From the NCBI GenBank assembly GCA_025055675.1, contig JANWWT010000005.1:124001-188000 (forward strand): a stretch of 64,000 bases of DNA, read 5' to 3'. Position numbers and translations under genes: made by a program. Position 1 is the first letter of the stretch. Each line of letters starts with the position of its first letter. The DNA is from Pseudanabaenaceae cyanobacterium SKYG29 (GTDB lineage Bacteria > Cyanobacteriota > Cyanobacteriia > Pseudanabaenales > Pseudanabaenaceae). The notes under the pieces were generated by a model, which saw nothing but the letters and a program-made list of their open reading frames with translations, ran no database searches and was not told the origin of the DNA. This document shows positions 1-64,000 of the stretch, piece by piece.

Positions 1-611
1 CGCTTAGGTGGCTTCACCTTCACACCATTGCTCAGGGTGACTAGACTATCCAGTCCTAAGTCAATACCAACCTTGTTTTCTGTTGGGGGCAATGGTGCAA
101 TTTCTTCCTCCACCAAGATAGAGACCATCCACCTACCAGATGGAGTGAGAGTGATAATGACGGTAGAAGGTTCACTGCCCTGTGGTAACTCTCTACTCCA
201 CACAATCGGCAGTGGTTCATTGCACTTGGCAAGAAATAGCTGTCCATTTTTCCACCTAAATGCAGACTTTGTGTACTCAGCACTACCGCCATGCTGTTTC
301 TTCTTGAACACTGGATACTTTGCCCGCCCAGCAAAGAAGTTGGTAAACGCAGATTGCAGATGTCTGAGAGATTGTTGCAAAGGCACACAGCTAACTTCAT
401 TGAGAAACTGCAAGTCTTCTTGCCTTTTCCACTCAGTGAGTAAGGCAGATGTTGCTCCATACCCTACCTGCTCTTGTCTGTGTTCCCATGCTTCTTTCCT
501 AACTGCTAAAGCACGGTTGTAAACCAGCCTTGCACAGCCGATCGTTTTTCGTAAGAGCACCTCCTGCTCTGGTGTCGGGTAAAAGCGGTATGTGTAAGCT
601 CTATGTGCCAT
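1..611 (-). CDS. tnpB: TnpB family RNA-guided nuclease (IS200/IS605-type OrfB), 3' part outside window
   Basis: TnpB proteins are transposon-encoded RNA-guided DNA nucleases. I translated the minus strand from the ATG at 609-611; the frame stays open to the window edge (203 codons). The N-terminus MAHRAYTYRFYPTPEQ and the following RLVYNRAL are the typical OrfB helix-turn-helix start. WMVSILVEEE and then GIDLGLDSLVTLSNG match the RuvC-I segment with its catalytic Asp (GIDLG). The RuvC-II and III motifs, zinc finger and right end with the guide-RNA region would lie left of position 1. No frameshift or stop is seen in the visible part, so the gene looks intact here. No TnpA (Y1 transposase) is visible. 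Family assignment is secure; element subfamily is not. Confidence 0.9.
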   Translation of the reverse strand, partial: MAHRAYTYRFYPTPEQEVLLRKTIGCARLVYNRALAVRKEAWEHRQEQVGYGATSALLTEWKRQEDLQFLNEVSCVPLQQSLRHLQSAFTNFFAGRAKYPVFKKKQHGGSAEYTKSAFRWKNGQLFLAKCNEPLPIVWSRELPQGSEPSTVIITLTPSGRWMVSILVEEEIAPLPPTENKVGIDLGLDSLVTLSNGVKVKPPK

Positions 612-712
612 AATTCTATTGTACGATAGTAATCCAAAGCCGTCCTATCGGTCGGCGAGCTCCCACGAGCCGCTCCCAAGTCGAAGGACGGGGTTTCAAA
701 CCCATTTTTTTG
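612..712 (-). mobile_element. Probable end of the TnpB element, with inverted repeats
   Basis: These 101 bases separate the tnpB start from the menG start. They hold CCGTCC at 640-645 paired with GGACGG at 686-691 around a GC-rich interior, then the 13-base palindrome GGGTTTCAAACCC at 691-703 followed by ATTTTTTTG. Subterminal hairpins of this kind are typical of IS200/IS605-type ends. The exact boundary and target site cannot be fixed without an empty-site comparison. A minus-strand TACAAT near 622 could serve as the tnpB -10 box. Confidence 0.5.
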
Positions 713-1384
713 ATGAGTCCAGTTGCTGATTTATTCAATAAAATTGCCCCTGTTTATGATAACCTCAACGATGCCCTGAGCCTAGGCTTACACCGCGTTT
801 GGAAAAAGATGGTACTGGGCTGGGCGGCACCAAAACCAGGGGAATTGTGGTTAGATTTATGCTGCGGGAGTGGCGATATGGCAATCCTATTAGCCCGATC
901 GGGGGCAACTGTAATTGGGGTAGATTTTGCCCCTTGCCAGCTAGCAATTGCCCAACGGAAAGGGAGAAATTTGCCCAATTTAAGTTGGGAAGAGGGAGAT
1001 GTTTTACATTTGCGCTTTCCTGATAGGAGCGTTGATGGTGTGACTATGACCTACGGGTTGAGAAATTTAGCTGATGTCAGGCAAGGTTTACAGGAAATTT
1101 ATCGCGTCTTAAACACCCCAGGTAGGGCAGTAATTTTAGATTTCCACCGTCCCTATAACCCAGTCCTAGCAGGATTCCAGAGGTGGTACCTAAGAACAAT
1201 CGTTGTCCCTACTGCCCGCCAATTTCACCTAGAAAGTGAATATGCCTACCTAGAACCCAGTCTGCAAAAGTTCCCCCAGGGAAGGGAACAAATCCAGCTA
1301 GCTCAGCAGGTCGGCTTTCGTGACATCAAGCACTACCCCATTGTGGGGGGGATGATGGGCATTTTATATCTCAACAAAACCTAG
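713..1384 (+). CDS. menG: Demethylphylloquinone methyltransferase (UbiE/MenG family)
   Basis: It performs the last step of phylloquinone (vitamin K1) synthesis, SAM-dependent C-methylation of the naphthoquinone ring; phylloquinone is the photosystem I A1 electron carrier. The 223-residue product is class I SAM-dependent: LFNKIAPVYDNLND is the UbiE/MenG N-terminal signature, LDLCCGSGD (about 47-55) is the SAM loop, and TMTYGLRNLADV plus YRVLNTPG follow. I use ATG 713; a TTG at 710 is also in frame. There is no Shine-Dalgarno sequence: the bases before the ATG are a T run next to the TnpB-element end, so the native leader may have been replaced. A probable menE lies at 27.4 kb. Length is normal for the family. 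Confidence 0.93.
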   Translation: MSPVADLFNKIAPVYDNLNDALSLGLHRVWKKMVLGWAAPKPGELWLDLCCGSGDMAILLARSGATVIGVDFAPCQLAIAQRKGRNLPNLSWEEGDVLHLRFPDRSVDGVTMTYGLRNLADVRQGLQEIYRVLNTPGRAVILDFHRPYNPVLAGFQRWYLRTIVVPTARQFHLESEYAYLEPSLQKFPQGREQIQLAQQVGFRDIKHYPIVGGMMGILYLNKT

Positions 1385-1436
1385 TCCGCCTGGCACTTGT
1401 GCTAAAGTGGCGATACAGATTTTTCCCACTGGTTCT

Positions 1437-1958
1437 ATGGCACTTTCTCGTTTTGTCCTCCCTTTGCTGTTGTGGGGGAGCAGCGCCTTAGCTCTACTAG
1501 CACAGGATGCTGAGTGCTTCATCCAGGATGCCAAGGGGCGTAAAATCGACCTCAGCAATATCTGTGGCAAGACACCACCTCCCTCTCCCCGCTTTGTCAG
1601 CGTACCCATCAAAGACCGCCGCGGCAATACCCCTGTCATTGCTGTAACTTTTAACGGTAAGCAAACCTTTGATATGATCCTCGACACAGGGGCAACGGGT
1701 ACAGTCATCACGCAAGAAATGGCTAATCTCCTCAATGTCCGTCCCTTTACCGCTGTCAAAGCCCAGGTAGCAGATGGGTCAACAGTGGTCTTTCCTATTG
1801 GCTTCGTCCAGTCCATCAGTGTCAGTGGTGCTACTGTCAACAACGTCCCCGTCGCTATTGCTCCCCAAATGCAACTAGGGCTATTGGGTAACGACTTCCT
1901 CAGCAGTTACGATGTCAAAATTAAGCGCGACACGATCGAGCTCTACCAGCGCCCCTAG
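1437..1958 (+). CDS. Secreted retropepsin-like aspartic protease
   Basis: The product is a single-domain clan AA aspartic protease of the bacterial retropepsin-like (TIGR02281) type. The first 22 residues from ATG 1437 (MALSRFVLPLLLWGSSALAL) form a signal peptide; a GTG start at 1407 would add ten residues before it and is less likely. The catalytic motif is DTGATGTV at about residues 83-90, with the family's downstream LLGNDFLSSYDV. One such domain must dimerise to be active. The natural substrate is unknown. The 3' end overlaps the convergent HNH gene by 4 bp. Confidence 0.8.
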   Translation: MALSRFVLPLLLWGSSALALLAQDAECFIQDAKGRKIDLSNICGKTPPPSPRFVSVPIKDRRGNTPVIAVTFNGKQTFDMILDTGATGTVITQEMANLLNVRPFTAVKAQVADGSTVVFPIGFVQSISVSGATVNNVPVAIAPQMQLGLLGNDFLSSYDVKIKRDTIELYQRP

Positions 1959-2452
1959 CTGCCGATGATGTATTTTTTCCACTCCTGATTGCTGCCACCG
2001 CGCAGATACTTAGTCACTTCAAAATAAAGACTGCTGTGGGGACGACGGGGGGCCTTGCGCAGCTGCATTCCCGCTTCCTGGGGAGTACGGTTGCCCTTCT
2101 TGACATTACAACGCACACAGGCAGTGACCACATTTTCCCAGGAATCCTCTCCCCCACGGGATCGGGGCAGGACATGATCCAAGGTGAGGTCTTCCCCTGT
2201 ATAACCACAGTATTGACAAGTGTGACCGTCGCGGTGTAATATATTACGCCTGGTTAGGGGGATGTCTTTGTAGGGAAGGTTGATGTAATGCAGTAGGCGT
2301 ATGACAGTGGGTAGGGGAAAGTCGGGATAGAGCATTTTGCCGTTATGTTCTACTTGTTCTGCTTTCCCCTTAATCAGGAGTACCACTGCTCTTTGCCAGG
2401 TAGTTATGTTAAGGGGTTCGTAGGAAGCGTTTAGGACTAGGACTTTTGCCAT
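1955..2452 (-). CDS. HNH endonuclease family protein
   Basis: The 165-residue protein belongs to the small HNH nuclease family that is widespread in cyanobacteria and often annotated only as HNH endonuclease. The zinc/metal core is visible: CQYCG at 79-83, the catalytic LDHVLPRSRGG at 91-101, the Asn of WENVVTAC at about 107, and a second CVRC pair at 112-115. No intein, intron or methylase neighbour is seen, so it is probably a free-standing housekeeping nuclease of unknown substrate. The N-terminus MAKVLVLNASYEPLN is typical of this family and supports the ATG at 2450-2452. Confidence 0.85.
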   Translation of the reverse strand: MAKVLVLNASYEPLNITTWQRAVVLLIKGKAEQVEHNGKMLYPDFPLPTVIRLLHYINLPYKDIPLTRRNILHRDGHTCQYCGYTGEDLTLDHVLPRSRGGEDSWENVVTACVRCNVKKGNRTPQEAGMQLRKAPRRPHSSLYFEVTKYLRGGSNQEWKKYIIGS

Positions 2453-2521
2453 TATTTATTTTTGTATAAAAAACCCTCCCGTAGATGCTAACATAGCCTG
2501 CCATTAGGGGCAAACTTTTCC

Positions 2522-3412
2522 ATGGTTTACGGTCGTTTTTCTGTCCAAGGGCGGGACTGGCTATGGCGCGGCTGGCAAATTCGCTACCAATTCACGAGCG
2601 GGCCGGGGGAGGTGCCTGTTTTATTTCTCCATGGTTTTGGTGCTTCTGGCCGCCACTGGCGGCATAACTTGGGGGCGCTGGGGAGTCGTTACAGGGCTTA
2701 CACCCTCGACCTACTGGGGTTTGGGGCGTCGGAAAAGGTCGCTACCTATTATAGTCTCGAGCTGTGGGTAGAGCAGGTGCACGACTTTTACCAGGGATTG
2801 GTGGGACAGCCATTGGTAGTGGTGGGTAATTCCCTGGGCGCTTTGGTGGGCTTGTTGTTTGCCTATCGCTATCCCCAAGCCGTGCGGGGAGTGGTAACGG
2901 TCAGCTTGCCCGATGTAGCGGAGATGGAACGATCGATTCCTGCGCCTGTCCGTCCCGTCAAGCAGTTTTTGGAGGGCACGATCGGGGGTGTATTGGCAAC
3001 TCCCCTTTTTTACATATTCCGCCAACCCTGGATAATCCGCTGGGTTTTAAGTGGTTTTGTCTATGGGCACAAGCAACAAAATATCGATAGGGAACTAGTA
3101 GAAATTATCGCTAGTCCTGCCAGGGAGCGCCAGGCGGTGATCGCTTTCAACTGGCTGAATCGTGGTATGTCCCGCAGTCAGAGTATCCCCAGTGCGAAAC
3201 AAATAATTCCTGCCCTCAAAGTACCCCTGTTGATTGTCTGGGGCAGTAACGATCGGGTCATTCCCCCTAAACCTGCGAAAAAGTTAGCCAGTTATTCCCC
3301 CCTAGCGGAAGTGGCTATCCTTAAGGGCTTAGGTCACTGTCCCCAGGATGAGGACCCCCAGCAGTTTAATCAATTACTTCTGGACTGGCTCGATCGCGCC
3401 GTCGTGGGCTAA
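2522..3412 (+). CDS. Alpha/beta fold hydrolase
   Basis: The 296-residue protein is an alpha/beta hydrolase. The oxyanion-side motif is LFLHGFGASGRHWR (35-48), the nucleophile elbow is GNSLG with Ser104, the acid is probably in VWGSNDRVIPP and the catalytic His in LKGLGHCPQDE near the C-terminus. The HGFGAS..HWR and GNSLG pair resembles the plant/cyanobacterial pheophytinase-like branch, but substrate cannot be assigned from motifs. Its last 39 bp overlap the convergent folate gene. Confidence 0.8.
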   Translation: MVYGRFSVQGRDWLWRGWQIRYQFTSGPGEVPVLFLHGFGASGRHWRHNLGALGSRYRAYTLDLLGFGASEKVATYYSLELWVEQVHDFYQGLVGQPLVVVGNSLGALVGLLFAYRYPQAVRGVVTVSLPDVAEMERSIPAPVRPVKQFLEGTIGGVLATPLFYIFRQPWIIRWVLSGFVYGHKQQNIDRELVEIIASPARERQAVIAFNWLNRGMSRSQSIPSAKQIIPALKVPLLIVWGSNDRVIPPKPAKKLASYSPLAEVAILKGLGHCPQDEDPQQFNQLLLDWLDRAVVG

Positions 3413-3946
3413 ATAGTCCATCGGTATATCCCAAGTCTTGACGCTGAGGACAGGGAGGATAAATTCCTGGAAGGCCGTCCCCACTTTGATGCAGTAAAGG
3501 TGACGGCACAAAAACCGATCGTAATAACCTCGCCCCGACCCCAGACGGTTGCCCCGCCGATCGAAGGCAAGCCCTGGGACTAGACAGAGGGTACGTCCAT
3601 CGGGAATTAACACAGGGGTAGTGACAGGGGGTTCCAGAATGCCCCATTGGTTGGGAGTAAGGGGGGTAGCAGGTGTAAAGTGATGAAAAGACAGGTTTTC
3701 TCCTTGGCAGCGGGGTACAGCCCAGGTTTTGCTGGGGAAGGCTTTAATTAGAGGACTTAAATCAGGTTCGCCCCGATGACTGATAAAAGCCAAGACGAGC
3801 CGTGCCTGCTGAAACACCGACCATTGGGCAATCTGGTCACAGAGGGCAAGACTTTTTGCCTGGTGCACTTCGGCGGGGATTTGCTGGCGTTGTTGTCTGT
3901 AAAGTCGCCGTAACTCTTCGCGGTCAACTAGTTGCTGCGTTCCCAT
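3374..3946 (-). CDS. 5-formyltetrahydrofolate cyclo-ligase
   Basis: This enzyme converts 5-formyl-THF to 5,10-methenyl-THF using ATP, returning stored folate to the one-carbon pool. In the 190-residue product, LRRLYRQQRQQIP is the N-terminal ATP-binding region and RLGSGRGYYDRFL is the family signature near residue 140. Start ATG 3944-3946 lies inside the end of the upstream binding-protein gene (19 bp overlap), and the stop lies 39 bp inside the convergent hydrolase. Other one-carbon genes in the window are the SHMT at 12.3 kb and MTHFR at 40.5 kb. Confidence 0.88.
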   Translation of the reverse strand: MGTQQLVDREELRRLYRQQRQQIPAEVHQAKSLALCDQIAQWSVFQQARLVLAFISHRGEPDLSPLIKAFPSKTWAVPRCQGENLSFHHFTPATPLTPNQWGILEPPVTTPVLIPDGRTLCLVPGLAFDRRGNRLGSGRGYYDRFLCRHLYCIKVGTAFQEFILPVLSVKTWDIPMDYLAHDGAIEPVQK

Positions 3947-5004
3947 TGGCGAATGACCTCCGTAAGGATTTGCCGATCGGGCTGGGGTAAAACTTGCCCA
4001 GGAATTGTCACCGCTACACCAGGGATGTTTTGTGCCCAGGGACTATTAGCTACACTTTTGAGGTCAAAATTGTTAGCCACCGATCGGAAGCCGTACTGAG
4101 CAAATACCGCCTGTTGGGGTGGCTGTTGCAAAAACCTAATAAAAGTGCGGGCAGCTTCCGCCTGGGCAGGGGAGACACCTTCTCTAAGAATAGCAGCTGT
4201 AGAAGCCGTCTCGATCGTGGGGTTAGGGTAGTAAATTTGGTAGGGTTTGCCCTGGCTTTGGCTTGCCTGTTGCCAGCGGTGCAGAGCAATACTCTCATAG
4301 ACCATGGCTATATCGGCATCGTTGGGACCGCGGGTGATAAATTCCTGCAGGAGAATATCAGTGGAGCGGGGGGGTTGATAGACCGATCGCTTAATCAAAC
4401 TAAACAGCGCCTGACTCTCAGGGGAATTGAGACTGGCATTGTCCAGCCTGCCCAGGTGACTTTGCGCCCACAGAGCCAGGGTGAGTTGCCCACTGTTAGA
4501 GCGGGTAGGGTCTGTTGTGACAAAATCGAAACTGCCCCAGCGGGGATTGCCACCAATTGCGCCCCAACTGCCATTACTCATAGCGCGGTGGAGACTCCGC
4601 CAATCAAACTGCCCCCCAGGGAAAAGTACTTGGCCCCGTTCTGCCCAGGATACTGCCACCAGGAGAGTTTTGGCTACTGGTTGGGGTGGGTCATAGAAAG
4701 CATTGCCCCCGACGCGTTGCTCTAATTCCTTCAGCAGCTCCCCATTAGCAGGAATTAAAATCGTGGGCTGAAAATCATTCTTTTTATCCACTACTCTATT
4801 CACCAGCTCCTGCGACCCCTGTATCCTTACCTCAATTTTGATGTTGGGGTGTTGCTTTTCAAATGTCTGTTCCAATACTTTGAGGGGTTCTTCCAATTCT
4901 GAACCACTGACAATGATTAGGGTCTGCTGTAAGCCTGGTAGTGGAGCGTAGGCAAGCAATAAAGAGCCACCCCCAATTGCCAAGGAAGTGAGGACATTTC
5001 TCAT
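3928..5004 (-). CDS. Periplasmic solute-binding protein
   Basis: The 358-residue protein has a signal/anchor segment (residues 7-22, ending LLAYAPLPG) and then a type 2 periplasmic-binding fold: LIIVSGSELEEPLKVLEQTFEKQ opens the first lobe and WGAIGGNPRWGSFDFVTTDPTRSNSG resembles the anion/sulfate/molybdate-type binding proteins. It lacks a lipobox Cys. No permease or ATPase lies beside it, so its ligand and partner are unknown. It may instead act as a stand-alone sensor or binding domain. Confidence 0.7.
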   Translation of the reverse strand: MRNVLTSLAIGGGSLLLAYAPLPGLQQTLIIVSGSELEEPLKVLEQTFEKQHPNIKIEVRIQGSQELVNRVVDKKNDFQPTILIPANGELLKELEQRVGGNAFYDPPQPVAKTLLVAVSWAERGQVLFPGGQFDWRSLHRAMSNGSWGAIGGNPRWGSFDFVTTDPTRSNSGQLTLALWAQSHLGRLDNASLNSPESQALFSLIKRSVYQPPRSTDILLQEFITRGPNDADIAMVYESIALHRWQQASQSQGKPYQIYYPNPTIETASTAAILREGVSPAQAEAARTFIRFLQQPPQQAVFAQYGFRSVANNFDLKSVANSPWAQNIPGVAVTIPGQVLPQPDRQILTEVIRQWERSN

Positions 5005-5038
5005 AGCCTTGTCCCTTGTACCTGCCTAGATTCTAACC

Positions 5039-7111
5039 CTAGAAATTCCAAATTTCATAGCGTCCGTCTAATTCCGTTAAAATTTGTCCCCCTGTGTTAC
5101 CAGGCAGAACCCCTACCCACTTACGGGCTGGCTGCTCCCTAATTGTGCTGTAAATTAAATCCCCTGTCTCTGTGAACACAGCTACCATGGGATAATAGCG
5201 ATTACCTAAGTCCACCTGATCCTGCTGAATTTCCATCACTATCTCCGCTATACTATCCCCGTTGATGTCCGCTACCGTAACCTGCCACTCCTGTAAGCGC
5301 TGCTGAAAACTGGGCAAATCCAAGGAGACTTCACCAAAGGTCTGTAACTCCCCATAAATAGCACGCCCGACCCGATCGCTGACAATCGTCCCCAGCTCCC
5401 CCAAACGCTGGCGGGGTAACTGGCTCAAGCTACCCCCATTTACTACCACCATCGGTAAGCGGTTGCCCGCAATGCCCCTGCTGATGTACTCCGAACCACT
5501 AGCTAAAATTTCCACATTGCCAGCCTCATCCACCCAGATCGAGCGGGCAGTGACACTGAAGAAACTGGCGTAATCGGGGCGTTCAATTTCAATGACATTG
5601 AGGAGGGGTAACCGATCGAGGCTGAGGGCTTTCCAGACTGTTTTGGGGGAGCGTTGCCCAAATTCCGCAATAGGGGTATTTTGCCAAATTTTGCCATCCC
5701 TAATTGCCATGGGCGTTACCACATACCAGGTCTGTCCTACTGTCAGCTCGCCAGGGGGCAGATACCAACGATCGGTGGGAGTTCCTTCTAGGGGGACAAG
5801 GGTAGCCAAAAATTGCTGCGGGCGGATTGTGAGGGGAGCCACATCCAAGGTATCTAAAACCGCCAGATTTTCGGGGGTCGCCCTACTCCTTTCCCGCAAC
5901 CAAGCACGAGCACTGGGGAGACCTTCCTTGACCATAACTATAATTGCCCCCCAGGCATAGGCACTAGGGTCATTATTCACTTGCAAACTCGCCTGTACCC
6001 TGCGCCAGAACAGCCTGTCATCCTTCTGTAGAAGATTGATGATACTACGGGCATTACTGTCACTGCGGGTTGCCAGGGTCAGGGCCTGAGCAAATTGCCC
6101 ATCCACAAACAAATTGCGTACCTGTTCGCCCACATCCGTGAGAGCTTGTTGTGCCCGCTGGGCTGTCAGATTGGCATGGTAGGCAATGTAGGCGTGTTGC
6201 TCGCGAATTGGGATAGAGAGCTTTTCATCAGGTTTTTGCCAAATTTTCAGGGCAGGTGACCACAGACCCGCACGGGCAAGCAGGAGAGCGTTACTGTAAG
6301 TTTTACCCAGTTTGCCCCGTTCTGCCAGGGAAATGTTGCGCAGTTCATAGGGATTGCCTTTGTCCCCCGTCGGCACTACTCGTAAGATTTCTAAAAATGG
6401 CTCTGGCTCTAGGGTTTGGTCAATAACAATCTCTGCCCGATCGGGGACATTCGGCTTAGGTGGTAAGTTGATAACTTCCTGCCAGGTGGGCAATTTCCCC
6501 CCCGGACTGACCCATTCTGCCAACATATAGAGCCGGGGTTGGGGCTTCATCGTTAAGTGGAATATTAACCCGTAGACTCCATTGTTAGCTTTGCCGCTCG
6601 TTAAAAACCAGATTTCCTCTTTGGGTTGCTCTCCCTGTAGTTCTTGCAATTCCGTAAAGGGCCGGATAGGGTCATTGCCCCGCCCTGGGGTAGTTGCTTG
6701 GTAGCGTTGGCGGACAGCATCGATTGTGGACTGGCGCAGTCCCGTAACCTCCACCGCATCCACCAAATGCCATTTACCACGGAATTTGCGTGCCGCTGCC
6801 TGATAGAGACGAATTTGTCGCACCTCCTTTTTGTGGTTAAGTACAGGATAGAGAGCTAAATCCTTTATGCCCAAGGGGAACTGTTCCCCCAGGGTCAAAT
6901 TAGCCCGCTTTAACTCATCTTTAATTTCCGCTAGGGATTGGGGAGGCGGCAACAATAACTCTTGCAATACTTCTGCCTCTGGTACACCCGTAAAATTGGG
7001 GTCCACAAGGGCACGCCAGCCCCAGGCGGTGACAAATAGCAAACCTGGTATACTAAGCCAGACCAGTACCTGACCCCAGGGTAGGGGAAAGTCCTTCACC
7101 CGAATTTTCAT
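5039..7111 (-). CDS. Large membrane-anchored protein of unknown function
   Basis: I do not recognise this 690-residue protein. One transmembrane helix at about 13-32 (VLVWLSIPGLLFVTAW) follows a short basic N-terminus, so the rest probably lies in the periplasm or lumen. The middle is rich in helical, TPR-like stretches (about 285-420). The end holds VADINGDSIAEIVMEIQ, a DxNxD-like calcium-binding loop as in FG-GAP/VCBS repeats. It is 34 bp upstream of the binding-protein gene on the same strand and divergent from leuA. The two may form one unit concerned with an extracytoplasmic ligand, which is inference. Confidence 0.6.
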   Translation of the reverse strand: MKIRVKDFPLPWGQVLVWLSIPGLLFVTAWGWRALVDPNFTGVPEAEVLQELLLPPPQSLAEIKDELKRANLTLGEQFPLGIKDLALYPVLNHKKEVRQIRLYQAAARKFRGKWHLVDAVEVTGLRQSTIDAVRQRYQATTPGRGNDPIRPFTELQELQGEQPKEEIWFLTSGKANNGVYGLIFHLTMKPQPRLYMLAEWVSPGGKLPTWQEVINLPPKPNVPDRAEIVIDQTLEPEPFLEILRVVPTGDKGNPYELRNISLAERGKLGKTYSNALLLARAGLWSPALKIWQKPDEKLSIPIREQHAYIAYHANLTAQRAQQALTDVGEQVRNLFVDGQFAQALTLATRSDSNARSIINLLQKDDRLFWRRVQASLQVNNDPSAYAWGAIIVMVKEGLPSARAWLRERSRATPENLAVLDTLDVAPLTIRPQQFLATLVPLEGTPTDRWYLPPGELTVGQTWYVVTPMAIRDGKIWQNTPIAEFGQRSPKTVWKALSLDRLPLLNVIEIERPDYASFFSVTARSIWVDEAGNVEILASGSEYISRGIAGNRLPMVVVNGGSLSQLPRQRLGELGTIVSDRVGRAIYGELQTFGEVSLDLPSFQQRLQEWQVTVADINGDSIAEIVMEIQQDQVDLGNRYYPMVAVFTETGDLIYSTIREQPARKWVGVLPGNTGGQILTELDGRYEIWNF

Positions 7112-7150
7112 AGGTTAGAATTAAGAGGCATGATTTGTTAGGGCGACCGC

Positions 7151-8740
7151 ATGGTAGACAGAATTCTCATTTTTGATACTACCCTAAGAGATGGGGAACA
7201 AACTCCTGGGGCTACTCTCAATGTGGAACAAAAGCTACTCATCGCCCAGCAACTGGCCCGCTTGGGAGTGGATATTATTGAGGCAGGCTTCCCCTATGCC
7301 AGTCCTGGGGATTTCCAAGCTGTGCAGGAGATTGCCCGAGTGGTGGGCACAGAGAACGGACCAGTCATCTGTGGTCTAGCCCGTGCTACTAAACAGGACA
7401 TTGCCACCTGTGCCGAAGCCCTCAAACCTGCCCACCGTGCTCGTATCCATACTTTTATTGCTACGTCCGACATCCACCTGGAGTACAAACTGAAAAAGAC
7501 CCGCGCTGAGATTTTACAAATTGTGCCAGAAATGGTCGCCTATGCCCGCTCCCTGGTCGAGGATGTGGAATTTTCTCCAGAAGATGCGGGGCGCTCTGAC
7601 CCTGAGTTTCTCTACCAGGTCTTGGAATTAGCGATCGAGGCGGGGGCATCTACTGTCAACATCCCTGATACGGTCGGCTATACCACCCCCGCAGAATTTG
7701 GTGCCCTGATTAAAGGTATCAAGGAGAACGTACGCAATATCGATCGGGCAGTTATCTCCGTCCATGGTCACGATGACCTGGGTTTAGCGGTGGCTAACTT
7801 CTTGGAAGCAATTAAGTACGGGGCAAGACAATTGGAATGCACAATTAACGGCATTGGGGAGAGGGCTGGGAACGCTGCCCTAGAGGAACTAGTTATGGCC
7901 CTCCATGTGCGTCGCCAATACTTTAATCCTTTCCTCGGTCGTCCCCCCGAAAGTGAAGCTCCCCTCACCAATATCAACTTAAAAGAAATTTACAAAACTT
8001 CTCGCCTTGTGTCCAACTTGACAGGGATTCCCGTGCAGCCTAACAAAGCGATCGTGGGAGCCAATGCCTTCGCCCATGAGTCCGGTATTCACCAGGATGG
8101 GGTATTGAAGCACAAACGCACCTACGAAATCATGGATGCGGAATCGATCGGTCTCACTAGTAATCAAATTGTGCTGGGCAAGCTATCGGGGCGCAATGCC
8201 TTTCGGACACGCCTACAGGAACTGGGGTTTCACTTGACGGAACAGGAACTCAATCGTGCTTTTGTACGGTTTAAGGAACTGGCAGACAAAAAACGGGAGA
8301 TCACTGATTGGGACTTGGCTGCCATTGTTAACGACGAAACCCAACACCTACCCCAAGCATACAAACTAGAGCACGTCCAGGTGAGCTGTGGTGACCACGC
8401 CCTACCTACGGCTACAGTAACAGTGTTGACCCCAGAGGGGGAAGAGCGCACAGATGCCGCTGTTGGGACTGGACCAGTCGATGCAGTCTATAAAGCAATC
8501 AATCGCGTGGTCAATTTGCCCAATCAACTGATTGAATTTTCGGTACAGTCGGTTACAGCTGGGATCGATGCTTTGGGAGAGGTAACCATCCGCATCAAGC
8601 ATCCCAGTGGTGTGGTCTATGCTGGTCATGCCGCCAGTACGGACATCATTGTTGCCTCTGCCCGTGCCTACATCCATGCCCTTAATCGTCTGTATTTTGC
8701 CCTGAGCCAGGAGGAAACTGCGGCTACCAAAGTGATGTAA
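7151..8740 (+). CDS. leuA: 2-isopropylmalate synthase
   Basis: LeuA condenses acetyl-CoA with 2-oxoisovalerate, the first committed step of leucine synthesis. The 529-residue product is full length. [18 protein letters not shown] (6-23) is the HMG-like TIM-barrel signature, [14 protein letters not shown] carries metal-binding His residues, and [14 protein letters not shown] is typical. [12 protein letters not shown] begins the linker, and the C-terminal 130 residues form the regulatory dimer domain that binds leucine. That argues for true LeuA rather than citramalate or homocitrate synthase. Confidence 0.95.
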
Positions 8741-8767
8741 TGTCAGGAAATTTAACAGGAATTGTCT

Positions 8768-8794
8768 TTGACAAAGTGATGACTCTGCTATACT
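8768..8794 (+). promoter_or_regulatory. Possible sigma-70-type promoter for the CheY-like gene
   Basis: TTGACA at 8768-8773 and TATACT at 8789-8794 are separated by 15 bp, slightly short of the optimum. They lie between leuA and the regulator gene, whose ATG follows about 50 bp downstream. Confidence 0.4.
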
Positions 8795-8846
8795 GAATTC
8801 GACTAGCGGGAATAAGTAAGATAGATGTACGCATAGGAAGAGAAAC

Positions 8847-9230
8847 ATGACTAAGGTAATGGTTGTTGACGACAGTAGCACTATCCGAGAAGTAATGGCG
8901 GAGCAGCTGCGCAGTGGTGGTTTTGAGGTAGTAGAAGCCAGCGACGGCGTAGAGGCGGTGAACAAAATTAAAGCTCTCAAGGATGATGTGCCTCAGGTTA
9001 TTGTGACGGACGTAGTCATGCCCAACATGAACGGCTATGAGTTTTGCCGCTGGGTAAAAAATAATCCTGCTACTAAAAATGTGCCAGTTATTATGTGTTC
9101 TACCAAGGGGGAAGCCTTTGATGAGCATTGGGCACGCAAAAATGGAGCAGCTGCCTATATCCGTAAGCCCTTTGAGCCAGTACACTTGTTGAATACAGTC
9201 AATGAGCTATTAGCTGCTACTAAATCCTAA
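8847..9230 (+). CDS. CheY-like single-domain response regulator (PilH type)
   Basis: The 127-residue protein is one receiver domain with no output domain. Acidic pocket DD (8-9), phospho-acceptor Asp55 in VIVTDVVMP, the Ser of CSTKGEAFD near 85 and Lys107 in IRKPFEP are all present, so it should be phosphorylatable. CSTKGEAFDEHWARKNGA resembles the PilH/TaxP-type regulators of cyanobacterial pilus motility systems. No kinase or pil genes are adjacent, so the pathway is inferred only by resemblance. AGGAAGAG precedes the ATG. Confidence 0.85.
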   Translation: MTKVMVVDDSSTIREVMAEQLRSGGFEVVEASDGVEAVNKIKALKDDVPQVIVTDVVMPNMNGYEFCRWVKNNPATKNVPVIMCSTKGEAFDEHWARKNGAAAYIRKPFEPVHLLNTVNELLAATKS

Positions 9231-9245
9231 TATCTGAGCCTTTCC

Positions 9246-9743
9246 ATGCGTAGCTTACTTCTAGTTCTCTTTGCTACTCTCCCTGTGCTAGCTCAGCCCA
9301 ACCAGCCCAAACCCAATGCCCTTACTGGTAGTGTCTTCAGCTTCGCAGGGGGAAATCGCTTGGTGGCAGAGTCAATGGAGGCTGCTACTCAACAAAAGTA
9401 TGATGTTGCCATTGCCAAGCTGATGGATGCTCGCCAAGTATTCAATCAGTTATCCAATTTCTATCAGGACTTAAATGCCAGTTTTGCAGGTATCGATAAC
9501 CAAATTGCCGACAGCCATCGCCGTAAAGCCCTAGAGGCCGCTCAACTGCGGGATCAGTCCACTTTCCAGCTGGCAGTGGTCTATCGTGCCAATAATCAAC
9601 CGGAACTGGCTATTCCCCTGTTGGTGCAGTTAATTCGCAGTCAACAGCCAACTAGGGAGCTAGGACAGAAGGCTTACCAACAATTGTTTGAGCTGGGGTT
9701 TGTCGATGAACAGTTTCCCCGCCCGTCTGCTACTGGCAAATAG
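9246..9743 (+). CDS. Secreted helical protein of unknown function
   Basis: The 165-residue product has a signal peptide (MRSLLLVLFATLPVLAQ) and an all-helical remainder. QKYDVAIAKLMDARQVFNQL and FQLAVVYRANNQPELAIPLL look like degenerate TPR helices. It sits 15 bp after the response regulator and 8 bp before rpoZ on the same strand, so co-transcription is likely. I do not recognise a named family. Confidence 0.6.
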   Translation: MRSLLLVLFATLPVLAQPNQPKPNALTGSVFSFAGGNRLVAESMEAATQQKYDVAIAKLMDARQVFNQLSNFYQDLNASFAGIDNQIADSHRRKALEAAQLRDQSTFQLAVVYRANNQPELAIPLLVQLIRSQQPTRELGQKAYQQLFELGFVDEQFPRPSATGK

Positions 9744-9751
9744 GAGGAGCT

Positions 9752-9976
9752 ATGGCAAAACGATCGAGTGTGGATTCTTTGCTAGTAAACCGCCGCATGG
9801 AGGAATTGATTAATAGTGCTGCCAATCGTTACCGCATTACTCTGCAGGTGGCAAGCCGTGCTAAATCCCGCTATTACCGTGACCAAGAGGACCAAGACCG
9901 CAGTGTCAAGCCGATCGTGCAGGCAATTCTGGAACTAGCAGAGGAGCAGAGTCAACCGCAAATTTTGAGTGATTGA
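9752..9976 (+). CDS. rpoZ: RNA polymerase omega subunit
   Basis: Omega assists assembly and stability of RNA polymerase by holding the beta' subunit. The 74-residue product carries the expected N-terminal helix (SLLVNRRMEELINSAANRY) and VASRAKSRYY, as in cyanobacterial RpoZ. AGGAGG stands 5 bases before ATG 9752, a strong ribosome site. The next gene starts inside its 3' end by 8 bp. Confidence 0.88.
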   Translation: MAKRSSVDSLLVNRRMEELINSAANRYRITLQVASRAKSRYYRDQEDQDRSVKPIVQAILELAEEQSQPQILSD

Positions 9977-10334
9977 GGTAGGTAGGGGTTGGCGGTACGG
10001 CTATCGGGAGGGTGGTATTTACGTTGGCTTGCTGGGGGGCGAGGACTGGGCGTTTGAGGTTACTGAGGCGGAATGGCAAGAGTTCTGGCAATTGTTTAGC
10101 CGACTGGTAGATACGATCGCCTGTCTTGCCGGTGAACTAGTTGACCAAGAAACCTTTAGGTGCGAGGTGGAGGGAGAGTTATGGGAATTGGAGGCAGAGG
10201 GGTTGCCCCAGTCCTGGCGATTGCGTCTACAGACCCGATCGGGGCGCAGGGCAGAGGGATTTTGGTCACACCAGGCAGTGGCAGAAGTGTGGGCTAAAAG
10301 GCAACTTCCACCCGGTCCCGCCCTAGGCGCTTAG
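9969..10334 (+). CDS. DUF1818 family protein
   Basis: The 121-residue acidic protein matches the cyanobacterial DUF1818 family: GRGWRYGYREGGIYVGLLGGEDWAFE at the start and a Trp-rich C-terminal half ending WSHQAVAEVW. The start is GTG 9969, overlapping rpoZ by 8 bp, which suggests translational coupling. Its last 41 bp overlap the convergent diguanylate cyclase gene. Function is unknown. Confidence 0.75.
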   Translation: MIEVGRGWRYGYREGGIYVGLLGGEDWAFEVTEAEWQEFWQLFSRLVDTIACLAGELVDQETFRCEVEGELWELEAEGLPQSWRLRLQTRSGRRAEGFWSHQAVAEVWAKRQLPPGPALGA

Positions 10335-11034
10335 CCTGAAACAGAGCTTTGTCTGCCTTCTGTAACAACGCCATAGGCAGGGTACCGCGCTGGGGAACTT
10401 GGGTAGCTAGTCCAACACTGATAGTAACCCGATCGGTGACAGAGGAGCCCGCGTGGGGAATAGCTAGATACTTGACAGCCATACGCATAGATTCTGCCAC
10501 TTGCCACGCTCCCTGCAAGGGGGTATTCGGCAAAACAACAACAAACTCTTCCCCCCCATAGCGACTGGCAAGGTCAATCGGGCGGCGAATAGACTGGGCA
10601 ATCGCTTGTGCCACCTGTTGCAAGCACTCATCCCCCGCTTGATGCCCGTAGAAATCGTTAAAGGATTTGAAATGATCTACATCGCACACCAACAAACTCA
10701 AGGGTAAACCCTGGCGCATCATTTGCCGCCATATCCGATCGAGGTACTCCAACAACTGACGACGGTTAGGTAACTGGGTCAATTCATCAATCCCTGCTGC
10801 TTCCCAAGCTCTGCTGATAGCCGAAAATAACTCCTGTTCCACCGTATCAGCATGGCTGACCATGACTTCCAACATCGTCTCCAGGTCATAGCGTTCCATC
10901 AAAGCCAGCTCCAAAGCTTCTAGCAGGTGCCGCTCCATTTCCCGCAGAGTCTGATTCTCCTGCGTCAGGTGTTCCACTTGCTGTCTAAGCATCTGGTTTT
11001 CAGCCCGTAGCTCCATCAATTCCTCAGACTCCAT
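10294..11034 (-). CDS. Diguanylate cyclase with N-terminal coiled coil
   Basis: It makes c-di-GMP from two GTP. The 246-residue protein begins with a long coiled coil (about 1-75) rich in Glu/Leu, then a GGDEF domain starting at DELTQLPNRRQLLEYLD. The active-site loop reads RYGGEEF and is intact. An RxxD inhibitory site (RPID) lies five residues before it, so product feedback is expected. The coiled coil contains ERYDLETMLEVMVSHADTVE (47-66), a motif also found twice in the hybrid kinase at 25.2 kb. No membrane segment is seen. Confidence 0.93.
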   Translation of the reverse strand: MESEELMELRAENQMLRQQVEHLTQENQTLREMERHLLEALELALMERYDLETMLEVMVSHADTVEQELFSAISRAWEAAGIDELTQLPNRRQLLEYLDRIWRQMMRQGLPLSLLVCDVDHFKSFNDFYGHQAGDECLQQVAQAIAQSIRRPIDLASRYGGEEFVVVLPNTPLQGAWQVAESMRMAVKYLAIPHAGSSVTDRVTISVGLATQVPQRGTLPMALLQKADKALFQAKRLGRDRVEVAF

Positions 11035-11057
11035 AGGTAAAGCCTTCTCAGGAAGAC

Positions 11058-11130
11058 GGGCGAGGAGGGATTCGAACCCCCGACACCTTGATCCGTAGTC
11101 AAGTGCTCTAATCCACTGAGCTACACGCCC
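11058..11130 (-). tRNA. tRNA-Arg (anticodon ACG)
   Basis: The minus strand folds as a 73-nt cloverleaf: acceptor GGGCGTG/CTCGCCC with one G-T pair, D arm GCTC...GAGC, anticodon stem CTTGA/TCAAG with loop CTACGGA (anticodon ACG, position 34 probably inosine), and T arm GGGGG TTCGAAT CCCTC. CCA is not encoded. Confidence 0.96.
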
Positions 11131-11260
11131 ACAGGCTTACTATTGTAACGTCTAAGTCCCCTCTTGCCAAGACATTTCTCGAAATTTTCTTAACTCTTCT
11201 TAACACCAAGGTTGGGCAAATACTCATAGACTAGAATAAAAGTTAAAATACAGGGGCATT

Positions 11261-12307
11261 ATGGTTGCAACTCCAGTCAAAACAGCGACAGAGCGCAAAG
11301 AAACAATTCTAACACCGCGGTTTTATACTACTGATTTTGAGGCGATGGCAAACCTCGACATCAGCGGCTACGAGGCTGAATTTGAGGCGATGCTGGCGGA
11401 ATTTCAAGCAGACTACAACCGCCGTCACTTCGTGCGGGACAAAGAATTTGAACAGTCCTGGGCACACTTAGACGAAAACACCAAAGCCCACTTCCGTTTC
11501 TTTCTGGAAAGTTCTTGTACGTCTGAGTTTTCCGGCTTCCTGCTGTACAAGGAAATTGCTGTGAGAATTAAAGAGAAAAACCCGATCGTGGCTGAGTGTT
11601 TTAATTTAATGAGTCGGGATGAGGCGCGCCATGCGGGGTTCTTGAACAAGGCGATGCAGGACTTTGACATGGTGTTGGATTTGTCAAATTTGTCCAAGAC
11701 GAAAAAGTATGTTTATTTTGCACCCAAGTTTATCTTTTACGCCACCTATCTGTCGGAAAAGATTGGTTATTGGCGCTATATCAAAATTCATCAGCACCTA
11801 GCGGCTCACCCGGAAAACCGTATCTATCCCATTTTCAAATTTTTTGAAAGCTGGTGTCAAGACGAAAGTCGGCACGGTGACTTTTGTAATCTGCTGTTGC
11901 GCACAGAAAAACAGAACATCGAAGGTTGGCAGGCAAATTGGTGGAGTCGTTTCTTCCTCCTGTCGGTGTTTGCCACCATGTACCTAAATGATATGTGTAA
12001 CCGCAAGGAGTTCTACGAAGCTCTGGGCATGGATACAGAGGCATATGTCAAGGTGGTAATTAGGGAGACGAACCGCGATGCCATGAAAGCTTTCCCTGTG
12101 GTGTTGAACGTTGACCACCCTGATTTCTGGGCACGATTGCAGGCTTGCATTCCCCATATGCATCAAATCAACCGCATTCAAGCAGGGGATCAGCCCCAGT
12201 GGCGGAAAGCGATTGCTAAATTACCCCATCAGTTGTTTCTAGCCTGGCAGTTCCTACGATTGATGTTGATGCCACCGATCGTTGCACCCAAGGGTGCCAT
12301 CCTGTAG
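11261..12307 (+). CDS. acsF: Mg-protoporphyrin IX monomethyl ester oxidative cyclase
   Basis: AcsF is the di-iron, O2-dependent enzyme that forms the isocyclic ring of chlorophyll, giving divinyl protochlorophyllide. The 348-residue product begins like cyanobacterial AcsF (ETILTPRFYTTDFEAM). The di-iron ligands are in SRDEARHAGF and CQDESRHGDFC. FFLESSCTSEFSGFLLYKE is a family block. Length is normal. It is 130 bp downstream of, and divergent from, tRNA-Arg. Confidence 0.96.
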   Translation: MVATPVKTATERKETILTPRFYTTDFEAMANLDISGYEAEFEAMLAEFQADYNRRHFVRDKEFEQSWAHLDENTKAHFRFFLESSCTSEFSGFLLYKEIAVRIKEKNPIVAECFNLMSRDEARHAGFLNKAMQDFDMVLDLSNLSKTKKYVYFAPKFIFYATYLSEKIGYWRYIKIHQHLAAHPENRIYPIFKFFESWCQDESRHGDFCNLLLRTEKQNIEGWQANWWSRFFLLSVFATMYLNDMCNRKEFYEALGMDTEAYVKVVIRETNRDAMKAFPVVLNVDHPDFWARLQACIPHMHQINRIQAGDQPQWRKAIAKLPHQLFLAWQFLRLMLMPPIVAPKGAIL

Positions 12308-12327
12308 GGGTTCCCCCTGGCAGGGAT

Positions 12328-13881
12328 ATGTTAAGATTATCTAGCCCTGTCGGAGAAATTAAAGTGACATCTGTTGCCAGTTCTAGTTTGTTAGAACAGT
12401 ACCTAGCGGCAGCTAACGGTAAGCGGGATACGGCTGCCATTGCTTTCTATGCCGCACTTGACCATGTCAGGGCAACTTCCCCAGTGGTGGCAGAGGCGAT
12501 TCTCAGGGAACTACGGGACCAACGATCGAACTTAAAGCTAATAGCCAGCGAGAACTACTCTTCCCTGGCGGTTCAGCTTGCCCATGCCAATCTACTGACG
12601 GACAAGTATGCGGAGGGTTATCCCTTCCATCGCTTTTATGCAGGCTGTGAGAATGTGGACAGGATCGAGGCAGAAGCCTGTCGTCTGGCGCGGGAATTGT
12701 TTGGGGCGGAATATGCCTATGTCCAGCCCCATTCGGGAGCAGATGCCAATCTAGTGGCATTTATGGCAATTCTATCGAGTCGGGTGCAAATGCCCCTACT
12801 GGAGAAACTGGGCTACAAAGACCCCACTAACGCCCCCAGGGATATATGGAATCAAATTCGGGCAGAGGTGGGTAATCAGCGCTTACTGGCATTGGACTTT
12901 GCCTGTGGCGGACATTTAACCCACGGTTATCGCCGCAATATTTCTGCCCAATTGTTTGATGCCTATTCCTATGGTGTGGACCCCGAAACCTACCAAATCA
13001 ATTTGGATGCATTGCGTGCCCAGGTACAGGAGGTCAAACCGTTAGTGCTATTGGCAGGCTATAGCGCCTATCCCCGTAAAATCAACTTTGCCAAGATGCG
13101 GGAAATTGCTGACGAAGTGGGGGCAGTGTTCATGGTGGATATGGCCCATTTCTCCGGTCTCGTGGCGGGGAAGGTGTTTACAGGGGACTATAACCCTGTT
13201 GCCCATGCCCATATCGTGACCTCTACTACTCATAAAACTCTACGCGGTCCCCGCAGTGGCATCGTGTTAGCAACAGCGGAGATGGGGGCTTGGGTGGATA
13301 AAGGTTGCCCCCTGGTGATTGGTGGCCCCTTGCCCCATGTGATGGCAGCTAAGGCGGTGGCTTTCCAAGAGGCTCTTCGCCCTGAGTTTGTGGAGTACGC
13401 CCATCAAATTGTCAAGAATGCCCAAGCTCTGGCAGAATATTGCCTGCAGGAATCCCTACCAGTGCTCACAGGAGGGACAGATAACCATTTGCTTTTGATC
13501 GATGTCTCTCAGCGCTACGGTATTACAGGACGACAGGCAGAAATGGCTTTGCGGGAATGTGGGATTACTCTCAACCGCAATGCGATCCCCTTCGATCGGA
13601 ATGGGGCTTGGTTTACCAGTGGTCTGCGGATCGGTACACCTGCTGTGACTACTTTGGGGATGAAAGAACCCCAGATGGCAGAGATTGCCCGCCTGCTAGC
13701 AGAAGTACTACCCCATGTACAACCCGATCGTGCCCCTGACGGGAGTCTGAGCAAGGGCAAGTACAGTTTAGATGCCCAGGTAGCGCACACTGCCAAACAA
13801 AAGGTTAAGGATTTATTGCAGCAATTTCCTCTCTACCCCGAGTTAAATTTGCCTGATTTGCCAGTGACCCAAGATGCTTAG
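12328..13881 (+). CDS. glyA: Serine hydroxymethyltransferase, long chlamydial-type variant
   Basis: SHMT moves the serine C3 unit to tetrahydrofolate, yielding glycine. The PLP lysine is in STTHKTLRGPRSG, and GGTDNHLLLIDV and IGTPAVTTLGM are conserved. At 517 residues it is about 90 longer than usual bacterial/cyanobacterial GlyA. It has an inserted block (about 150-240) with GGHLTHGYRRNIS and a C-terminal QQFPLYPELNL. From memory, chlamydial GlyA shares these blocks. ATG 12328 is the first start; GTG 12364 is possible because homology begins near residue 35. ychF follows with an 8-bp overlap. Confidence 0.88.
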   Translation: MLRLSSPVGEIKVTSVASSSLLEQYLAAANGKRDTAAIAFYAALDHVRATSPVVAEAILRELRDQRSNLKLIASENYSSLAVQLAHANLLTDKYAEGYPFHRFYAGCENVDRIEAEACRLARELFGAEYAYVQPHSGADANLVAFMAILSSRVQMPLLEKLGYKDPTNAPRDIWNQIRAEVGNQRLLALDFACGGHLTHGYRRNISAQLFDAYSYGVDPETYQINLDALRAQVQEVKPLVLLAGYSAYPRKINFAKMREIADEVGAVFMVDMAHFSGLVAGKVFTGDYNPVAHAHIVTSTTHKTLRGPRSGIVLATAEMGAWVDKGCPLVIGGPLPHVMAAKAVAFQEALRPEFVEYAHQIVKNAQALAEYCLQESLPVLTGGTDNHLLLIDVSQRYGITGRQAEMALRECGITLNRNAIPFDRNGAWFTSGLRIGTPAVTTLGMKEPQMAEIARLLAEVLPHVQPDRAPDGSLSKGKYSLDAQVAHTAKQKVKDLLQQFPLYPELNLPDLPVTQDA

Positions 13882-14968
13882 AGCGGGAATTGTGGGACTC
13901 CCCAATGTGGGGAAATCAACTTTGTTCAATGCCTTGGTGGCGAATGCAAAAGCAGAGGCAGCTAATTTTCCCTTTTGCACGATCGAGCCTAACGTAGGTT
14001 CGGTAGCGGTTCCTGATGAACGGTTAGAAGTTTTGGCAAAGTTGGGCAACTCCCAGCAGATTGTGCCAGCGCGGGTGGAGTTTGTGGATATTGCGGGTTT
14101 AGTGAAGGGAGCAAGTAAGGGGGAAGGCTTAGGCAATCAATTCCTAGGCAATATTCGTAACTGTCAGGCGATCGTCCATGTTGTGCGTTGTTTTGACAGT
14201 GATGACATTATTCATGTGGAAGCTAGCGTTGACCCCGTCCGCGATATACAGATCATTAACCTTGAATTAGCTCTGGCTGATTTGGCGCAGATTGATAAGA
14301 GACTCGATCGCACGCGCAAAGCCGCACGTACTGGTGCTGCGGAAGCCAAGCTAGAACTAGAGGCACTGGAAAAGGTGAGAGCTGTACTCGACGAGGGCAA
14401 GCTAGCGCGGCAAGCTCCCCTGACAGAAGAAGAGAAAAACGCCCTCAACTTCCTGCAACTGCTGACTATGAAGCCGACGATTTACGCTGCCAATGTAGCA
14501 GAGGATGATTTAGCCACGGGGAACCAGTATGTCACCCAGGTGAGAGAAATTGCCCAAGCGGAGAATGCAGCAGTGGTAGTGGTATCAGCCCAGGTGGAAG
14601 CAGAACTGATGGAATTGACACCCGAAGAAAGAGCCGACTTTCTGGCTAGTTTGGGTGTAAAAGAGGGGGGATTAAAGTCCCTGATTCGCGCCACCTATAA
14701 ACTGCTGGGATTACAGACCTATTTTACAGTTGGGGAAAAAGAAGCTCGTGCTTGGACAATTCCTGTGGGAACAAAAGCACCCCAAGCCGCAGGTGTAATT
14801 CACTCCGATTTTGAACGGGGGTTCATCAGAGCAGAGACAATCAGTTACGAGGAACTGGTTAAGGCAGGTTCCATGAAAGCAGCGAGGGAAAAAGGGCTAG
14901 TGCGCAGTGAAGGGAAAGATTACGTTGTGCAGGAAGGAGATGTCATGTTGTTTTTAACGAACGTCTGA
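13874..14968 (+). CDS. ychF: Ribosome-associated ATPase/GTPase YchF
   Basis: YchF (Ola1) is an Obg-like P-loop NTPase that prefers ATP and binds ribosomes. The 364-residue product has the P-loop GLPNVGKSTLFNAL at 7-20, DIAGLVKGASKGEGLGN as switch II, and NVAEDD. The C-terminal TGS-like region contains AWTIPVGTKAPQAAGVIHSDF. Length is standard. The start ATGCTTAG overlaps the glyA stop, so translation is probably coupled. Confidence 0.95.
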   Translation: MLRAGIVGLPNVGKSTLFNALVANAKAEAANFPFCTIEPNVGSVAVPDERLEVLAKLGNSQQIVPARVEFVDIAGLVKGASKGEGLGNQFLGNIRNCQAIVHVVRCFDSDDIIHVEASVDPVRDIQIINLELALADLAQIDKRLDRTRKAARTGAAEAKLELEALEKVRAVLDEGKLARQAPLTEEEKNALNFLQLLTMKPTIYAANVAEDDLATGNQYVTQVREIAQAENAAVVVVSAQVEAELMELTPEERADFLASLGVKEGGLKSLIRATYKLLGLQTYFTVGEKEARAWTIPVGTKAPQAAGVIHSDFERGFIRAETISYEELVKAGSMKAAREKGLVRSEGKDYVVQEGDVMLFLTNV

Positions 14969-15056
14969 AATAGGGAAGATTTTTCATTATTTACTTTTCA
15001 AAAATCACTGTACTAGCACTCAGTCTGAAGCACTCTTATCCGTTGCATTAGTGCAT

Positions 15057-16445
15057 TTACTTGCTAGCTAAAACTGCTTGGGCACACAATTTGCCTGACA
15101 AAGTTGCCCCTTCCATACTGTCAATGTAGTCTTGCATTGTGTAACTGCCAGCCAAGAAGAAATTGGGAATCGGTGTATCTTGGGTGGGACGATAGGCATC
15201 CATCCCTGGGGCTTCCCGATACAGAGAACCCGCAATTTTAACCACATTTGACCAGAGTAATTTCATGTGTTTGGATTTAGGGTGAACCTCATGGACTTGT
15301 TTTAGGGTATGGGCAACAATTTCTTCATTACTCATGGGCATAAATTTGTCGCCAGGTGTCAGTACTAACTGCAACAATGAACCCTGCCCCTCTTTGCGGT
15401 AATGGGTAGGACTGGTAATTGCTAAGTCTGCATAGGTGGAAAAGTCTACTTTCACCGCATAGAGTAAATTGTCGTAATCTGTTACCCAATCATCAAAGCG
15501 TAGTTGTACTGTGACTACAGGCACGGCTGTTAACTTGTAAATCCGATCGAAAAATTCCCAGCTCCGCCATTCTGGGGGCAATAATTTCTTCACCCCTGGC
15601 ACATCAGCGGCACAGACATACCGATCGGCAGTGATTATTCTACTATCACCCTCTCTGCCCACCTGTAGACCTGTAACCTGAAAAGTATCCCCTAATTTTT
15701 CGTAATGAATGGCACGGGCACCTGTTTTGGTATAAATCTTACCCCCCCGCTCCTCAATATATTTCCTAATTGGTTGGTGGAGAAACTCATTGGGTGCCCC
15801 CTCCAACATTCTGAGGACTGATGCCTCTGTTCTGGTGGCAAAGAAAAAGAAAATAGTTAACATACAGCGGGCAGAAATGTTTTTACAGTCAATAAAACCT
15901 AGACCGTAGGCAATTGCGTTCCACATATTTTCAATACTGCCCATAGACCCGCCGTGGGCTAAAAACCAATCTTGGAAACTAATATCATCTAAAGCTCTAA
16001 TTTCCTTCATTGCCCCTACAGGATCGAAAAGACCGCGAATTAGGGGACTGGTAGCAAGAGCAATGGCGTTCTGCAATTTATCCCGCCAGGACAGTTGATT
16101 GGTAGTAAAAAAAGCTTTTAGTCCGTGAAAAGGAGCACCACCAAAATTACGAAAATCTAGGTCACCAATTTTTTCACCCGCTTGAATAAATCTGTGATTG
16201 TGTTCCTTGAGGAGGAGATGGTCTAACACCCCCACCTTGGCCATCAAGGCAAACAGATTGTAGTAACAACCAAAGAAGACATGCAGACCCATCTCAATGT
16301 GATTGCCATTTTTGTCCCGCCAGCTGGCTACTTTTCCCCCAATAAAAGGACGGGCTTCAAAAATTTCCACCTCACATCCCTGTTCTACCAGCTCTACAGC
16401 TGTAGACAGACCAGCCAAACCAGCACCAATGATAGCAACTCGCAT
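15057..16445 (-). CDS. crtQ: Zeta-carotene desaturase
   Basis: CrtQ (Zds) introduces two double bonds into 9,9'-di-cis-zeta-carotene on the way to lycopene. The 462-residue flavoprotein begins [20 protein letters not shown] (FAD site). [19 protein letters not shown] and [19 protein letters not shown] match Zds rather than phytoene desaturase. The C-terminal [18 protein letters not shown] is the second FAD/carotenoid motif. A Z-ISO-like gene that could supply its substrate is at 50.5 kb. Confidence 0.94.
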
Positions 16446-16485
16446 GTTTCCTCAAGGCAAATTTACATTCTCTATGTTAGTCCTT

Positions 16486-17127
16486 CTACTCCGTATCTTG
16501 GCGGTCTTCTTCATCGAAGCTGAATTTCTTCTTTTCCCCACTACGATATTTGGATGTCTGCCGCGATAGGGATGTCCACATCCGTTGCTGTCCTTCACTA
16601 CTAGAGGCAAATATCAGAGAAGTGTCGTCACTCACACCCATCTGCTGTACGTCTTGCATTGACTCCAAGGTGGCGCTTAAAAAGATGAACTCCCACCTAT
16701 CTTTTTCTTGTTTCTCCCGAATCATTTTGGCTACCTGTGCTCTGGTAAATTCCTGACTGGCATTTTCATATCCGTCGGTGATAATCACCATCATCACTTT
16801 GCTGGGGGCACCCTCCGCTGCTAATCTGGCTAAACTTTGCTCTAAGTCATTGATGCCCCGCCCGATCGTGTCATACAGGGGTGTACTAGCTCTGGGGACA
16901 TAGGTTTTACGATCGAGTTTAGGTACGTCTTTAATTGGCTTGAAATGATGGATAACTTCGTAGGGGTTCTGGGAGTCAAACTGGACTAGGGTGAGAGTGG
17001 CATTGCCCCCCTGCCGTTGTTGTTCGCTGAGGAAAGTGTTGAATCCCCTGATCACATCATCTCTAATGGTCTGCATGGAACCTGTCCGATCGAGGATGAT
17101 AGAAATGTGGGTGTAATCCTGTACCAT
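16486..17127 (-). CDS. von Willebrand factor A domain protein
   Basis: The 213-residue cytoplasmic protein is one vWA domain. The metal-binding site reads ILDRTGSM (Asp13, Thr15, Ser17), a slight variant of DxSxS, and VMMVIITDGYENASQEF carries the distal Asp. Proteins of this size act as protein-protein scaffolds, and some relatives occur with TerD-like or kinase genes. None of those is nearby. The tail (about 185-213) is charged and likely disordered. Confidence 0.8.
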   Translation of the reverse strand: MVQDYTHISIILDRTGSMQTIRDDVIRGFNTFLSEQQRQGGNATLTLVQFDSQNPYEVIHHFKPIKDVPKLDRKTYVPRASTPLYDTIGRGINDLEQSLARLAAEGAPSKVMMVIITDGYENASQEFTRAQVAKMIREKQEKDRWEFIFLSATLESMQDVQQMGVSDDTSLIFASSSEGQQRMWTSLSRQTSKYRSGEKKKFSFDEEDRQDTE

Positions 17128-17197
17128 AATCTCTCCTCCCTAAGATTGTTTTATTGTAATCTGTTTATGCCTGAACGGACACAAAATTGACAATTGT

Positions 17198-17959
17198 TTA
17201 GGGAACAGAGAACCGATCGATTTGTTCTTGTAAAAATTGTAGGGGATCATTTTTGAGGAAGGGCAAGTCAGGCAGTCTGGGTAAATTTTGTTGGATACGT
17301 TCACGATTTTCCACAATTACTGTGCGCAGAGTTTGACCGACAAGACGAGTGATATATTGGTCTAAAATTACTGCCCCTATATTGTCGGATGTAACATTTT
17401 TAAGGGCGATATTGCTCAGGTTAAACTCCCGATCGATTTTCTGGTTGAAAAATTCTAAACGCAGGTTGGTGTTAATTTGCCCGATCGTAACCTGCCCAGA
17501 GCTAAACTTTTTCTGCTGAGAGTCATCCCCATTTTTAGGCGGATTAGCAGCTTGTTTCTCTTGCACATATTTGACAATTTCACTGATGTTACCCCTAGAC
17601 AAACTCTGTTCTACATTGATATTCCAGGTATCAATCTGAAAGTTAGTAATTTTTACCACAGGCTGAAGTAAGGATAGGGGTTCAACAGTGATATTTAAGC
17701 CACTAATTTGCATGAAATAGGGTTTGGTCAAACCCGTGGGATTACTCAAATTAATTTGCCCAATACTGAGCTGACCTTGGAGGGGATTGAGTTGCACTTT
17801 TTCAATTTGGGTAGGTGTACCCAAGGCTCTGTCGATCGCCTCTGCCAGAGTGACTCTGACCAGTTCTCCAGCCCGCAGCCAGATAAAACCCAACCCTACA
17901 ACCAATGCTAGAGCTAGCCCTAAGACAAACCAGAGGAGGAATTTGCCAATTCTTGCCAT
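17198..17959 (-). CDS. AsmA/DUF748-like membrane-anchored protein
   Basis: The 253-residue product has one N-terminal transmembrane helix (5-28) and then repetitive beta-strand segments. LNPLQGQLSIGQINLSNPTG and VKITNFQIDTWNINVEQ are typical of AsmA/DUF748 bridge-like lipid-transfer relatives. It is far shorter than full AsmA proteins. Its start lies 40 bp inside the end of gmk; the start is needed to encode the membrane helix, so the overlap seems real. Function is inferred from fold resemblance only. Confidence 0.6.
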   Translation of the reverse strand: MARIGKFLLWFVLGLALALVVGLGFIWLRAGELVRVTLAEAIDRALGTPTQIEKVQLNPLQGQLSIGQINLSNPTGLTKPYFMQISGLNITVEPLSLLQPVVKITNFQIDTWNINVEQSLSRGNISEIVKYVQEKQAANPPKNGDDSQQKKFSSGQVTIGQINTNLRLEFFNQKIDREFNLSNIALKNVTSDNIGAVILDQYITRLVGQTLRTVIVENRERIQQNLPRLPDLPFLKNDPLQFLQEQIDRFSVP

Positions 17960-18549
17960 GTTTCTTCTCCAAATATAGCGGTTTCTAATTCTGCTACTGC
18001 CTCTTCCAAATCATCATTGACAATCACACAGTCAAATTCATCCATGGCTGCCATTTCAATCTCGGCGTGGGCTAATCTTTTAGCGATCGCTTCTTCTGAA
18101 TCCGTTAGACGTTTGCGCAGCCTTTCTTCCAATACAGACATGGAGGGGGGAGCAATAAAAATGCGCAGTGCCTCAGGAAAAGTTTGGGCAATTTGGCGTG
18201 CTCCTGCTAAATCGATTTCCAACAGCACCCACTTACCTTTGGCGATCGTTTCTTCCACTTGTTGTTTGGGTGTACCGTAGAGATTATCAGCGTATTCTGC
18301 CCATTCTAAGAAAAAACCTTCTTGTTTTGCTTGCTCAAACTTACCCCTATCCCAAAAAAAATATTCCCTGCCATCGACTTCGTGCGGGCGGGGCGATCGG
18401 GTGGTCACAGACACAGATAGTTGGAAGAGGTCGGGGTAGCGTTGACATAGACGGGAGAGGAGTGTCCCCTTGCCTACACCGCTGGGACCTGTAATTACAA
18501 TTAACCCACCCTTATCGACTCTTGCTGCTGTCTTTGGAGTCATGGGCAT
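17920..18549 (-). CDS. gmk: Guanylate kinase
   Basis: Gmk phosphorylates GMP to GDP. The 209-residue product has the P-loop [16 protein letters not shown] (19-34), [19 protein letters not shown] as the GMP-binding block, and [11 protein letters not shown]. It lies between remA and the AsmA-like gene with 38- and 40-bp overlaps. The pairing of a DUF370/RemA gene directly upstream of gmk is common in bacteria. Confidence 0.95.
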
Positions 18550-18811
18550 CTTTGGCTTCGTTGATTTCCTTGCTCAGCATAAAACGGTTAGCTACGGTTT
18601 CCGGCTGAATGGCAGATAGCACAACGTGGGAGGAATCAGTAATGATCACAGCGCGGGTGCGTCTACCATAGGTAGCATCTATGAGCTGTCCCCGTTCTTT
18701 GGCATCACTGATAATTCTCTTGATCGGTGCGGACTCAGGGCTGACGATCGCAATCACTCGATTTCCAGACACTATGTTTCCAAAACCGATGTTGATAAGC
18801 TTGATGTCCAT
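18512..18811 (-). CDS. remA: DUF370/RemA family regulatory protein
   Basis: RemA of Bacillus is a small DNA-binding regulator of matrix genes; the role of cyanobacterial homologues is less clear. The 99-residue product contains the family core: [21 protein letters not shown] (5-25), SAPIKRI, and [16 protein letters not shown]. The last 20 residues are polar and lie in the region overlapping gmk. The arrangement remA-gmk supports the call. Confidence 0.88.
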
Positions 18812-18936
18812 AAAAGCAGGGGAAAGCGCTATCTACAGCTATATTACCTGAATTTGCCCTCCCCTCCTCTCCCAGCTAGCTAAAATTCTTTGAATTGTAC
18901 TACACTGGCTTAGCTGCTGTAATTTTTCCCCCATCA

Positions 18937-19422
18937 ATGTCAAGTAGAAAAGTAGTCAGTTGGTCTGAATATCACTGCCTTATCGAAAAACTAGCCTACC
19001 AGGTTCACCGATCGGGCTATGTCTTTAATGGTATTATCTGTTTGGCGCGGGGGGGATTAAGGGTAGGAGATACTTTATCGCGCATTTTTCACTGCCCCCT
19101 GGCAATTCTTGCTACTTCTTCCTATCGCGGACAGCAGCGGGGGGAATTAATTATTGCTAATTCAATTACTATGACAACTCCCACTTTGCCCGATCGTCTA
19201 CTATTGGTGGATGATCTAGTGGATTCAGGGGAGACAATTATGCAGACCCTAGCATGGCTAAAATCCCGCTATAGGATTACAGAGATGCGAACTGCTGTGC
19301 TATGGTACAAAAGCAAGAGCAAATATCGCCCTGACTATTTTGGGGAAGTGGTGTCGGACAACGTATGGATTGAACAGCCCTTTGAAGCCTATGAGAATTT
19401 CCAGTTTACCGATTCTCTATAG
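18937..19422 (+). CDS. Phosphoribosyltransferase (xanthine-guanine type)
   Basis: The 161-residue product is a type I phosphoribosyltransferase. The PRPP-binding loop is DRLLLVDDLVDSGETI, ICLARGGLRVGD is the PPi loop, and the hood is small, as in Gpt/Hpt-like enzymes. I chose ATG 18937 (MSSRKVVSW). A TTG at 18895 would add 14 residues unrelated to the fold. It is divergent from remA and 76 bp ahead of ndhC. Which purine base it uses is unresolved. Confidence 0.82.
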   Translation: MSSRKVVSWSEYHCLIEKLAYQVHRSGYVFNGIICLARGGLRVGDTLSRIFHCPLAILATSSYRGQQRGELIIANSITMTTPTLPDRLLLVDDLVDSGETIMQTLAWLKSRYRITEMRTAVLWYKSKSKYRPDYFGEVVSDNVWIEQPFEAYENFQFTDSL

Positions 19423-19498
19423 TCACGATTAGGGAATTTGATACCCATTGGGCTCGACCTGTGTTTGAATAGAAGGGGAGCGATGGAGAGGTTAAAAC

Positions 19499-19858
19499 TT
19501 GGTTCTACAGGGTTACGGCTATCTACTAGTTTTCACATTGGTCTGTATTTTGGTGCCAGGGTTAGCTTTGGGTCTATCGTGGGTCTTACGTCCCAAGGCG
19601 GTCGGTCCTGGCAATTTCACTACCTATGAGTCGGGCTGCGAGCCGATCGGTGGTGCTTGGATTCAGTTCAATATCCGCTACTACATGTTTGCCCTAGCGT
19701 TTGTAATTTTTGACGTAGAAACTGTTTTTCTCTACCCCTGGGCGGTGGCATTTAACCAACTGGGGCTGTTTGCTTTCATTGAAGCATTAATTTTTATTGC
19801 TATCCTAGTATTAGGTCTTGTCTACGCTTGGCGCAAAGGAGCTTTGGAATGGTCTTAA
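19499..19858 (+). CDS. ndhC: NAD(P)H-quinone oxidoreductase (NDH-1) subunit 3
   Basis: NdhC is a membrane subunit of photosynthetic complex I. The 119-residue product has three transmembrane helices, and [20 protein letters not shown] is the conserved quinone-site loop. A stop codon lies two codons upstream in frame and no ATG or GTG precedes the conserved start, so translation must begin at TTG 19499 (giving [10 protein letters not shown]). GGAGAGG lies 9-15 bases before it. First gene of ndhC-ndhK-ndhJ. Confidence 0.94.
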
Positions 19859-20598
19859 AGGCAGAGAATGTCGGTTTGGATTTTAGTATCGATGAGCAAA
19901 AGCAGCGGCTGATTAACCCCATCGAACAACCCCAGGTTACGCAGGATTTGTCCAACAATGTTATTTTGACTACCCTCAATGACCTTTACAACTGGGCACG
20001 GATGTCCAGTCTCTGGCCGCTACTTTATGGTACAAGCTGCTGCTTCATCGAATTTGCGGCAATGATTGGCTCGCGGTTTGACTTCGATCGGTTTGGGCTG
20101 TTGCCCCGTTCCACCCCCCGCCAGGCGGACTTAATTATTACGGCGGGCACGATTACGATGAAGATGGCCCCTGCCTTGGTGCGCCTCTACGAACAAATGG
20201 CTGAACCCAAGTATGTGATTGCCATGGGGGCTTGCACAATTACGGGAGGGATGTTCAGTACGGACTCCTATACTGTGGTACGCGGGGTAGACAAGTTAAT
20301 CCCAGTGGATGTGTATATCCCTGGGTGTCCCCCCCGTCCAGAAGCGATTATGGATGCCATTATCAAACTGCGCAAAAAAATTGGGGCAGAGGGATTTGCC
20401 CAGAGGGCACAGATTGAGCGCACTCACCGCTATCACACTGTTCGCCACGAAATGAAGGTGGTTGACCCCATCCTCACAGGCAAATATCTGGAGGCACCGA
20501 CCCGATCGACCCCACCCAAAGAACTAATGGCAGCTGGTATTCCCCTACCTGCCCTGGAAGCAATCAAGAAAGAGCAAGGAGTGGAAGTGGAGAGATGA
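19849..20598 (+). CDS. ndhK: NAD(P)H-quinone oxidoreductase subunit K
   Basis: NdhK carries the terminal 4Fe-4S cluster (N2) of NDH-1. Ligand motifs are visible: [20 protein letters not shown] and [10 protein letters not shown] chose ATG 19849, preceded by AAAGGAG, rather than the TTG at 19828. It overlaps ndhC by 10 bp and ndhJ by 4 bp, so the three genes are one translationally coupled unit. The product is 249 residues. Confidence 0.95.
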
Positions 20599-21131
20599 GC
20601 GAGACACCAGAAACCAATGTCCACGGGGAGGAGGGGCAGCAGGGAGCGATCGTTAGCCCCCCCAAAGTGTCTGAATGGCTGCGGCAGAACGGGTTTGACC
20701 ATGAATTTCTAGGGCTGGATCATCAGGGGGTTCCCATTCTTAAAGTCCAGCGGGAATATCTACTGCCCTTTGCTACGGCGCTTTACGCCTATGGGTTCAA
20801 CTACCTCATGTGTCAGTGTGGCTATGATGCTGGTCCAGGGGATGACCTAGTCAGTGTCTATCATTTAGTAAAACTAAGTGATGATGCCGATCGTCCTGAG
20901 GAGGTACGGGTAAAGGTGTTCTTGCCCCGCCATGACCCCCGTGTTCCTTCCGTTTATTGGATTTGGCGCACGGCGGATTGGCAGGAGCGGGAAACCTATG
21001 ATATGTACGGCATTATCTACGAGGGACATCCCAACCTCAAGCGGATATTGATGCCTGAGGACTGGGTAGGTTATCCTATGCGCAAGGATTACATTACCCC
21101 GGATTTCTACGAACTGCAGGATGCGTACTAA
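20595..21131 (+). CDS. ndhJ: NAD(P)H-quinone oxidoreductase subunit J
   Basis: NdhJ is a peripheral-arm subunit of NDH-1 (NuoC/30 kDa). The 178-residue product contains the family signature [20 protein letters not shown] near 130-150, followed by [16 protein letters not shown]. The start codon overlaps the ndhK stop (ATGA). Confidence 0.95.
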
Positions 21132-21858
21132 ACCCACCCTGGGCGTTAACATTGACCATATCGCTACCATTCGGCAAGCCCGCCGTACTGTAGAGCCAGA
21201 CCCCGTAGCAGCTGCAGTGATTGCGGAGTTAGCAGGGGCAGATGGGATTACGGTGCACTTACGGGAAGACCGCCGTCATATCCAGGAACGGGATGTGCGT
21301 CTATTGCGCCAGATTGTCCGTACCCACTTGAATTTGGAGATGGCTCCCACTGCCGAAATGGTGCAAATTGCCCTTGACATTCGTCCCGACTACGTAACCC
21401 TCGTACCGGAGCGACGAGAGGAAATTACCACGGAGGGCGGGCTGGACGTGGTCACTCAGCAGGACCATCTACAGGAAATTGTCTTTGCTCTCCAGAGGCA
21501 GGGCATTCCTGTCAGTATTTTTATTGACCCCAATCCCACTCAACTAGAAGCTGCTGCCCAGGTCAAAGCTAAGTTTGTAGAATTGCACACTGGCACCTAC
21601 GCCAATGCGGAAACGGAAGCCGATCGAGCTAGGGAGCTAGAAGTGCTCTACAAAGGGGCAGAGACTGCTCTAAGGTTGGGACTGAGAGTCAACGCGGGAC
21701 ATGGTCTGACCTACTGGAACGTACAACCGATCGCCTGTATACCTGGGATGGAGGAACTGAATATCGGGCACAGTATTATCAGTCGGGCAGTTCTGGTGGG
21801 ACTCGATCGGGCAGTGCGGGAGATGAAAGCTCTGCTAGTCAGTGATCATGCTACTTAA
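21121..21858 (+). CDS. pdxJ: Pyridoxine 5'-phosphate synthase
   Basis: PdxJ joins 1-deoxyxylulose 5-phosphate and 3-amino-2-oxopropyl phosphate to make pyridoxine 5'-phosphate. The 245-residue product shows [14 protein letters not shown] at the start, [14 protein letters not shown], and [16 protein letters not shown] near the end, all family blocks. Its start overlaps ndhJ by 11 bp, so it is appended to the ndh operon. The SHMT in this window would be one PLP user. Confidence 0.95.
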
Positions 21859-23460
21859 ATCCAGGAGTTGGTTGCTATTGAGGCGCACACCTCTGATATA
21901 GGAGTGGGAGAACACATACTCACGATTCTGCCACAGGGGAATAAAAGGCACATACTCGGCTGTGAGGGTTTGTATCCGATCGATTATTTCCCGCCTTTTG
22001 TCTGTATCTTGTACCTGGCGTTGCTGTTTAACTAGGACATTCAGTTCTGGCTCAAAAAAGAAAGACCCCTGGAAGGCACTGCTGCCCTCTACACAGATAT
22101 TATTCTCCTGGCGCTCGCAGGTTAAAAAGGGTTGCAAGAAGTTATCGCTGTCCAGAATATCGGGCACCCAATCAAATAAAAAAGCGGGATAGACCTTCGC
22201 CTCGATCAGAGCATAGGCAGTAGTGGGTTCAACGGGTTCTAACTCCAGCCTCAGCATTCCCCCCAAGTCCCGTGCCAAAGCCGCTTTGAGCGTAGTAGCA
22301 ATTAGGTCACCGTTGCCACCGTAGCGGGGGGAGTACCACAAACTAATTCGGGCAGGGCGATCGGGACTATACCCTGCTTGCCTTAATAACTCTTTGGCTT
22401 GCTGGACATCACGATAGAAAACAGGACGGGATTCCGGTAAAGTCGTTGGTAACAAGCTGTAGAGAGGCGCACGCTGTCCCATAAACACCCGATCGGCTAT
22501 CAATTCGCGGTCGATCGCCAATGCCAAAGCCCGTCTGACCCGCACATCGTCGAGGGGGGGCTGGGTGACATTCAAACTCATGTACAAAATAGTGGCACTC
22601 TCTCCCTCCACTACTTGCCACTGCTGGCGTGCAGCTTGTCTTTGCAGGTTCTGAATTTGATAGGGACTGAGGGTCTGCCAAGCAACATCCACTGCCCCCG
22701 TTTTGAAGGCGTTGAGCAAATTGGCACTGGAGGAAAAGAACTGAATGTCAATACCCTGATTTTTCACCTTTTCCCCCCAATAGTTAGCAAAGGGGCGGAG
22801 CCGTAAAACCTGACCTGGCTTGTACTCCGTTAAAACATAGGGTCCCGTGCCAATCACTCGATCGGCAACAAATTCCTGCTGTTGTTGATAAAACTGAGGC
22901 GATACTGCCCCTGCCCCAGGAAACGCCAGTAACTTGAGGAAAAAGGGCACAGGCGTTTTGAGATGAATGACCAGGGTGTAGAGATCAGGGGTCTCTAGGC
23001 GATCGATGACGTCTTGCAGTAAAAAACTGGGTGCCCCTCCCTTTGCCATAAACCGCCGCAGGGAAAAAGCCATTGCCCCACTGTTAAAATCCGTACCATC
23101 ATGGAACTTCACTCCGCGCCGCAGGGGAATGCGATAAACCAAGCCATCGGGACTGACCTGGGGGAAATCTGCTGCTAACTGGGGCACCACCGCTGGAGAA
23201 TCGGCGGAGTAGGTGTAGAGCCGATCGGTGACATAGGCTAGAACATTGCCGGCGAAAAACTCATAAGCATCGGCAGGGTCGAGGGTGCGCACTTGGCTAG
23301 TGGTACCAACTACAATCTGCTGCCGCGCTACCCGGTTGACCCCACACCCCTCCAGCAACAGCAATAGAAGTAAGAATAGAGCTAGCCACTGAGTGCGGAA
23401 CGGGAGACTCGAACTCCCAAGCCTTGCGGCACATGTACCTGAAACATGCGCGTCTACCAA
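21835..23460 (-). CDS. Oligopeptide/nickel-type ABC binding lipoprotein (SBP family 5); start uncertain
   Basis: The product is a family 5 solute-binding lipoprotein: [10 protein letters not shown] supplies the h-region and lipobox Cys, then [24 protein letters not shown] and [19 protein letters not shown] match the DppA/OppA fold. The only usable start in frame is TTG 23460, which lies inside tRNA-Leu (23395-23475). No ATG or GTG occurs between the tRNA and the lipobox. Either the gene begins inside the tRNA, uses a rare codon, or has a 5' lesion. No permease genes are adjacent. It overlaps pdxJ by 24 bp. Confidence 0.8.
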
Positions 23461-23475
23461 TTCCGCCAGTTCCGC
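23395..23475 (-). tRNA. tRNA-Leu (anticodon CAG)
   Basis: The minus strand gives an 81-nt class II tRNA: acceptor GCGGAAC/GTTCCGC, D-loop GGCGGAATTGGTAGACGC, anticodon stem CATGT/ACATG with loop TTCAGGT (anticodon CAG), a long variable arm GTGCCGCAAGGCTT, and T arm GGGAG TTCGAGT CTCCC. CCA is not encoded. Its 3' two-thirds overlap the reading frame of the binding lipoprotein. Confidence 0.95.
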
Positions 23476-23519
23476 ATCACTGCAGGTTGCATTCTCTATC
23501 TTAACTCAAATTTTGTCAA

Positions 23520-24740
23520 CTAGGCATCACTGAGAGCAGCAATCCCTGGCAGAACCTTACCTTCGAGGAGTTCTAGGCTGGCACCACCCCCCGTGGAGAT
23601 ATGGCTCATGCGATCAGCAACCCCTACCTTTTCTACCGCTGCCACGGAGTCGCCGCCGCCAATGATGGTAATAGCTCCCTGACTAGTGAGTTCAGCTAGG
23701 GCATGGGCGATCGCTTCTGTCCCCTTGGCAAATTGGTCAAACTCAAATACCCCCATCGGTCCGTTCCAGACCACTGTTTTGCAGCCAGCCAGGGCTGCCT
23801 TAAAGGCGGCTACGGTTGCCGGTCCAATATCTAGGCCCATCCAATCAGGGGGAATATTCTCAATAGAGACAACTTGGGCATTGGCATCAGGGGCAAATTT
23901 ATCGGCGACTACCACATCCGTTGGCAGGAGTAATTCTACCCCCCGTTCCTTTGCCATTGCCTCTAGGGATTTAGCTAACTCCAGTTTGTCATCTTCTACT
24001 AAGGATTTCCCCACCTGCAAGCCCCGCGCCTTGAAGAAGGTAAAAATCATACCACCCCCAATCAGTAGCTTATTGACTTTCCCCAGGAGCGATTCAATCA
24101 CGCCAATTTTACTGGAAACTTTGGAGCCACCCACGATCGCTGCTAGGGGACGCTGGGGGTTATCGATAGCACCACTGAGGTATTTCAACTCCAGGTCCAA
24201 CAGAAAGCCCGCTACAGCAGGCTGGAGAAATTGGGCCACGCCAGCAGTAGAGGCATGGGCACGGTGGGCTGCCCCAAAGGCATCATTGACATAGACCTCC
24301 GCTAAACTAGCTAACTGTTTGGCAAATTCCAGGTCATTAGCTTCTTCCTCTGGATGAAACCGCACATTTTCCAACAGTGCCACATCCCCATTTTGGAGAC
24401 TCCCCAATTGTTGCGCCACTGCTTCGCCAATGCAGTCATCGCACTTAACTACGGGCTTTTGCAGCAATTGGGACAGACGTTCTGCAATGGGGTTGACGCG
24501 CAACTTATCCTTAGCCCGCTCGGCAAAGGTATCCCCCTTGGGTCTGCCTAGGTGGGTAACCAGGATAGTTTTTGCACCGGCATTGATCAAGTGGTTGATA
24601 GTGGGTAAAGCTGCCCGAATGCGGGTGTCATCGGTAATGGAGCCATCATCAGCCTGGGGTACGTTAAAATCTACCCGCACTAGTACCCGTTTGCCTGCCA
24701 AGTCCTCCACCTTGAGATTTGCTAAAGTTTGTTTCGCCAC
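23520..24740 (-). CDS. pgk: Phosphoglycerate kinase
   Basis: Pgk interconverts 3-phosphoglycerate and 1,3-bisphosphoglycerate in the Calvin cycle and glycolysis. The 406-residue product includes [20 protein letters not shown], and the C-terminal [13 protein letters not shown] and [14 protein letters not shown] nucleotide motifs. I chose GTG 24740 because GGAGG lies 9 bases upstream and the product then starts [14 protein letters not shown], as expected. The frame stays open upstream to 24908, but that stretch overlaps the divergent Usp gene and is not coding. Confidence 0.95.
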
Positions 24741-24818
24741 GCTTAAATTTCCTCCACAATAGTAGGGATATAAAAATTTATTTGCTACCGTAGTAGTTGC
24801 TTTTGATTGTAGCGAATC

Positions 24819-25187
24819 ATGTTCCCAACGATTCTCTTTGCTGTGGATAGTAGTTTGGAAGCCCGTCAAGCCGTCCCGATCGTGGTGGGTCTGGTCAAAG
24901 CCTTCCACTCCCGCCTGCTACTGTTGTCCGTAGTTGATCCCGAAGAGAACGATCGGGAAAAGGTAGAGAAACTCCTGGACAATGCCCGCCAGTTATTTGA
25001 GACAGAGGGGATTACCGCCGAAACGAAATTAGGGGAAGGTAAGCCTGCCTTTGTGATTTGTGACGTAGCTGATGAACTAAACTGCGACCTAATCATTATG
25101 GGTACTAGGGGAGTAAGCGAGACAAGAGAGAGTGTCAGTCAGCGAGTGATTACCCTGTCCCCCTGCCCAGTTTTGGTAGTACCATGA
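24819..25187 (+). CDS. Universal stress protein (UspA family)
   Basis: The 122-residue protein is a single Usp domain. [17 protein letters not shown] opens the fold, and [33 protein letters not shown] carries the ATP-binding G-2x-G-9x-G-type C-terminal loop in a slightly altered form. It diverges from pgk with 78 bp between and precedes the hybrid kinase by 22 bp, so it may be co-transcribed with the kinase. Its stress is unknown. Confidence 0.85.
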
Positions 25188-25209
25188 TAAATAGTCATAA
25201 GATAGAACT

Positions 25210-27450
25210 ATGGCACTACATCAGCTTCGGCGCGTGCAACTGATTAATGAGGTGAAACAACTCAAGCAAAGGATTGCCGAGCTAGAACAGGAAAAACAGG
25301 ACCTAGAACTGCTCCTAGAAACAACGGTCAATCACTCCGATCGGGTAGAGCAACTGCTCTATGAACTCACCCAGCGCCTAGAGCGGGAAATTAAAGAACG
25401 GGAGCACGCCGAGGCTGCTTTAGAATTGATTTTAGAAGTCCTGCAGCAGGAAAAGCAGGATTTAGAGATTATCCTGGAAACCATTACTGACCACGGCGAT
25501 CGGATGGAGCTAGATTTATACAGGAGTACGATCGAGATTGCCCAACAAAACCGCGAACTGTTCCGACGCATTGCTGAAGCTACGCCCCTGGGGATTATTG
25601 CCGTACGCCAGAGTGACCAACAAATTATTTACGCCAATAGCACTGCTAGTCGGGAATTGGGCATACCTGCAGATGAAATACTCAATCTCAAACAGACAGA
25701 ACTATTTGTTGTCCACCCCAACATACCCGTCAATGCCCAGTCCCATGAGACCTACGAATTGCGGATGCGGCGGGGAGACGGCAGTCATTTTTGGGCAGCG
25801 GTGACATTTACGGAATTGACCCTGGTCAAGGAACCCACTTACATCACAACGTTCATTGATATTACGGCACGCAAGGAACAGGAAACCCATCTCCATCGTT
25901 TAGTGGCACAGAGAACCAGGGAATTGCAGGAAGCAAAAGAAAAGGCAGAGGCAGCCAACCGTGCCAAGAGTCAGTTTCTATCCCAGATGAGCCATGAAAT
26001 TCGCACTCCTCTGAATGCCATTTTGGGCTTTACTCAGTTATTGACTTTGGATGACAACCTCAATCCTAGCCAAATTGAAACCCTGAAAATCATTCAAAAT
26101 AGTGGCAATCACCTGTTAAAGCTAGTCAATGAAATTTTGGAACTATCCAAGATTGAAGCAGGGAAAGTAGTCCTAGAGTCTGTGGTATTTGACTTACCCG
26201 ATCGCCTACACCAAATCTACGAGATGTTTCGCCTGCGGGCAGAGGGCAAGGGCATCCAGCTAAATTGGCAGGTAGATAGTCCCCGCTGGGTGATTGGTGA
26301 CCCCGACAAACTATCGCAAGTGTTAATCAATTTGGTGGGGAATGCGATTAAGTTTACAGACCAGGGCAGCGTGACTCTCACGGTCAGCCAGGAGGTAAAA
26401 AATGACCAGGAGGTAATCCTGCATTTTGCGGTGACCGATACAGGTGCAGGGATTGCTGAAGCAGAACAAAAGCTAATTTTTGAGTCCTTTGGGCAGACCA
26501 AAAGGGGACGTAGGTCGGCAGAAGGTACAGGCTTAGGCTTAACTATCTCCCAAAAAATCATCAACCTCATGGGCGGGGAAATCAAAGTAGAGAGCAAATT
26601 AGGGGTAGGCAGTCGGTTTTACTTCTCTTTACTATTTCCCGTTGCCACTAGTCAGCCCAGGACAGCAGAGGTGGAGCCTTACTCTAACATAGAAGACTCT
26701 AAACAGAGCTATCGCGTTCTCATTGTCGATGATGAACCAACAAATCTTGGCTATCTTTCACGGTTGCTAGAGCGACTGAACTTTCTGGTCAGAGAAGCGG
26801 AAGATGGACAGACAGGGCTGAGATTGTGGCAGGAGTGGAAACCCCATATAATTCTGATAGATTGGCGTATGCCCGAGCTAGATGGCCTAGCAATGGTGCG
26901 GGAAATTAGAAGGACGGATAAGAAAACACCAATATTGTTACTAACAGCTAGTTCCTATGCAGAAGATGAGGCTGAGATCATAGAAGCGGGTTGCAATGGG
27001 TATCTCTTTAAGCCCATAGATAGCAAATTGTTATTGACAGAAATCGATCGATTACTGTTAACTGCCTATCCACCCCAGAGACAGGAGGGGTTACGCCTAT
27101 TGGTAGCAGAGGATAATCCTGTCAATCAAAAAGTTATTCTACGGATGCTAACTAAACTGGGATATACAGCGGATGTCACAGTCAATGGTATTGCTACCCT
27201 AGAGGCGATTGTAAAGAACAGCTATGATTTAGTCTTAATGGATGTAGAGATGCCTGTTTTAGATGGTGTAGCGGTAGCCCAAAGAATAATGAGGGAAATG
27301 GAGAATCCGCCTAAGATTGTAGCAATGACTGCCCACCGCGACAGTGAAGAGCGGAATCGATGTTTAGAAGCGGGGATGACAGAATTTATTACCAAGCCCA
27401 TTTCCTTGGAAGCTTTGAAAAATTTGTTAGAGCGCTATGACCGTAGTTGA
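25210..27450 (+). CDS. Hybrid sensor histidine kinase with PAS and two receiver domains
   Basis: The 746-residue cytoplasmic kinase has, in order: a coiled coil (1-120) with two copies of a motif around EKQDLE..LE..HxDxxE (28-51 and 81-104); a PAS domain (about 120-225, ending ITTFIDITARKEQE); HisKA with His262 in SQMSHEIRTPLNAI; HATPase with NLVGNAIKFTD, DTGAGI and GTGLGLTIS; receiver 1 with Asp in LIDWRMPELDG; and receiver 2 with Asp in LMDVEMPVLDG. No membrane segment or chromophore Cys is seen. It is tightly linked to an Usp gene upstream and the menE-like gene downstream (14-bp overlap). Confidence 0.94.
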   Translation: MALHQLRRVQLINEVKQLKQRIAELEQEKQDLELLLETTVNHSDRVEQLLYELTQRLEREIKEREHAEAALELILEVLQQEKQDLEIILETITDHGDRMELDLYRSTIEIAQQNRELFRRIAEATPLGIIAVRQSDQQIIYANSTASRELGIPADEILNLKQTELFVVHPNIPVNAQSHETYELRMRRGDGSHFWAAVTFTELTLVKEPTYITTFIDITARKEQETHLHRLVAQRTRELQEAKEKAEAANRAKSQFLSQMSHEIRTPLNAILGFTQLLTLDDNLNPSQIETLKIIQNSGNHLLKLVNEILELSKIEAGKVVLESVVFDLPDRLHQIYEMFRLRAEGKGIQLNWQVDSPRWVIGDPDKLSQVLINLVGNAIKFTDQGSVTLTVSQEVKNDQEVILHFAVTDTGAGIAEAEQKLIFESFGQTKRGRRSAEGTGLGLTISQKIINLMGGEIKVESKLGVGSRFYFSLLFPVATSQPRTAEVEPYSNIEDSKQSYRVLIVDDEPTNLGYLSRLLERLNFLVREAEDGQTGLRLWQEWKPHIILIDWRMPELDGLAMVREIRRTDKKTPILLLTASSYAEDEAEIIEAGCNGYLFKPIDSKLLLTEIDRLLLTAYPPQRQEGLRLLVAEDNPVNQKVILRMLTKLGYTADVTVNGIATLEAIVKNSYDLVLMDVEMPVLDGVAVAQRIMREMENPPKIVAMTAHRDSEERNRCLEAGMTEFITKPISLEALKNLLERYDRS

Positions 27451-28849
27451 CCCTCTCTATAGCAGGGCAATTACCACTCCCCAACAGCAGTTTCTCATGA
27501 CACCTACGGAGAGCTGGACTTATCTAAAAATAGAAAGAACAGTCAATCAAATGATTGCTTACTGTAGTACCCTTGGTATTACAGCGGGGACAAAGGTCGC
27601 TATTTTCGCCTATAACCACCCCTACTATTTGTTGTGGGTGCTGGCTTTAACAAGAGTAGGAGCAATCATAATTTTTTGTCACGCCCGTCTCTCTCTCACA
27701 GCAGTGATAAGACAGCTAAAAACGATCGGTATCCCTTTTCTTATTACTGACAATGAAGCAACGATCGATGACATTACAACCATCCCCCTCGTCCCCTCTC
27801 TAAACCAGAGCCAGACTATGCCGCCCGTTTTAGAGTTAGACAGAGAACACAGTATCTTTTTCTCTTCTGGTACTACAGGGGAGCCAAAGGCAATCTGTTT
27901 AACTTTAGCCAATCATTACTACAGTGCCGTTGGCGTCCTATCTCGTCTGCAAGTGGCAAAGAGTGACGGAGCTTGGTTGTTATGTCTACCACTTTTTCAC
28001 GTGGGAGCCTTGGCAATTCTTTGGCGCTGTCTGTGGGGGGGATTAGCAATTTATTTACACGATCGTTTTGACCCTAGCCAAGTCATCCAAACTGTGCAAA
28101 ACCATAGGATTGGTTGGGTATCCTTAGTGCCAACCATGCTAGTGCGGATTTTAGACCATCCTCTTTTCCTGGAGAGTTTGTTAGTCTGGCAAAAAATGAG
28201 AGGCATTTTAGTGGGGGGTGCACCCCTATCGCCCTGTTTGCAAGACCGTTGTCTAGCATTACAACTACCGATCGTCACCACCTATGGCCTAACGGAAGCG
28301 GCTTCTACTGTCACTACCCTCACGGCGACAGAATGGCGAGCACATCCCCACTCAGCAGGGACAGTCATTCCAGGCTTGGCAATGAGCATAGAAGCGGGAC
28401 AAATTAAAATTAGAGGGCGATCGGTCTTTCTGCGGTATCTACACCAACAGGCAAGGGACGACTGGTTTAATACCAAAGACGTGGGCTACATAGATGGAGA
28501 TGGTTACCTTGTGGTCTGCGATCGGTCAGACAATTTGATCATCTGCGGGGGAGAAAACATCTATCCCGCTGAAATTGAAAATCTCCTCTCCCGCCATCCG
28601 CACATTCAAGATGTCTGTGTTGTAGGAAAGGCAGATAGGGAATGGGGACAGATTCCCGTAGCAATAGTGCAGTCCAAGTATGACCTCTCCCTCCCAGACA
28701 TTAGAGAATTCTGCCTTGCCCACCACCTTGCCCCTTACAAAATTCCCAAACAATTGTTGAACTGGTCTGCCCTCCCCAAGACAGCCACAGGCAAAACCGA
28801 TCGTGCTGCTATCTGTAAACTAATAGCTTGCCATCCTGACAGAGAATAA
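27437..28849 (+). CDS. menE: Acyl-CoA synthetase family, probable o-succinylbenzoate-CoA ligase
   Basis: The 470-residue product is an adenylate-forming ligase: FFSSGTTGEPKAICLT is the P-loop, TTYGLTEAAS the A5 motif, WFNTKDVGYIDGDGYL and CGGENIYPAEIE the later motifs, and PKTATGKTDRAA contains the catalytic Lys. Its small size and PLFHVGALAILWRCLWGG fit MenE, which activates o-succinylbenzoate in phylloquinone synthesis. A different acyl-CoA ligase cannot be excluded. Other men genes are absent apart from menG at 0.7 kb. The 3' end overlaps ycf48 by 41 bp. Confidence 0.72.
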   Translation: MTVVDPLYSRAITTPQQQFLMTPTESWTYLKIERTVNQMIAYCSTLGITAGTKVAIFAYNHPYYLLWVLALTRVGAIIIFCHARLSLTAVIRQLKTIGIPFLITDNEATIDDITTIPLVPSLNQSQTMPPVLELDREHSIFFSSGTTGEPKAICLTLANHYYSAVGVLSRLQVAKSDGAWLLCLPLFHVGALAILWRCLWGGLAIYLHDRFDPSQVIQTVQNHRIGWVSLVPTMLVRILDHPLFLESLLVWQKMRGILVGGAPLSPCLQDRCLALQLPIVTTYGLTEAASTVTTLTATEWRAHPHSAGTVIPGLAMSIEAGQIKIRGRSVFLRYLHQQARDDWFNTKDVGYIDGDGYLVVCDRSDNLIICGGENIYPAEIENLLSRHPHIQDVCVVGKADREWGQIPVAIVQSKYDLSLPDIREFCLAHHLAPYKIPKQLLNWSALPKTATGKTDRAAICKLIACHPDRE

Positions 28850-29771
28850 AGCCCCGATCGGGTCTAAAAAAGTCAATGGAATAGAAATTTGCCCCCACAT
28901 GGCGGACATTTTCCACCCTTTCCCAGGTTTTGCCCCCGTCTTCACTGTAGAGCAGGTGGGAACTCCCCCCCGATGCCCACAGGTGTTGAGCGTCCTGGTA
29001 GGCTAAATCCAACATGCCATAGCCTTCCGTTGCCTTTGGGAATAAGGGCTTTTCCCATTCCTCCAGAGTAGCAGGCTTGCTGAACTGAATTTGTCCACCG
29101 CGATTGAGCATCCAAATCCGATTGTCCGGACCAAAGCCCATGTTCTGCACGCGGCGGGAGCTGTTGCGATTGTGTTGCGTCCAGGCATCCTCTCCCGGCG
29201 ACCAGGTGGAGTAGAAATTGCCCTTGGCAGAGACCGCAATATAACGACCATCCGGCGAGCGGTTTAAGTTGCGCACTGCCCCCACCGCCTGTTTAACCAG
29301 AGCCTTCCAGGTCCTACCACCATCTTGCGTCCGATAGATGGCACCCAAATCCGTTGCCATTTCCGCACTATTGGCACCCAGAGCAGTGATCATTTGGGGG
29401 TCACCGGGCAATTTCGCACTCAGTCCCACCTTACTCCAGGACTTACCACCGTCTAGGGTATGCAGTAGCAGGGCAGGTTTGCCTGCAATCCACCCCTCAT
29501 CCCCCTGAAAACTAACAGAAACAAATCGATAGAGTCCATCTAACTTCAGGTGACGTTGCTCCCAGGTCAAGCCCCCATCCTTGGTCTCAAATAAACTGGC
29601 ATCTGTCCCCACCAACCAACCATGTTGCAGCTGTTCATCTTGAAACGTAATGTCCAGTAAGCTCGCTTTGGTCGGTAATTGAATGAGGTACCAATCGGCG
29701 GCAAAAACCGCTTTTACCCCCACAACAAATACTAATACAACAGTCAAAACCAGCTGGAAAAATACCTTCAT
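28809..29771 (-). CDS. ycf48: Photosystem II assembly/repair factor Ycf48 (HCF136)
   Basis: Ycf48 is a lumenal seven-bladed propeller that stabilises newly made D1 early in photosystem II assembly. The 320-residue product has a signal peptide (6-24, ending VKAVFAAD), then repeated blades with TKDGGLTWE, TLDGGKSWS, TQDGGRTWK and SEDGGKTWE, the expected Asp-box-like pattern. It shares one base with the rubA stop. In many cyanobacteria psbEFLJ follow; here the convergent menE-like gene does. Confidence 0.95.
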   Translation of the reverse strand: MKVFFQLVLTVVLVFVVGVKAVFAADWYLIQLPTKASLLDITFQDEQLQHGWLVGTDASLFETKDGGLTWEQRHLKLDGLYRFVSVSFQGDEGWIAGKPALLLHTLDGGKSWSKVGLSAKLPGDPQMITALGANSAEMATDLGAIYRTQDGGRTWKALVKQAVGAVRNLNRSPDGRYIAVSAKGNFYSTWSPGEDAWTQHNRNSSRRVQNMGFGPDNRIWMLNRGGQIQFSKPATLEEWEKPLFPKATEGYGMLDLAYQDAQHLWASGGSSHLLYSEDGGKTWERVENVRHVGANFYSIDFFRPDRGFILCQDGKLLVYR

Positions 29772-30097
29772 CAGTCCACCGAATAAAAACTCATTAAAAA
29801 GAGAAATCCTAATGCCAAGGCACCAAAAATTAGTAAGTTTTTCTGGGCGGGGGTGAGAGAGTTTGCCCCCAAACCATACTTGAGATTCTCAGCAAAGCCA
29901 GAAGGTGCGCCACTGACCCCAATATCCTTGAATTGCTGCTTACGCGTGTTACATACAGGACAGCGCCAATCATCGGGCAAATCAGCAAAGGCAGTACCGG
30001 CAGGAATACCGCGCTTTTTGTCCCCCGCACTTGGTTCGTAGACATAGCCACAGACAAGGCATTCAAAACGATGATCTGCCTGAGTTGCATCAGCCAT
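29771..30097 (-). CDS. rubA: Membrane-anchored rubredoxin RubA
   Basis: RubA is required for photosystem II (and in some species photosystem I) accumulation. The 108-residue protein has the rubredoxin iron site in two CxxC motifs, Cys13/Cys16 (FECLVCGYVY) and Cys46/Cys49 (WRCPVCN). A linker and a C-terminal transmembrane helix follow (about 86-105, LIFGALALGFLFLMSF). ycf48 follows directly with a one-base overlap, the usual order. Confidence 0.95.
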   Translation of the reverse strand: MADATQADHRFECLVCGYVYEPSAGDKKRGIPAGTAFADLPDDWRCPVCNTRKQQFKDIGVSGAPSGFAENLKYGLGANSLTPAQKNLLIFGALALGFLFLMSFYSVD

Positions 30098-30177
30098 AAC
30101 TAGTTAACCTGTTCCTCCCCTGTAACATTATGCCACGATCGGGGTAAAGTGGATTACAGTATGCCCGCTCTCTTCCC

Positions 30178-31422
30178 ATGAAGACGATCGTTTTGTGTCT
30201 GTCCCAACCAGATCAGGTAGACCTATGGCAACGGGCTTTTGCCACTCAGCCCAATATTAGGCTGACGGTTGTACCAGCGGCGGCAGAATTATTAGATTAC
30301 TTAGAACCTCTGCCTGATTTAATTTTGTTGGACTTGGGGATAAAAGCTACTGATGGCACTACTCTGCAAGCCAGTAATGTGGGTAGGTGCTTGAAAAGCA
30401 AAGGTGTAACTAATCGATTAGTGCTTATCAATCTCAAGGAAGAGGGACAAATTAAGGATTTAGAAAAACGGTGGGCACTGCGGCAGGGAGCTGTTGAAGT
30501 TTTACCCCGTCTGACCCCTGTTAATCTCCTTGCCCACATGGATATTATTGCCCACCTGTTGCAAATGGACATCGATCGTACTGCTCTACAGCCACTAGCA
30601 ACTACAGCGAAAGTAGATACAGACATTAGCAGCTTTGGCTCCCTTGATAGCGCTGCTGACTATTACGATCGAGCGCAAACTCGCCTTCAGCAAAATAACT
30701 ATAGCGGTGCCCTCTACGACATACAGAAAGCCATCGAGCTAGATAATGAAAAAGCAAATTATTACAGCTTACGTGCCCAGATACTATTTCAACAAGGTAT
30801 TGTTGACCAAGCCCTACTAGATTTAGATGTTGCCTTGAAAATTGACCCCCAATACAAAGAAGCTTACTACTACAAGGGTATTATCCGATCGAGTTTAGGG
30901 GAAAATAAAGTAGCAGTCATGGAATTCGATCGGGCAATTAAAATTGACAATCGTTACAGTGCTGCCTACAATGCCAGAGGTCTAGCCAAGTTTCAGACAG
31001 GCGATGAACGGGGAGCGCTGCAGGATTACAACTATGCTCTCAAAATTGACCCCAATTTAGCATCTGCTTACAACAACCGCGGTTTATTACTCCAGGCTCA
31101 GGGTAACAGCAAAAATGCAATTCAAGACTTCACCAAGGCCATAGAAGTTGACCCTACCTTTGCTGATGCTTACTACAATCGCGGCAACGTTTACAGTGAC
31201 AGTGGGGAATTTGCCAAAGCAATCGCGGACTACACTGAGGCAATCAAATACAAACCCAACTTCCCCCAGGCCTATGGCAATCGCGGTCTTGCCTATTACG
31301 AAATGGACAATATTCGCCAAGCTCTTTTGGATACCCAAGAAGCTGCTAAACTTTTTCAACAGCAGGGGGACATGGAAGGTTATCAGCAAGCCCTCGAGAC
31401 CTATAAACAGATGAAGAGCTAG
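30178..31422 (+). CDS. TPR protein with degenerate receiver-like N-terminus
   Basis: The 414-residue product starts with a receiver-like domain (1-120). It begins MKTIVLCLSQPDQVDLWQ without the paired acidic residues, although PDLILLDLGI keeps an Asp where the acceptor would be. From about 160 to 405 there are roughly seven TPR units, e.g. AYNARGLAKFQTGDERGAL and AYNNRGLLLQAQGNSKNAI, with the typical N-x-R-G-xx pattern. It is probably a protein-interaction scaffold. The next gene, birA, starts on the last base of its stop codon. Confidence 0.82.
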   Translation: MKTIVLCLSQPDQVDLWQRAFATQPNIRLTVVPAAAELLDYLEPLPDLILLDLGIKATDGTTLQASNVGRCLKSKGVTNRLVLINLKEEGQIKDLEKRWALRQGAVEVLPRLTPVNLLAHMDIIAHLLQMDIDRTALQPLATTAKVDTDISSFGSLDSAADYYDRAQTRLQQNNYSGALYDIQKAIELDNEKANYYSLRAQILFQQGIVDQALLDLDVALKIDPQYKEAYYYKGIIRSSLGENKVAVMEFDRAIKIDNRYSAAYNARGLAKFQTGDERGALQDYNYALKIDPNLASAYNNRGLLLQAQGNSKNAIQDFTKAIEVDPTFADAYYNRGNVYSDSGEFAKAIADYTEAIKYKPNFPQAYGNRGLAYYEMDNIRQALLDTQEAAKLFQQQGDMEGYQQALETYKQMKS

Positions 31423-31997
31423 TGTTACTAGAATTTGCCGTTGTTGATTCCACAAACACAATCGCTTGGCAGTTAGTAGACCAAGGTTATGGTGACGGCA
31501 CCGTTATTGTTGCCAAAAGGCAAACAGCGGGGCGGGGGCAGTGGGGCAGAAAATGGGAATCAGAGCCAGGGGGGTTATATTTATCCCTAATTTATGTGCC
31601 CAAAGTCAGAATAATTGACCCTGGGATAATCACGATCGGTACAGTTTGGGGCATTGCTCATCAATTGCAAGCATTTGTGCCGGGTTTACGCATCAAACCC
31701 CCTAACGATCTGTATGTGGGAAAATGTAAACTAGGGGGGATTTTGACAGAAGCTCGCTGGCATCACCAACAAATCAGTGTAGCGGTAATAGGGGTAGGTA
31801 TAAACGGGTGGAATTCCGCTCCCCAGGGGGCAATTAGTTTACAGGATTTACAGACAAATATTAGTAACTTAGAACAACTACGGGAGTTAACAGTTGCTGG
31901 CATTAACTTAGGTAAAACTCGCTGGGAACAGCCCGATACAAAAGCCCTACAGCAGGATTATCAGGAATTAGTTACTAGTAATAATGTTGTATTCTAA
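31422..31997 (+). CDS. birA: Biotin-[acetyl-CoA-carboxylase] ligase, short form
   Basis: BirA attaches biotin to the carboxyl-carrier subunit of acetyl-CoA carboxylase. The 191-residue product starts at GTG 31422 (TAGTG overlap). VVDSTNTIAWQLV, AKRQTAGRGQWGRKWESE (biotinyl-AMP loop), IKPPNDLYVGKCKLGGILTE and VIGVGIN are all present. There is no N-terminal DNA-binding domain and little of the C-terminal SH3-like domain, so it is monofunctional and on the short side. The end borders a decayed-looking gap. Confidence 0.88.
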   Translation: MLLEFAVVDSTNTIAWQLVDQGYGDGTVIVAKRQTAGRGQWGRKWESEPGGLYLSLIYVPKVRIIDPGIITIGTVWGIAHQLQAFVPGLRIKPPNDLYVGKCKLGGILTEARWHHQQISVAVIGVGINGWNSAPQGAISLQDLQTNISNLEQLRELTVAGINLGKTRWEQPDTKALQQDYQELVTSNNVVF

Positions 31998-32416
31998 TAC
32001 AGAAATTAACAGCCCTCTAGCCAAAACCCCTGCATAGGGAGTCAGTGTAGCTGGGGGAGATTTTACTAGTACTTCTTCTTCAACTGTCATTTTACAGATG
32101 TTTGCTTGGGACACTTAAAGCCCCATCCCAGTGCACTGGTCTACTTTTACACGGTCCCACAGGTAGAAAAACTGTAATGTCTAGTAAGGCTATATCCCTA
32201 CGGAACCCTTTATTACCCCTGCAGAAACAGATGTGCAATTAGCGGAGAAGCAAGTGAAGCTACCTTACATGCCCCAGGCTTGCCCTGTAGACAGCCCCAC
32301 TGTCATAACCCCAAAGCCTCCTTGCCCCAAGTTTTCTCAGTACTGCAGTGTGACCGTGATCAACTACCCTCTATCTAACTGAGTGGTATAATGATGCTAG
32401 TCCTCTCTTAGCGTAA
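31998..32416. other. Intergenic region with no intact gene; possible decayed coding sequence
   Basis: This 419-bp stretch has no complete gene I can support. A plus-strand frame from about 32192 to the TGA near 32381 reads without a stop for about 60 codons (beginning GYIPTEPFITPAE) but lacks a start. In another frame, just upstream, VYFYTVPQVEKL ends in a stop. Together they could be a frameshifted remnant of one gene. The right end holds the probable promoter of the ComFB gene. Confidence 0.35.
32387..32392 (+). promoter_or_regulatory. Possible -10 box for the ComFB gene
   Basis: A perfect TATAAT lies 24 bp upstream of the ATG at 32417. No convincing -35 box is seen at the expected distance. 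Transcription from here would leave a leader of less than 20 bases. Confidence 0.4.
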
Positions 32417-33610
32417 ATGCTAGTCCGTAACACGATCGAGGAGTTTGTCATTGAAGAAGTGCAGAAGCAAGTATCCCCAGAGGAGCGGCGGGATAAATTC
32501 TTTGTCAATGAACTAATCGTGACTAGTCTGAATTTGCTCCCTCCTCTCTACGCCTGTACAGAACGGGGCTGGGTGCAACAGCGGCAAAAAATTCAAAGCA
32601 GCATGCTAGAACAGATTACCAATGCTGTTCAACTAGCGCGGGCCCAACTCCACCATGATCCTCCCAAATTTCCCCTTCCCCTTACTCTTCATGAAATCCG
32701 CCGCTCGGAACACTGCCTATTTCAGTTGCGCCGACTCCTAGACAAACCTGATCTGACCTGGAAAGAACTGCCAGAAGTGCTGGAGAAGAGGATTAGTGAC
32801 AATCGCAACCGCCATGACTTTGATATAACGGTAATTCAAGAACCAAAGTTACACAACCCTCGCTATGAAGAGGATGTAGAATTCTACTCTTACTACATAA
32901 CAGCCTCCTATTCTTTCGTTAACGTTTTGGAGGGGTCGGTAATTACAGAAACCCAGCGCCGCATCAAGCAAATGGGTAAGTCCCTAACCCCTGGGATTAA
33001 GTTAGATGATATTGTCTGCTATGTCCTGAACCGCCTACCCCCTCAGTATGTCTCCCATCTGCTGAAGTTTCAGGAGAAGTTAGAGCAGACTAACCCTCAA
33101 GTCAGTAAGGAAGTACACCAAGGAGTAATTGACTCCTTGATGCGTTTGAATGCCTCCCCTGCCCGTGTCAAAAAACCCCTGCCCCTTGCCCGCTTTGATT
33201 ACGAATTTCGGCAAGTACTGCCCAAGGTAGAGGCTTTGCTAAAGCCCCCCAAACCCCTTAGTGTCGGCAATATTGTTGACCAAATTGAAGCAGTTCTTCC
33301 AAATGCTGAGCGCCTGCAAGGGAAACTTAACCAGCTGCATGTGGAAATCTGTCAGGCCTATGGACTTGATCCCGCAGAGGCAGGCTTGCGCCTTAGATAT
33401 AACCGCGACGGCTCGATTACTTTTCATAGCGCCCAGGACACAACGGTTTGGGCAATTGCAGAAAAGCCTTCTTTAGCCAGTTACCTAAGCCTACTTCTGT
33501 TTCCCCGGTTACCGGGGATTGTCCTCACGGCACCGGGCTTGAACAGCCCCTTGACATTTGCTCGTAGGGAGCTGTTTCAAGAGTTAGCTACGGCAGCAGC
33601 GCTTACTTGA
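32417..33610 (+). CDS. Protein with two ComFB-like domains
   Basis: The 397-residue product has an N-terminal ComFB-like domain (about 1-75: [13 protein letters not shown] ... [15 protein letters not shown]) and a second copy (about 155-245: [12 protein letters not shown] ... [16 protein letters not shown]). The xLNxLPPxY signature occurs in both. A C-terminal region of about 130 residues is unassigned. Recent work describes single-domain ComFB proteins as cyclic di-nucleotide receptors affecting motility and competence. Extending that to this protein is inference. Its 3' end overlaps psbK by 8 bp. Confidence 0.75.
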
Positions 33611-33731
33611 ACCCAATGGCAGCCTGCCATACAAATGCTAGGAGCAGGAAAAACACCGGAATTACAGGCAGTACGTTAACGATCGGTTCAAACACGCGGT
33701 AAGCTTCAGGGAGAGCGGCTAAAAACAACAT
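33603..33731 (-). CDS. psbK: Photosystem II reaction centre protein K
   Basis: PsbK is a one-helix subunit of photosystem II near CP43. The minus strand from ATG 33729-33731 to TAA 33603-33605 encodes 42 residues. The start [19 protein letters not shown] contains the conserved processing region, and [18 protein letters not shown] is the transmembrane helix, nearly identical to known PsbK. AAGGAG lies 7 bases upstream of the ATG. It faces the ComFB gene and overlaps its last 8 bp. It is below usual ORF-calling lengths and easily missed. Confidence 0.95.
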
Positions 33732-33762
33732 AAAAAACTCCTTAAATTATTGAATTCATCCT

Positions 33763-34230
33763 ATGATGGAAAGTATATCACTGCAATGTGGATGTATAGC
33801 TGTGGGAGCCTTACTTTGTCGCCTAATTTCTGGAGTGTTGCTCTCGCTAGGGGTATTTCTCTGGGCATATCCAGTGGGGGCAACAGTGCCAGTCAAACTC
33901 TCTGACCTTTCCTACCGCCCCTGTCCGCCTGGTACAGCAGAAAACATAGTCCTATTTGGAGGCACGATGGCTGCTAAATGCTACCTAATTTCGGGTACGG
34001 CTACTAATTCTTCGGGCAAAGTAGTCTACAATGCGGATGTATTTGGGCGTATCTACGATGCTAACGGCAATGATGTCATCCCCGAACGGGGCAGGATTGG
34101 CTCCATCGCCGAAATTCCAGTGGGGAAGAGCAGGTTTGAAATCATGGTCAGTGTGCCAGCTGAACAGCCAGAACCGCTGGAACTAAAGCAATTTAAGGCC
34201 TCTGGATTTACGGGACGTGTCCGCCGCTAA
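33763..34230 (+). CDS. Secreted cyanobacterial protein of unknown function
   Basis: The 155-residue product has a hydrophobic export segment (about 15-40, ending YPVGAT) and a beta-rich mature part of about 115 residues. VLFGGTMAAKCYLISGTATNS and the later DVFGRIYDANGNDVIPERGR resemble FxLYD-type extracellular beta domains. Two Cys in the mature part (SYRPCPPG and AAKCYL) could form a disulfide. It starts 31 bp from psbK on the opposite strand and is followed 5 bp later by the GNAT gene. Confidence 0.6.
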   Translation: MMESISLQCGCIAVGALLCRLISGVLLSLGVFLWAYPVGATVPVKLSDLSYRPCPPGTAENIVLFGGTMAAKCYLISGTATNSSGKVVYNADVFGRIYDANGNDVIPERGRIGSIAEIPVGKSRFEIMVSVPAEQPEPLELKQFKASGFTGRVRR

Positions 34231-34235
34231 TCTTT

Positions 34236-35201
34236 ATGAACCAAGAGCAGGAAAAGCCCCCCATTATTACTCGTCGCATCCTCCAGGGGGATGTAGAGGC
34301 TGTATTTCGCCTGATCGGTGCTCTAGCTGAGTATGAAAAGCTACTCCCAGAATGTACGGGTACTTTGGAGGCTCTAACGGAGCACCTGTTTCAGGAAGAT
34401 GCATTTATAGAAGCAGTAGTAGCAGAGGAGGAGAACTATCCTGCTGGTATTAGTACTTTCTATTGTCGCTATGAACCCCTGAAAACTCGTCCCATCTTTT
34501 TTGTGGAAGACATATTTGTTGAACCTATCTATCGTCGGCGGGGAGTGGGGCGAGCTTTGATGTCTTACTTAGCCCAATTAGCCCTGGGGCGTAGTTGCTC
34601 CCGCATGGAATGGCTGGTGCTGGACTGGAATACCCTTGCCCGCAATTTCTATCAGAACCTGCAGGTGGTGCAAATCCTGGAGCACGATCGGATTGCTCGT
34701 ATCAGTGGCGATGCGTTAAAGTACTTAGCTGGTCAAAGTTTGCCCCCCTTAGTGATTCGGGAAGCTCTCCCGGAGGACTTGCATGCGCTCTGGGAATTAT
34801 TTGAGGCAAGAGGTGGGGTGACAGGCTCGATCGATAAATTGGAGGAACACCTGTTTGGCTTCATTCCCTATGTCAAGGCGTTGATTGCAGAGAATGCGGG
34901 GAGACCGATCGGGATGGCTCTTTACTCCCGTACGTATTCCACATTCGTAACGGCACCGGGGGTGTTTTTGGAAGAACTATTTGTCCTGCCAGAATACCGT
35001 GGCTATGGCATTGGTAAGTCTCTTCTGAGCACTTTAGCCCAGCGGACATTGGCAATGAAGGGTGCTCGTTTAGAGCTATATGTCGACATCAGTCAGCCGA
35101 AAGTAGTAAATTATTATCAGAAGCTAGGGGCGGCAATCCTGCAGGAGTGGCTCATCTGCCGTGTTGATCAACCCCAGATACAAAAATTAGCTATTAACTG
35201 A
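34236..35201 (+). CDS. Tandem GNAT N-acetyltransferase
   Basis: The 321-residue product has two complete GNAT domains. In the first, the acetyl-CoA loop is VEPIYRRRGVGRALMSYL (about 93-110); in the second it is LPEYRGYGIGKSLLSTLA (about 250-267). The block FVEDIFV in domain 1 and FLEELFV in domain 2 are the same beta strand, so the protein is an internal duplication of an SSAT-like (polyamine/amino-acid acetyltransferase) unit. Substrate is unknown. Confidence 0.82.
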   Translation: MNQEQEKPPIITRRILQGDVEAVFRLIGALAEYEKLLPECTGTLEALTEHLFQEDAFIEAVVAEEENYPAGISTFYCRYEPLKTRPIFFVEDIFVEPIYRRRGVGRALMSYLAQLALGRSCSRMEWLVLDWNTLARNFYQNLQVVQILEHDRIARISGDALKYLAGQSLPPLVIREALPEDLHALWELFEARGGVTGSIDKLEEHLFGFIPYVKALIAENAGRPIGMALYSRTYSTFVTAPGVFLEELFVLPEYRGYGIGKSLLSTLAQRTLAMKGARLELYVDISQPKVVNYYQKLGAAILQEWLICRVDQPQIQKLAIN

Positions 35202-35251
35202 GCGGTTGCCAGATAGGTTAATATCAAGAAAGGTAGCTTATTGATAATGCC

Positions 35252-35707
35252 ATGGCTCAGTCGATTTACACAGCGGAAGCACTAAAGGCGGAATTGAATT
35301 CCAAGGGTTGTCGTATGACTCCCCAACGGGAAAAGATTCTCAAGGCGTTCCAGGAGTTGCCAGAGGGCGAACACCTCAGTGCAGAGGACTTGTATCACAG
35401 ATTGCAGGCTCAAAATGAAAACATTAGCCTTTCTACCATCTACCGTACGGTGAAGATGATGGCGCGTATGGGCATTCTGCGGGAGCTGGAACTGGCGGAG
35501 GACCACAAGCACTATGAGCTAAATCAACCCCGTCCCCACCACCACCATCACCTCATCTGTGTCAAGACCAACAAGGTGATAGAGTTCAAAAATGACCAGG
35601 TGCTCAGTATTAGCCAAAAGGTGGCAGAAAAATACGGCTTCCAAGTTCTGGACTGTGAGTTACGCATTGTGGGGATTAGCCCGGAAGGACAACGATCGAT
35701 TTTCTAA
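35252..35707 (+). CDS. Fur family metalloregulator
   Basis: The 151-residue product is a Fur-family repressor. [14 protein letters not shown] and [18 protein letters not shown] form the winged helix, and [20 protein letters not shown] is the metal-sensing hinge. It resembles cyanobacterial FurA/PerR. The Cys pair usual after the His run is broken here (CVKTN instead of CxxC), and only Cys20, 103 and 135 are present, so the structural zinc site may be absent. Which metal or peroxide signal it senses is open. Confidence 0.85.
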
Positions 35708-36720
35708 ACAATCGGTCTAAAGCCGTGCTTGCGGGAGAGTGCGCCAATTTGCTCCATTTTGGCGAGCGTGATTTGGTTGCGTCCCCAGGAAAAATTGGTG
35801 TACCAGCCCTCAAACTCAAGCAGCATAGATTCGGCAAAGCAAGCAAACAGATGGCGGGGGGAGTGGTAGCGGTTGACCCATTTCATGATCTGCCAATCCA
35901 TGTTTAGGTCATGCTCTACCATACCGCCGTTAATGACTTGTACATCAGGTACCTGAATCTTGTTGGCTAGGTTTTTGGGATACCCCCCGTCAATGAGAAG
36001 GGACGGTCTTTTGAGTATGTCAGGACTAATTTCCATCCCCTTGGCCATACTTGCCACCCATACAACAATGTCAGACTGGGGCAGTGCTTCCTCGATCGTC
36101 ATGATCTTGCCCCTACCCAAACTCTCTTGGAGAGACTGCAAGCGTTCCTGATTGCGGGCAACCAAGATTAACTCCCGAACGGGGGTACGAGCATTTAGCC
36201 ACCGACAGACAGCACTGCCAATATCTCCCGTTGCCCCACACACTGTTACTGTTGCCTTGGCGAGGTCGATACCGTATTTCTGTGCTCCTTCTTCTACCTG
36301 GCGACAGATAATGTAAGCAGTGTGGGTATTGCCTGTGGTAAAGCGTTCCACCTCCAGTTTGATATTGCGGAAATGGAGCATTTCCATGAGGTTAAAGTTT
36401 TCAAAAATAATGGAAGAGAATCCCCCCAAGGCAGTGATGTTAATGCCCTGCTTTTGAGCGTGGGCCATAGCATTGAGGACTTTGCGGGTGGCAGCTTTGA
36501 ACTTCTTGAGCAGGAGCATTTCCGGGAGAAAGCAGGATTCCACATACTTGCCCACGATCGTTTTCCCCGTAATGCTTTTCACCGTTATGTCTGCCACAAT
36601 CTGGGGCGGAGCAACACACCAAAAGTCCAAGTCCTGTTGGGCATACTCGTCGTAACCCAATTCCCGCGCTACCTCCTGGGCATGGGCGAGACTAGTGAGA
36701 TGACCAATTAAGCCAAACAT
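35704..36720 (-). CDS. aar: Long-chain acyl-ACP reductase
   Basis: AAR reduces fatty acyl-ACP to the aldehyde, the first step of cyanobacterial alkane synthesis. The 338-residue product opens [15 protein letters not shown]. The acyl-transfer Cys is probably in [13 protein letters not shown], and the NADPH-binding loop is [18 protein letters not shown] (around 166-183). [19 protein letters not shown] is a family block. It lies 4 bp downstream of ado and overlaps the Fur gene by 4 bp. Length is normal. Confidence 0.95.
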
Positions 36721-36724
36721 AAAC

Positions 36725-37396
36725 CTATGCTAGACCGTAGGCTGCCATCTTCATAATTTCTCTGGTGGAGAAACCAATGTTACCAAGGGTTTCACTGTAC
36801 TGGGTCATGAAATCTGCCATTAATTCCTCCCGTTCCATGCCCAGGGTGCGGGCATCCTCTGTAACTTGATTGAGCATTTTCCACACCAGGGGCAGGTTCT
36901 GGCGGTTAGCCGTTTCTATGTCTGCTTTCACGGCGGCAAAGTTAGCTCGGAGCCACTCCTCGCCAAAATTGAGGTGTAAGTACTCATCCTTGACTACACC
37001 CTCTGTTATCTTGCGGGCAAAGGGGTCTGCCACAGGAATGTAAATGTTGTAGGCGGCAATAGCAAAACATTCGATAATCAGAGACTGAATGACTAAGCAA
37101 GGGACTAAGTTACCGTGCTGTAGTGCTGCGTCAAAGTTTTGCTTCAGTTCTGCGAAAAATCGGCGGGCATAGTCCATATCAGGGATAACTTCTAAGTTTT
37201 TGCCACAGGCAGTAAATCCCTTCTTATGCCGCTCTTCCATCTTGGCAAGTTTGTGTAGGTCTTCCGCGTGAGTGGGTAGCAGTTGCGTCAGAGCCAGATA
37301 GTTGTCATGTGCCTCCTGTTCCCCTTCGATGACAATGGCATTGATGCGACTGTAAGCATCTTTGTAGGCGGGGCACTGGTAATTGATAGCTATCAT
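36725..37396 (-). CDS. ado: Aldehyde-deformylating oxygenase
   Basis: ADO turns fatty aldehydes into alkanes/alkenes plus formate, using a ferritin-like di-iron centre. The 223-residue product carries iron ligands in [33 protein letters not shown] and [13 protein letters not shown]. ado and aar form the usual two-gene unit, with ado first and a 4-bp gap. Confidence 0.95.
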
Positions 37397-37470
37397 CCTA
37401 GGGTGGGAGAATTCATATCGTGTTGTAAATAATTGTAAGGCAATAGCTCACCTTGTTCGCACATTAAAAT

Positions 37471-37487
37471 AGCCCCCCGCGGGGGCT
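37471..37487 (-). terminator. Hairpin terminator candidate downstream of rplI
   Basis: AGCCCCC at 37471-37477 pairs with GGGGGCT at 37481-37487, leaving a 3-nt loop. On the minus strand it is followed by ATTTTAATG, a weak U tract. It would end transcripts coming from rplI or the small ORF at 37517. Confidence 0.55.
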
Positions 37488-37516
37488 TGGCGATTAGAGG
37501 ACATCCAGGCAGTAGT

Positions 37517-37591
37517 TTAACTCCTAGGAGTAACTACAGTGACCTGATGCCCCATGCGTTTACCACATTTACTACTGTCTGGCACGGGCAT
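37517..37591 (-). CDS. Possible 24-residue small protein with strong ribosome site
   Basis: From ATG 37589-37591 to TAA 37517-37519 the minus strand encodes MPVPDSSKCGKRMGHQVTVV plus TPRS. AAGGAGGTGAT, almost the full complement of the 16S rRNA tail, lies at 37590-37600 and overlaps this ATG. A GTG at 37583-37585 lies 8 bases from the AGGAGG core and may be the real start (22 codons). A hairpin terminator follows 30 bp after the stop, and rplI lies upstream. I know no family for it. A non-coding RNA is the alternative. Confidence 0.4.
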   Translation of the reverse strand: MPVPDSSKCGKRMGHQVTVVTPRS

Positions 37592-37672
37592 CACCTCCTT
37601 CTTCCTAAACGGCTAACCTCTAAGGTTTCTATTCCAGCCTACTCTACCCTAACCCATTCGTCAAGGGGCAAT

Positions 37673-38134
37673 TTATTCGGGTAGGACTTGCAGTTTGATA
37701 GTGGCGCTAACTTCACTGTGGAGTTTGATGGTCACGTCATAGGTACCGACTGTCTTGATTTCTGGCATAGTGATTTCCCGCCGATCGACACTCTGGTTGG
37801 TGCGGGCTTGAATGAGTTCTGCCACTTCTGCGGCTGTCACGGTGCCAAAGAGGGTATTGTTCTCCCCAGCTTTTTTCTTGATGATGTAGCCCCCGATCGT
37901 GGTGATGGCATCTCTCATCCGTTCTGCGGCTTGGCGGAGTTCCAGTTGCCGTTGTCTTTCCTTTTCCTTGCGCCGTTCTACTTCTTTGATCACGCCGGGG
38001 GTAGCCAGAATAGCTAAGCCTTGGGGGAGTAGATAGTTGCGGGCATAACCGGGGGCGACTCTAACTAGGTCACCGACTTTGCCGACCTTGCTCACATCTT
38101 TGGTCAGCATGACTTGCACATCGCGTTTAGACAT
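37673..38134 (-). CDS. rplI: Ribosomal protein bL9
   Basis: bL9 binds 23S rRNA near the L1 stalk and limits frameshifting. The 153-residue product shows VQVMLTKDVSKVGKVGDLVRVAPGYARNYLLPQGLA, the N-terminal rRNA-binding signature, then the long connecting helix (EVERRKEKERQRQLELRQ), then the C-terminal domain. Length is normal. Confidence 0.96.
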   Translation of the reverse strand: MSKRDVQVMLTKDVSKVGKVGDLVRVAPGYARNYLLPQGLAILATPGVIKEVERRKEKERQRQLELRQAAERMRDAITTIGGYIIKKKAGENNTLFGTVTAAEVAELIQARTNQSVDRREITMPEIKTVGTYDVTIKLHSEVSATIKLQVLPE

Positions 38135-38182
38135 AGAGGTATGAGTATCTGCAGATTTTTAATTATAGGCAGTTCTTAGGAT

Positions 38183-38563
38183 TTAGGCGAGGCGAAAATG
38201 TTGTCGAATTACATCCCATTTGCTGCAGTGCCAGTAGTCGTAGTGGGCGCAGATTTTTTCTTCGCCATTGAGTTTTAGTTCTGTCCAGCCGGAAACACTT
38301 ATGGGAGGTCGCCAGGGCAAGGGAGCACGCCAACTCATAGTCCAGGTAGTTTTGATCGTGTCCCCTACCCGATCGATGCTATGCAATTCCAACTTTAGGT
38401 CCCGAAACCAGGTGGTGATGAATTTAATCATGTCCTGGTAACGATCGATGCCGTGGAAGTCGTAAACGGGGTCACGGAAATGGACATCTTCGGCATAGAT
38501 GCTGTAGGTTTGTGCCTGGGGAAACCGAGCATAGTCCTGTCTGATGATTTCTAGCAAATCCAT
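38183..38563 (-). CDS. DUF2358 (NTF2-like) protein
   Basis: The 126-residue protein matches DUF2358, a cyanobacterial/plastid SnoaL-like fold family: EIIRQDYARFPQAQTYSIYAEDVHFRDPVYDFHGIDRYQDMI, then SWRAPLPWRPPISVSGWTEL. It is 48 bp upstream of rplI on the same strand and divergent from the iron permease. Biochemical role is unknown. Confidence 0.8.
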   Translation of the reverse strand: MDLLEIIRQDYARFPQAQTYSIYAEDVHFRDPVYDFHGIDRYQDMIKFITTWFRDLKLELHSIDRVGDTIKTTWTMSWRAPLPWRPPISVSGWTELKLNGEEKICAHYDYWHCSKWDVIRQHFRLA

Positions 38564-38619
38564 GGGTGTTGTCGGGAATTTTTCCTATAATTGTATGTGC
38601 TCCAGTACTACTCCCAGGT

Positions 38620-39498
38620 ATGGATTTTGCGCCTGCACTACCTGTTTTCCTCATCACCCTCAGGGAAGGTTTAGAAGCTACTTTGGTGATTGGTATTGTC
38701 CTGGCTTATTTGGCAAAATTGGGGGCAAAACGGCTCTTCCCATCGGTCTATTTTGGCATCGGTACTGGCATTGCTGTCAGCATTTTCCTGGGATTTTTAA
38801 TTACCTATAGCCTCGATCGGGTCGGTCTTTCCCGGTGGGAATATGGGGTGGTAGCCAAATATTTTTTAGAAGCGGGGGTGGCAGTGATAGCGATCGGTTT
38901 GTTGACCTGGATGTTGTTGTGGATGACACAAACTGCCAAGGGTCTGAAAACAGAAATTGAAACATCAGTAGGGGTAGCAGTGGCAACAGGGACAGGTATT
39001 TTTAGCCTGGTTTTTGTTGATGTCCTGCGAGAGGGGGTGGAAACAGCTCTGTTTATCGGGGCACAGGCACAGCGGGATGGGGTAACTCTAGTGGGAGCAA
39101 TAGCCGGGGTGGTGGGGGCTGGACTGCTGGGCTGGCTAATTTTCCAGGGGGGAGTCAAACTCAATCTCAAACTTTTCTTCCGGCTCATGGGTGTGGTCTT
39201 ACTCCTGATTGTCGGTGGCTTAGTCATTACTGCTTTGCGCAAGGTGGAGTTAGGAATGGAGTCTTGGAGTCAGCTTGCCCCTGCAGTACGGTCCTGGTGC
39301 GCTGGTAAATCCTCCTGTCTGTTAGGGGAGCAAGTGTGGGATCTATCTGCTATCTTGCCCGATCGGCAATTTCCCGGTCTCCTCCTCAAGACTCTCCTGG
39401 GCTATCGGGATAAACTCTACCTGGGGCAGGCGATCGGTTACCTTACCTTCCTCCTACCCGTAGGCTGGCTCTACTGGCGTAAACTAGAGGGCAAATAG
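38620..39498 (+). CDS. FTR1-family iron permease
   Basis: The 292-residue membrane protein has about seven transmembrane helices and the two REGxE iron-transport motifs of the FTR1 family: REGLEATLVIGI near 15 and REGVETALFIGA near 140. I chose ATG 38620 (MDFAPALPVFLITLREG); the frame is open to 38566 upstream but that would add a stretch overlapping the divergent DUF2358 promoter. No ferroxidase or EfeO/B genes are adjacent. Confidence 0.88.
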   Translation: MDFAPALPVFLITLREGLEATLVIGIVLAYLAKLGAKRLFPSVYFGIGTGIAVSIFLGFLITYSLDRVGLSRWEYGVVAKYFLEAGVAVIAIGLLTWMLLWMTQTAKGLKTEIETSVGVAVATGTGIFSLVFVDVLREGVETALFIGAQAQRDGVTLVGAIAGVVGAGLLGWLIFQGGVKLNLKLFFRLMGVVLLLIVGGLVITALRKVELGMESWSQLAPAVRSWCAGKSSCLLGEQVWDLSAILPDRQFPGLLLKTLLGYRDKLYLGQAIGYLTFLLPVGWLYWRKLEGK

Positions 39499-39505
39499 GG
39501 GTAAG

Positions 39506-39511
39506 TATAAT
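39506..39511 (+). promoter_or_regulatory. Possible -10 box for the MPBQ methyltransferase gene
   Basis: TATAAT lies 8 bp after the iron permease stop and 29 bp before the ATG at 39540. No clear -35 box is present. Confidence 0.35.
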
Positions 39512-39539
39512 AGACAACAATGTAACATTATGTAAAGTT

Positions 39540-40463
39540 ATGGATTGGACAGTAGGTACGTTAGGTTTGGGTTTGGGAGCCATTGGGGTTTATTTGGCGT
39601 CGGCGCGCCCCTACAAATCCAAGGAATCGGTGGCAAACTCCTACGACGAATGGACAGAGGACGGGATATTAGAGTTTTACTGGGGTGAGCACATTCATTT
39701 GGGGCACTATGGCGATCCCCCTGTTGCCAAGGATTTCATCCAAGCCAAGGTAGACTTTGTCCACGAGATGGTCAAATGGGGAAATTTGCCTAGGGGGGGT
39801 AAGCTCCTAGATGTGGGTTGTGGTATTGGGGGCAGTAGTCGCATTCTGGCACGGGATTACGGCTATGAGGTAACGGGCATTAGTATCAGTCCCAAGCAGA
39901 TTGCGCGGGCCAAGGAACTGACTCCCCCTGACTTATCTGTGCAATTTGTGGTGGATGATGCCATGGCTATGTCTTTTCCTGATAACACCTTTGATGTGGT
40001 GTGGTGTATTGAAGCGGGCCCCCACATGCCAGACAAACAACAATTTGCACGGGAATTGATGCGGGTGTTAAAACCAGGGGGGGTACTGGTAGTAGCGGAC
40101 TGGAATCAAAGGGACGACCGGCAAGTTCCCCTGCACTGGTGGGAGCAAGTGGTCATGCGTCAACTACTAGATCAGTGGTCGCACCCAGCTTTTGCTAGTA
40201 TTGAAGGATTCGCAGAAGCATTGCAAGCAACAGGGATGGTCGCAGGGGAAGTAATTACCGCGGACTGGACGGCGGCAACCCTACCCTCTTGGTGGGAATC
40301 CGTGTGGCAGGGGGTAGCGCGTCCGGAGGGGCTGCTCAAGTTTGGCGTACCTGGGTTCATCAAGGCAATGCGGGAAGTGCCCACAATGCTGTTGATGTGG
40401 TTGGGCTTTGGCTCTGGTCTCTGTCGCTTCGGCATGTTTCGTGCCCAAAAGAAGTTGAACTAG
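39540..40463 (+). CDS. 2-methyl-6-phytyl-1,4-hydroquinone methyltransferase
   Basis: This enzyme methylates the tocopherol/plastoquinone precursor MPBQ. The 307-residue product closely resembles what I remember of Synechocystis Sll0418: an N-terminal membrane helix (about 4-22), VANSYDEWTEDGILEFYWGE, HLGHYGDPPVAKDFIQ, the SAM loop LLDVGCGIGGSSRILA and VVADWNQRDDRQVPL. These separate it from gamma-tocopherol methyltransferase, though the two are related. MTHFR follows on the same strand. Confidence 0.9.
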   Translation: MDWTVGTLGLGLGAIGVYLASARPYKSKESVANSYDEWTEDGILEFYWGEHIHLGHYGDPPVAKDFIQAKVDFVHEMVKWGNLPRGGKLLDVGCGIGGSSRILARDYGYEVTGISISPKQIARAKELTPPDLSVQFVVDDAMAMSFPDNTFDVVWCIEAGPHMPDKQQFARELMRVLKPGGVLVVADWNQRDDRQVPLHWWEQVVMRQLLDQWSHPAFASIEGFAEALQATGMVAGEVITADWTAATLPSWWESVWQGVARPEGLLKFGVPGFIKAMREVPTMLLMWLGFGSGLCRFGMFRAQKKLN

Positions 40464-40483
40464 CCTAAGGAGTGCAGGATAGG

Positions 40484-41449
40484 ATGGGGGTACTAGCCGA
40501 TGCCATTCAGCGGGGGGAGTTTCTGGTCACAGCGGAGATTTCCCCCCCCAAGGGTACAGATGTGTCGGCGATGCTGTCCCATGCAAAGGCGCTCCAAGGT
40601 TTAGTGCACGCAGTCAATGTCACAGATGGCAGTCGGGCAGTGATGGCGATGAGTCCTCTGGCAGCAGCAGTCCTGATCCAGCAACAGACGGGCTTGGAAG
40701 TGATTTGTCAAATGGCTTGTCGCGATCGCAATCGCCTTGCTCTCCAGGGAGATTTGCTGGGAGCCAGTGCCCTCGGCATCCGCAATATTCTGGCTCTAAC
40801 AGGCGATCCCGTCACAGCAGGCGACCAGCCTGAGGCTAAACCTGTGTTTGATTACGAATCTGTGCGCCTCCTCCGCTTAATTGCTAAGTTGAATGGGGGC
40901 AAGGATGCTAACGATCGGGACTTACCCCAAGGGGGGACGAATTTCCTAGCGGGAGCAGCTGTTGACCCCCAATCCCCTAGTTGGTCGGGACTAAAAACTA
41001 GATTTTGTCGCAAGTTAGAGGCGGGAGCGCAATTCTTCCAGAGCCAGTTGGTTACGGACTTCGATCGTTTAGCTAAATTCATGGCGGAAATTGCTTCCCT
41101 GGGGGATAAACCTGTCCTAGCGGGTATTTTTCTCCTTAAATCTGCCAAAAACGCCCAGTTTATCAACAAATATGTTCCAGGTGTGCACATACCAGACCAC
41201 ATTATTAAGCGCTTAGCCCAAGCTGCCGACCCCCTGGATATGGGCATAACGATCGCGGCGGAACAGATTCAACAAGCCCGTACCCTCTGTCAGGGAGTCC
41301 ACGTCATGGCGGTCAAGGCGGAACACCTAATTCCGGAAATCCTCCGTCGTGCTGGTGTAGGTGCCCATCAAATACAGGACTGCCATACGCACTGCTACCC
41401 CGTTAGTCACCTGGTGGCTAATCAAACTGAGGCGGGGGTCGTCCATTAA
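40484..41449 (+). CDS. Methylenetetrahydrofolate reductase
   Basis: MTHFR makes 5-methyl-THF for methionine synthesis. The 321-residue product has [15 protein letters not shown] at the start, [20 protein letters not shown] and ILALTGDPV, typical of the family, and [21 protein letters not shown] near the usual end. I chose ATG 40484; GTG 40472 is too close to the AAGGAG site. About 30 residues after that final block are encoded antisense to pyrB and look like a read-through extension. Confidence 0.9.
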
Positions 41450-42328
41450 ATCGGAACTGATTTCTACACCACGATTGACAGGACCAGGGTGTAATACCCG
41501 TACCTGGGGACTACAAATTGCTAGCCTCTCCCTGGTGATACCGAATTGCTGGTGGTATTCCCGCAGACTGGGCAGTAAATTTTGTGCCATTCTCTCTGTT
41601 TGCAGTCGCAGGGTAATCACAAAGTCCGCTCCCTCTAAGGCTTTGTCTAGGGTATAGTTCACAGTCACACCCAACTCCTGGAATTGCCAAGGCAGTAGGG
41701 TTGCAGGTCCGCCTAGGTGTACTTCTGCTCCGTTAGTCAACAAACTACAGATATTCGATCGGGCAACGCGGGAATGCAAAATATCCCCCACGATAGCGAC
41801 TTTTTTCCCTGCCAGAGCTTTAGCCTGGGGCATATCAGGTTGCAGGTAGGCACACATAGTAAAGAGGTCGAGGAGAGCCTGGGTGGGGTGTTGGTGCTTA
41901 CCGTCCCCTGCGTTGAGGATGTGGACATTGCCACTGAGGTAATCCATGTCCCTGGCAATTAGGTCAGGTACCCCGGCGTGTTGATGGCGGATGACCATGA
42001 TGTCTGTTCCCATAGCCAAAAACGTGCGGGCAGTGTCCAGGATTGTCTCCCCTTTTACCAGAGCCGAGGTGCTAGGGCTAAAGTTGAGGGTATCAGCGGA
42101 CAGGCGTTTGGCTGCTAATTCAAAGCTGTTGCGGGTGCGGGTAGATGGTTCAAAGAACAGGTGAGCAACCACTTTCCCCTGCAGGGTGGGTACCTTCTTA
42201 GTGCGGCGGGACAGCACTTCGCGGAAGGAATTAGCTGTTTGTAGAATTAATTCGTACTCCTCCTGGCGAAAGTCCGCCAGGGAAATTAAGTGCTTACGCT
42301 GCCAACTATAGGCTGTAGACTCTGCCAT
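41327..42328 (-). CDS. pyrB: Aspartate carbamoyltransferase catalytic subunit
   Basis: PyrB forms carbamoyl-aspartate in pyrimidine synthesis. The 333-residue product contains [13 protein letters not shown] (carbamoyl-phosphate site), [23 protein letters not shown] and [13 protein letters not shown]. The C-terminal [17 protein letters not shown] is conserved and lies inside the overlap with MTHFR, so pyrB is the constrained strand there. Its start lies 23 bp inside the preceding HTH gene. Confidence 0.96.
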
Positions 42329-42995
42329 TGAGCAGAATGTAAGTGATCCCCTTCTGCCTTAGTTTATCCTGGGCTGCCCGTAGCAGGTGACCTGGCATTT
42401 TAATAATTCGTTGCTGAGGCGTGGAAAACCGCCGCGCTAGGCGATGGTTGCGGAAGATAGGTAAAGTGGGGCGCTGTTCCTGCCCTGGGGGTAACTGCCC
42501 TAACTCGCGGAAGTCCTTGAGGGGACGGGTGACAATCTCTGCCGACCGATCGACCACCAAGTAACAGACTTCTGGCGCTCCTAGTTCCGACAGGGGCAGT
42601 ATAGTCAAAGTGGTGGGGAGGAAAATATCATCGATCGGTTCCTCTTCCTCCAACTCCTCCTCTTCTTCTAGGTCACTATCATCTTCAAAGTCATCCCCCA
42701 CCAACTCCTCCGTCAGCTCGATCGGGGCAATATCTTCCACCTGGTCAGGGGCTATTATTTCTTCAACAATTGTTGTGGTTGCCTTTTCCTCCACTGGCGG
42801 CATGATAGATAACTGTTTTGCCTGTCGCCCTGCCCGTTTACTTTGAATTAGGTCTGCCTCCTTGCCCTCCTTGATCACCCGCGCGATCGTGCTAATACTC
42901 ACGCCAAACCGTTCTGCCAAGTCCGCGTTGGACATCTGGCTATACAAGCGCAAAATCTCCTGTTTCTGAGCGGGGGTCAACTTGGTCGGAGCCAT
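42306..42995 (-). CDS. HTH-domain protein of unknown function
   Basis: The 229-residue product starts with a resolvase/transposase-like helix-turn-helix (about 5-45: [34 protein letters not shown]). A long acidic linker follows, with about 15 Glu/Asp in a row near 100-120. The compact C-terminal domain (about 125-229) ends [19 protein letters not shown]. It is probably a DNA-binding protein conserved with pyrB and the M48 protease. I do not know its targets. It shares one base with the M48 stop. Confidence 0.65.
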
Positions 42996-43966
42996 TACTG
43001 CAGTCCCTTGATCCGATCGATTTCTGCTTGCAGTTCCTCAATTTGTTTGCGCAATTGGGCTGCCGTCTCCTTGCTAGCTTCATCAGTAGCTGCCCCATTG
43101 GACACATCCACCGCTCCCGCCGCCGTAGTCTTATAGTCACCCCGCAGAATTTGGGCATATTCTACCGACCGCGACCACTCTGCCAGATAACTGAGACGCT
43201 CCACAGGGAAGGGATGACTCGACATAGACAGTAGTCCATTATAGAACAGCAACTTGTAGACTTGGTTTAACCCATCCGTATCTAAGCCCTGGTACTGTTC
43301 CGCCTGGCGCTTAAATTCAATCAAGCTAAGTTCATGGGCAAACCTCTGGCTACCACCCGCCACCTTCATCATCGTCCGCTGCACCGTCTCCAGCTCATCC
43401 ATCACTAGCAGAGCTGCCCGATCGGCAGATAGCTCCGCTTTGCGCCGCCACTCATAAAATGCCAACAACAGTCCCAAGCTCACCACCTGCCCTAAACCAA
43501 GGGTTGCCTGGGAGATAGTGGAGATAATCTGCATTGCCCAGCTGCCCATGAGGATCAGCGTAGTGTGTTCACACTTGATATGCCCCAGCTCGTGGGCGAG
43601 GACTGTTTTAATCTCCTCCTCCGTCAAGACATCCAGCAGTGCGGAGTTAACCACAATGTAGGGTTTCTCCTTGCCGAGGGAATAGCTATTGACGACAGGG
43701 CTTTGGGCAACAAACAGGTCCGGCTCAGGACTGACATCTAAACTGGCAACACAATCGCGAAACATTTGGTAAAGAGTGGCATACTGCCTTGGTCCCACCT
43801 GCACATAATTACCCAGGTTGAAAATAAACTGCGGGCGTTCGGAAAAATACTCAATGAACTTCCTAGCTAATAGGTCAAAGCCAGGGACACTGCGCAATGC
43901 CTGCTCTGCCTGCCGATCGAGGGGGTGGCGAAACGCCTCACTGGAAATACCTGGATAACGTGCCAT
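42995..43966 (-). CDS. M48 family metalloprotease
   Basis: The 323-residue product is an Ste24/HtpX-like zinc protease. TVLAHELGHIKCEHTT holds the HExxH zinc site, and ELSADRAALLVMDE supplies the third ligand Glu and the typical SADRAAL block. A hydrophobic region after HELGH (about 150-180) may insert in the membrane; the N-terminal helices of HtpX are missing. A C-terminal coiled coil (295-323) is unusual for HtpX. Confidence 0.88.
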   Translation of the reverse strand: MARYPGISSEAFRHPLDRQAEQALRSVPGFDLLARKFIEYFSERPQFIFNLGNYVQVGPRQYATLYQMFRDCVASLDVSPEPDLFVAQSPVVNSYSLGKEKPYIVVNSALLDVLTEEEIKTVLAHELGHIKCEHTTLILMGSWAMQIISTISQATLGLGQVVSLGLLLAFYEWRRKAELSADRAALLVMDELETVQRTMMKVAGGSQRFAHELSLIEFKRQAEQYQGLDTDGLNQVYKLLFYNGLLSMSSHPFPVERLSYLAEWSRSVEYAQILRGDYKTTAAGAVDVSNGAATDEASKETAAQLRKQIEELQAEIDRIKGLQ

Positions 43967-43983
43967 GAATTACCTCCACCTCA

Positions 43984-44056
43984 TACCCCCAACGGGATTC
44001 GAACCCGTGTCGCATCCGTGAAAGGGATGTGTCCTAGGCCTCTAGACGATGGGGGC
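43984..44056 (-). tRNA. tRNA-Glu (anticodon TTC)
   Basis: A 73-nt cloverleaf on the minus strand: acceptor GCCCCCA/TGGGGGT, anticodon stem CATCC/GGATG with loop CTTTCAC (anticodon TTC), and T arm CGGG TTCGAAT CCCG. In cyanobacteria this tRNA also feeds 5-aminolevulinate and thus haem and chlorophyll synthesis. CCA is not encoded. Confidence 0.96.
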
Positions 44057-44095
44057 TTGCTGACCACGCCTATCCACGATAGCATAACTGCTTTT

Positions 44096-44112
44096 GCAAA
44101 TGCAACATTTGC
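44096..44112. repeat. Short inverted repeat between tRNA-Glu and a divergent gene
   Basis: GCAAATG (44096-44102) and CATTTGC (44106-44112) form a perfect 7-bp inverted repeat with a CAA spacer. It lies in the divergent promoter region of tRNA-Glu and the gene at 44178. It could be an operator or a weak hairpin. No partner copy was noticed in this window. Confidence 0.4.
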
Positions 44113-44177
44113 TTAAACTTTATTTCAGGGGTCAGGTTTTATCATAGTGGGTGCTCACATTCAGACTATGTAGATAG

Positions 44178-45725
<1,548 letters not shown>

Positions 45726-45746
45726 TCACTTCCTGCTCGTCGAAGG

Positions 45747-46442
45747 TTAGTCTATGATTTTAATCTTTCCCGCCTCAATTTGTTGAAAAACTCGATTGAT
45801 TTGGTAGCAGTCCCGATCGGACAAGCCGCGGTTAGTAAAGATGGTGTTAAAGATAGCTTTGCTGAGGTGCATATACCCTTTACGGCTGAGGACACCAGCA
45901 TTGACTATACGTCCTACTACTTCCTCTAAGCTCATGGTTTCCTGGGGAGCCGCAGGCGCAGTTGCTACAGGTGCAGGTTGCAGAGTAGTGGGGGGAGTTT
46001 GCAAAGTAGTAGTCTTAGGAGAAGTTTGTAGGGTAGTAGTGCTACGGGGGGCAGCTTTTTTGAGACAGCGGGCAATCGCCGCTTTCAGTAGCACAGGGTC
46101 AAAGGGCTTCGTCAGGTAATCTTCCGCTCCCAATTCCATACATCGCATCACACTCTCAATTTCCTCCAAAGCGGAGATCATAATCACGGGGATATGCTTT
46201 AGCCCCTCCTCGGACTTCATGGTTTGGAGGACTTCATAGCCGTCCATTTCAGGCATCATAATATCGAGTAAAACGAGGTCGTAGTGCTTCTGCCTGGCCA
46301 TGTCGAGGGCTTGGGCCCCATTGGCTGCCATCTCAATGCCAAATCCTTGCTGGCGTAGGCGGCGGGCGAGAGTATCCCGATTCATTTCGTTGTCATCAAC
46401 GACGAGAACAGTATAGGCGGCATTGGGGTTAGGGTTAGTCAT
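45747..46442 (-). CDS. Response regulator with small unassigned C-terminal domain
   Basis: The 231-residue product has an intact receiver (1-130: VVDDNEMNRD, acceptor Asp in LVLLDIMMPEMDG, Lys in LTKPFDP). A Thr/Pro/Gln-rich linker follows with repeated TTLQTxP units (about 135-165), then a 60-residue helical domain starting MSLEEVVGRIVNAGVLSRKG. I do not recognise that domain. It is the last of three regulator genes and overlaps the previous one by 4 bp (ATGA). Confidence 0.85.
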   Translation of the reverse strand: MTNPNPNAAYTVLVVDDNEMNRDTLARRLRQQGFGIEMAANGAQALDMARQKHYDLVLLDIMMPEMDGYEVLQTMKSEEGLKHIPVIMISALEEIESVMRCMELGAEDYLTKPFDPVLLKAAIARCLKKAAPRSTTTLQTSPKTTTLQTPPTTLQPAPVATAPAAPQETMSLEEVVGRIVNAGVLSRKGYMHLSKAIFNTIFTNRGLSDRDCYQINRVFQQIEAGKIKIID

Positions 46443-47371
46443 AGGTTGTTTCCAGGTAAGAGCTTCGCTAAGATGGAATTGCCACTTTGCTTGGCGCGGT
46501 CTAGTTCCCGATCGGCTTGTTCCAATAGCTGCCTGGGGTTGACAATCAGACCTGCCACGGTAACAATGCCCATACTAATAGTGACATAGGGAGCAAGGGG
46601 TGAACAAGGGTGTGGTAGGTGCGCCGTCATCAGTTTTTCCTGGAGAGTCTGGGCCCATGTGAGAGCTTGGGCTTGGGGTGTATTAGGCATCACTACAATA
46701 AATTCTCCCCCCCAGTCATGGAAGACTTGCCAGGGAGGTGCTACGTTTTGGCGCAGGAATTGGGCAACCTGTTGCAATAGGGACATAGCCTCGGCTTTGC
46801 CTAGTTGGTCGCGGTACTGTCCCAGATAGTCAATACTTAAGGAAGCAACGGTGATTTCTGATGAGGCGGGAAAAGCTTCCCAATAACCCCGGAGGGCACG
46901 GCGGCTAGGCAGTTGGGTGACGGGGTGAGTGAGGGCATCTTTCTCCAATTCACAGAGGTAGGCTTTTTGCCGATCGTGGAGGAATTTGCGCTCCAGACAC
47001 ACACCTACGCGGGCTTTCAAAATGAGGGGATCAAAGGGTTTCGGCAGATAATCTTCCGCTCCCAGTTCAATACAGCGCACTACACTGTCCGTCTCTTCCA
47101 CCGCTGAAATCATAATCACAGGAATCGATCGGTACTTTTCCTGCCCCTTGAGTCTAGCTAGCACATCATAGCCACTCAGGTCGGGCATCATTACATCCAA
47201 GAGGATAAGGTCAAAGTCTTGCTCCCGTAGCAAGTCAAGGGCTTGTTGTCCCCCTTCCACGGCAGTAATTTGGCGGTACCCCTGTCGGCGGAGATGGCGT
47301 TGTAGAATCTCCCGATTCATATCGTTGTCATCAACGATCAACAGGCGGTACTGTTCAGGAGGTGGTAGCAC
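46439..47371 (-). CDS. Receiver-GGDEF response regulator with altered active site
   Basis: The 310-residue product has an intact receiver (NDMNREILQRHLRR, Asp in LILLDVMMPDLSG, KPFDP) and a GGDEF-type domain from THPVTQLPSRRALRGYW. The active-site loop reads DWGGEF, one residue shorter than G-G-D/E-E-F, so cyclase activity is doubtful and it may bind rather than make c-di-GMP. Its end overlaps the next regulator by 4 bp and its start lies 17 bp inside the upstream one. Confidence 0.88.
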   Translation of the reverse strand: MLPPPEQYRLLIVDDNDMNREILQRHLRRQGYRQITAVEGGQQALDLLREQDFDLILLDVMMPDLSGYDVLARLKGQEKYRSIPVIMISAVEETDSVVRCIELGAEDYLPKPFDPLILKARVGVCLERKFLHDRQKAYLCELEKDALTHPVTQLPSRRALRGYWEAFPASSEITVASLSIDYLGQYRDQLGKAEAMSLLQQVAQFLRQNVAPPWQVFHDWGGEFIVVMPNTPQAQALTWAQTLQEKLMTAHLPHPCSPLAPYVTISMGIVTVAGLIVNPRQLLEQADRELDRAKQSGNSILAKLLPGNNL

Positions 47372-47732
47372 GGCTTAACAGAGCCTCAATTTTCCCCAGG
47401 AGACGATTAAATTCTACTGGCTTAGTGTCATAGTCGTCACAGCCTGCCTTTATACCCCGTTCTCTGTCCCCCACCATTGCATGGGCAGAAAAGCCAATAA
47501 TGGGGATATTGCGCGTGCCAGGGTCCTGTTTGAGGATACTGGTAGCCGTCCAGCCATCCATCACAGGTAGGCTCATGTCCATGATAATCAAGTCTGGTTG
47601 CACTTGGCGAGCTATTGTCACCCCCTCCTGCCCATCTCCCGCAATCACTACCTCGTAGCCTTTCCTTTGTAGCCGGCGGGAAAGCATGTCTCGATTCATC
47701 TCGTTGTCTTCCACCAGAAGGATTTTTGCCAT
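47355..47732 (-). CDS. Single-domain response regulator
   Basis: The 125-residue product is a receiver with LLVEDNEMNRDMLSRRLQRKGY, acceptor Asp in LIIMDMSLPVMDGW, FSAHAM and TKPVEF. I chose ATG 47732 (MAKILLVEDN); the frame is open up to 47852 but runs into tRNA-Pro. The N-terminal ED/DNxMNRD pattern is shared with the two following regulators, so the three arose by duplication or belong to one pathway. Confidence 0.9.
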   Translation of the reverse strand: MAKILLVEDNEMNRDMLSRRLQRKGYEVVIAGDGQEGVTIARQVQPDLIIMDMSLPVMDGWTATSILKQDPGTRNIPIIGFSAHAMVGDRERGIKAGCDDYDTKPVEFNRLLGKIEALLSRATTS

Positions 47733-47793
47733 AGGACAGCGGGGAGTAATATCTTTGCCATTGTAGCGTGAGTGTGCTAAAACTAGACTAGCC

Positions 47794-47867
47794 CGGGATG
47801 TAGCGCAGCTTGGTAGCGCATCTGCTTTGGGAGCAGAGGGTCGCAGGTTCAAATCCTGTCATCCCGA
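47794..47867 (+). tRNA. tRNA-Pro (anticodon TGG)
   Basis: A 74-nt cloverleaf: acceptor CGGGATG/CATCCCG with discriminator A, D arm GCGC...GCGC, anticodon stem TCTGC/GCAGA with loop TTTGGGA (anticodon TGG), and T arm GCAGG TTCAAAT CCTGT. It diverges from the regulator cluster. CCA is not encoded. Confidence 0.96.
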
Positions 47868-47874
47868 TCGGGGT

Positions 47875-47890
47875 TGGGGGAGTTCCCCCA
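47875..47890. terminator. Weak hairpin between tRNA-Pro and the DUF4079 gene
   Basis: TGGGGGA pairs with TCCCCCA around GT. It lies 7 bp after tRNA-Pro and faces the DUF4079 stop on the other strand, so it could stop both. Neither side has a T tract, which lowers confidence. Confidence 0.35.
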
Positions 47891-47897
47891 GGGGCAG

Positions 47898-48380
47898 TTA
47901 GATAGATAGACCGAGCTTTAGCCCCAGCAAGGCATGGAAGAAGAGCAAGCAGAGAATAGCACTGCCTAGGTAGGCATGGGCAGTCCGTAGGGCAGCTTGG
48001 TTACCACCAAAGCCTGTCAGGGAAATCGTACCATTGAGGAAAAGGAGTACCAATACAGCCGAACCAGTCCAAAAATGGGGACTTTCCAGGAGGGGTTGTT
48101 TTTGCATCACCAAGGAAAGTAGACCACCTGTATAGCCCATAGCGAGAAACAGAGTCATTAAGGGAGCGATCCGGCGGTGATCGGCTAAGTTTTTCGCCTT
48201 TTCAGCTGCATCAGTGAGTAAACGACCGCGCCAACCAGCCAGACCAACGAAACTACCCATGACAAAAATCACGATCGCCATAAAGAAGGGGTGACCCCAA
48301 TGCACGATCGGTTCTGGTATGCCCAGTTGCCTAAACTGTTGTGCTATGGGTTCTAGAAACTCAGTCAGAGTGGTATTCAT
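47898..48380 (-). CDS. DUF4079 membrane protein
   Basis: The 160-residue protein has four predicted transmembrane helices. HWGHPFFMAIVIFVMG, RIAPLMTLFLAMGYTGG and the C-terminal TAHAYLGSAILCLLFFHALLG match the cyanobacterial DUF4079 family; its spaced His residues recall cytochrome b-561-like folds. I prefer ATG 48380 (MNTTLTEF) to the start four codons upstream. Function unknown. Confidence 0.75.
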   Translation of the reverse strand: MNTTLTEFLEPIAQQFRQLGIPEPIVHWGHPFFMAIVIFVMGSFVGLAGWRGRLLTDAAEKAKNLADHRRIAPLMTLFLAMGYTGGLLSLVMQKQPLLESPHFWTGSAVLVLLFLNGTISLTGFGGNQAALRTAHAYLGSAILCLLFFHALLGLKLGLSI

Positions 48381-48480
48381 GCGACACCTCACATAAGTAG
48401 GAACAGGGACAGATGCCCCAGGGGTTATTTTAACTTGCTTAACAAAAGGTTAAAATCGGCATAACTACAGATGAATTACT

Positions 48481-49335
48481 ATGGCTTTTATCGACCTGCA
48501 GGGGGTTACCAAACGCTACAACCAAGTACCTGTTGTCCATCACCTAGATTTAACCATTGACCAAGGGGAAATGTTTGCTCTCCTGGGACCAAACGGGGCA
48601 GGTAAATCCACCACTATTAAAATGCTCACCACCCTGGCTACCCCTGACGAAGGAAAAATTACGATCGGGGGGGCAGACGTTGTCAAACAAGCCCACGTTG
48701 TCAAGCGGTTCATTGGCGTAGTATTGCAACAAATCAGCCTCGACCTCGATCGTACTGTCTGGGAAAACATGGAATTTCACGGCCGGCTGCACCACATGCC
48801 CCCCAAGGAACGCCAAGCAGCCATCGATCGGTGTTTAGAATATGTGGAATTACAGGACAGAAGAAATGACCGTACACGCAACCTATCGGGGGGGATGAAA
48901 CGGCGGTTGCAGATTGCCCGTGCCCTCATGCACAACCCCAAAGTTTTATTTTTAGACGAACCGACAGTGGGACTAGACCCCCAAACCCGCCGCCGCCTGT
49001 GGGAAATCATCCTTGACCTCAAACAACAGGGGATGACCATTCTATTGACGACCCACTACATGGAAGAGGCAGAAACCCTATGCGATCGGGTGGGGATACT
49101 AGACCAGGGCAAGTTAATCGAGATAGGTACCCTCCAGGAGTTGCGGGAAAAGCATGGCTTAGCCGTAGTTATAGTGCAAAATGAAGAAGACCAAAAGTTA
49201 GACTACAAATTCTTCCCCACCATGAGCGACGCCAACGCATACCTGGAGTCCTTGCCCCACAAGCAAGGAGTGATGGTACGGGAGTCCAACCTAGAGGATA
49301 TTTTTGTAGAACTAACGGGTAGAAAACTAGATTGA
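48481..49335 (+). CDS. ABC transporter ATP-binding protein (DrrA/NatA type)
   Basis: The 284-residue ATPase has Walker A GPNGAGKSTT, the signature LSGGMKRRL, Walker B VLFLDEPTVGLD and the H-loop TTHYMEEAE. The C-terminal extension (about 215-284) ending NLEDIFVELTGRKLD is typical of ATPases pairing with ABC-2 permeases. No permease gene is adjacent; the next gene is a nucleotidyltransferase 9 bp later. Substrate unknown. Confidence 0.9.
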   Translation: MAFIDLQGVTKRYNQVPVVHHLDLTIDQGEMFALLGPNGAGKSTTIKMLTTLATPDEGKITIGGADVVKQAHVVKRFIGVVLQQISLDLDRTVWENMEFHGRLHHMPPKERQAAIDRCLEYVELQDRRNDRTRNLSGGMKRRLQIARALMHNPKVLFLDEPTVGLDPQTRRRLWEIILDLKQQGMTILLTTHYMEEAETLCDRVGILDQGKLIEIGTLQELREKHGLAVVIVQNEEDQKLDYKFFPTMSDANAYLESLPHKQGVMVRESNLEDIFVELTGRKLD

Positions 49336-49344
49336 GGAAGCACA

Positions 49345-50469
49345 ATGAAAGCCATGATTCTGGCAGCGGGCAAGGGCACAAGACTGCGCCCCTTTACCAA
49401 CGTCATACCGAAGCCCATGATTCCCATTATGCAGAAGCCAGTGATGGAATTTTTGGTGGAACTCTTGCGGCAACACGGTTTTACAGAAATCATGGTCAAC
49501 GTCAGCCACTTAGCGGAGACAATCCAAAACTATTTCCGCGATGGGCAGAAGTTCGGTGTCCAGATGGCCTATTCCTTTGAGGGTAAGATCGAGGATGGTC
49601 AACTAAAGGGGGAAGCCCTCGGGTCAGCGGGGGGTATTAAAAAAATCCAAGACTTCTATCCCTTCTTTGACGATACGTTTGTTGTGCTCTGCGGTGATGC
49701 CCTAATTGATTTGGATTTGACAGCAGTTGTGGAATGGCACAAGCGTAAAGGGGCAATGGCAACGGTAGTAATGAAGCGAGTCCCCCGTGACCAAGTATCT
49801 AGTTATGGTGTGGTGGTAACCGATCGAGAGGGACGCATTCAATCTTTTCAGGAAAAGCCCCCCGTACACCAAGCCCGCAGCAATCAGATCAACACAGGGA
49901 TTTACATCTTTGAGCCGGAGGTGTTGAACTACATCCCGTCGGGGCAAAAATTTGACATTGGCGGTGACCTCTTCCCCAAGTTAGTAGCGGAGGGAGCACC
50001 CTTCTACGGTATCTGCATGGACTTTGAGTGGGTAGACATTGGACGCGTCCCTGATTATTGGCAAGCCATCCAGGATGTGTTGTGCCAGCGCCTGCCCAAT
50101 GTGCCGATTCCGGGGCGGGAGGTATTGCCAGGAGTCTATACGGGGTTAAATGTGGCAGTGAATTGGGACAAGGTGAAAATTCAAGGTCCCGTTTACATTG
50201 GCGGTATGACTCGCATTGAGGACGGAGCCAAAATTATTGGTCCCACAATGATTGGTCCCAACTGTCATTTGTGTCAAGGGGCGGTGGTAGAGCGGAGTGT
50301 AATTTTTGAATATTCCCGCCTGGGGGATGTACGTTTGGTGGATAAGCTAGTATTTGGGCGGTATTGTGTGGACAAGGATGGTACAGCGATCGATTTACAA
50401 GCTGCCGCTCTCGACTGGTTAATTACTGATGCTCGTCAGGACAATCACGCCAGAGTGTTAAGGGTATGA
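49345..50469 (+). CDS. Sugar-1-phosphate nucleotidyltransferase
   Basis: The 374-residue protein has an N-terminal nucleotidyltransferase fold (MILAAGKGTRLRPFTNVIPKPMIPI is the NTP signature; LCGDALIDLDL the metal site). A C-terminal left-handed beta-helix part follows (VYIGGMTRIEDGAKIIGPTMIG). This layout fits GDP-mannose or NDP-glucose pyrophosphorylases; which sugar is unclear. NnrU/Z-ISO overlaps its stop by 4 bp. Confidence 0.85.
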   Translation: MKAMILAAGKGTRLRPFTNVIPKPMIPIMQKPVMEFLVELLRQHGFTEIMVNVSHLAETIQNYFRDGQKFGVQMAYSFEGKIEDGQLKGEALGSAGGIKKIQDFYPFFDDTFVVLCGDALIDLDLTAVVEWHKRKGAMATVVMKRVPRDQVSSYGVVVTDREGRIQSFQEKPPVHQARSNQINTGIYIFEPEVLNYIPSGQKFDIGGDLFPKLVAEGAPFYGICMDFEWVDIGRVPDYWQAIQDVLCQRLPNVPIPGREVLPGVYTGLNVAVNWDKVKIQGPVYIGGMTRIEDGAKIIGPTMIGPNCHLCQGAVVERSVIFEYSRLGDVRLVDKLVFGRYCVDKDGTAIDLQAAALDWLITDARQDNHARVLRV

Positions 50470-51158
50470 GTCATTTGGTAGTCTTGGGTTTGTTGTTGCT
50501 GTTTGCTACAGCCCACAGCGGTTTAGCCAGTTTGCGTTTGCGGTTGGAAGACAAAATAGGAGCACGTCTATATCGGCTAATTTTTGCCCTAGTCAGCATT
50601 ACTCTAGCTGTGCCCTTGTTTGTCTACTATTTTAATCATCGCTACGATGGACTAGTGCTGTGGTCATTGCAAAATGTTGCTGGTGTGCATGAACTAGTGT
50701 GGATTCTATCAGCAATTGCCTTTTTCTTTCTCTATCCTGCCACGTTTAATTTGCTAGAAATTGCTGCCATTGCTAAGCCCCAAGTGCATCTCTACGAAAC
50801 AGGTATCATTCGCATCGCTCGCCATCCCCAGTTAGTAGGCATGACTTTGTGGTGTATTGCCCATACGCTGTGGTTGGGGACAAGTTTTGCTGTGGTGACC
50901 GCGATCGGTCTTATTGCTTACCACCTATTTGGGGCATGGCATGGTGATCGAAGATTATTAGCCCGTTATGGGGAGAGTTTTCGGTCTGTGCAAGCGCGGA
51001 CATCGATCGTGCCTTTTCTAGCTATTTATCGCGGCAAACAGAAAATAGTTTGGCAAGAGTTTCTCCGTCCTGCTTACTTGGGAATTGTGCTGACTATTGC
51101 TGTGTTTTATTGGTTACACCCCCTTGTAATTGCTGCTAGTGCGAATCTAGCCTACTGA
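50466..51158 (+). CDS. NnrU family membrane protein, probable 15-cis-zeta-carotene isomerase
   Basis: The 230-residue protein has about six transmembrane helices and belongs to the NnrU/Z-ISO family: FATAHSGLASLRL, GARLYRLIFALVSI, and IARHPQLVGMTLWCIAH with the conserved His residues proposed to bind haem in Z-ISO. Z-ISO isomerises the 15-cis bond of zeta-carotene before CrtQ acts, and crtQ is at 15 kb. The alternative is another NnrU paralogue; motif order favours Z-ISO. Confidence 0.7.
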   Translation: MSHLVVLGLLLLFATAHSGLASLRLRLEDKIGARLYRLIFALVSITLAVPLFVYYFNHRYDGLVLWSLQNVAGVHELVWILSAIAFFFLYPATFNLLEIAAIAKPQVHLYETGIIRIARHPQLVGMTLWCIAHTLWLGTSFAVVTAIGLIAYHLFGAWHGDRRLLARYGESFRSVQARTSIVPFLAIYRGKQKIVWQEFLRPAYLGIVLTIAVFYWLHPLVIAASANLAY

Positions 51159-51176
51159 TGGCCTTGCCTAGGCACT

Positions 51177-51929
51177 TTACAGGTCAGCAGAAGCTGTCAA
51201 TTCCTGCAATATTGCCATAGTGTTTGTATCTAAACTCTGCTGCTGGGGGGGCAATTGGTGGAATAATGACCGATCGAATATTTCCTGCTGCACTTGCTCT
51301 AAATTGTCACTACGGAGGGGGAGATTTAATTTCGTTTGGCAGAGGTTAATGAGTTGGGGTAACCGATCGAGATGATTAACACAAAACAGCACACATTGTT
51401 GGGGATAGCGCCGATAGAAACTAAGCAAATGACGATTGTAGTAGCACCAAATAGGGAGTACATATTCGGGATGCTCAGTAAAAATGGGAGCATGCAAGCG
51501 ACGAATAGAATCAGCTACATCCCAGGGATAACGGAAGACAAATAGATATTTAGCAGCGGGAATTAAACTGTGCCAGAAGTCCAACATCAGAGAAGTACGG
51601 GGGTCTTTCCAACCCCAAATTCCCGTCCAGTGCTCTCTTGTTGCTAGTAGCTGTATAGCCTGTTCTTTGTAGTTAAAAAATAACTCTGGTTTGAGAGTTT
51701 CCTGCACTGTCCAACCCCAATCATGCCAACCAGGGTCATCAGGGTCACAGCATTTTTGCAGTACCTGTCTTTGAAATTCTAAAAAGTCCACATCCTCAAA
51801 GTAACCCCTGGGATTAAACCGATCGGCAGGAAATAGCTTTTCCCCCACATTTACGCCTAACTTTTGCATCAGAGAGGCAATTAAAGAAGTACCCGATCGG
51901 TGCATGCCTGTAATAATTAAAACTGTCAT
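51177..51929 (-). CDS. Sulfotransferase family protein
   Basis: The 250-residue product begins ILIITGMHRSGTSLIASLMQ-like, the PAPS-binding 5'-phosphosulfate loop (residues 3-21). AKYLFVFRYPWDVADSIRRLHA is the 3'-phosphate loop. These mark a PAPS-dependent sulfotransferase. It starts 4 bp inside the Wzt gene, so it probably sulfates the glycan exported by that transporter. The acceptor is not predictable. Confidence 0.8.
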   Translation of the reverse strand: MTVLIITGMHRSGTSLIASLMQKLGVNVGEKLFPADRFNPRGYFEDVDFLEFQRQVLQKCCDPDDPGWHDWGWTVQETLKPELFFNYKEQAIQLLATREHWTGIWGWKDPRTSLMLDFWHSLIPAAKYLFVFRYPWDVADSIRRLHAPIFTEHPEYVLPIWCYYNRHLLSFYRRYPQQCVLFCVNHLDRLPQLINLCQTKLNLPLRSDNLEQVQQEIFDRSLFHQLPPQQQSLDTNTMAILQELTASADL

Positions 51930-53263
51930 TTCTGTCCCGCTGCTATGCCATTCAATTCTGCACCATAACTAAAGGCAATATCCACGGGCACTGCCAGCAA
52001 ACCGTAGGAACAAACCGTGCCAATTACCGTAAGGGCAAGGAAATCCCGCCGCCGATCAAGGGGCAAAACTTTCTGGTCGGGTAGCAAGGCTGATACTCCT
52101 GCTGTCAAAGTGTAATTGCCAGGTGCTAGGTGACAAGCCCAATGAAATTCCACCACAATAGTTGTGCCTGCTGCGACGGCAGGAAGAGGAGTGGGTGAAC
52201 CATGGGTACTATGTCCAATTGCGGCAATCCCATTGAGAGTTTTGATCTTGAACCCAGCGATCGGTTGGCTAACATCTTCATGGAAACGAATTACCGATCG
52301 GATTGTCACTTGCATCCCACAACACAAAGTTTGGGTAGGATTGCCCCGCTCATCTAAAACTTGTACATCTAAAAGTTCTGCTCCCCCAATACCAATGCGA
52401 GTTTCTGGTACATTTTGGTCAGACCTGTGGCGAATTTCCTGTCGGAATTGTCTCTGCCCGATGCCCTGACTTTCTGCTTCCCTTTGTGCCATCAAAGCAC
52501 TGTAGGCAAGGGTGACAGGATGGGGTTTATCTTCATAAATAATGCGGTGATTGTCAATTAAAACTGCCCGATCGCATAGGTTCAAAACACTGTTGAGGTC
52601 ATGGGAAACAAATAAAATTGTCACCCCCTGCTCTGACATTTCTTCCAACTTAGCAAAACACTTCCTTTGGAATAAAACATCCCCCACCGCCAGGGCTTCA
52701 TCTACTATCAAAATTTCGGGGTCAACGTTAACTGCCACCGCAAATGCCAAACGTACAAACATCCCACTAGAGTAAGTTTTTACAGGCTGATCGATGAAGT
52801 CACCAATATCAGCAAAAGCAGCGATCGTGTCGAACTTTTCCGCAATTTGGGCGTGGGAAAGTCCCAGCAGTCTGCCGTTGAAAAAGACATTTTCTCGACC
52901 TGTAAATTCGGGATTAAAGCCACTGCCCAGTTCCAACAGCGCCGAAATCCTGCCATAGACTTCCACCGTACCCGTGGTGGGGGTGAGGGTGCCTGCCACT
53001 ATCTGCAACAACGTACTCTTGCCAGAGCCATTTTGCCCGATGATGCCTAGGGTCTGCCCCTTCATCACTTCTAAGTTGATGTCCTGGAGTGCCCAGAACA
53101 CCTCAGCTTGGGACTTATGGGGAAACAACAGTTCCTTTAACCGATCGACGGGGTGACGATAGCGCTTGAAGCACTTAGAGACGTTGCGAAGACGAATGAC
53201 GACTTGACTCACTCCACTTTCTACCTGCGACCAAGTATCAAGATAACAGGGAGAGAGGGACAA
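51926..53263 (-). CDS. wzt: Polysaccharide ABC exporter ATPase with Wzt-type C-terminal domain
   Basis: The 445-residue product has an ATPase domain (Walker A IIGQNGSGKSTLLQIVAG, signature YSSGMFVRLAFAVAV, Walker B ILIVDEALAVGD). From about 285 to 430 lies a beta-sandwich domain (VTIRSVIRFHEDVSQPIAGFKIKT) like the Wzt carbohydrate-binding domain that recognises a modified O-antigen end. ATG 53263 is the first start; GTG of VSQVVIRL is an alternative. No Wzm permease is adjacent. Confidence 0.88.
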   Translation of the reverse strand: MSLSPCYLDTWSQVESGVSQVVIRLRNVSKCFKRYRHPVDRLKELLFPHKSQAEVFWALQDINLEVMKGQTLGIIGQNGSGKSTLLQIVAGTLTPTTGTVEVYGRISALLELGSGFNPEFTGRENVFFNGRLLGLSHAQIAEKFDTIAAFADIGDFIDQPVKTYSSGMFVRLAFAVAVNVDPEILIVDEALAVGDVLFQRKCFAKLEEMSEQGVTILFVSHDLNSVLNLCDRAVLIDNHRIIYEDKPHPVTLAYSALMAQREAESQGIGQRQFRQEIRHRSDQNVPETRIGIGGAELLDVQVLDERGNPTQTLCCGMQVTIRSVIRFHEDVSQPIAGFKIKTLNGIAAIGHSTHGSPTPLPAVAAGTTIVVEFHWACHLAPGNYTLTAGVSALLPDQKVLPLDRRRDFLALTVIGTVCSYGLLAVPVDIAFSYGAELNGIAAGQK

Positions 53264-53332
53264 ACATCTGCATAAATCAGCAAACTATGAGGTTTTCTGT
53301 GATAATCATCTAGTTGTTGACGGCTAAAACTT

Positions 53333-54616
53333 ATGTCTGACCTGGTAAGGCAAGTAGATCAGGTAGCGATCGATTGGACAAAATTCTTTAATTACCCCCA
53401 ACTAGTAGCAGAAGAGATTGCCGAATATTCCACCACAGAAATTACCGATCGTTTGCTTTTGGGGGGCATCCATGACCAACCAGCCTGGCGATTTTGGTTT
53501 CAATTTTTAGAAAAACAGTGGGGTACCCATTTTGGCAGGGAAGTTATAGATTTTGCCAATCAACTGGAGCAGCCTCGTCTATTAAGCCTAGGTTGCGGAC
53601 ATGGGGGATTTGAGTTAGAGATTGCTAGTAAATTAACTCGCCCTTACCAATTAATTGCTGTGGACTTAAATCCCCATATCTGGGATGAAGCAATTAGAAG
53701 AGCCAAAGCCCAAAATCTAGCTATAGAATTTCAACCGATCGATTTGAATTTTGTTGAGATCGCTCCCCACAGCTTTGATGTTATTTTTGCCCATGCTTCC
53801 CTGCACCATATCCTCAACCTCGAACATTTAATGGCACAAATCTACCATGCTCTGAAACCAGGGGGACGCTTTATTGTTCTAGATATGATTGGCGAAGTGC
53901 AGACCCTGTTCTGGCAAGAAAATGTAGACTTTGCCCGTAAGTTGGTAGAAGAGTTTCCCCCCCGTTTCCGCGCCCGCTTCCAGGAAAATCCCATTCCCCC
54001 CTATCAACCACCGTCAGTACAAGTGGGTATGGAAGGCATCCGCCAAGAGGAATTAGAAACAGAAATCGATCGTTTATTTGTCCCTGTCAAGTGCTTCAAA
54101 TATAACAGTTTTATGCGGTTAATTGGCACTAATCCTGTGCTGGGCAATCTATTTAACTTGGATGACAAAGACGATCGGGAGTTTTTAGAAAGTCTGTGCT
54201 GGCTGGATTGGGAGCAGGTTTATACAGGGAAGTTATGCCCTACAGAAATGTTTGGGGTTTATGAAAAAAAAGAATTCCCTCCCTGCCACCACACTAGTCA
54301 AGCCCGCCTCAAGTTTGTCCAGACATTGCTACAACAACCACCGCAACTATCTCCTAGCATTCCTCAAGAACCTGCGCCCCCAGTCACCGATAAAATAACA
54401 GATTGGCAAGTGCAAATCTACCAAGAACTACTCCGTCTCAACGAACTAGTAGAACAACGACTTAAACGCACCGCTGCATTGGAAAAACTTAACCAACAAC
54501 TGCAACAATACATTGACTGGATGCAAAGTAGTAAATTCTGGCGTTTACGGCAATTTTATAAGTCGCTCTTCAATGGCAAAAATCCCGATCCCCCCCGCCC
54601 CCAAAATAGCCCGTGA
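53333..54616 (+). CDS. SAM-dependent methyltransferase with C-terminal coiled coil
   Basis: The 427-residue product is a class I methyltransferase (LLSLGCGHGGFELEIA near 85; FDVIFAHASLHHILN; LKPGGRFIVLDMIGE). A Pro-rich linker and a coiled coil (about 360-412, ELLRLNELVEQRLKRTAALE) follow. It diverges from wzt with 69 bp between. Methyltransferases with coiled-coil tails often cap glycans and act as length rulers, as in the WbdD-Wzt system. That link is inference from context. Confidence 0.82.
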   Translation: MSDLVRQVDQVAIDWTKFFNYPQLVAEEIAEYSTTEITDRLLLGGIHDQPAWRFWFQFLEKQWGTHFGREVIDFANQLEQPRLLSLGCGHGGFELEIASKLTRPYQLIAVDLNPHIWDEAIRRAKAQNLAIEFQPIDLNFVEIAPHSFDVIFAHASLHHILNLEHLMAQIYHALKPGGRFIVLDMIGEVQTLFWQENVDFARKLVEEFPPRFRARFQENPIPPYQPPSVQVGMEGIRQEELETEIDRLFVPVKCFKYNSFMRLIGTNPVLGNLFNLDDKDDREFLESLCWLDWEQVYTGKLCPTEMFGVYEKKEFPPCHHTSQARLKFVQTLLQQPPQLSPSIPQEPAPPVTDKITDWQVQIYQELLRLNELVEQRLKRTAALEKLNQQLQQYIDWMQSSKFWRLRQFYKSLFNGKNPDPPRPQNSP

Positions 54617-55664
54617 CCAATATATCTGACCCGATCGTTTGCACTTGTACCCTCTCTAGGACTTTTGCTTCCCCCATTTTAACTATGCCTAAATCACCGA
54701 TCGGGCTTATACCGATTCCCCCCACAATCTTAGGAGCAATGAAAGCATAAACCTTTTGCACCAATCCTTGCTGTACTGCCTGCGCTGCTAAATTCCCCCC
54801 ACATTCCCACAACACTTGATTACAACCCCTAGCTGTCAAGTTAGCGACGACCGATCGGGGGGATAACTCTTCTAACTCCACAACTTCTACTCCCCTAGCC
54901 CGCAATTTTTCTTGCATAGGAGGGTCAGAATTAGGGTGAGTAAAAACAATTGTTGAGGCAACATCTAGTTGAAATAATCTAGCATCTAGGGGTAAATCGA
55001 GGGAACGGGACAGAATGACTCGAACAGGATTGTGCCCTACACCGTGACTGGTAAGTAAAGGATTATCCCAGCGTACTGTGTTGCCCCCGGTGATAACGGC
55101 ATCGCACTGACTGCGGAGTTGATGCACCATCTGGCGTGCCTCTGGGCTGGTCACCCAAAAGCTGTCCCCTGTAGCAGTGGCAATCTTACCGTCCAATGTC
55201 ATGGCATACTTCCAAATCCCAAAGGCTAGCCCACGGCGCACACGATGCACGAAAGCTTCATTCAGGGCTTGGCACTCTGGCTCTAGTACCCCCACTGTGA
55301 CCTCAATACCTGCCAAACGCAACCTTTCTATACCCTTGCCACGCACCCTGGGGTCAGGGTCAATCATCCCCACCACTACCCGCCTAATACCTGCCTTGAT
55401 AATAGCCTCTGTGCAGGGAGGAGTCCTACCGTAGTGATTACAGGGTTCTAGGTTAACGTAGAGAGTCGCCCCCGCTGGATCGTCACACCGACTGAGAGCC
55501 TCCACTTCTGCGTGGGGCATCCCCGCCCGCTGATGAAAACCAGTGGCAATTGCTACGCCGTTCTTGACAATGACTGCTCCCACCATGGGATTGGGTGAAG
55601 TTCTCCCCTGCTTTGCTAATTCCAAGCATTTCTGCATCCAAAAACGATCGGTTTCGGTCATCAT
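54570..55664 (-). CDS. ribD: Bifunctional riboflavin biosynthesis deaminase/reductase
   Basis: RibD carries out the second and third steps of riboflavin synthesis from GTP. The 364-residue product has the cytidine-deaminase-like domain (PHAEVEALS and LEPCNHYGRTPPCTEAI hold the zinc ligands) and the reductase domain (DGKIATATGDSFWVTSPEAR, VLWECGGNLAAQAVQ). It starts 4 bp inside the Hsp70 gene, as the last gene of that operon, and overlaps the convergent methyltransferase by 47 bp. Confidence 0.95.
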   Translation of the reverse strand: MMTETDRFWMQKCLELAKQGRTSPNPMVGAVIVKNGVAIATGFHQRAGMPHAEVEALSRCDDPAGATLYVNLEPCNHYGRTPPCTEAIIKAGIRRVVVGMIDPDPRVRGKGIERLRLAGIEVTVGVLEPECQALNEAFVHRVRRGLAFGIWKYAMTLDGKIATATGDSFWVTSPEARQMVHQLRSQCDAVITGGNTVRWDNPLLTSHGVGHNPVRVILSRSLDLPLDARLFQLDVASTIVFTHPNSDPPMQEKLRARGVEVVELEELSPRSVVANLTARGCNQVLWECGGNLAAQAVQQGLVQKVYAFIAPKIVGGIGISPIGDLGIVKMGEAKVLERVQVQTIGSDILVTGYFGGGGDRDFCH

Positions 55665-57247
55665 TCCAGCATCGCGATCGGTTGATTTTCTGCTAGTAAT
55701 TCCCCTGAGAGTAAGTCTTTGATTGTCGCTAATAAAATGCGCCTTTCATTGACAGCAAAGTCTACCCTAATCCGATCGACTCCTACTTGGCCTGGGGGAG
55801 ATAGTTTAGCGACACAGACATCGTAGGGTGATGTTTTTTTTTGCCCTCGGTTGTCTACTAGCGAGCGAAAATCTGATTGCCGCACCAATCGGCGACTAGT
55901 CATCCGTCCCATCCCATCATAGACTACTTCAATTTCCGCCGTATCTGCTAGTTCACCAATATCCAGGCGAATCTCTGTTTGTCCATTGTTTGCTGCCTGT
56001 AGGATTAAGGGTTCTAATCTCTGGGTCGGATACCTTGTCCCCTTGGCAAAGATGGGGTAGTAAGAATAGGTTCGACTGTAAGGCTCCCAGAGACGAATGG
56101 CGTAGGAATGGCGCAAAAAATCATCAACATTTTTTACCTTAGTTGCCAAAGACAGAGCACCGATCGCTACAGCCGTAAATGGTTGATCAACAACTACTTT
56201 CTGTCTGCCAAAGTAGGACGTAATTAATTGTTTGACAGCAATAATTTGACTACTGCCACCCACCAATAACACCCGCTCGATCGCTTGCTTATTTATCCCC
56301 CGCCCTTGGGCAAAACTCAACACCTCATCTAAGGCTTGTCTAATTTGCTCTAGTGCTTGATGTTCTTCTAGTAAGTCTGTGAGTTTGTCCTGGGACATAT
56401 GCATTGGAAAGGTGATCATTAGTTCTGCATCTGACCATGTTTCCGTTGCAGTTTCTGCCTCTGACAATTTAACTTTCAGTAACTCTGACCTCTCTAATAA
56501 GTTTAACCAAGCTAAATCACTAATTTCTTCCCGATCGATTTGCCATTGTTCTAGGAAAAACTCAGCTATCCAATGATCAATGTCCATCCCTCCCACATAA
56601 GCATCCGATTTAGCTATTACCTCCCCCTTCAATGTGCGCCGCTCATCCCACACACTATTAGTAATAACTAAACTCAAGTCCAATGTGCCAGCACCAAAAT
56701 CCACCACTAAAATTGCTGTCCCTGGTTGCTCAATACCATAGCCCAAGGCTGCCGCCGTTGACTCATCCACAAATTTTACATCAGGCAAATCTAAGGACTG
56801 GCTCAAATCGTAATACCAATCCAAGTAAGTTTCAAATGCCCCTACAGGTACAGTCAGAATTACCTGAGTTGGTGTAATTCCTTGCTCCAAAATCCCTTGC
56901 CAGATTTTTTTGATAAAAATCTCCCCGATCGCTTCGGCATCGTACATTTGTCCATCAATACAGCGACTAGGGGGACGGAACTTAGCAGCAATATCCCGCT
57001 TAAAATACTGAAAAAACCGATCGGGTTGTTGTAATCCTAACCTTTGCAACCGTACTTCTGCACCAATAGCAAAATCCCTGGGGCTACGAATGAATACTTG
57101 ACTGGGAATAGTGTATATCTTGTCACCTCTAGTTTTTAGCTCACAACAAATACCAGGTAAATTGAGTACCCTCGGGCGATTAGTCACTGGATCGATGGTA
57201 GACACCACCGTATTACTATTGCCAAAATCGATCGCTACCGCTGTCAT
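55661..57247 (-). CDS. Divergent Hsp70 family protein
   Basis: The 528-residue product has the actin-like ATPase core: AVAIDFGNSNTVVST is phosphate 1, AILVVDFGAGTLDLSLV phosphate 2, VLLVGGSSQIIAVKQLI the adenosine motif, and FVDESTAAALGYGI the connecting helix. After about 400 a short beta-rich part (IRLDIGELADTAEIEVVYDG) replaces the usual DnaK peptide-binding domain and lid. There is no DnaJ or GrpE nearby. It is stop-start coupled (4 bp) to the sensor kinase upstream and ribD downstream. Confidence 0.88.
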   Translation of the reverse strand: MTAVAIDFGNSNTVVSTIDPVTNRPRVLNLPGICCELKTRGDKIYTIPSQVFIRSPRDFAIGAEVRLQRLGLQQPDRFFQYFKRDIAAKFRPPSRCIDGQMYDAEAIGEIFIKKIWQGILEQGITPTQVILTVPVGAFETYLDWYYDLSQSLDLPDVKFVDESTAAALGYGIEQPGTAILVVDFGAGTLDLSLVITNSVWDERRTLKGEVIAKSDAYVGGMDIDHWIAEFFLEQWQIDREEISDLAWLNLLERSELLKVKLSEAETATETWSDAELMITFPMHMSQDKLTDLLEEHQALEQIRQALDEVLSFAQGRGINKQAIERVLLVGGSSQIIAVKQLITSYFGRQKVVVDQPFTAVAIGALSLATKVKNVDDFLRHSYAIRLWEPYSRTYSYYPIFAKGTRYPTQRLEPLILQAANNGQTEIRLDIGELADTAEIEVVYDGMGRMTSRRLVRQSDFRSLVDNRGQKKTSPYDVCVAKLSPPGQVGVDRIRVDFAVNERRILLATIKDLLSGELLAENQPIAMLE

Positions 57248-58989
57248 TGCCAGGTCATTTCCACTAGAGGTTGGCTCACAGTAGTTGGTACTTCTACTAC
57301 CAGAGAGACAGTAAAAGTTGTCCCCTTTCCTAACACACTGTCAACTTCTATCCTAGCACCCATAATTTCACAGAGACGATTGACAATAGCTAGGCCCATA
57401 CCCGTTCCTCCCTGTGCTCTTGTCATTGTATCATTCACCATGACAAACGGATGAAATATGCGCTCCCAATCTTCTTTTTTAATACCAATACCCGTATCCT
57501 GAATCGTAAATGTCAAATTTATTTTGCTGTCCCCTAGGGTTTGATGGCTAACTTTAAGAACTATCTCTCCCCTGGGAGTAAACTTAATAGCATTGTCCAG
57601 TAGACGATCGAGAATCTCTTGTAGTTTTCTGCTATCAGTGATAACTAGGGGTGGCAAATCAGCAGGAATTGCTAGTTGCAAATTTAACTCCTTTTCCCCT
57701 GTCGCTCGACAGTATTTTTCTTGCAATTCGGCTAAAATAGCAGCAATATTACAACTAGCCTGTTTGAGGGAACTGGGCTCTAATCTGATATAGTTGATCA
57801 TGTCATCTAACAAGCCCAGTAGCTTCTTTCCCCCCTCCATAATTGTGGCAACGTATTCCCCTTGTTCCTCATCTAGTTTTGTGGTTTGTAGCAGCTGTGC
57901 CATACCTAAAATAGCGTTCATAGGTGTACGCAACTCGTGGTTCATTATTGCCAAAAAATCCCTTCTTACTTTATGGCTAGCTACAGCAATCCTGGTCTCT
58001 TCTATAACCCTTAGCATCTCTTTAATCGCTACACTTAAATCTGCTAACTCATCCCTACCCCTTACTTCTAGTTCTGGCAACAGGTTGGGGTTATCTTTGA
58101 TATTTTGTACCTGACGGTCTAGGTCAGATAGACGGGCGAGAAATAGGCGATCGAGAAGCAGTAATACTACAACAGTTATAGAAGTAACGATCGTGCAAAT
58201 AGCTATAGCAAAAAACTGCAGCCCCACTATGAATTGCTGATAGATATAACGATTGGTAATCACCTCCAGAACAAGGGGAGCACTGCCATTAATTGTGTTT
58301 AGGTAGGTGTAACCCGCTATTTCTTCACTATCGAGGGGTCTTGTGGCAAAATTATTTAACTGTAAGTCACTCACTAACGACTGACTAAACGTAAACTCTC
58401 TCGGGGTGTAAACTTTAACTTTAACCTTAGCTTCCTCAGCAATTTGGTTAAGCTGATAGTTATCAACTAGTCTTGCCATCATTAGCCATCCTCTGCTCTT
58501 CCCCCGCTTATTGGAGGGCAAAACAGGATGCATTGATAGAATAAAAATTTGGTTTTCTGGACATACAGCAATCCCAAACTGCTCACGAAATTCCAAGGTG
58601 GGGAAAGACTGCTTTAATAATTGCCTGTCTGCATAGCTAAACCACTTGTTAAATACGACCTCATTTTTACTATTGAATATGCTAATCCGATTCAGTTGGA
58701 GGTTAGTGAGAGTTTCGCCACCATAGTTAGCACTAATATATCTCTCACTCTTGCTAGCTAAATAAGCGTAGGTGTCATCCCAAGTGGCGTAGTCTATGGT
58801 AGTCCGATCGAGTTGAGCAATTTCCCGCTGTAAGATGTCACTGATGCGCTCCACTTCACCCTTAACAAACTTGTGCTCTAGGCGGCGATAGTTGCGGTAG
58901 GTGTGTACAGCCACTAAACTAAACACAATCAGACCAAGACAAGTAATAGTACTCCCCACAATTAGTAGAGCCTTAGTCCGTAATTTCAT
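57244..58989 (-). CDS. Membrane sensor histidine kinase with CHASE4-like domain
   Basis: The 581-residue product has transmembrane helix 1 (about 8-28), a CHASE4-like extracytoplasmic domain (DRTTIDYATWDDTYAYL, IFNSKNEVVFNKWFSY), transmembrane helix 2 (about 250-275), HAMP, HisKA with His in IMNHELRTPMNAILG, and HATPase with LLDNAIKFTPRG, DTGIGI and GTGMGLAIV. No receiver domain is attached and no response regulator is in the operon. It shares one base with the DUF2325 stop and 4 bp with the Hsp70 start. Confidence 0.92.
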   Translation of the reverse strand: MKLRTKALLIVGSTITCLGLIVFSLVAVHTYRNYRRLEHKFVKGEVERISDILQREIAQLDRTTIDYATWDDTYAYLASKSERYISANYGGETLTNLQLNRISIFNSKNEVVFNKWFSYADRQLLKQSFPTLEFREQFGIAVCPENQIFILSMHPVLPSNKRGKSRGWLMMARLVDNYQLNQIAEEAKVKVKVYTPREFTFSQSLVSDLQLNNFATRPLDSEEIAGYTYLNTINGSAPLVLEVITNRYIYQQFIVGLQFFAIAICTIVTSITVVVLLLLDRLFLARLSDLDRQVQNIKDNPNLLPELEVRGRDELADLSVAIKEMLRVIEETRIAVASHKVRRDFLAIMNHELRTPMNAILGMAQLLQTTKLDEEQGEYVATIMEGGKKLLGLLDDMINYIRLEPSSLKQASCNIAAILAELQEKYCRATGEKELNLQLAIPADLPPLVITDSRKLQEILDRLLDNAIKFTPRGEIVLKVSHQTLGDSKINLTFTIQDTGIGIKKEDWERIFHPFVMVNDTMTRAQGGTGMGLAIVNRLCEIMGARIEVDSVLGKGTTFTVSLVVEVPTTVSQPLVEMTWQ

Positions 58990-60011
58990 TAACCTCCTCC
59001 AAAACGCCGAGCTAGTTCCTTAGTTTTCAGGGCAGTTTCTATTACCTCTAGCACTCTAGTCATTCCTGTTGTATTCACCATTTCATAGGGAACACCCAAT
59101 CTCTTGCAAGCATCGATCGCTTTTTCCGTCAAAGAATGGCTGGCATATCCTGTTACAATAATGACTACATCGGCACTGGCAATGTGACTTTCCCCTTGCG
59201 CCGCTAACTGTAAGCCCCCCTGTTCTGTACACCAAATTAATTCCACATCAGAGTCCCGTAAACGATTCCGCACTGCCGTTTCCAACCGATCGTGTCCGCC
59301 ATAGACTACCACCTTGCCCGATAAATCCCCATACAAGCTGGGACGTTTTTCTGTCTTGCGATGTCGCGTACTCGGCTGCACATCAGGGGCACGATCGACG
59401 CGCGATCGATTTTCCATGGCTTTGTGGTAAATGAAATTGAGGGTTTGTTCGTGTGTCCCTCTCAGTTTTGCTACCGGACCTTCATCACTGTTAATGTTAA
59501 TTTGATGGATAAGTGCTTCCACTACTTCTTCCAAGGCCCCAATAGCCTTTAAGTCATTGACATAACCCTTGATAGCAACAGCGGCATCTGTAGCACTAAA
59601 AAAGTCCCTTTGTTCGCGAATCATGTCCAGGAGGTCTTCCTTTAATTCATGTCGCCAAGTGTTGATTTGCACTGCCATCTGTTCGTCCAACAGGCGCTCC
59701 TCTTGCAGAATCATTTGTCGATCGGCAATGCTGGCAGCCCAGGTTGGTGCTTCTTCTAGTTTGCGTCTAATTTCTTCTGCCTGCTCTTTCAGCTTTTTGC
59801 GTACAGGACTGTCATCGTTTTCATCATAATCCTTCAGACTCTCTTCCACCTTAGCTAGTAAAGGCTTTAACCGCGCATAAATCTGCTGGACAATCTCCTC
59901 TATCTGCTTGTTCCTCTGTTGTTCTAGTCGCTTTTGTTCTTTTTCCAGCTTAGCCTTTGCTAGAAGCTCATTGACAGTGGCTTCAAATTCATCCAGTTCA
60001 GCAATGTTCAT
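58989..60011 (-). CDS. Coiled-coil protein with C-terminal DUF2325 domain
   Basis: The 340-residue product has a charged coiled coil (about 1-110), a helical middle (110-215, with DMIREQRDFFSATDAAVAIKGY) and a C-terminal DUF2325 domain (about 232-330: VVVYGGHDRLETAVRNRLRD, ADVVIIVTGYASHSL, GVPYEMVNTTG). It is the first gene of a coupled set with a sensor kinase and an Hsp70-like ATPase. DUF2325 has no settled biochemical function that I can state. Confidence 0.75.
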   Translation of the reverse strand: MNIAELDEFEATVNELLAKAKLEKEQKRLEQQRNKQIEEIVQQIYARLKPLLAKVEESLKDYDENDDSPVRKKLKEQAEEIRRKLEEAPTWAASIADRQMILQEERLLDEQMAVQINTWRHELKEDLLDMIREQRDFFSATDAAVAIKGYVNDLKAIGALEEVVEALIHQININSDEGPVAKLRGTHEQTLNFIYHKAMENRSRVDRAPDVQPSTRHRKTEKRPSLYGDLSGKVVVYGGHDRLETAVRNRLRDSDVELIWCTEQGGLQLAAQGESHIASADVVIIVTGYASHSLTEKAIDACKRLGVPYEMVNTTGMTRVLEVIETALKTKELARRFGGG

Positions 60012-60055
60012 ATGCTTGTATCACAATAGACGTAATTGATTATCATAGCCTAATT

Positions 60056-61573
60056 TTACTCGCGACGGGCAATGACATTCAGTGTTCCCTCTAGGTGGTC
60101 AAGGTTGTCTATGGGCAGTAGCTGCATCAGAAAGGGACGATAGCGGTAGAGTTTATATCCCTGTTCCTGCAGATATGTGGCTACTTCCGTGTTGGAATTG
60201 TGAGAACTGATGTTTTCGTACATGATGAGCGGAGAATACTTTGTCAGGATTTCTGTTGCTCCTCTCAAGACTGCCATCTCGTGCCCTTCCGCATCTATTT
60301 TTAATACATCAACAGCAGATAAATCCAACTCTCTGACCAAGGCATCCAAGGTGATAGCAGGTACTTCTATCCCTGCTACTCCTCGATCGGCAGTTATGGC
60401 ATTAAATTCACTAGACCTAGAAGTGCCTAGATAAACTGTCCCCACACAATCGGTGGCTGCTGCCTGCTTAATCACCACTTGTCCAAAATTGTTAATCCGC
60501 TTAGTTTCCTCTAGACAATTCACACATGGCGGGAATGGTTCTATGGCAACCACACAACCAGTTTCTCCCACAGCCCGTGCTGCACTGAAGGTATAAACCC
60601 CCACATTTGCCCCCACATCAATTACCGTCATGCCTGGCTGTAAGTTGTTAACCCAAAATTCCATTTCTGCTTCAAACCAGTCGCCGTCGGCAAGTAAAAC
60701 GATCGTGACTACCTGGGACAAATCAGGCACAACTGCTAATAGAATGTTTCCCTGAAACAAGACATAGGTAAAGGAAAATGCATCAGGTAAAGTCGACCAA
60801 AACCAACAGGGGTTATGGGGGTCAGTAGCTAAGTAGTAATCTCGTCCCATACTCTTCCAGTAGCTGGCAATTTGGGGACTTTGTAAATTTTGGTAAGCAA
60901 GGTACAGAGACTGAACAACGGCAGGATTCGATGGCTCATGTTTTTGAGCTTGATGGAGGTAGTATATCCCCTCGTACTCCTGGTTGTAGAATTGCCATAA
61001 TCCCAACTTCAGAAGGGCAGGAGTGTATTCTGGCAGCAAGGATATAGAAAGTTTTAACCATCTAGTTTCTAAAGACTGGTAGGAGTATGTACTGGCAAAA
61101 ATAATCCCTGCAAGCCCTGCTGTTTGTTCGTAGCCATTAGCGGTTGATAATAATAAATGTATAGCATTGTTTAGGCGACTTGGTAAAAAAATTAATCCCC
61201 TGTTAATTACTTGATTGTGACCTAGCCATGGCTGGAGTATTTTAATTAGGTAACTATAGCTGTTAAGTAGCGCATTACTACGTTCACCAATTAACTTAGC
61301 AAATAAAAAATAATGAAGTAGGGATAAGGGATAGGAAAGCCCTCTCTGGAAATAATTAATGGCTAGAGAACACAAGTGAGACCTTTCTTCAAGAGAAGAC
61401 GCATTTATAGCTCTGACTATTGTCACTACTCCCCAGTTATTCCAATCTAAGCCTGATTTAGGGTTTTGCCAATTAGTCTGTAGGGAGATAGATTCTATGA
61501 TGTCTAGTATATCAAAGCTAGTATCTGGGAAGATAGAACAAATGTACTCTGCGTAGTAGTCAATATAGTTCAT
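60056..61573 (-). CDS. FkbM family methyltransferase with helical N-terminal region
   Basis: The 505-residue product ends in an FkbM-type domain (about 290-500: GMTVIDVGANVGVYTFSAARAVG, VVAIEPFPPCVNCLEE, VDVLKIDAEGHEMAVLRGA). The first 290 residues are helical with TPR-like features (AQKHEPSNPAVVQSLYLAYQNLQ). FkbM enzymes commonly O-methylate sugars or polyketides. Its start overlaps the upstream methyltransferase by 4 bp. Confidence 0.85.
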   Translation of the reverse strand: MNYIDYYAEYICSIFPDTSFDILDIIESISLQTNWQNPKSGLDWNNWGVVTIVRAINASSLEERSHLCSLAINYFQRGLSYPLSLLHYFLFAKLIGERSNALLNSYSYLIKILQPWLGHNQVINRGLIFLPSRLNNAIHLLLSTANGYEQTAGLAGIIFASTYSYQSLETRWLKLSISLLPEYTPALLKLGLWQFYNQEYEGIYYLHQAQKHEPSNPAVVQSLYLAYQNLQSPQIASYWKSMGRDYYLATDPHNPCWFWSTLPDAFSFTYVLFQGNILLAVVPDLSQVVTIVLLADGDWFEAEMEFWVNNLQPGMTVIDVGANVGVYTFSAARAVGETGCVVAIEPFPPCVNCLEETKRINNFGQVVIKQAAATDCVGTVYLGTSRSSEFNAITADRGVAGIEVPAITLDALVRELDLSAVDVLKIDAEGHEMAVLRGATEILTKYSPLIMYENISSHNSNTEVATYLQEQGYKLYRYRPFLMQLLPIDNLDHLEGTLNVIARRE

Positions 61574-62112
61574 TTTTCTGCAATCATATTCAGACTGATT
61601 AAATGACCAAGAAACCTAAGACTACTAGAGTCGGGGAATATTCCGAATTCGTCAACCACTTGAATATTCTTGAAGCCTGTTTCCGTTAAGAATGTACCCA
61701 AAATATCAGCATCAAAACCTACTTTATGTATGTCATATTCATTAGTCTGACCACCAAACATCATACGCATAATATGAAAGCGTTCCTCGACAGATAGTAA
61801 AGGCTGACAGTATAGCCAACACAGAATTTGCAGGTTGGGTACACTCACGAACAATTTGCCGCCTGGCATTAAAACTCTGTACCACTCTGCCAAAACAAAA
61901 GCTAGTTCGTAGTTTAGACCATAATGGAAGTGCTCCAGAATATGGCTAGCATAAATCATTTCTATGGAGTTGTCCTCAAACTGACTCAAGTCTGCAGCAT
62001 CTCCAACTATATCCACTTCAGGACGGGGCTCTATGTCCAGAATTTTCCAATCTGGATGGGGATGCTTACCTCCTAGGTGTAGTTTCATTTTAGTGGCTAA
62101 CTTACCTAACAT
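61570..62112 (-). CDS. SAM-dependent methyltransferase (short)
   Basis: The 180-residue product is a compact class I methyltransferase: KLHLGGKHPHPDWKILDIE, VDIVGDAADLSQFEDNSIE, YASHILEHF and WYRVLMPGGKLFVSVPN. This type is frequent in polysaccharide clusters. It forms a two-gene unit with the FkbM gene. The acceptor is unknown. Confidence 0.8.
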   Translation of the reverse strand: MLGKLATKMKLHLGGKHPHPDWKILDIEPRPEVDIVGDAADLSQFEDNSIEMIYASHILEHFHYGLNYELAFVLAEWYRVLMPGGKLFVSVPNLQILCWLYCQPLLSVEERFHIMRMMFGGQTNEYDIHKVGFDADILGTFLTETGFKNIQVVDEFGIFPDSSSLRFLGHLISLNMIAEK

Positions 62113-62147
62113 CTCAAGTTACTATCACCTGACTTTCTTGTAAAGTT

Positions 62148-63425
62148 CTACTCCTGCTGTCTCCAAGGGGCTACCCACCATAATAAGACCAGTCCAGGCA
62201 AAGATACCACTACACTGCCCAGAAAGAAATTGACCCACCCGATCGTTTTCGCTATTTCCCCCGCTGGGCTGACCAGAATGTCGCGACTGACAGCAAACAA
62301 ACTCGACAGTAGAGCATATTGGGTGGCAGTGAATTGGCGATGGCATAGGCTCATTAGATAGGCAGTAAAGGCAGCTGTAGCCAGTCCGCCACAGAAATTT
62401 TCAATGTTGATCGTGGCAAAAATTAGACCCCAGTTGTTCCCTACCCCCGCCAACAGGGCATAGCTGAAGTTGCTCATAGTTTGTAGCAGCCCAAAGACCC
62501 AAAGCGATCGGTTAATACCCAGCTGGTGTACTCCTGTCCCCCCCACCAAGGTACCCACGATCGTGGCTAGCAAACCCACTGTCTGCATTATGCCTAGTTG
62601 CCCTTCCTCCAAACGGAGATTCCGCAATAGGAAAGGGACTGCCATGTTGTTAACTAGTCCATCGCCAATCCTATAGAGGGGGATAAACAACAAAATTAAC
62701 CAACAGTAGGAACGGTTGCAGAATTCTTTGATGGGGGCAATGAAAGACTGGGAGAGACTTGTACCTACGCTTGCTTCTTCTTCCTGGGGGGATACCCAAG
62801 TTACTAGGATTGCCAACACCATTAGTAGCCCTAGCCACCGATAAATAATCTGCCAACTCGTAGTTTCTGCCAGGGCAAATGCCAACCCCCCTGTGATTAC
62901 TAGGGCAAAACGATAACCCAACACGAAAATCGCTGCTCCTGCTCCCATTTGTGATGGTGGCAGTATCTCCGTGCGATAGGCATCTACCACAATATCTTGG
63001 CTAGCACCGTAAAAAGCAATGAGGGTGGCTACCCAGAAAAAAGGGCTTTGATAGACCGTTGCTAGTTTGGCTAAAAAGTGGCAAACCCAAGCCCCAGGCT
63101 GACAAGTGGTTGGCTGGAGAGCAAAACCTTGGGGCTCCAGTAGAGAGAGAATCAGGATAGCCACTAGCAAACACCCCTGCATAGATGCTAGCCATCCCCG
63201 CCGTCGTCCCCAAAAGGGTAATCGATAACGATCGAAAATGGGCGACCACAGAAATTTTAAACTGTAGGGCAAACTGACCAGGGAGAAAGCGCCAATTATC
63301 CCGACATCCACCCCCGCTTTGGTCAACCAGGCCTGTAGATTTTTCTGTACTAGGAACAGGGGTAAGCCTGAAGCTATCCCTAGCCCCAGGAGTGCCAGCA
63401 TTTTGGCATTACCGTAGACTCCCAT
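62148..63425 (-). CDS. MFS transporter, AmpG-like
   Basis: The 425-residue protein has about twelve transmembrane helices. LLGLGIASGLPLFLVQKNLQAWL, LPYSLKFLWSPIFDRYRLPFWGRRRGW and GASQDIVVDAYRTEIL match AmpG-type permeases, which in other bacteria import anhydro-muropeptides. I prefer ATG 63425 (MGVYGNAKMLALLG); the frame is open to TTG 63482, close to the Yfr1 promoter. Confidence 0.82.
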   Translation of the reverse strand: MGVYGNAKMLALLGLGIASGLPLFLVQKNLQAWLTKAGVDVGIIGAFSLVSLPYSLKFLWSPIFDRYRLPFWGRRRGWLASMQGCLLVAILILSLLEPQGFALQPTTCQPGAWVCHFLAKLATVYQSPFFWVATLIAFYGASQDIVVDAYRTEILPPSQMGAGAAIFVLGYRFALVITGGLAFALAETTSWQIIYRWLGLLMVLAILVTWVSPQEEEASVGTSLSQSFIAPIKEFCNRSYCWLILLFIPLYRIGDGLVNNMAVPFLLRNLRLEEGQLGIMQTVGLLATIVGTLVGGTGVHQLGINRSLWVFGLLQTMSNFSYALLAGVGNNWGLIFATINIENFCGGLATAAFTAYLMSLCHRQFTATQYALLSSLFAVSRDILVSPAGEIAKTIGWVNFFLGSVVVSLPGLVLLWWVAPWRQQE

Positions 63426-63499
63426 CTTGCCGAATTTGCCACGACGAATTAAAATAGCATTGTTTCTGGCAGAAACAGTCAAATCCCTAAATTTGCCAT

Positions 63500-63505
63500 T
63501 ACAAT
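63500..63505 (+). promoter_or_regulatory. Probable -10 box of Yfr1
   Basis: TACAAT at 63500-63505 lies 7-8 bases before the expected RNA 5' end near 63513. No clear -35 box is visible. Confidence 0.5.
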
Positions 63506-63512
63506 AGTCTAT

Positions 63513-63576
63513 AGCGGGAACGCGAGTTTCCGTTCACTCCTCACACCACTTCCCGTCCAGCAATGGACGGTTTCTT
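63513..63576 (+). ncRNA. yfr1: Small regulatory RNA Yfr1
   Basis: Yfr1 is a short RNA conserved across cyanobacteria that represses outer-membrane porin mRNAs through an exposed motif. All parts are visible: a 5' hairpin CGGGAAC-GCGA-GTTTCCG at 63515-63532; the single-stranded ACTCCTCACACC at 63536-63547, identical to the family core; and a terminator hairpin CCGTCC-AGCAAT-GGACGG at 63553-63570 followed by TTTCTT. A position next to trxA is also known for this RNA in other cyanobacteria. Confidence 0.95.
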
Positions 63577-63632
63577 ACTCTAAAGGGGGAGAACAACTGA
63601 TATACTCGGAGAGAAGTGTTAGGTCTAGGTAA

Positions 63633-63956
63633 ATGTCAGCAGCAGTTCCTGTAACCGATGCCTCCTTTGAGGAGGATGTACTCAAAAGCGAAATTCCTGT
63701 CCTGGTAGATTTTTGGGCACCCTGGTGTGGTCCCTGCCGCATGGTGGCTCCTGTGGTGGACGAAATTGCCGAACAGTATGACGGGAAAATCAAGGTGGTC
63801 AAACTTAATACCGATGAAAACCCTAAAATCGCCAGTGAGTACGGTATTCGTAGTATTCCCACTCTAATGCTCTTCAAGGACGGCCAAAAAGTCGATACGG
63901 TGGTGGGGGCAGTACCTAAAGCAACCCTGGCAAACACGATCGAAAAATATCTCTAA
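63633..63956 (+). CDS. trxA: Thioredoxin
   Basis: TrxA reduces disulfides in many Calvin-cycle and metabolic enzymes. The 107-residue product has the active site [10 protein letters not shown] near 28-37, the cis-Pro segment [13 protein letters not shown] and the usual C-terminal helix. It resembles the m-type/bacterial thioredoxin of cyanobacteria. It lies 57 bp after the Yfr1 terminator and probably has its own promoter (TATACT-like near 63600). Confidence 0.96.
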
Positions 63957-64000
63957 TGTCTAGGGTAGAGATTCTCTCTGCCACTGAACAAAGGAAAACG
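63956..64000 (+). CDS. Possible start of another gene, cut by the window edge
   Basis: ATG 63956-63958 overlaps the trxA stop (TAATG) and the frame is open to the edge: [15 protein letters not shown]. Fifteen codons are too few to identify it. The stop-start overlap is the arrangement seen for many coupled genes in this window. Confidence 0.3.
   Translation, partial: MSRVEILSATEQRKT

Follow-up and report, generated by a model that had tools for sequence, protein, structure and literature searches.

A conserved small open reading frame, probably of the ncl0160 type, that covaries with its own 3' untranslated region

The small gene ncl0160 was first seen in Synechocystis, with Nostoc sp. PCC 7120 among the carriers of homologs, and was predicted in 2016 to encode a conserved peptide (PMC4734099). 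The accessible part of that account counts 83 homologs with a conserved peptide of 23–25 residues, spread over the phylum with the marine picocyanobacteria left out. Here we describe a micro-gene on the minus strand of the window, the 64-kb stretch of DNA that was analysed, which from its description we take to be a divergent member of the ncl0160 family, apparently noted once before. Searches of Rfam, including RF01704, gave no match at the gathering threshold and, when relaxed to E 5, one sub-threshold snoRNA match; with no match above the gathering threshold, a known Rfam family was ruled out. The peptides of the window and of a second locus (L048) had no match in NCBIfam (E up to 1) and one sub-threshold match in Pfam (E 0.062). 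A literature search that covered few subscription papers returned nothing on the hairpin described below or on function.

A sequence-only reading had placed, downstream of rplI, a tiny frame with a near-complete complement of the 16S tail and its own terminator. The upstream gene is indeed rplI (L9, TIGR00158), and all the elements of the micro-gene were recovered on the minus strand (37600–37471). Its Shine-Dalgarno sequence, AAGGAGGTGAT (37590–37600, −), is complementary to the 16S tail over 11 bases; the tail itself had no match in this assembly, and GGATCACCTCCTTT was found in two of the five relatives searched. Conservation points to the GTG at 37585, 8 bases past GGAGG, as the start codon of a putative ORF (37517–37585, −) that encodes the 22-residue peptide MPDSSKCGKRMGHQVTVVTPRS and ends in TAA (37519–37517, −); the alternative upstream starts GTG 37594 and ATG 37591 would add three and two residues, respectively. 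Within the frame lies an element, GGGGCATCAGG (37543–37553, −; MGHQ/V codons), whose partner may be either a 3' element or the Shine-Dalgarno/start region. The predicted fold contains an inner hairpin, GTAGTTACTCC/GGAGTTAAACTAC (37512–37537, −), which holds the ORF end and the stop codon, and the 3' element CCTGGATGTCC (37499–37509, −), which by fold and family covariation pairs with 37543–37553 and is the GAAGACCC of relatives. An intrinsic terminator, AGCCCCCGCGGGGGGCT followed by ATTTTAAT (37463–37487, −), begins 29 bases past the stop codon with a stem of seven pairs, six of them G-C (37487–37471, −). Upstream, a promoter-like TTGACG–17–TAGGCT was read from the sequence at 37636–37664 (−), its last hexamer being a 3/6 match only, and a simple promoter scan made no call there. 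Between its predicted ends the transcript would measure about 173 nt in this genome and would be longer in most relatives.

The same reading held that so strong a ribosome site is unlikely to stand in front of noise. Across the whole 2.56-Mb assembly AAGGAGGTGAT has a single copy, against four hits of the reversed control pattern. Window statistics alone do not make the motif remarkable: a Shine-Dalgarno match with at most one mismatch was found once in the 64 kb against 1.18 expected. The case for a gene therefore stands on comparison, where cross-genome conservation rules out a chance motif. A strict pattern was found in 155 of 388 genomes of the class, its reversed control in none among the matches listed, and a DNA search gave a match in 45 of 58 genomes (20 of 31 genera). 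The covariance model R1, built from the 48 aligned loci of alignment A1, matches 295 of the 388 genomes and 140 of 160 genera, with one copy per genome as a rule; its training rows all carry a Shine-Dalgarno sequence, which biases the matches that way, and openness of the frame is not part of the model. Three of the 295 genomes match weakly (G108, G151 and G307; E 2e-4 to 4e-4), the rest at E ≤1.8e-9; the G108 and G307 matches were rejected as chance by score, and the latter (L237) also on sight of its sequence. Genome family f2, whose small genomes we take to be picocyanobacteria, is mostly without an R1 match. No copy was found in the viral, plasmid and phage collections searched, and a mobile or phage gene was ruled out on this ground.

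Judged by its pattern of change among relatives, the frame is coding. In 153 cyanobacterial rows (the non-cyanobacterial loci L093 and L153 having been dropped beforehand), the frame opens, 8 bases past GGAGG, with ATG in 150 and GTG in 3, the seed pattern having admitted these two starts only, and the peptide has 23 residues in 129 rows and 24 in 20, with 22 in the window copy. The peptide length of 23–25 residues given for ncl0160 is matched by the family here, as is its wide distribution among cyanobacteria, heterocystous and otherwise; the accessible part of the account likewise has mostly ATG and few GTG starts, always with a ribosome site, and divides the stop codons into 47 TAA, 34 TAG and 2 TGA among 83 homologs, compared with 94, 58 and 1 among our 153 (PMC4734099). 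Frame 0 is open in all 69 dereplicated rows that bear an anchor, stops interrupt the other two frames in 39 and 48 of these rows, and the distance from start to anchor is 48 or 51, always a multiple of three (both counts exclude those 8 of the 77 dereplicated rows that lack the anchor). For differing codons the mean BLOSUM62 score is 0.38 in frame 0 versus −0.85 and −1.03 in the other frames, serine is conserved through differing codons (AGT, TCT, TCG and AGC), and the stop position shifts by whole codons between lineages. In a second alignment, A2 (94 hand-chosen loci), the frame is present in all 82 rows that lack the seed pattern, in 81 by rule (GGAG, ATG or GTG, and at least 15 open codons) and in the remaining one, L290, with GAGG and ATG. 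With a serine filter applied, an ORF is called in 68 of these 82 rows, with 67 ATG starts and one GTG.

Looking for the frame in relatives, the check proposed with the sequence-only reading, thus supports the small-protein branch of that reading, which had also offered a ribosome-binding regulatory RNA: the ORF is not broken but retained, with synonymous and conservative changes and with length changes of 3 bases only. Could the frame instead be a by-product of a conserved, ribosome-site-like RNA? The near-invariant sequence of the start region and the paired codons, which vary along with the helix, would fit such an RNA; however, the retention of the frame in every row of both sets (69 and 82), the ATG/GTG starts, lengths changing by threes, whole-codon stop shifts and the BLOSUM contrast make this explanation very improbable. 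We infer that the frame is translated in the cell and that the peptide is the working product. In relatives the peptide usually resembles MIESSKCMGHQVAVSRLCAGAVL, with a Ser-rich start (M-x-[DE]-S-S-K...), and it is polar and not membrane-spanning; the window's own genus is without the CAGAVL end. In one lineage (L213, L222 and L226), a TAG follows CTG in a helix bulge, giving a 17-residue peptide, and no stop codon stands at the customary later position.

A conserved hairpin takes its 5' arm from the second half of the ORF and its 3' arm from the 3' untranslated region, beside the terminator; from GGGUC on, the frame pairs with GUUCCUUCCGGCAGUC-GGUUUCAAUC-GAAGACCC. In A1, which was aligned without structure and used 48 of 58 offered rows, 93.8% of the cells over 28 pairs are paired versus 85.8% in shuffles, and sliding the partner by one column lowers pairing to ≤58.7%. 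Doubly changed cells number 142 versus 44.7 in shuffles, with double changes at 18 of the 28 pairs; in A2, an alignment fitted to the structure and model, they number 262 versus 62.3. Shuffling partners gave z −10.3 for the ORF/3' pairing. At one step, 18 of 155 rows were dropped for want of a recognised 3' end, for a short ORF or for too little flank. Residue substitutions within the paired half (H/L, C/R, G/E) track base pairing rather than chemistry, suggesting that the C-terminal half of the peptide may matter little; and because the conserved structure uses the codons themselves, "protein only" says too little about this gene. The window genus has a shortened hairpin that has lost its loop, and the stop codon of the window copy falls within the 3' arm. 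A further pairing, of 5' GTTTAGG with terminator CTAGAC, was inspected by eye, showed no covariation and was discarded.

Conservation of a hairpin at the RNA level, running through codons, would also suit a dual-function RNA that is translated and in addition acts in trans through the hairpin, by base pairing or protein binding, as in SgrS/SgrT and RNAIII. The short 3' sequences TTCCTTCCGGCAGTC are apparently more conserved than pairing alone needs; this, together with a downstream gene that is not constant, speaks for such a role. Equal conservation would nonetheless be expected of an element that regulates its own translation, and we regard action in trans as a real but lesser possibility.

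The genomic surroundings bear on whether the micro-gene serves a neighbour. In the window it is followed on the same strand by ado (aldehyde deformylating oxygenase) and then by the acyl-ACP reductase gene; this alkane-pathway pair (35704–37396, −) lies directly downstream in this genus. Among 136 loci there is no constant neighbour: the commonest downstream clusters, each named from one representative, are an OprB porin (51 of 136 loci, 290–1960 bases off) and a pterin dehydratase (26), psbD is upstream in 24 of the 136, and at some loci the large ORF that follows runs on the other strand (for example, YchF in L008). Of 112 dereplicated rows, 85 carry an upstream extended −10 (TGn(1-2)TAnnnT), mostly 44–81 bases before the Shine-Dalgarno sequence. 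The varying neighbours and this upstream element together mark the gene as its own unit. Classical attenuators combine a short ORF and its strong ribosome site with a terminator and alternative hairpins. The locus has this layout, with ado next on the same strand, and might be taken for a leader peptide or attenuator of a downstream gene; however, no downstream gene is constant among the 136 loci and some next ORFs run on the opposite strand, which leaves this account very unlikely. A leader peptide of ado or of another gene was ruled out as the neighbours change.

The structure may instead act on the micro-gene itself. The stretch UGAUGCCCAUG, which separates the Shine-Dalgarno core from the start, is complementary, with one bulge, to the frame segment CAUGGGUCAUCA, and the window RNA folds with either pairing at energies 1 kcal/mol apart (−56.1 versus −55.1 kcal/mol). 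Over 89 rows (the 94 loci of A2 minus 5), the mean energies of the two duplexes are −11.07 and −10.92 kcal/mol, compared with −5.3 and −5.6 with letters shuffled. Covariation is weak for the pairing that would mask the ribosome site: shuffling partners gave z −2.2 over the 89 rows, 32 of 2000 shuffles being as low, and z −1.2 (263 of 2000) in the 33 rows whose 5' element has changed. This pairing is absent in the lineages of L214, L223, L232 and L272, where the ORF/3'UTR hairpin is kept. A switch between the two pairings stands as a candidate.

Since the frame segment that pairs with the 3' arm is also a possible partner of the ribosome-site region, we favour a structure-tuned micro-mRNA, and consider it probable that the locus is a free-standing, single-copy mRNA of the ncl0160 family, translated to 22–24 residues and tuned by its own structure. 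The very strong ribosome site would drive translation of the peptide, and the hairpin structure would most likely control translation or decay of the micro-mRNA. With the in-frame element paired to the 3' arm, the ribosome site would be free; with the same element paired to the Shine-Dalgarno/start region, it would be masked; passage of a translating ribosome would undo whichever pairing had formed. If true, the switch would be unusual, one stretch of RNA serving as codons, ribosome-site mask and hairpin arm.

The named loci are cyanobacterial except for two in MAGs, L093 (Chloroflexota) and L153 (Thermomicrobiales), which are probable relatives outside the cyanobacteria. L153 (~5536–5656) scores 34.7 bits with R1 (E 5e-10) and folds into the same layout, and its frame segment has full complementarity to the ribosome-site region as well as to the 3' arm; the MAG may be contaminated. 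In L093 the frame itself encodes the anti-Shine-Dalgarno sequence GCATCACCTCC. We tentatively raise the possibility of a self-contained, bistable translation switch that predates the cyanobacteria, has no gene downstream and reports ribosome availability or its own translation; L153 would be the clearest example of such an ancient switch. Within family f2, L238 (G151, E 2e-4) has AGGAGG, a GTG start and a 17-codon frame, and its hairpin (GGGUC.../...GACCC, −42.8 kcal/mol), followed by a terminator, is similar to the family fold; it may be a distant relative, perhaps the picocyanobacterial form. Among the matches listed from 146 genomes of the phylum, the only one to R1 outside the class is L240 in G440, which was rejected as a family member because a different, hydrophobic ORF stands behind the same ribosome site. 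There AAAGGAGGTGATGCCT precedes the 23-residue ORF MKISITEKALLLILLITIMLELF, which has its own hairpin and looks type I toxin-like.

In type I toxin mRNAs, structure can mask an extended Shine-Dalgarno sequence. A peptide of this toxin type, its translation controlled by structure, would share this feature with the present family, and the non-homologous hydrophobic ORF of G440 sits behind the same ribosome site; yet the family's own peptide is polar and does not span a membrane, one copy per genome is the rule and the viral, plasmid and phage collections searched yielded none, which makes a toxin barely credible here.

Collectively, comparison across genomes shows a conserved ORF, a covarying ORF/3'UTR hairpin, putative promoter and terminator signals and no constant neighbour. 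A single-copy gene across most of a major phylum likely has a basic role, and this one is missing from Rfam, Pfam and NCBIfam, the family libraries that were searched. With the covarying hairpin, an exact start and stop and a model for searching genomes to hand, the question can be put to the test in laboratory cyanobacteria.

Set against the accessible part of the ncl0160 account, the covariation, the stop-codon shifts, the shortened form in the window genus and the probable Chloroflexota relative are apparently new; for the Nostoc copy, that part mentions a predicted structure and makes no mention of ORF/3'UTR covariation (PMC4734099). The yfr6 or Downstream-peptide motif (RF01704), in the portions of its descriptions available to us, resembles the present gene in having a short ORF on a short cyanobacterial transcript, but differs in that its conserved RNA is the 5' UTR and its peptides span 17–100 residues (PMC1242208, PMC2864571). 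SgrS/SgrT and RNAIII are likewise single RNAs with a small ORF and a conserved structure, dual-function RNAs as such being named in the accessible part of PMC2518516. Unlike in those RNAs, the codons of the ORF themselves form the conserved hairpin here.
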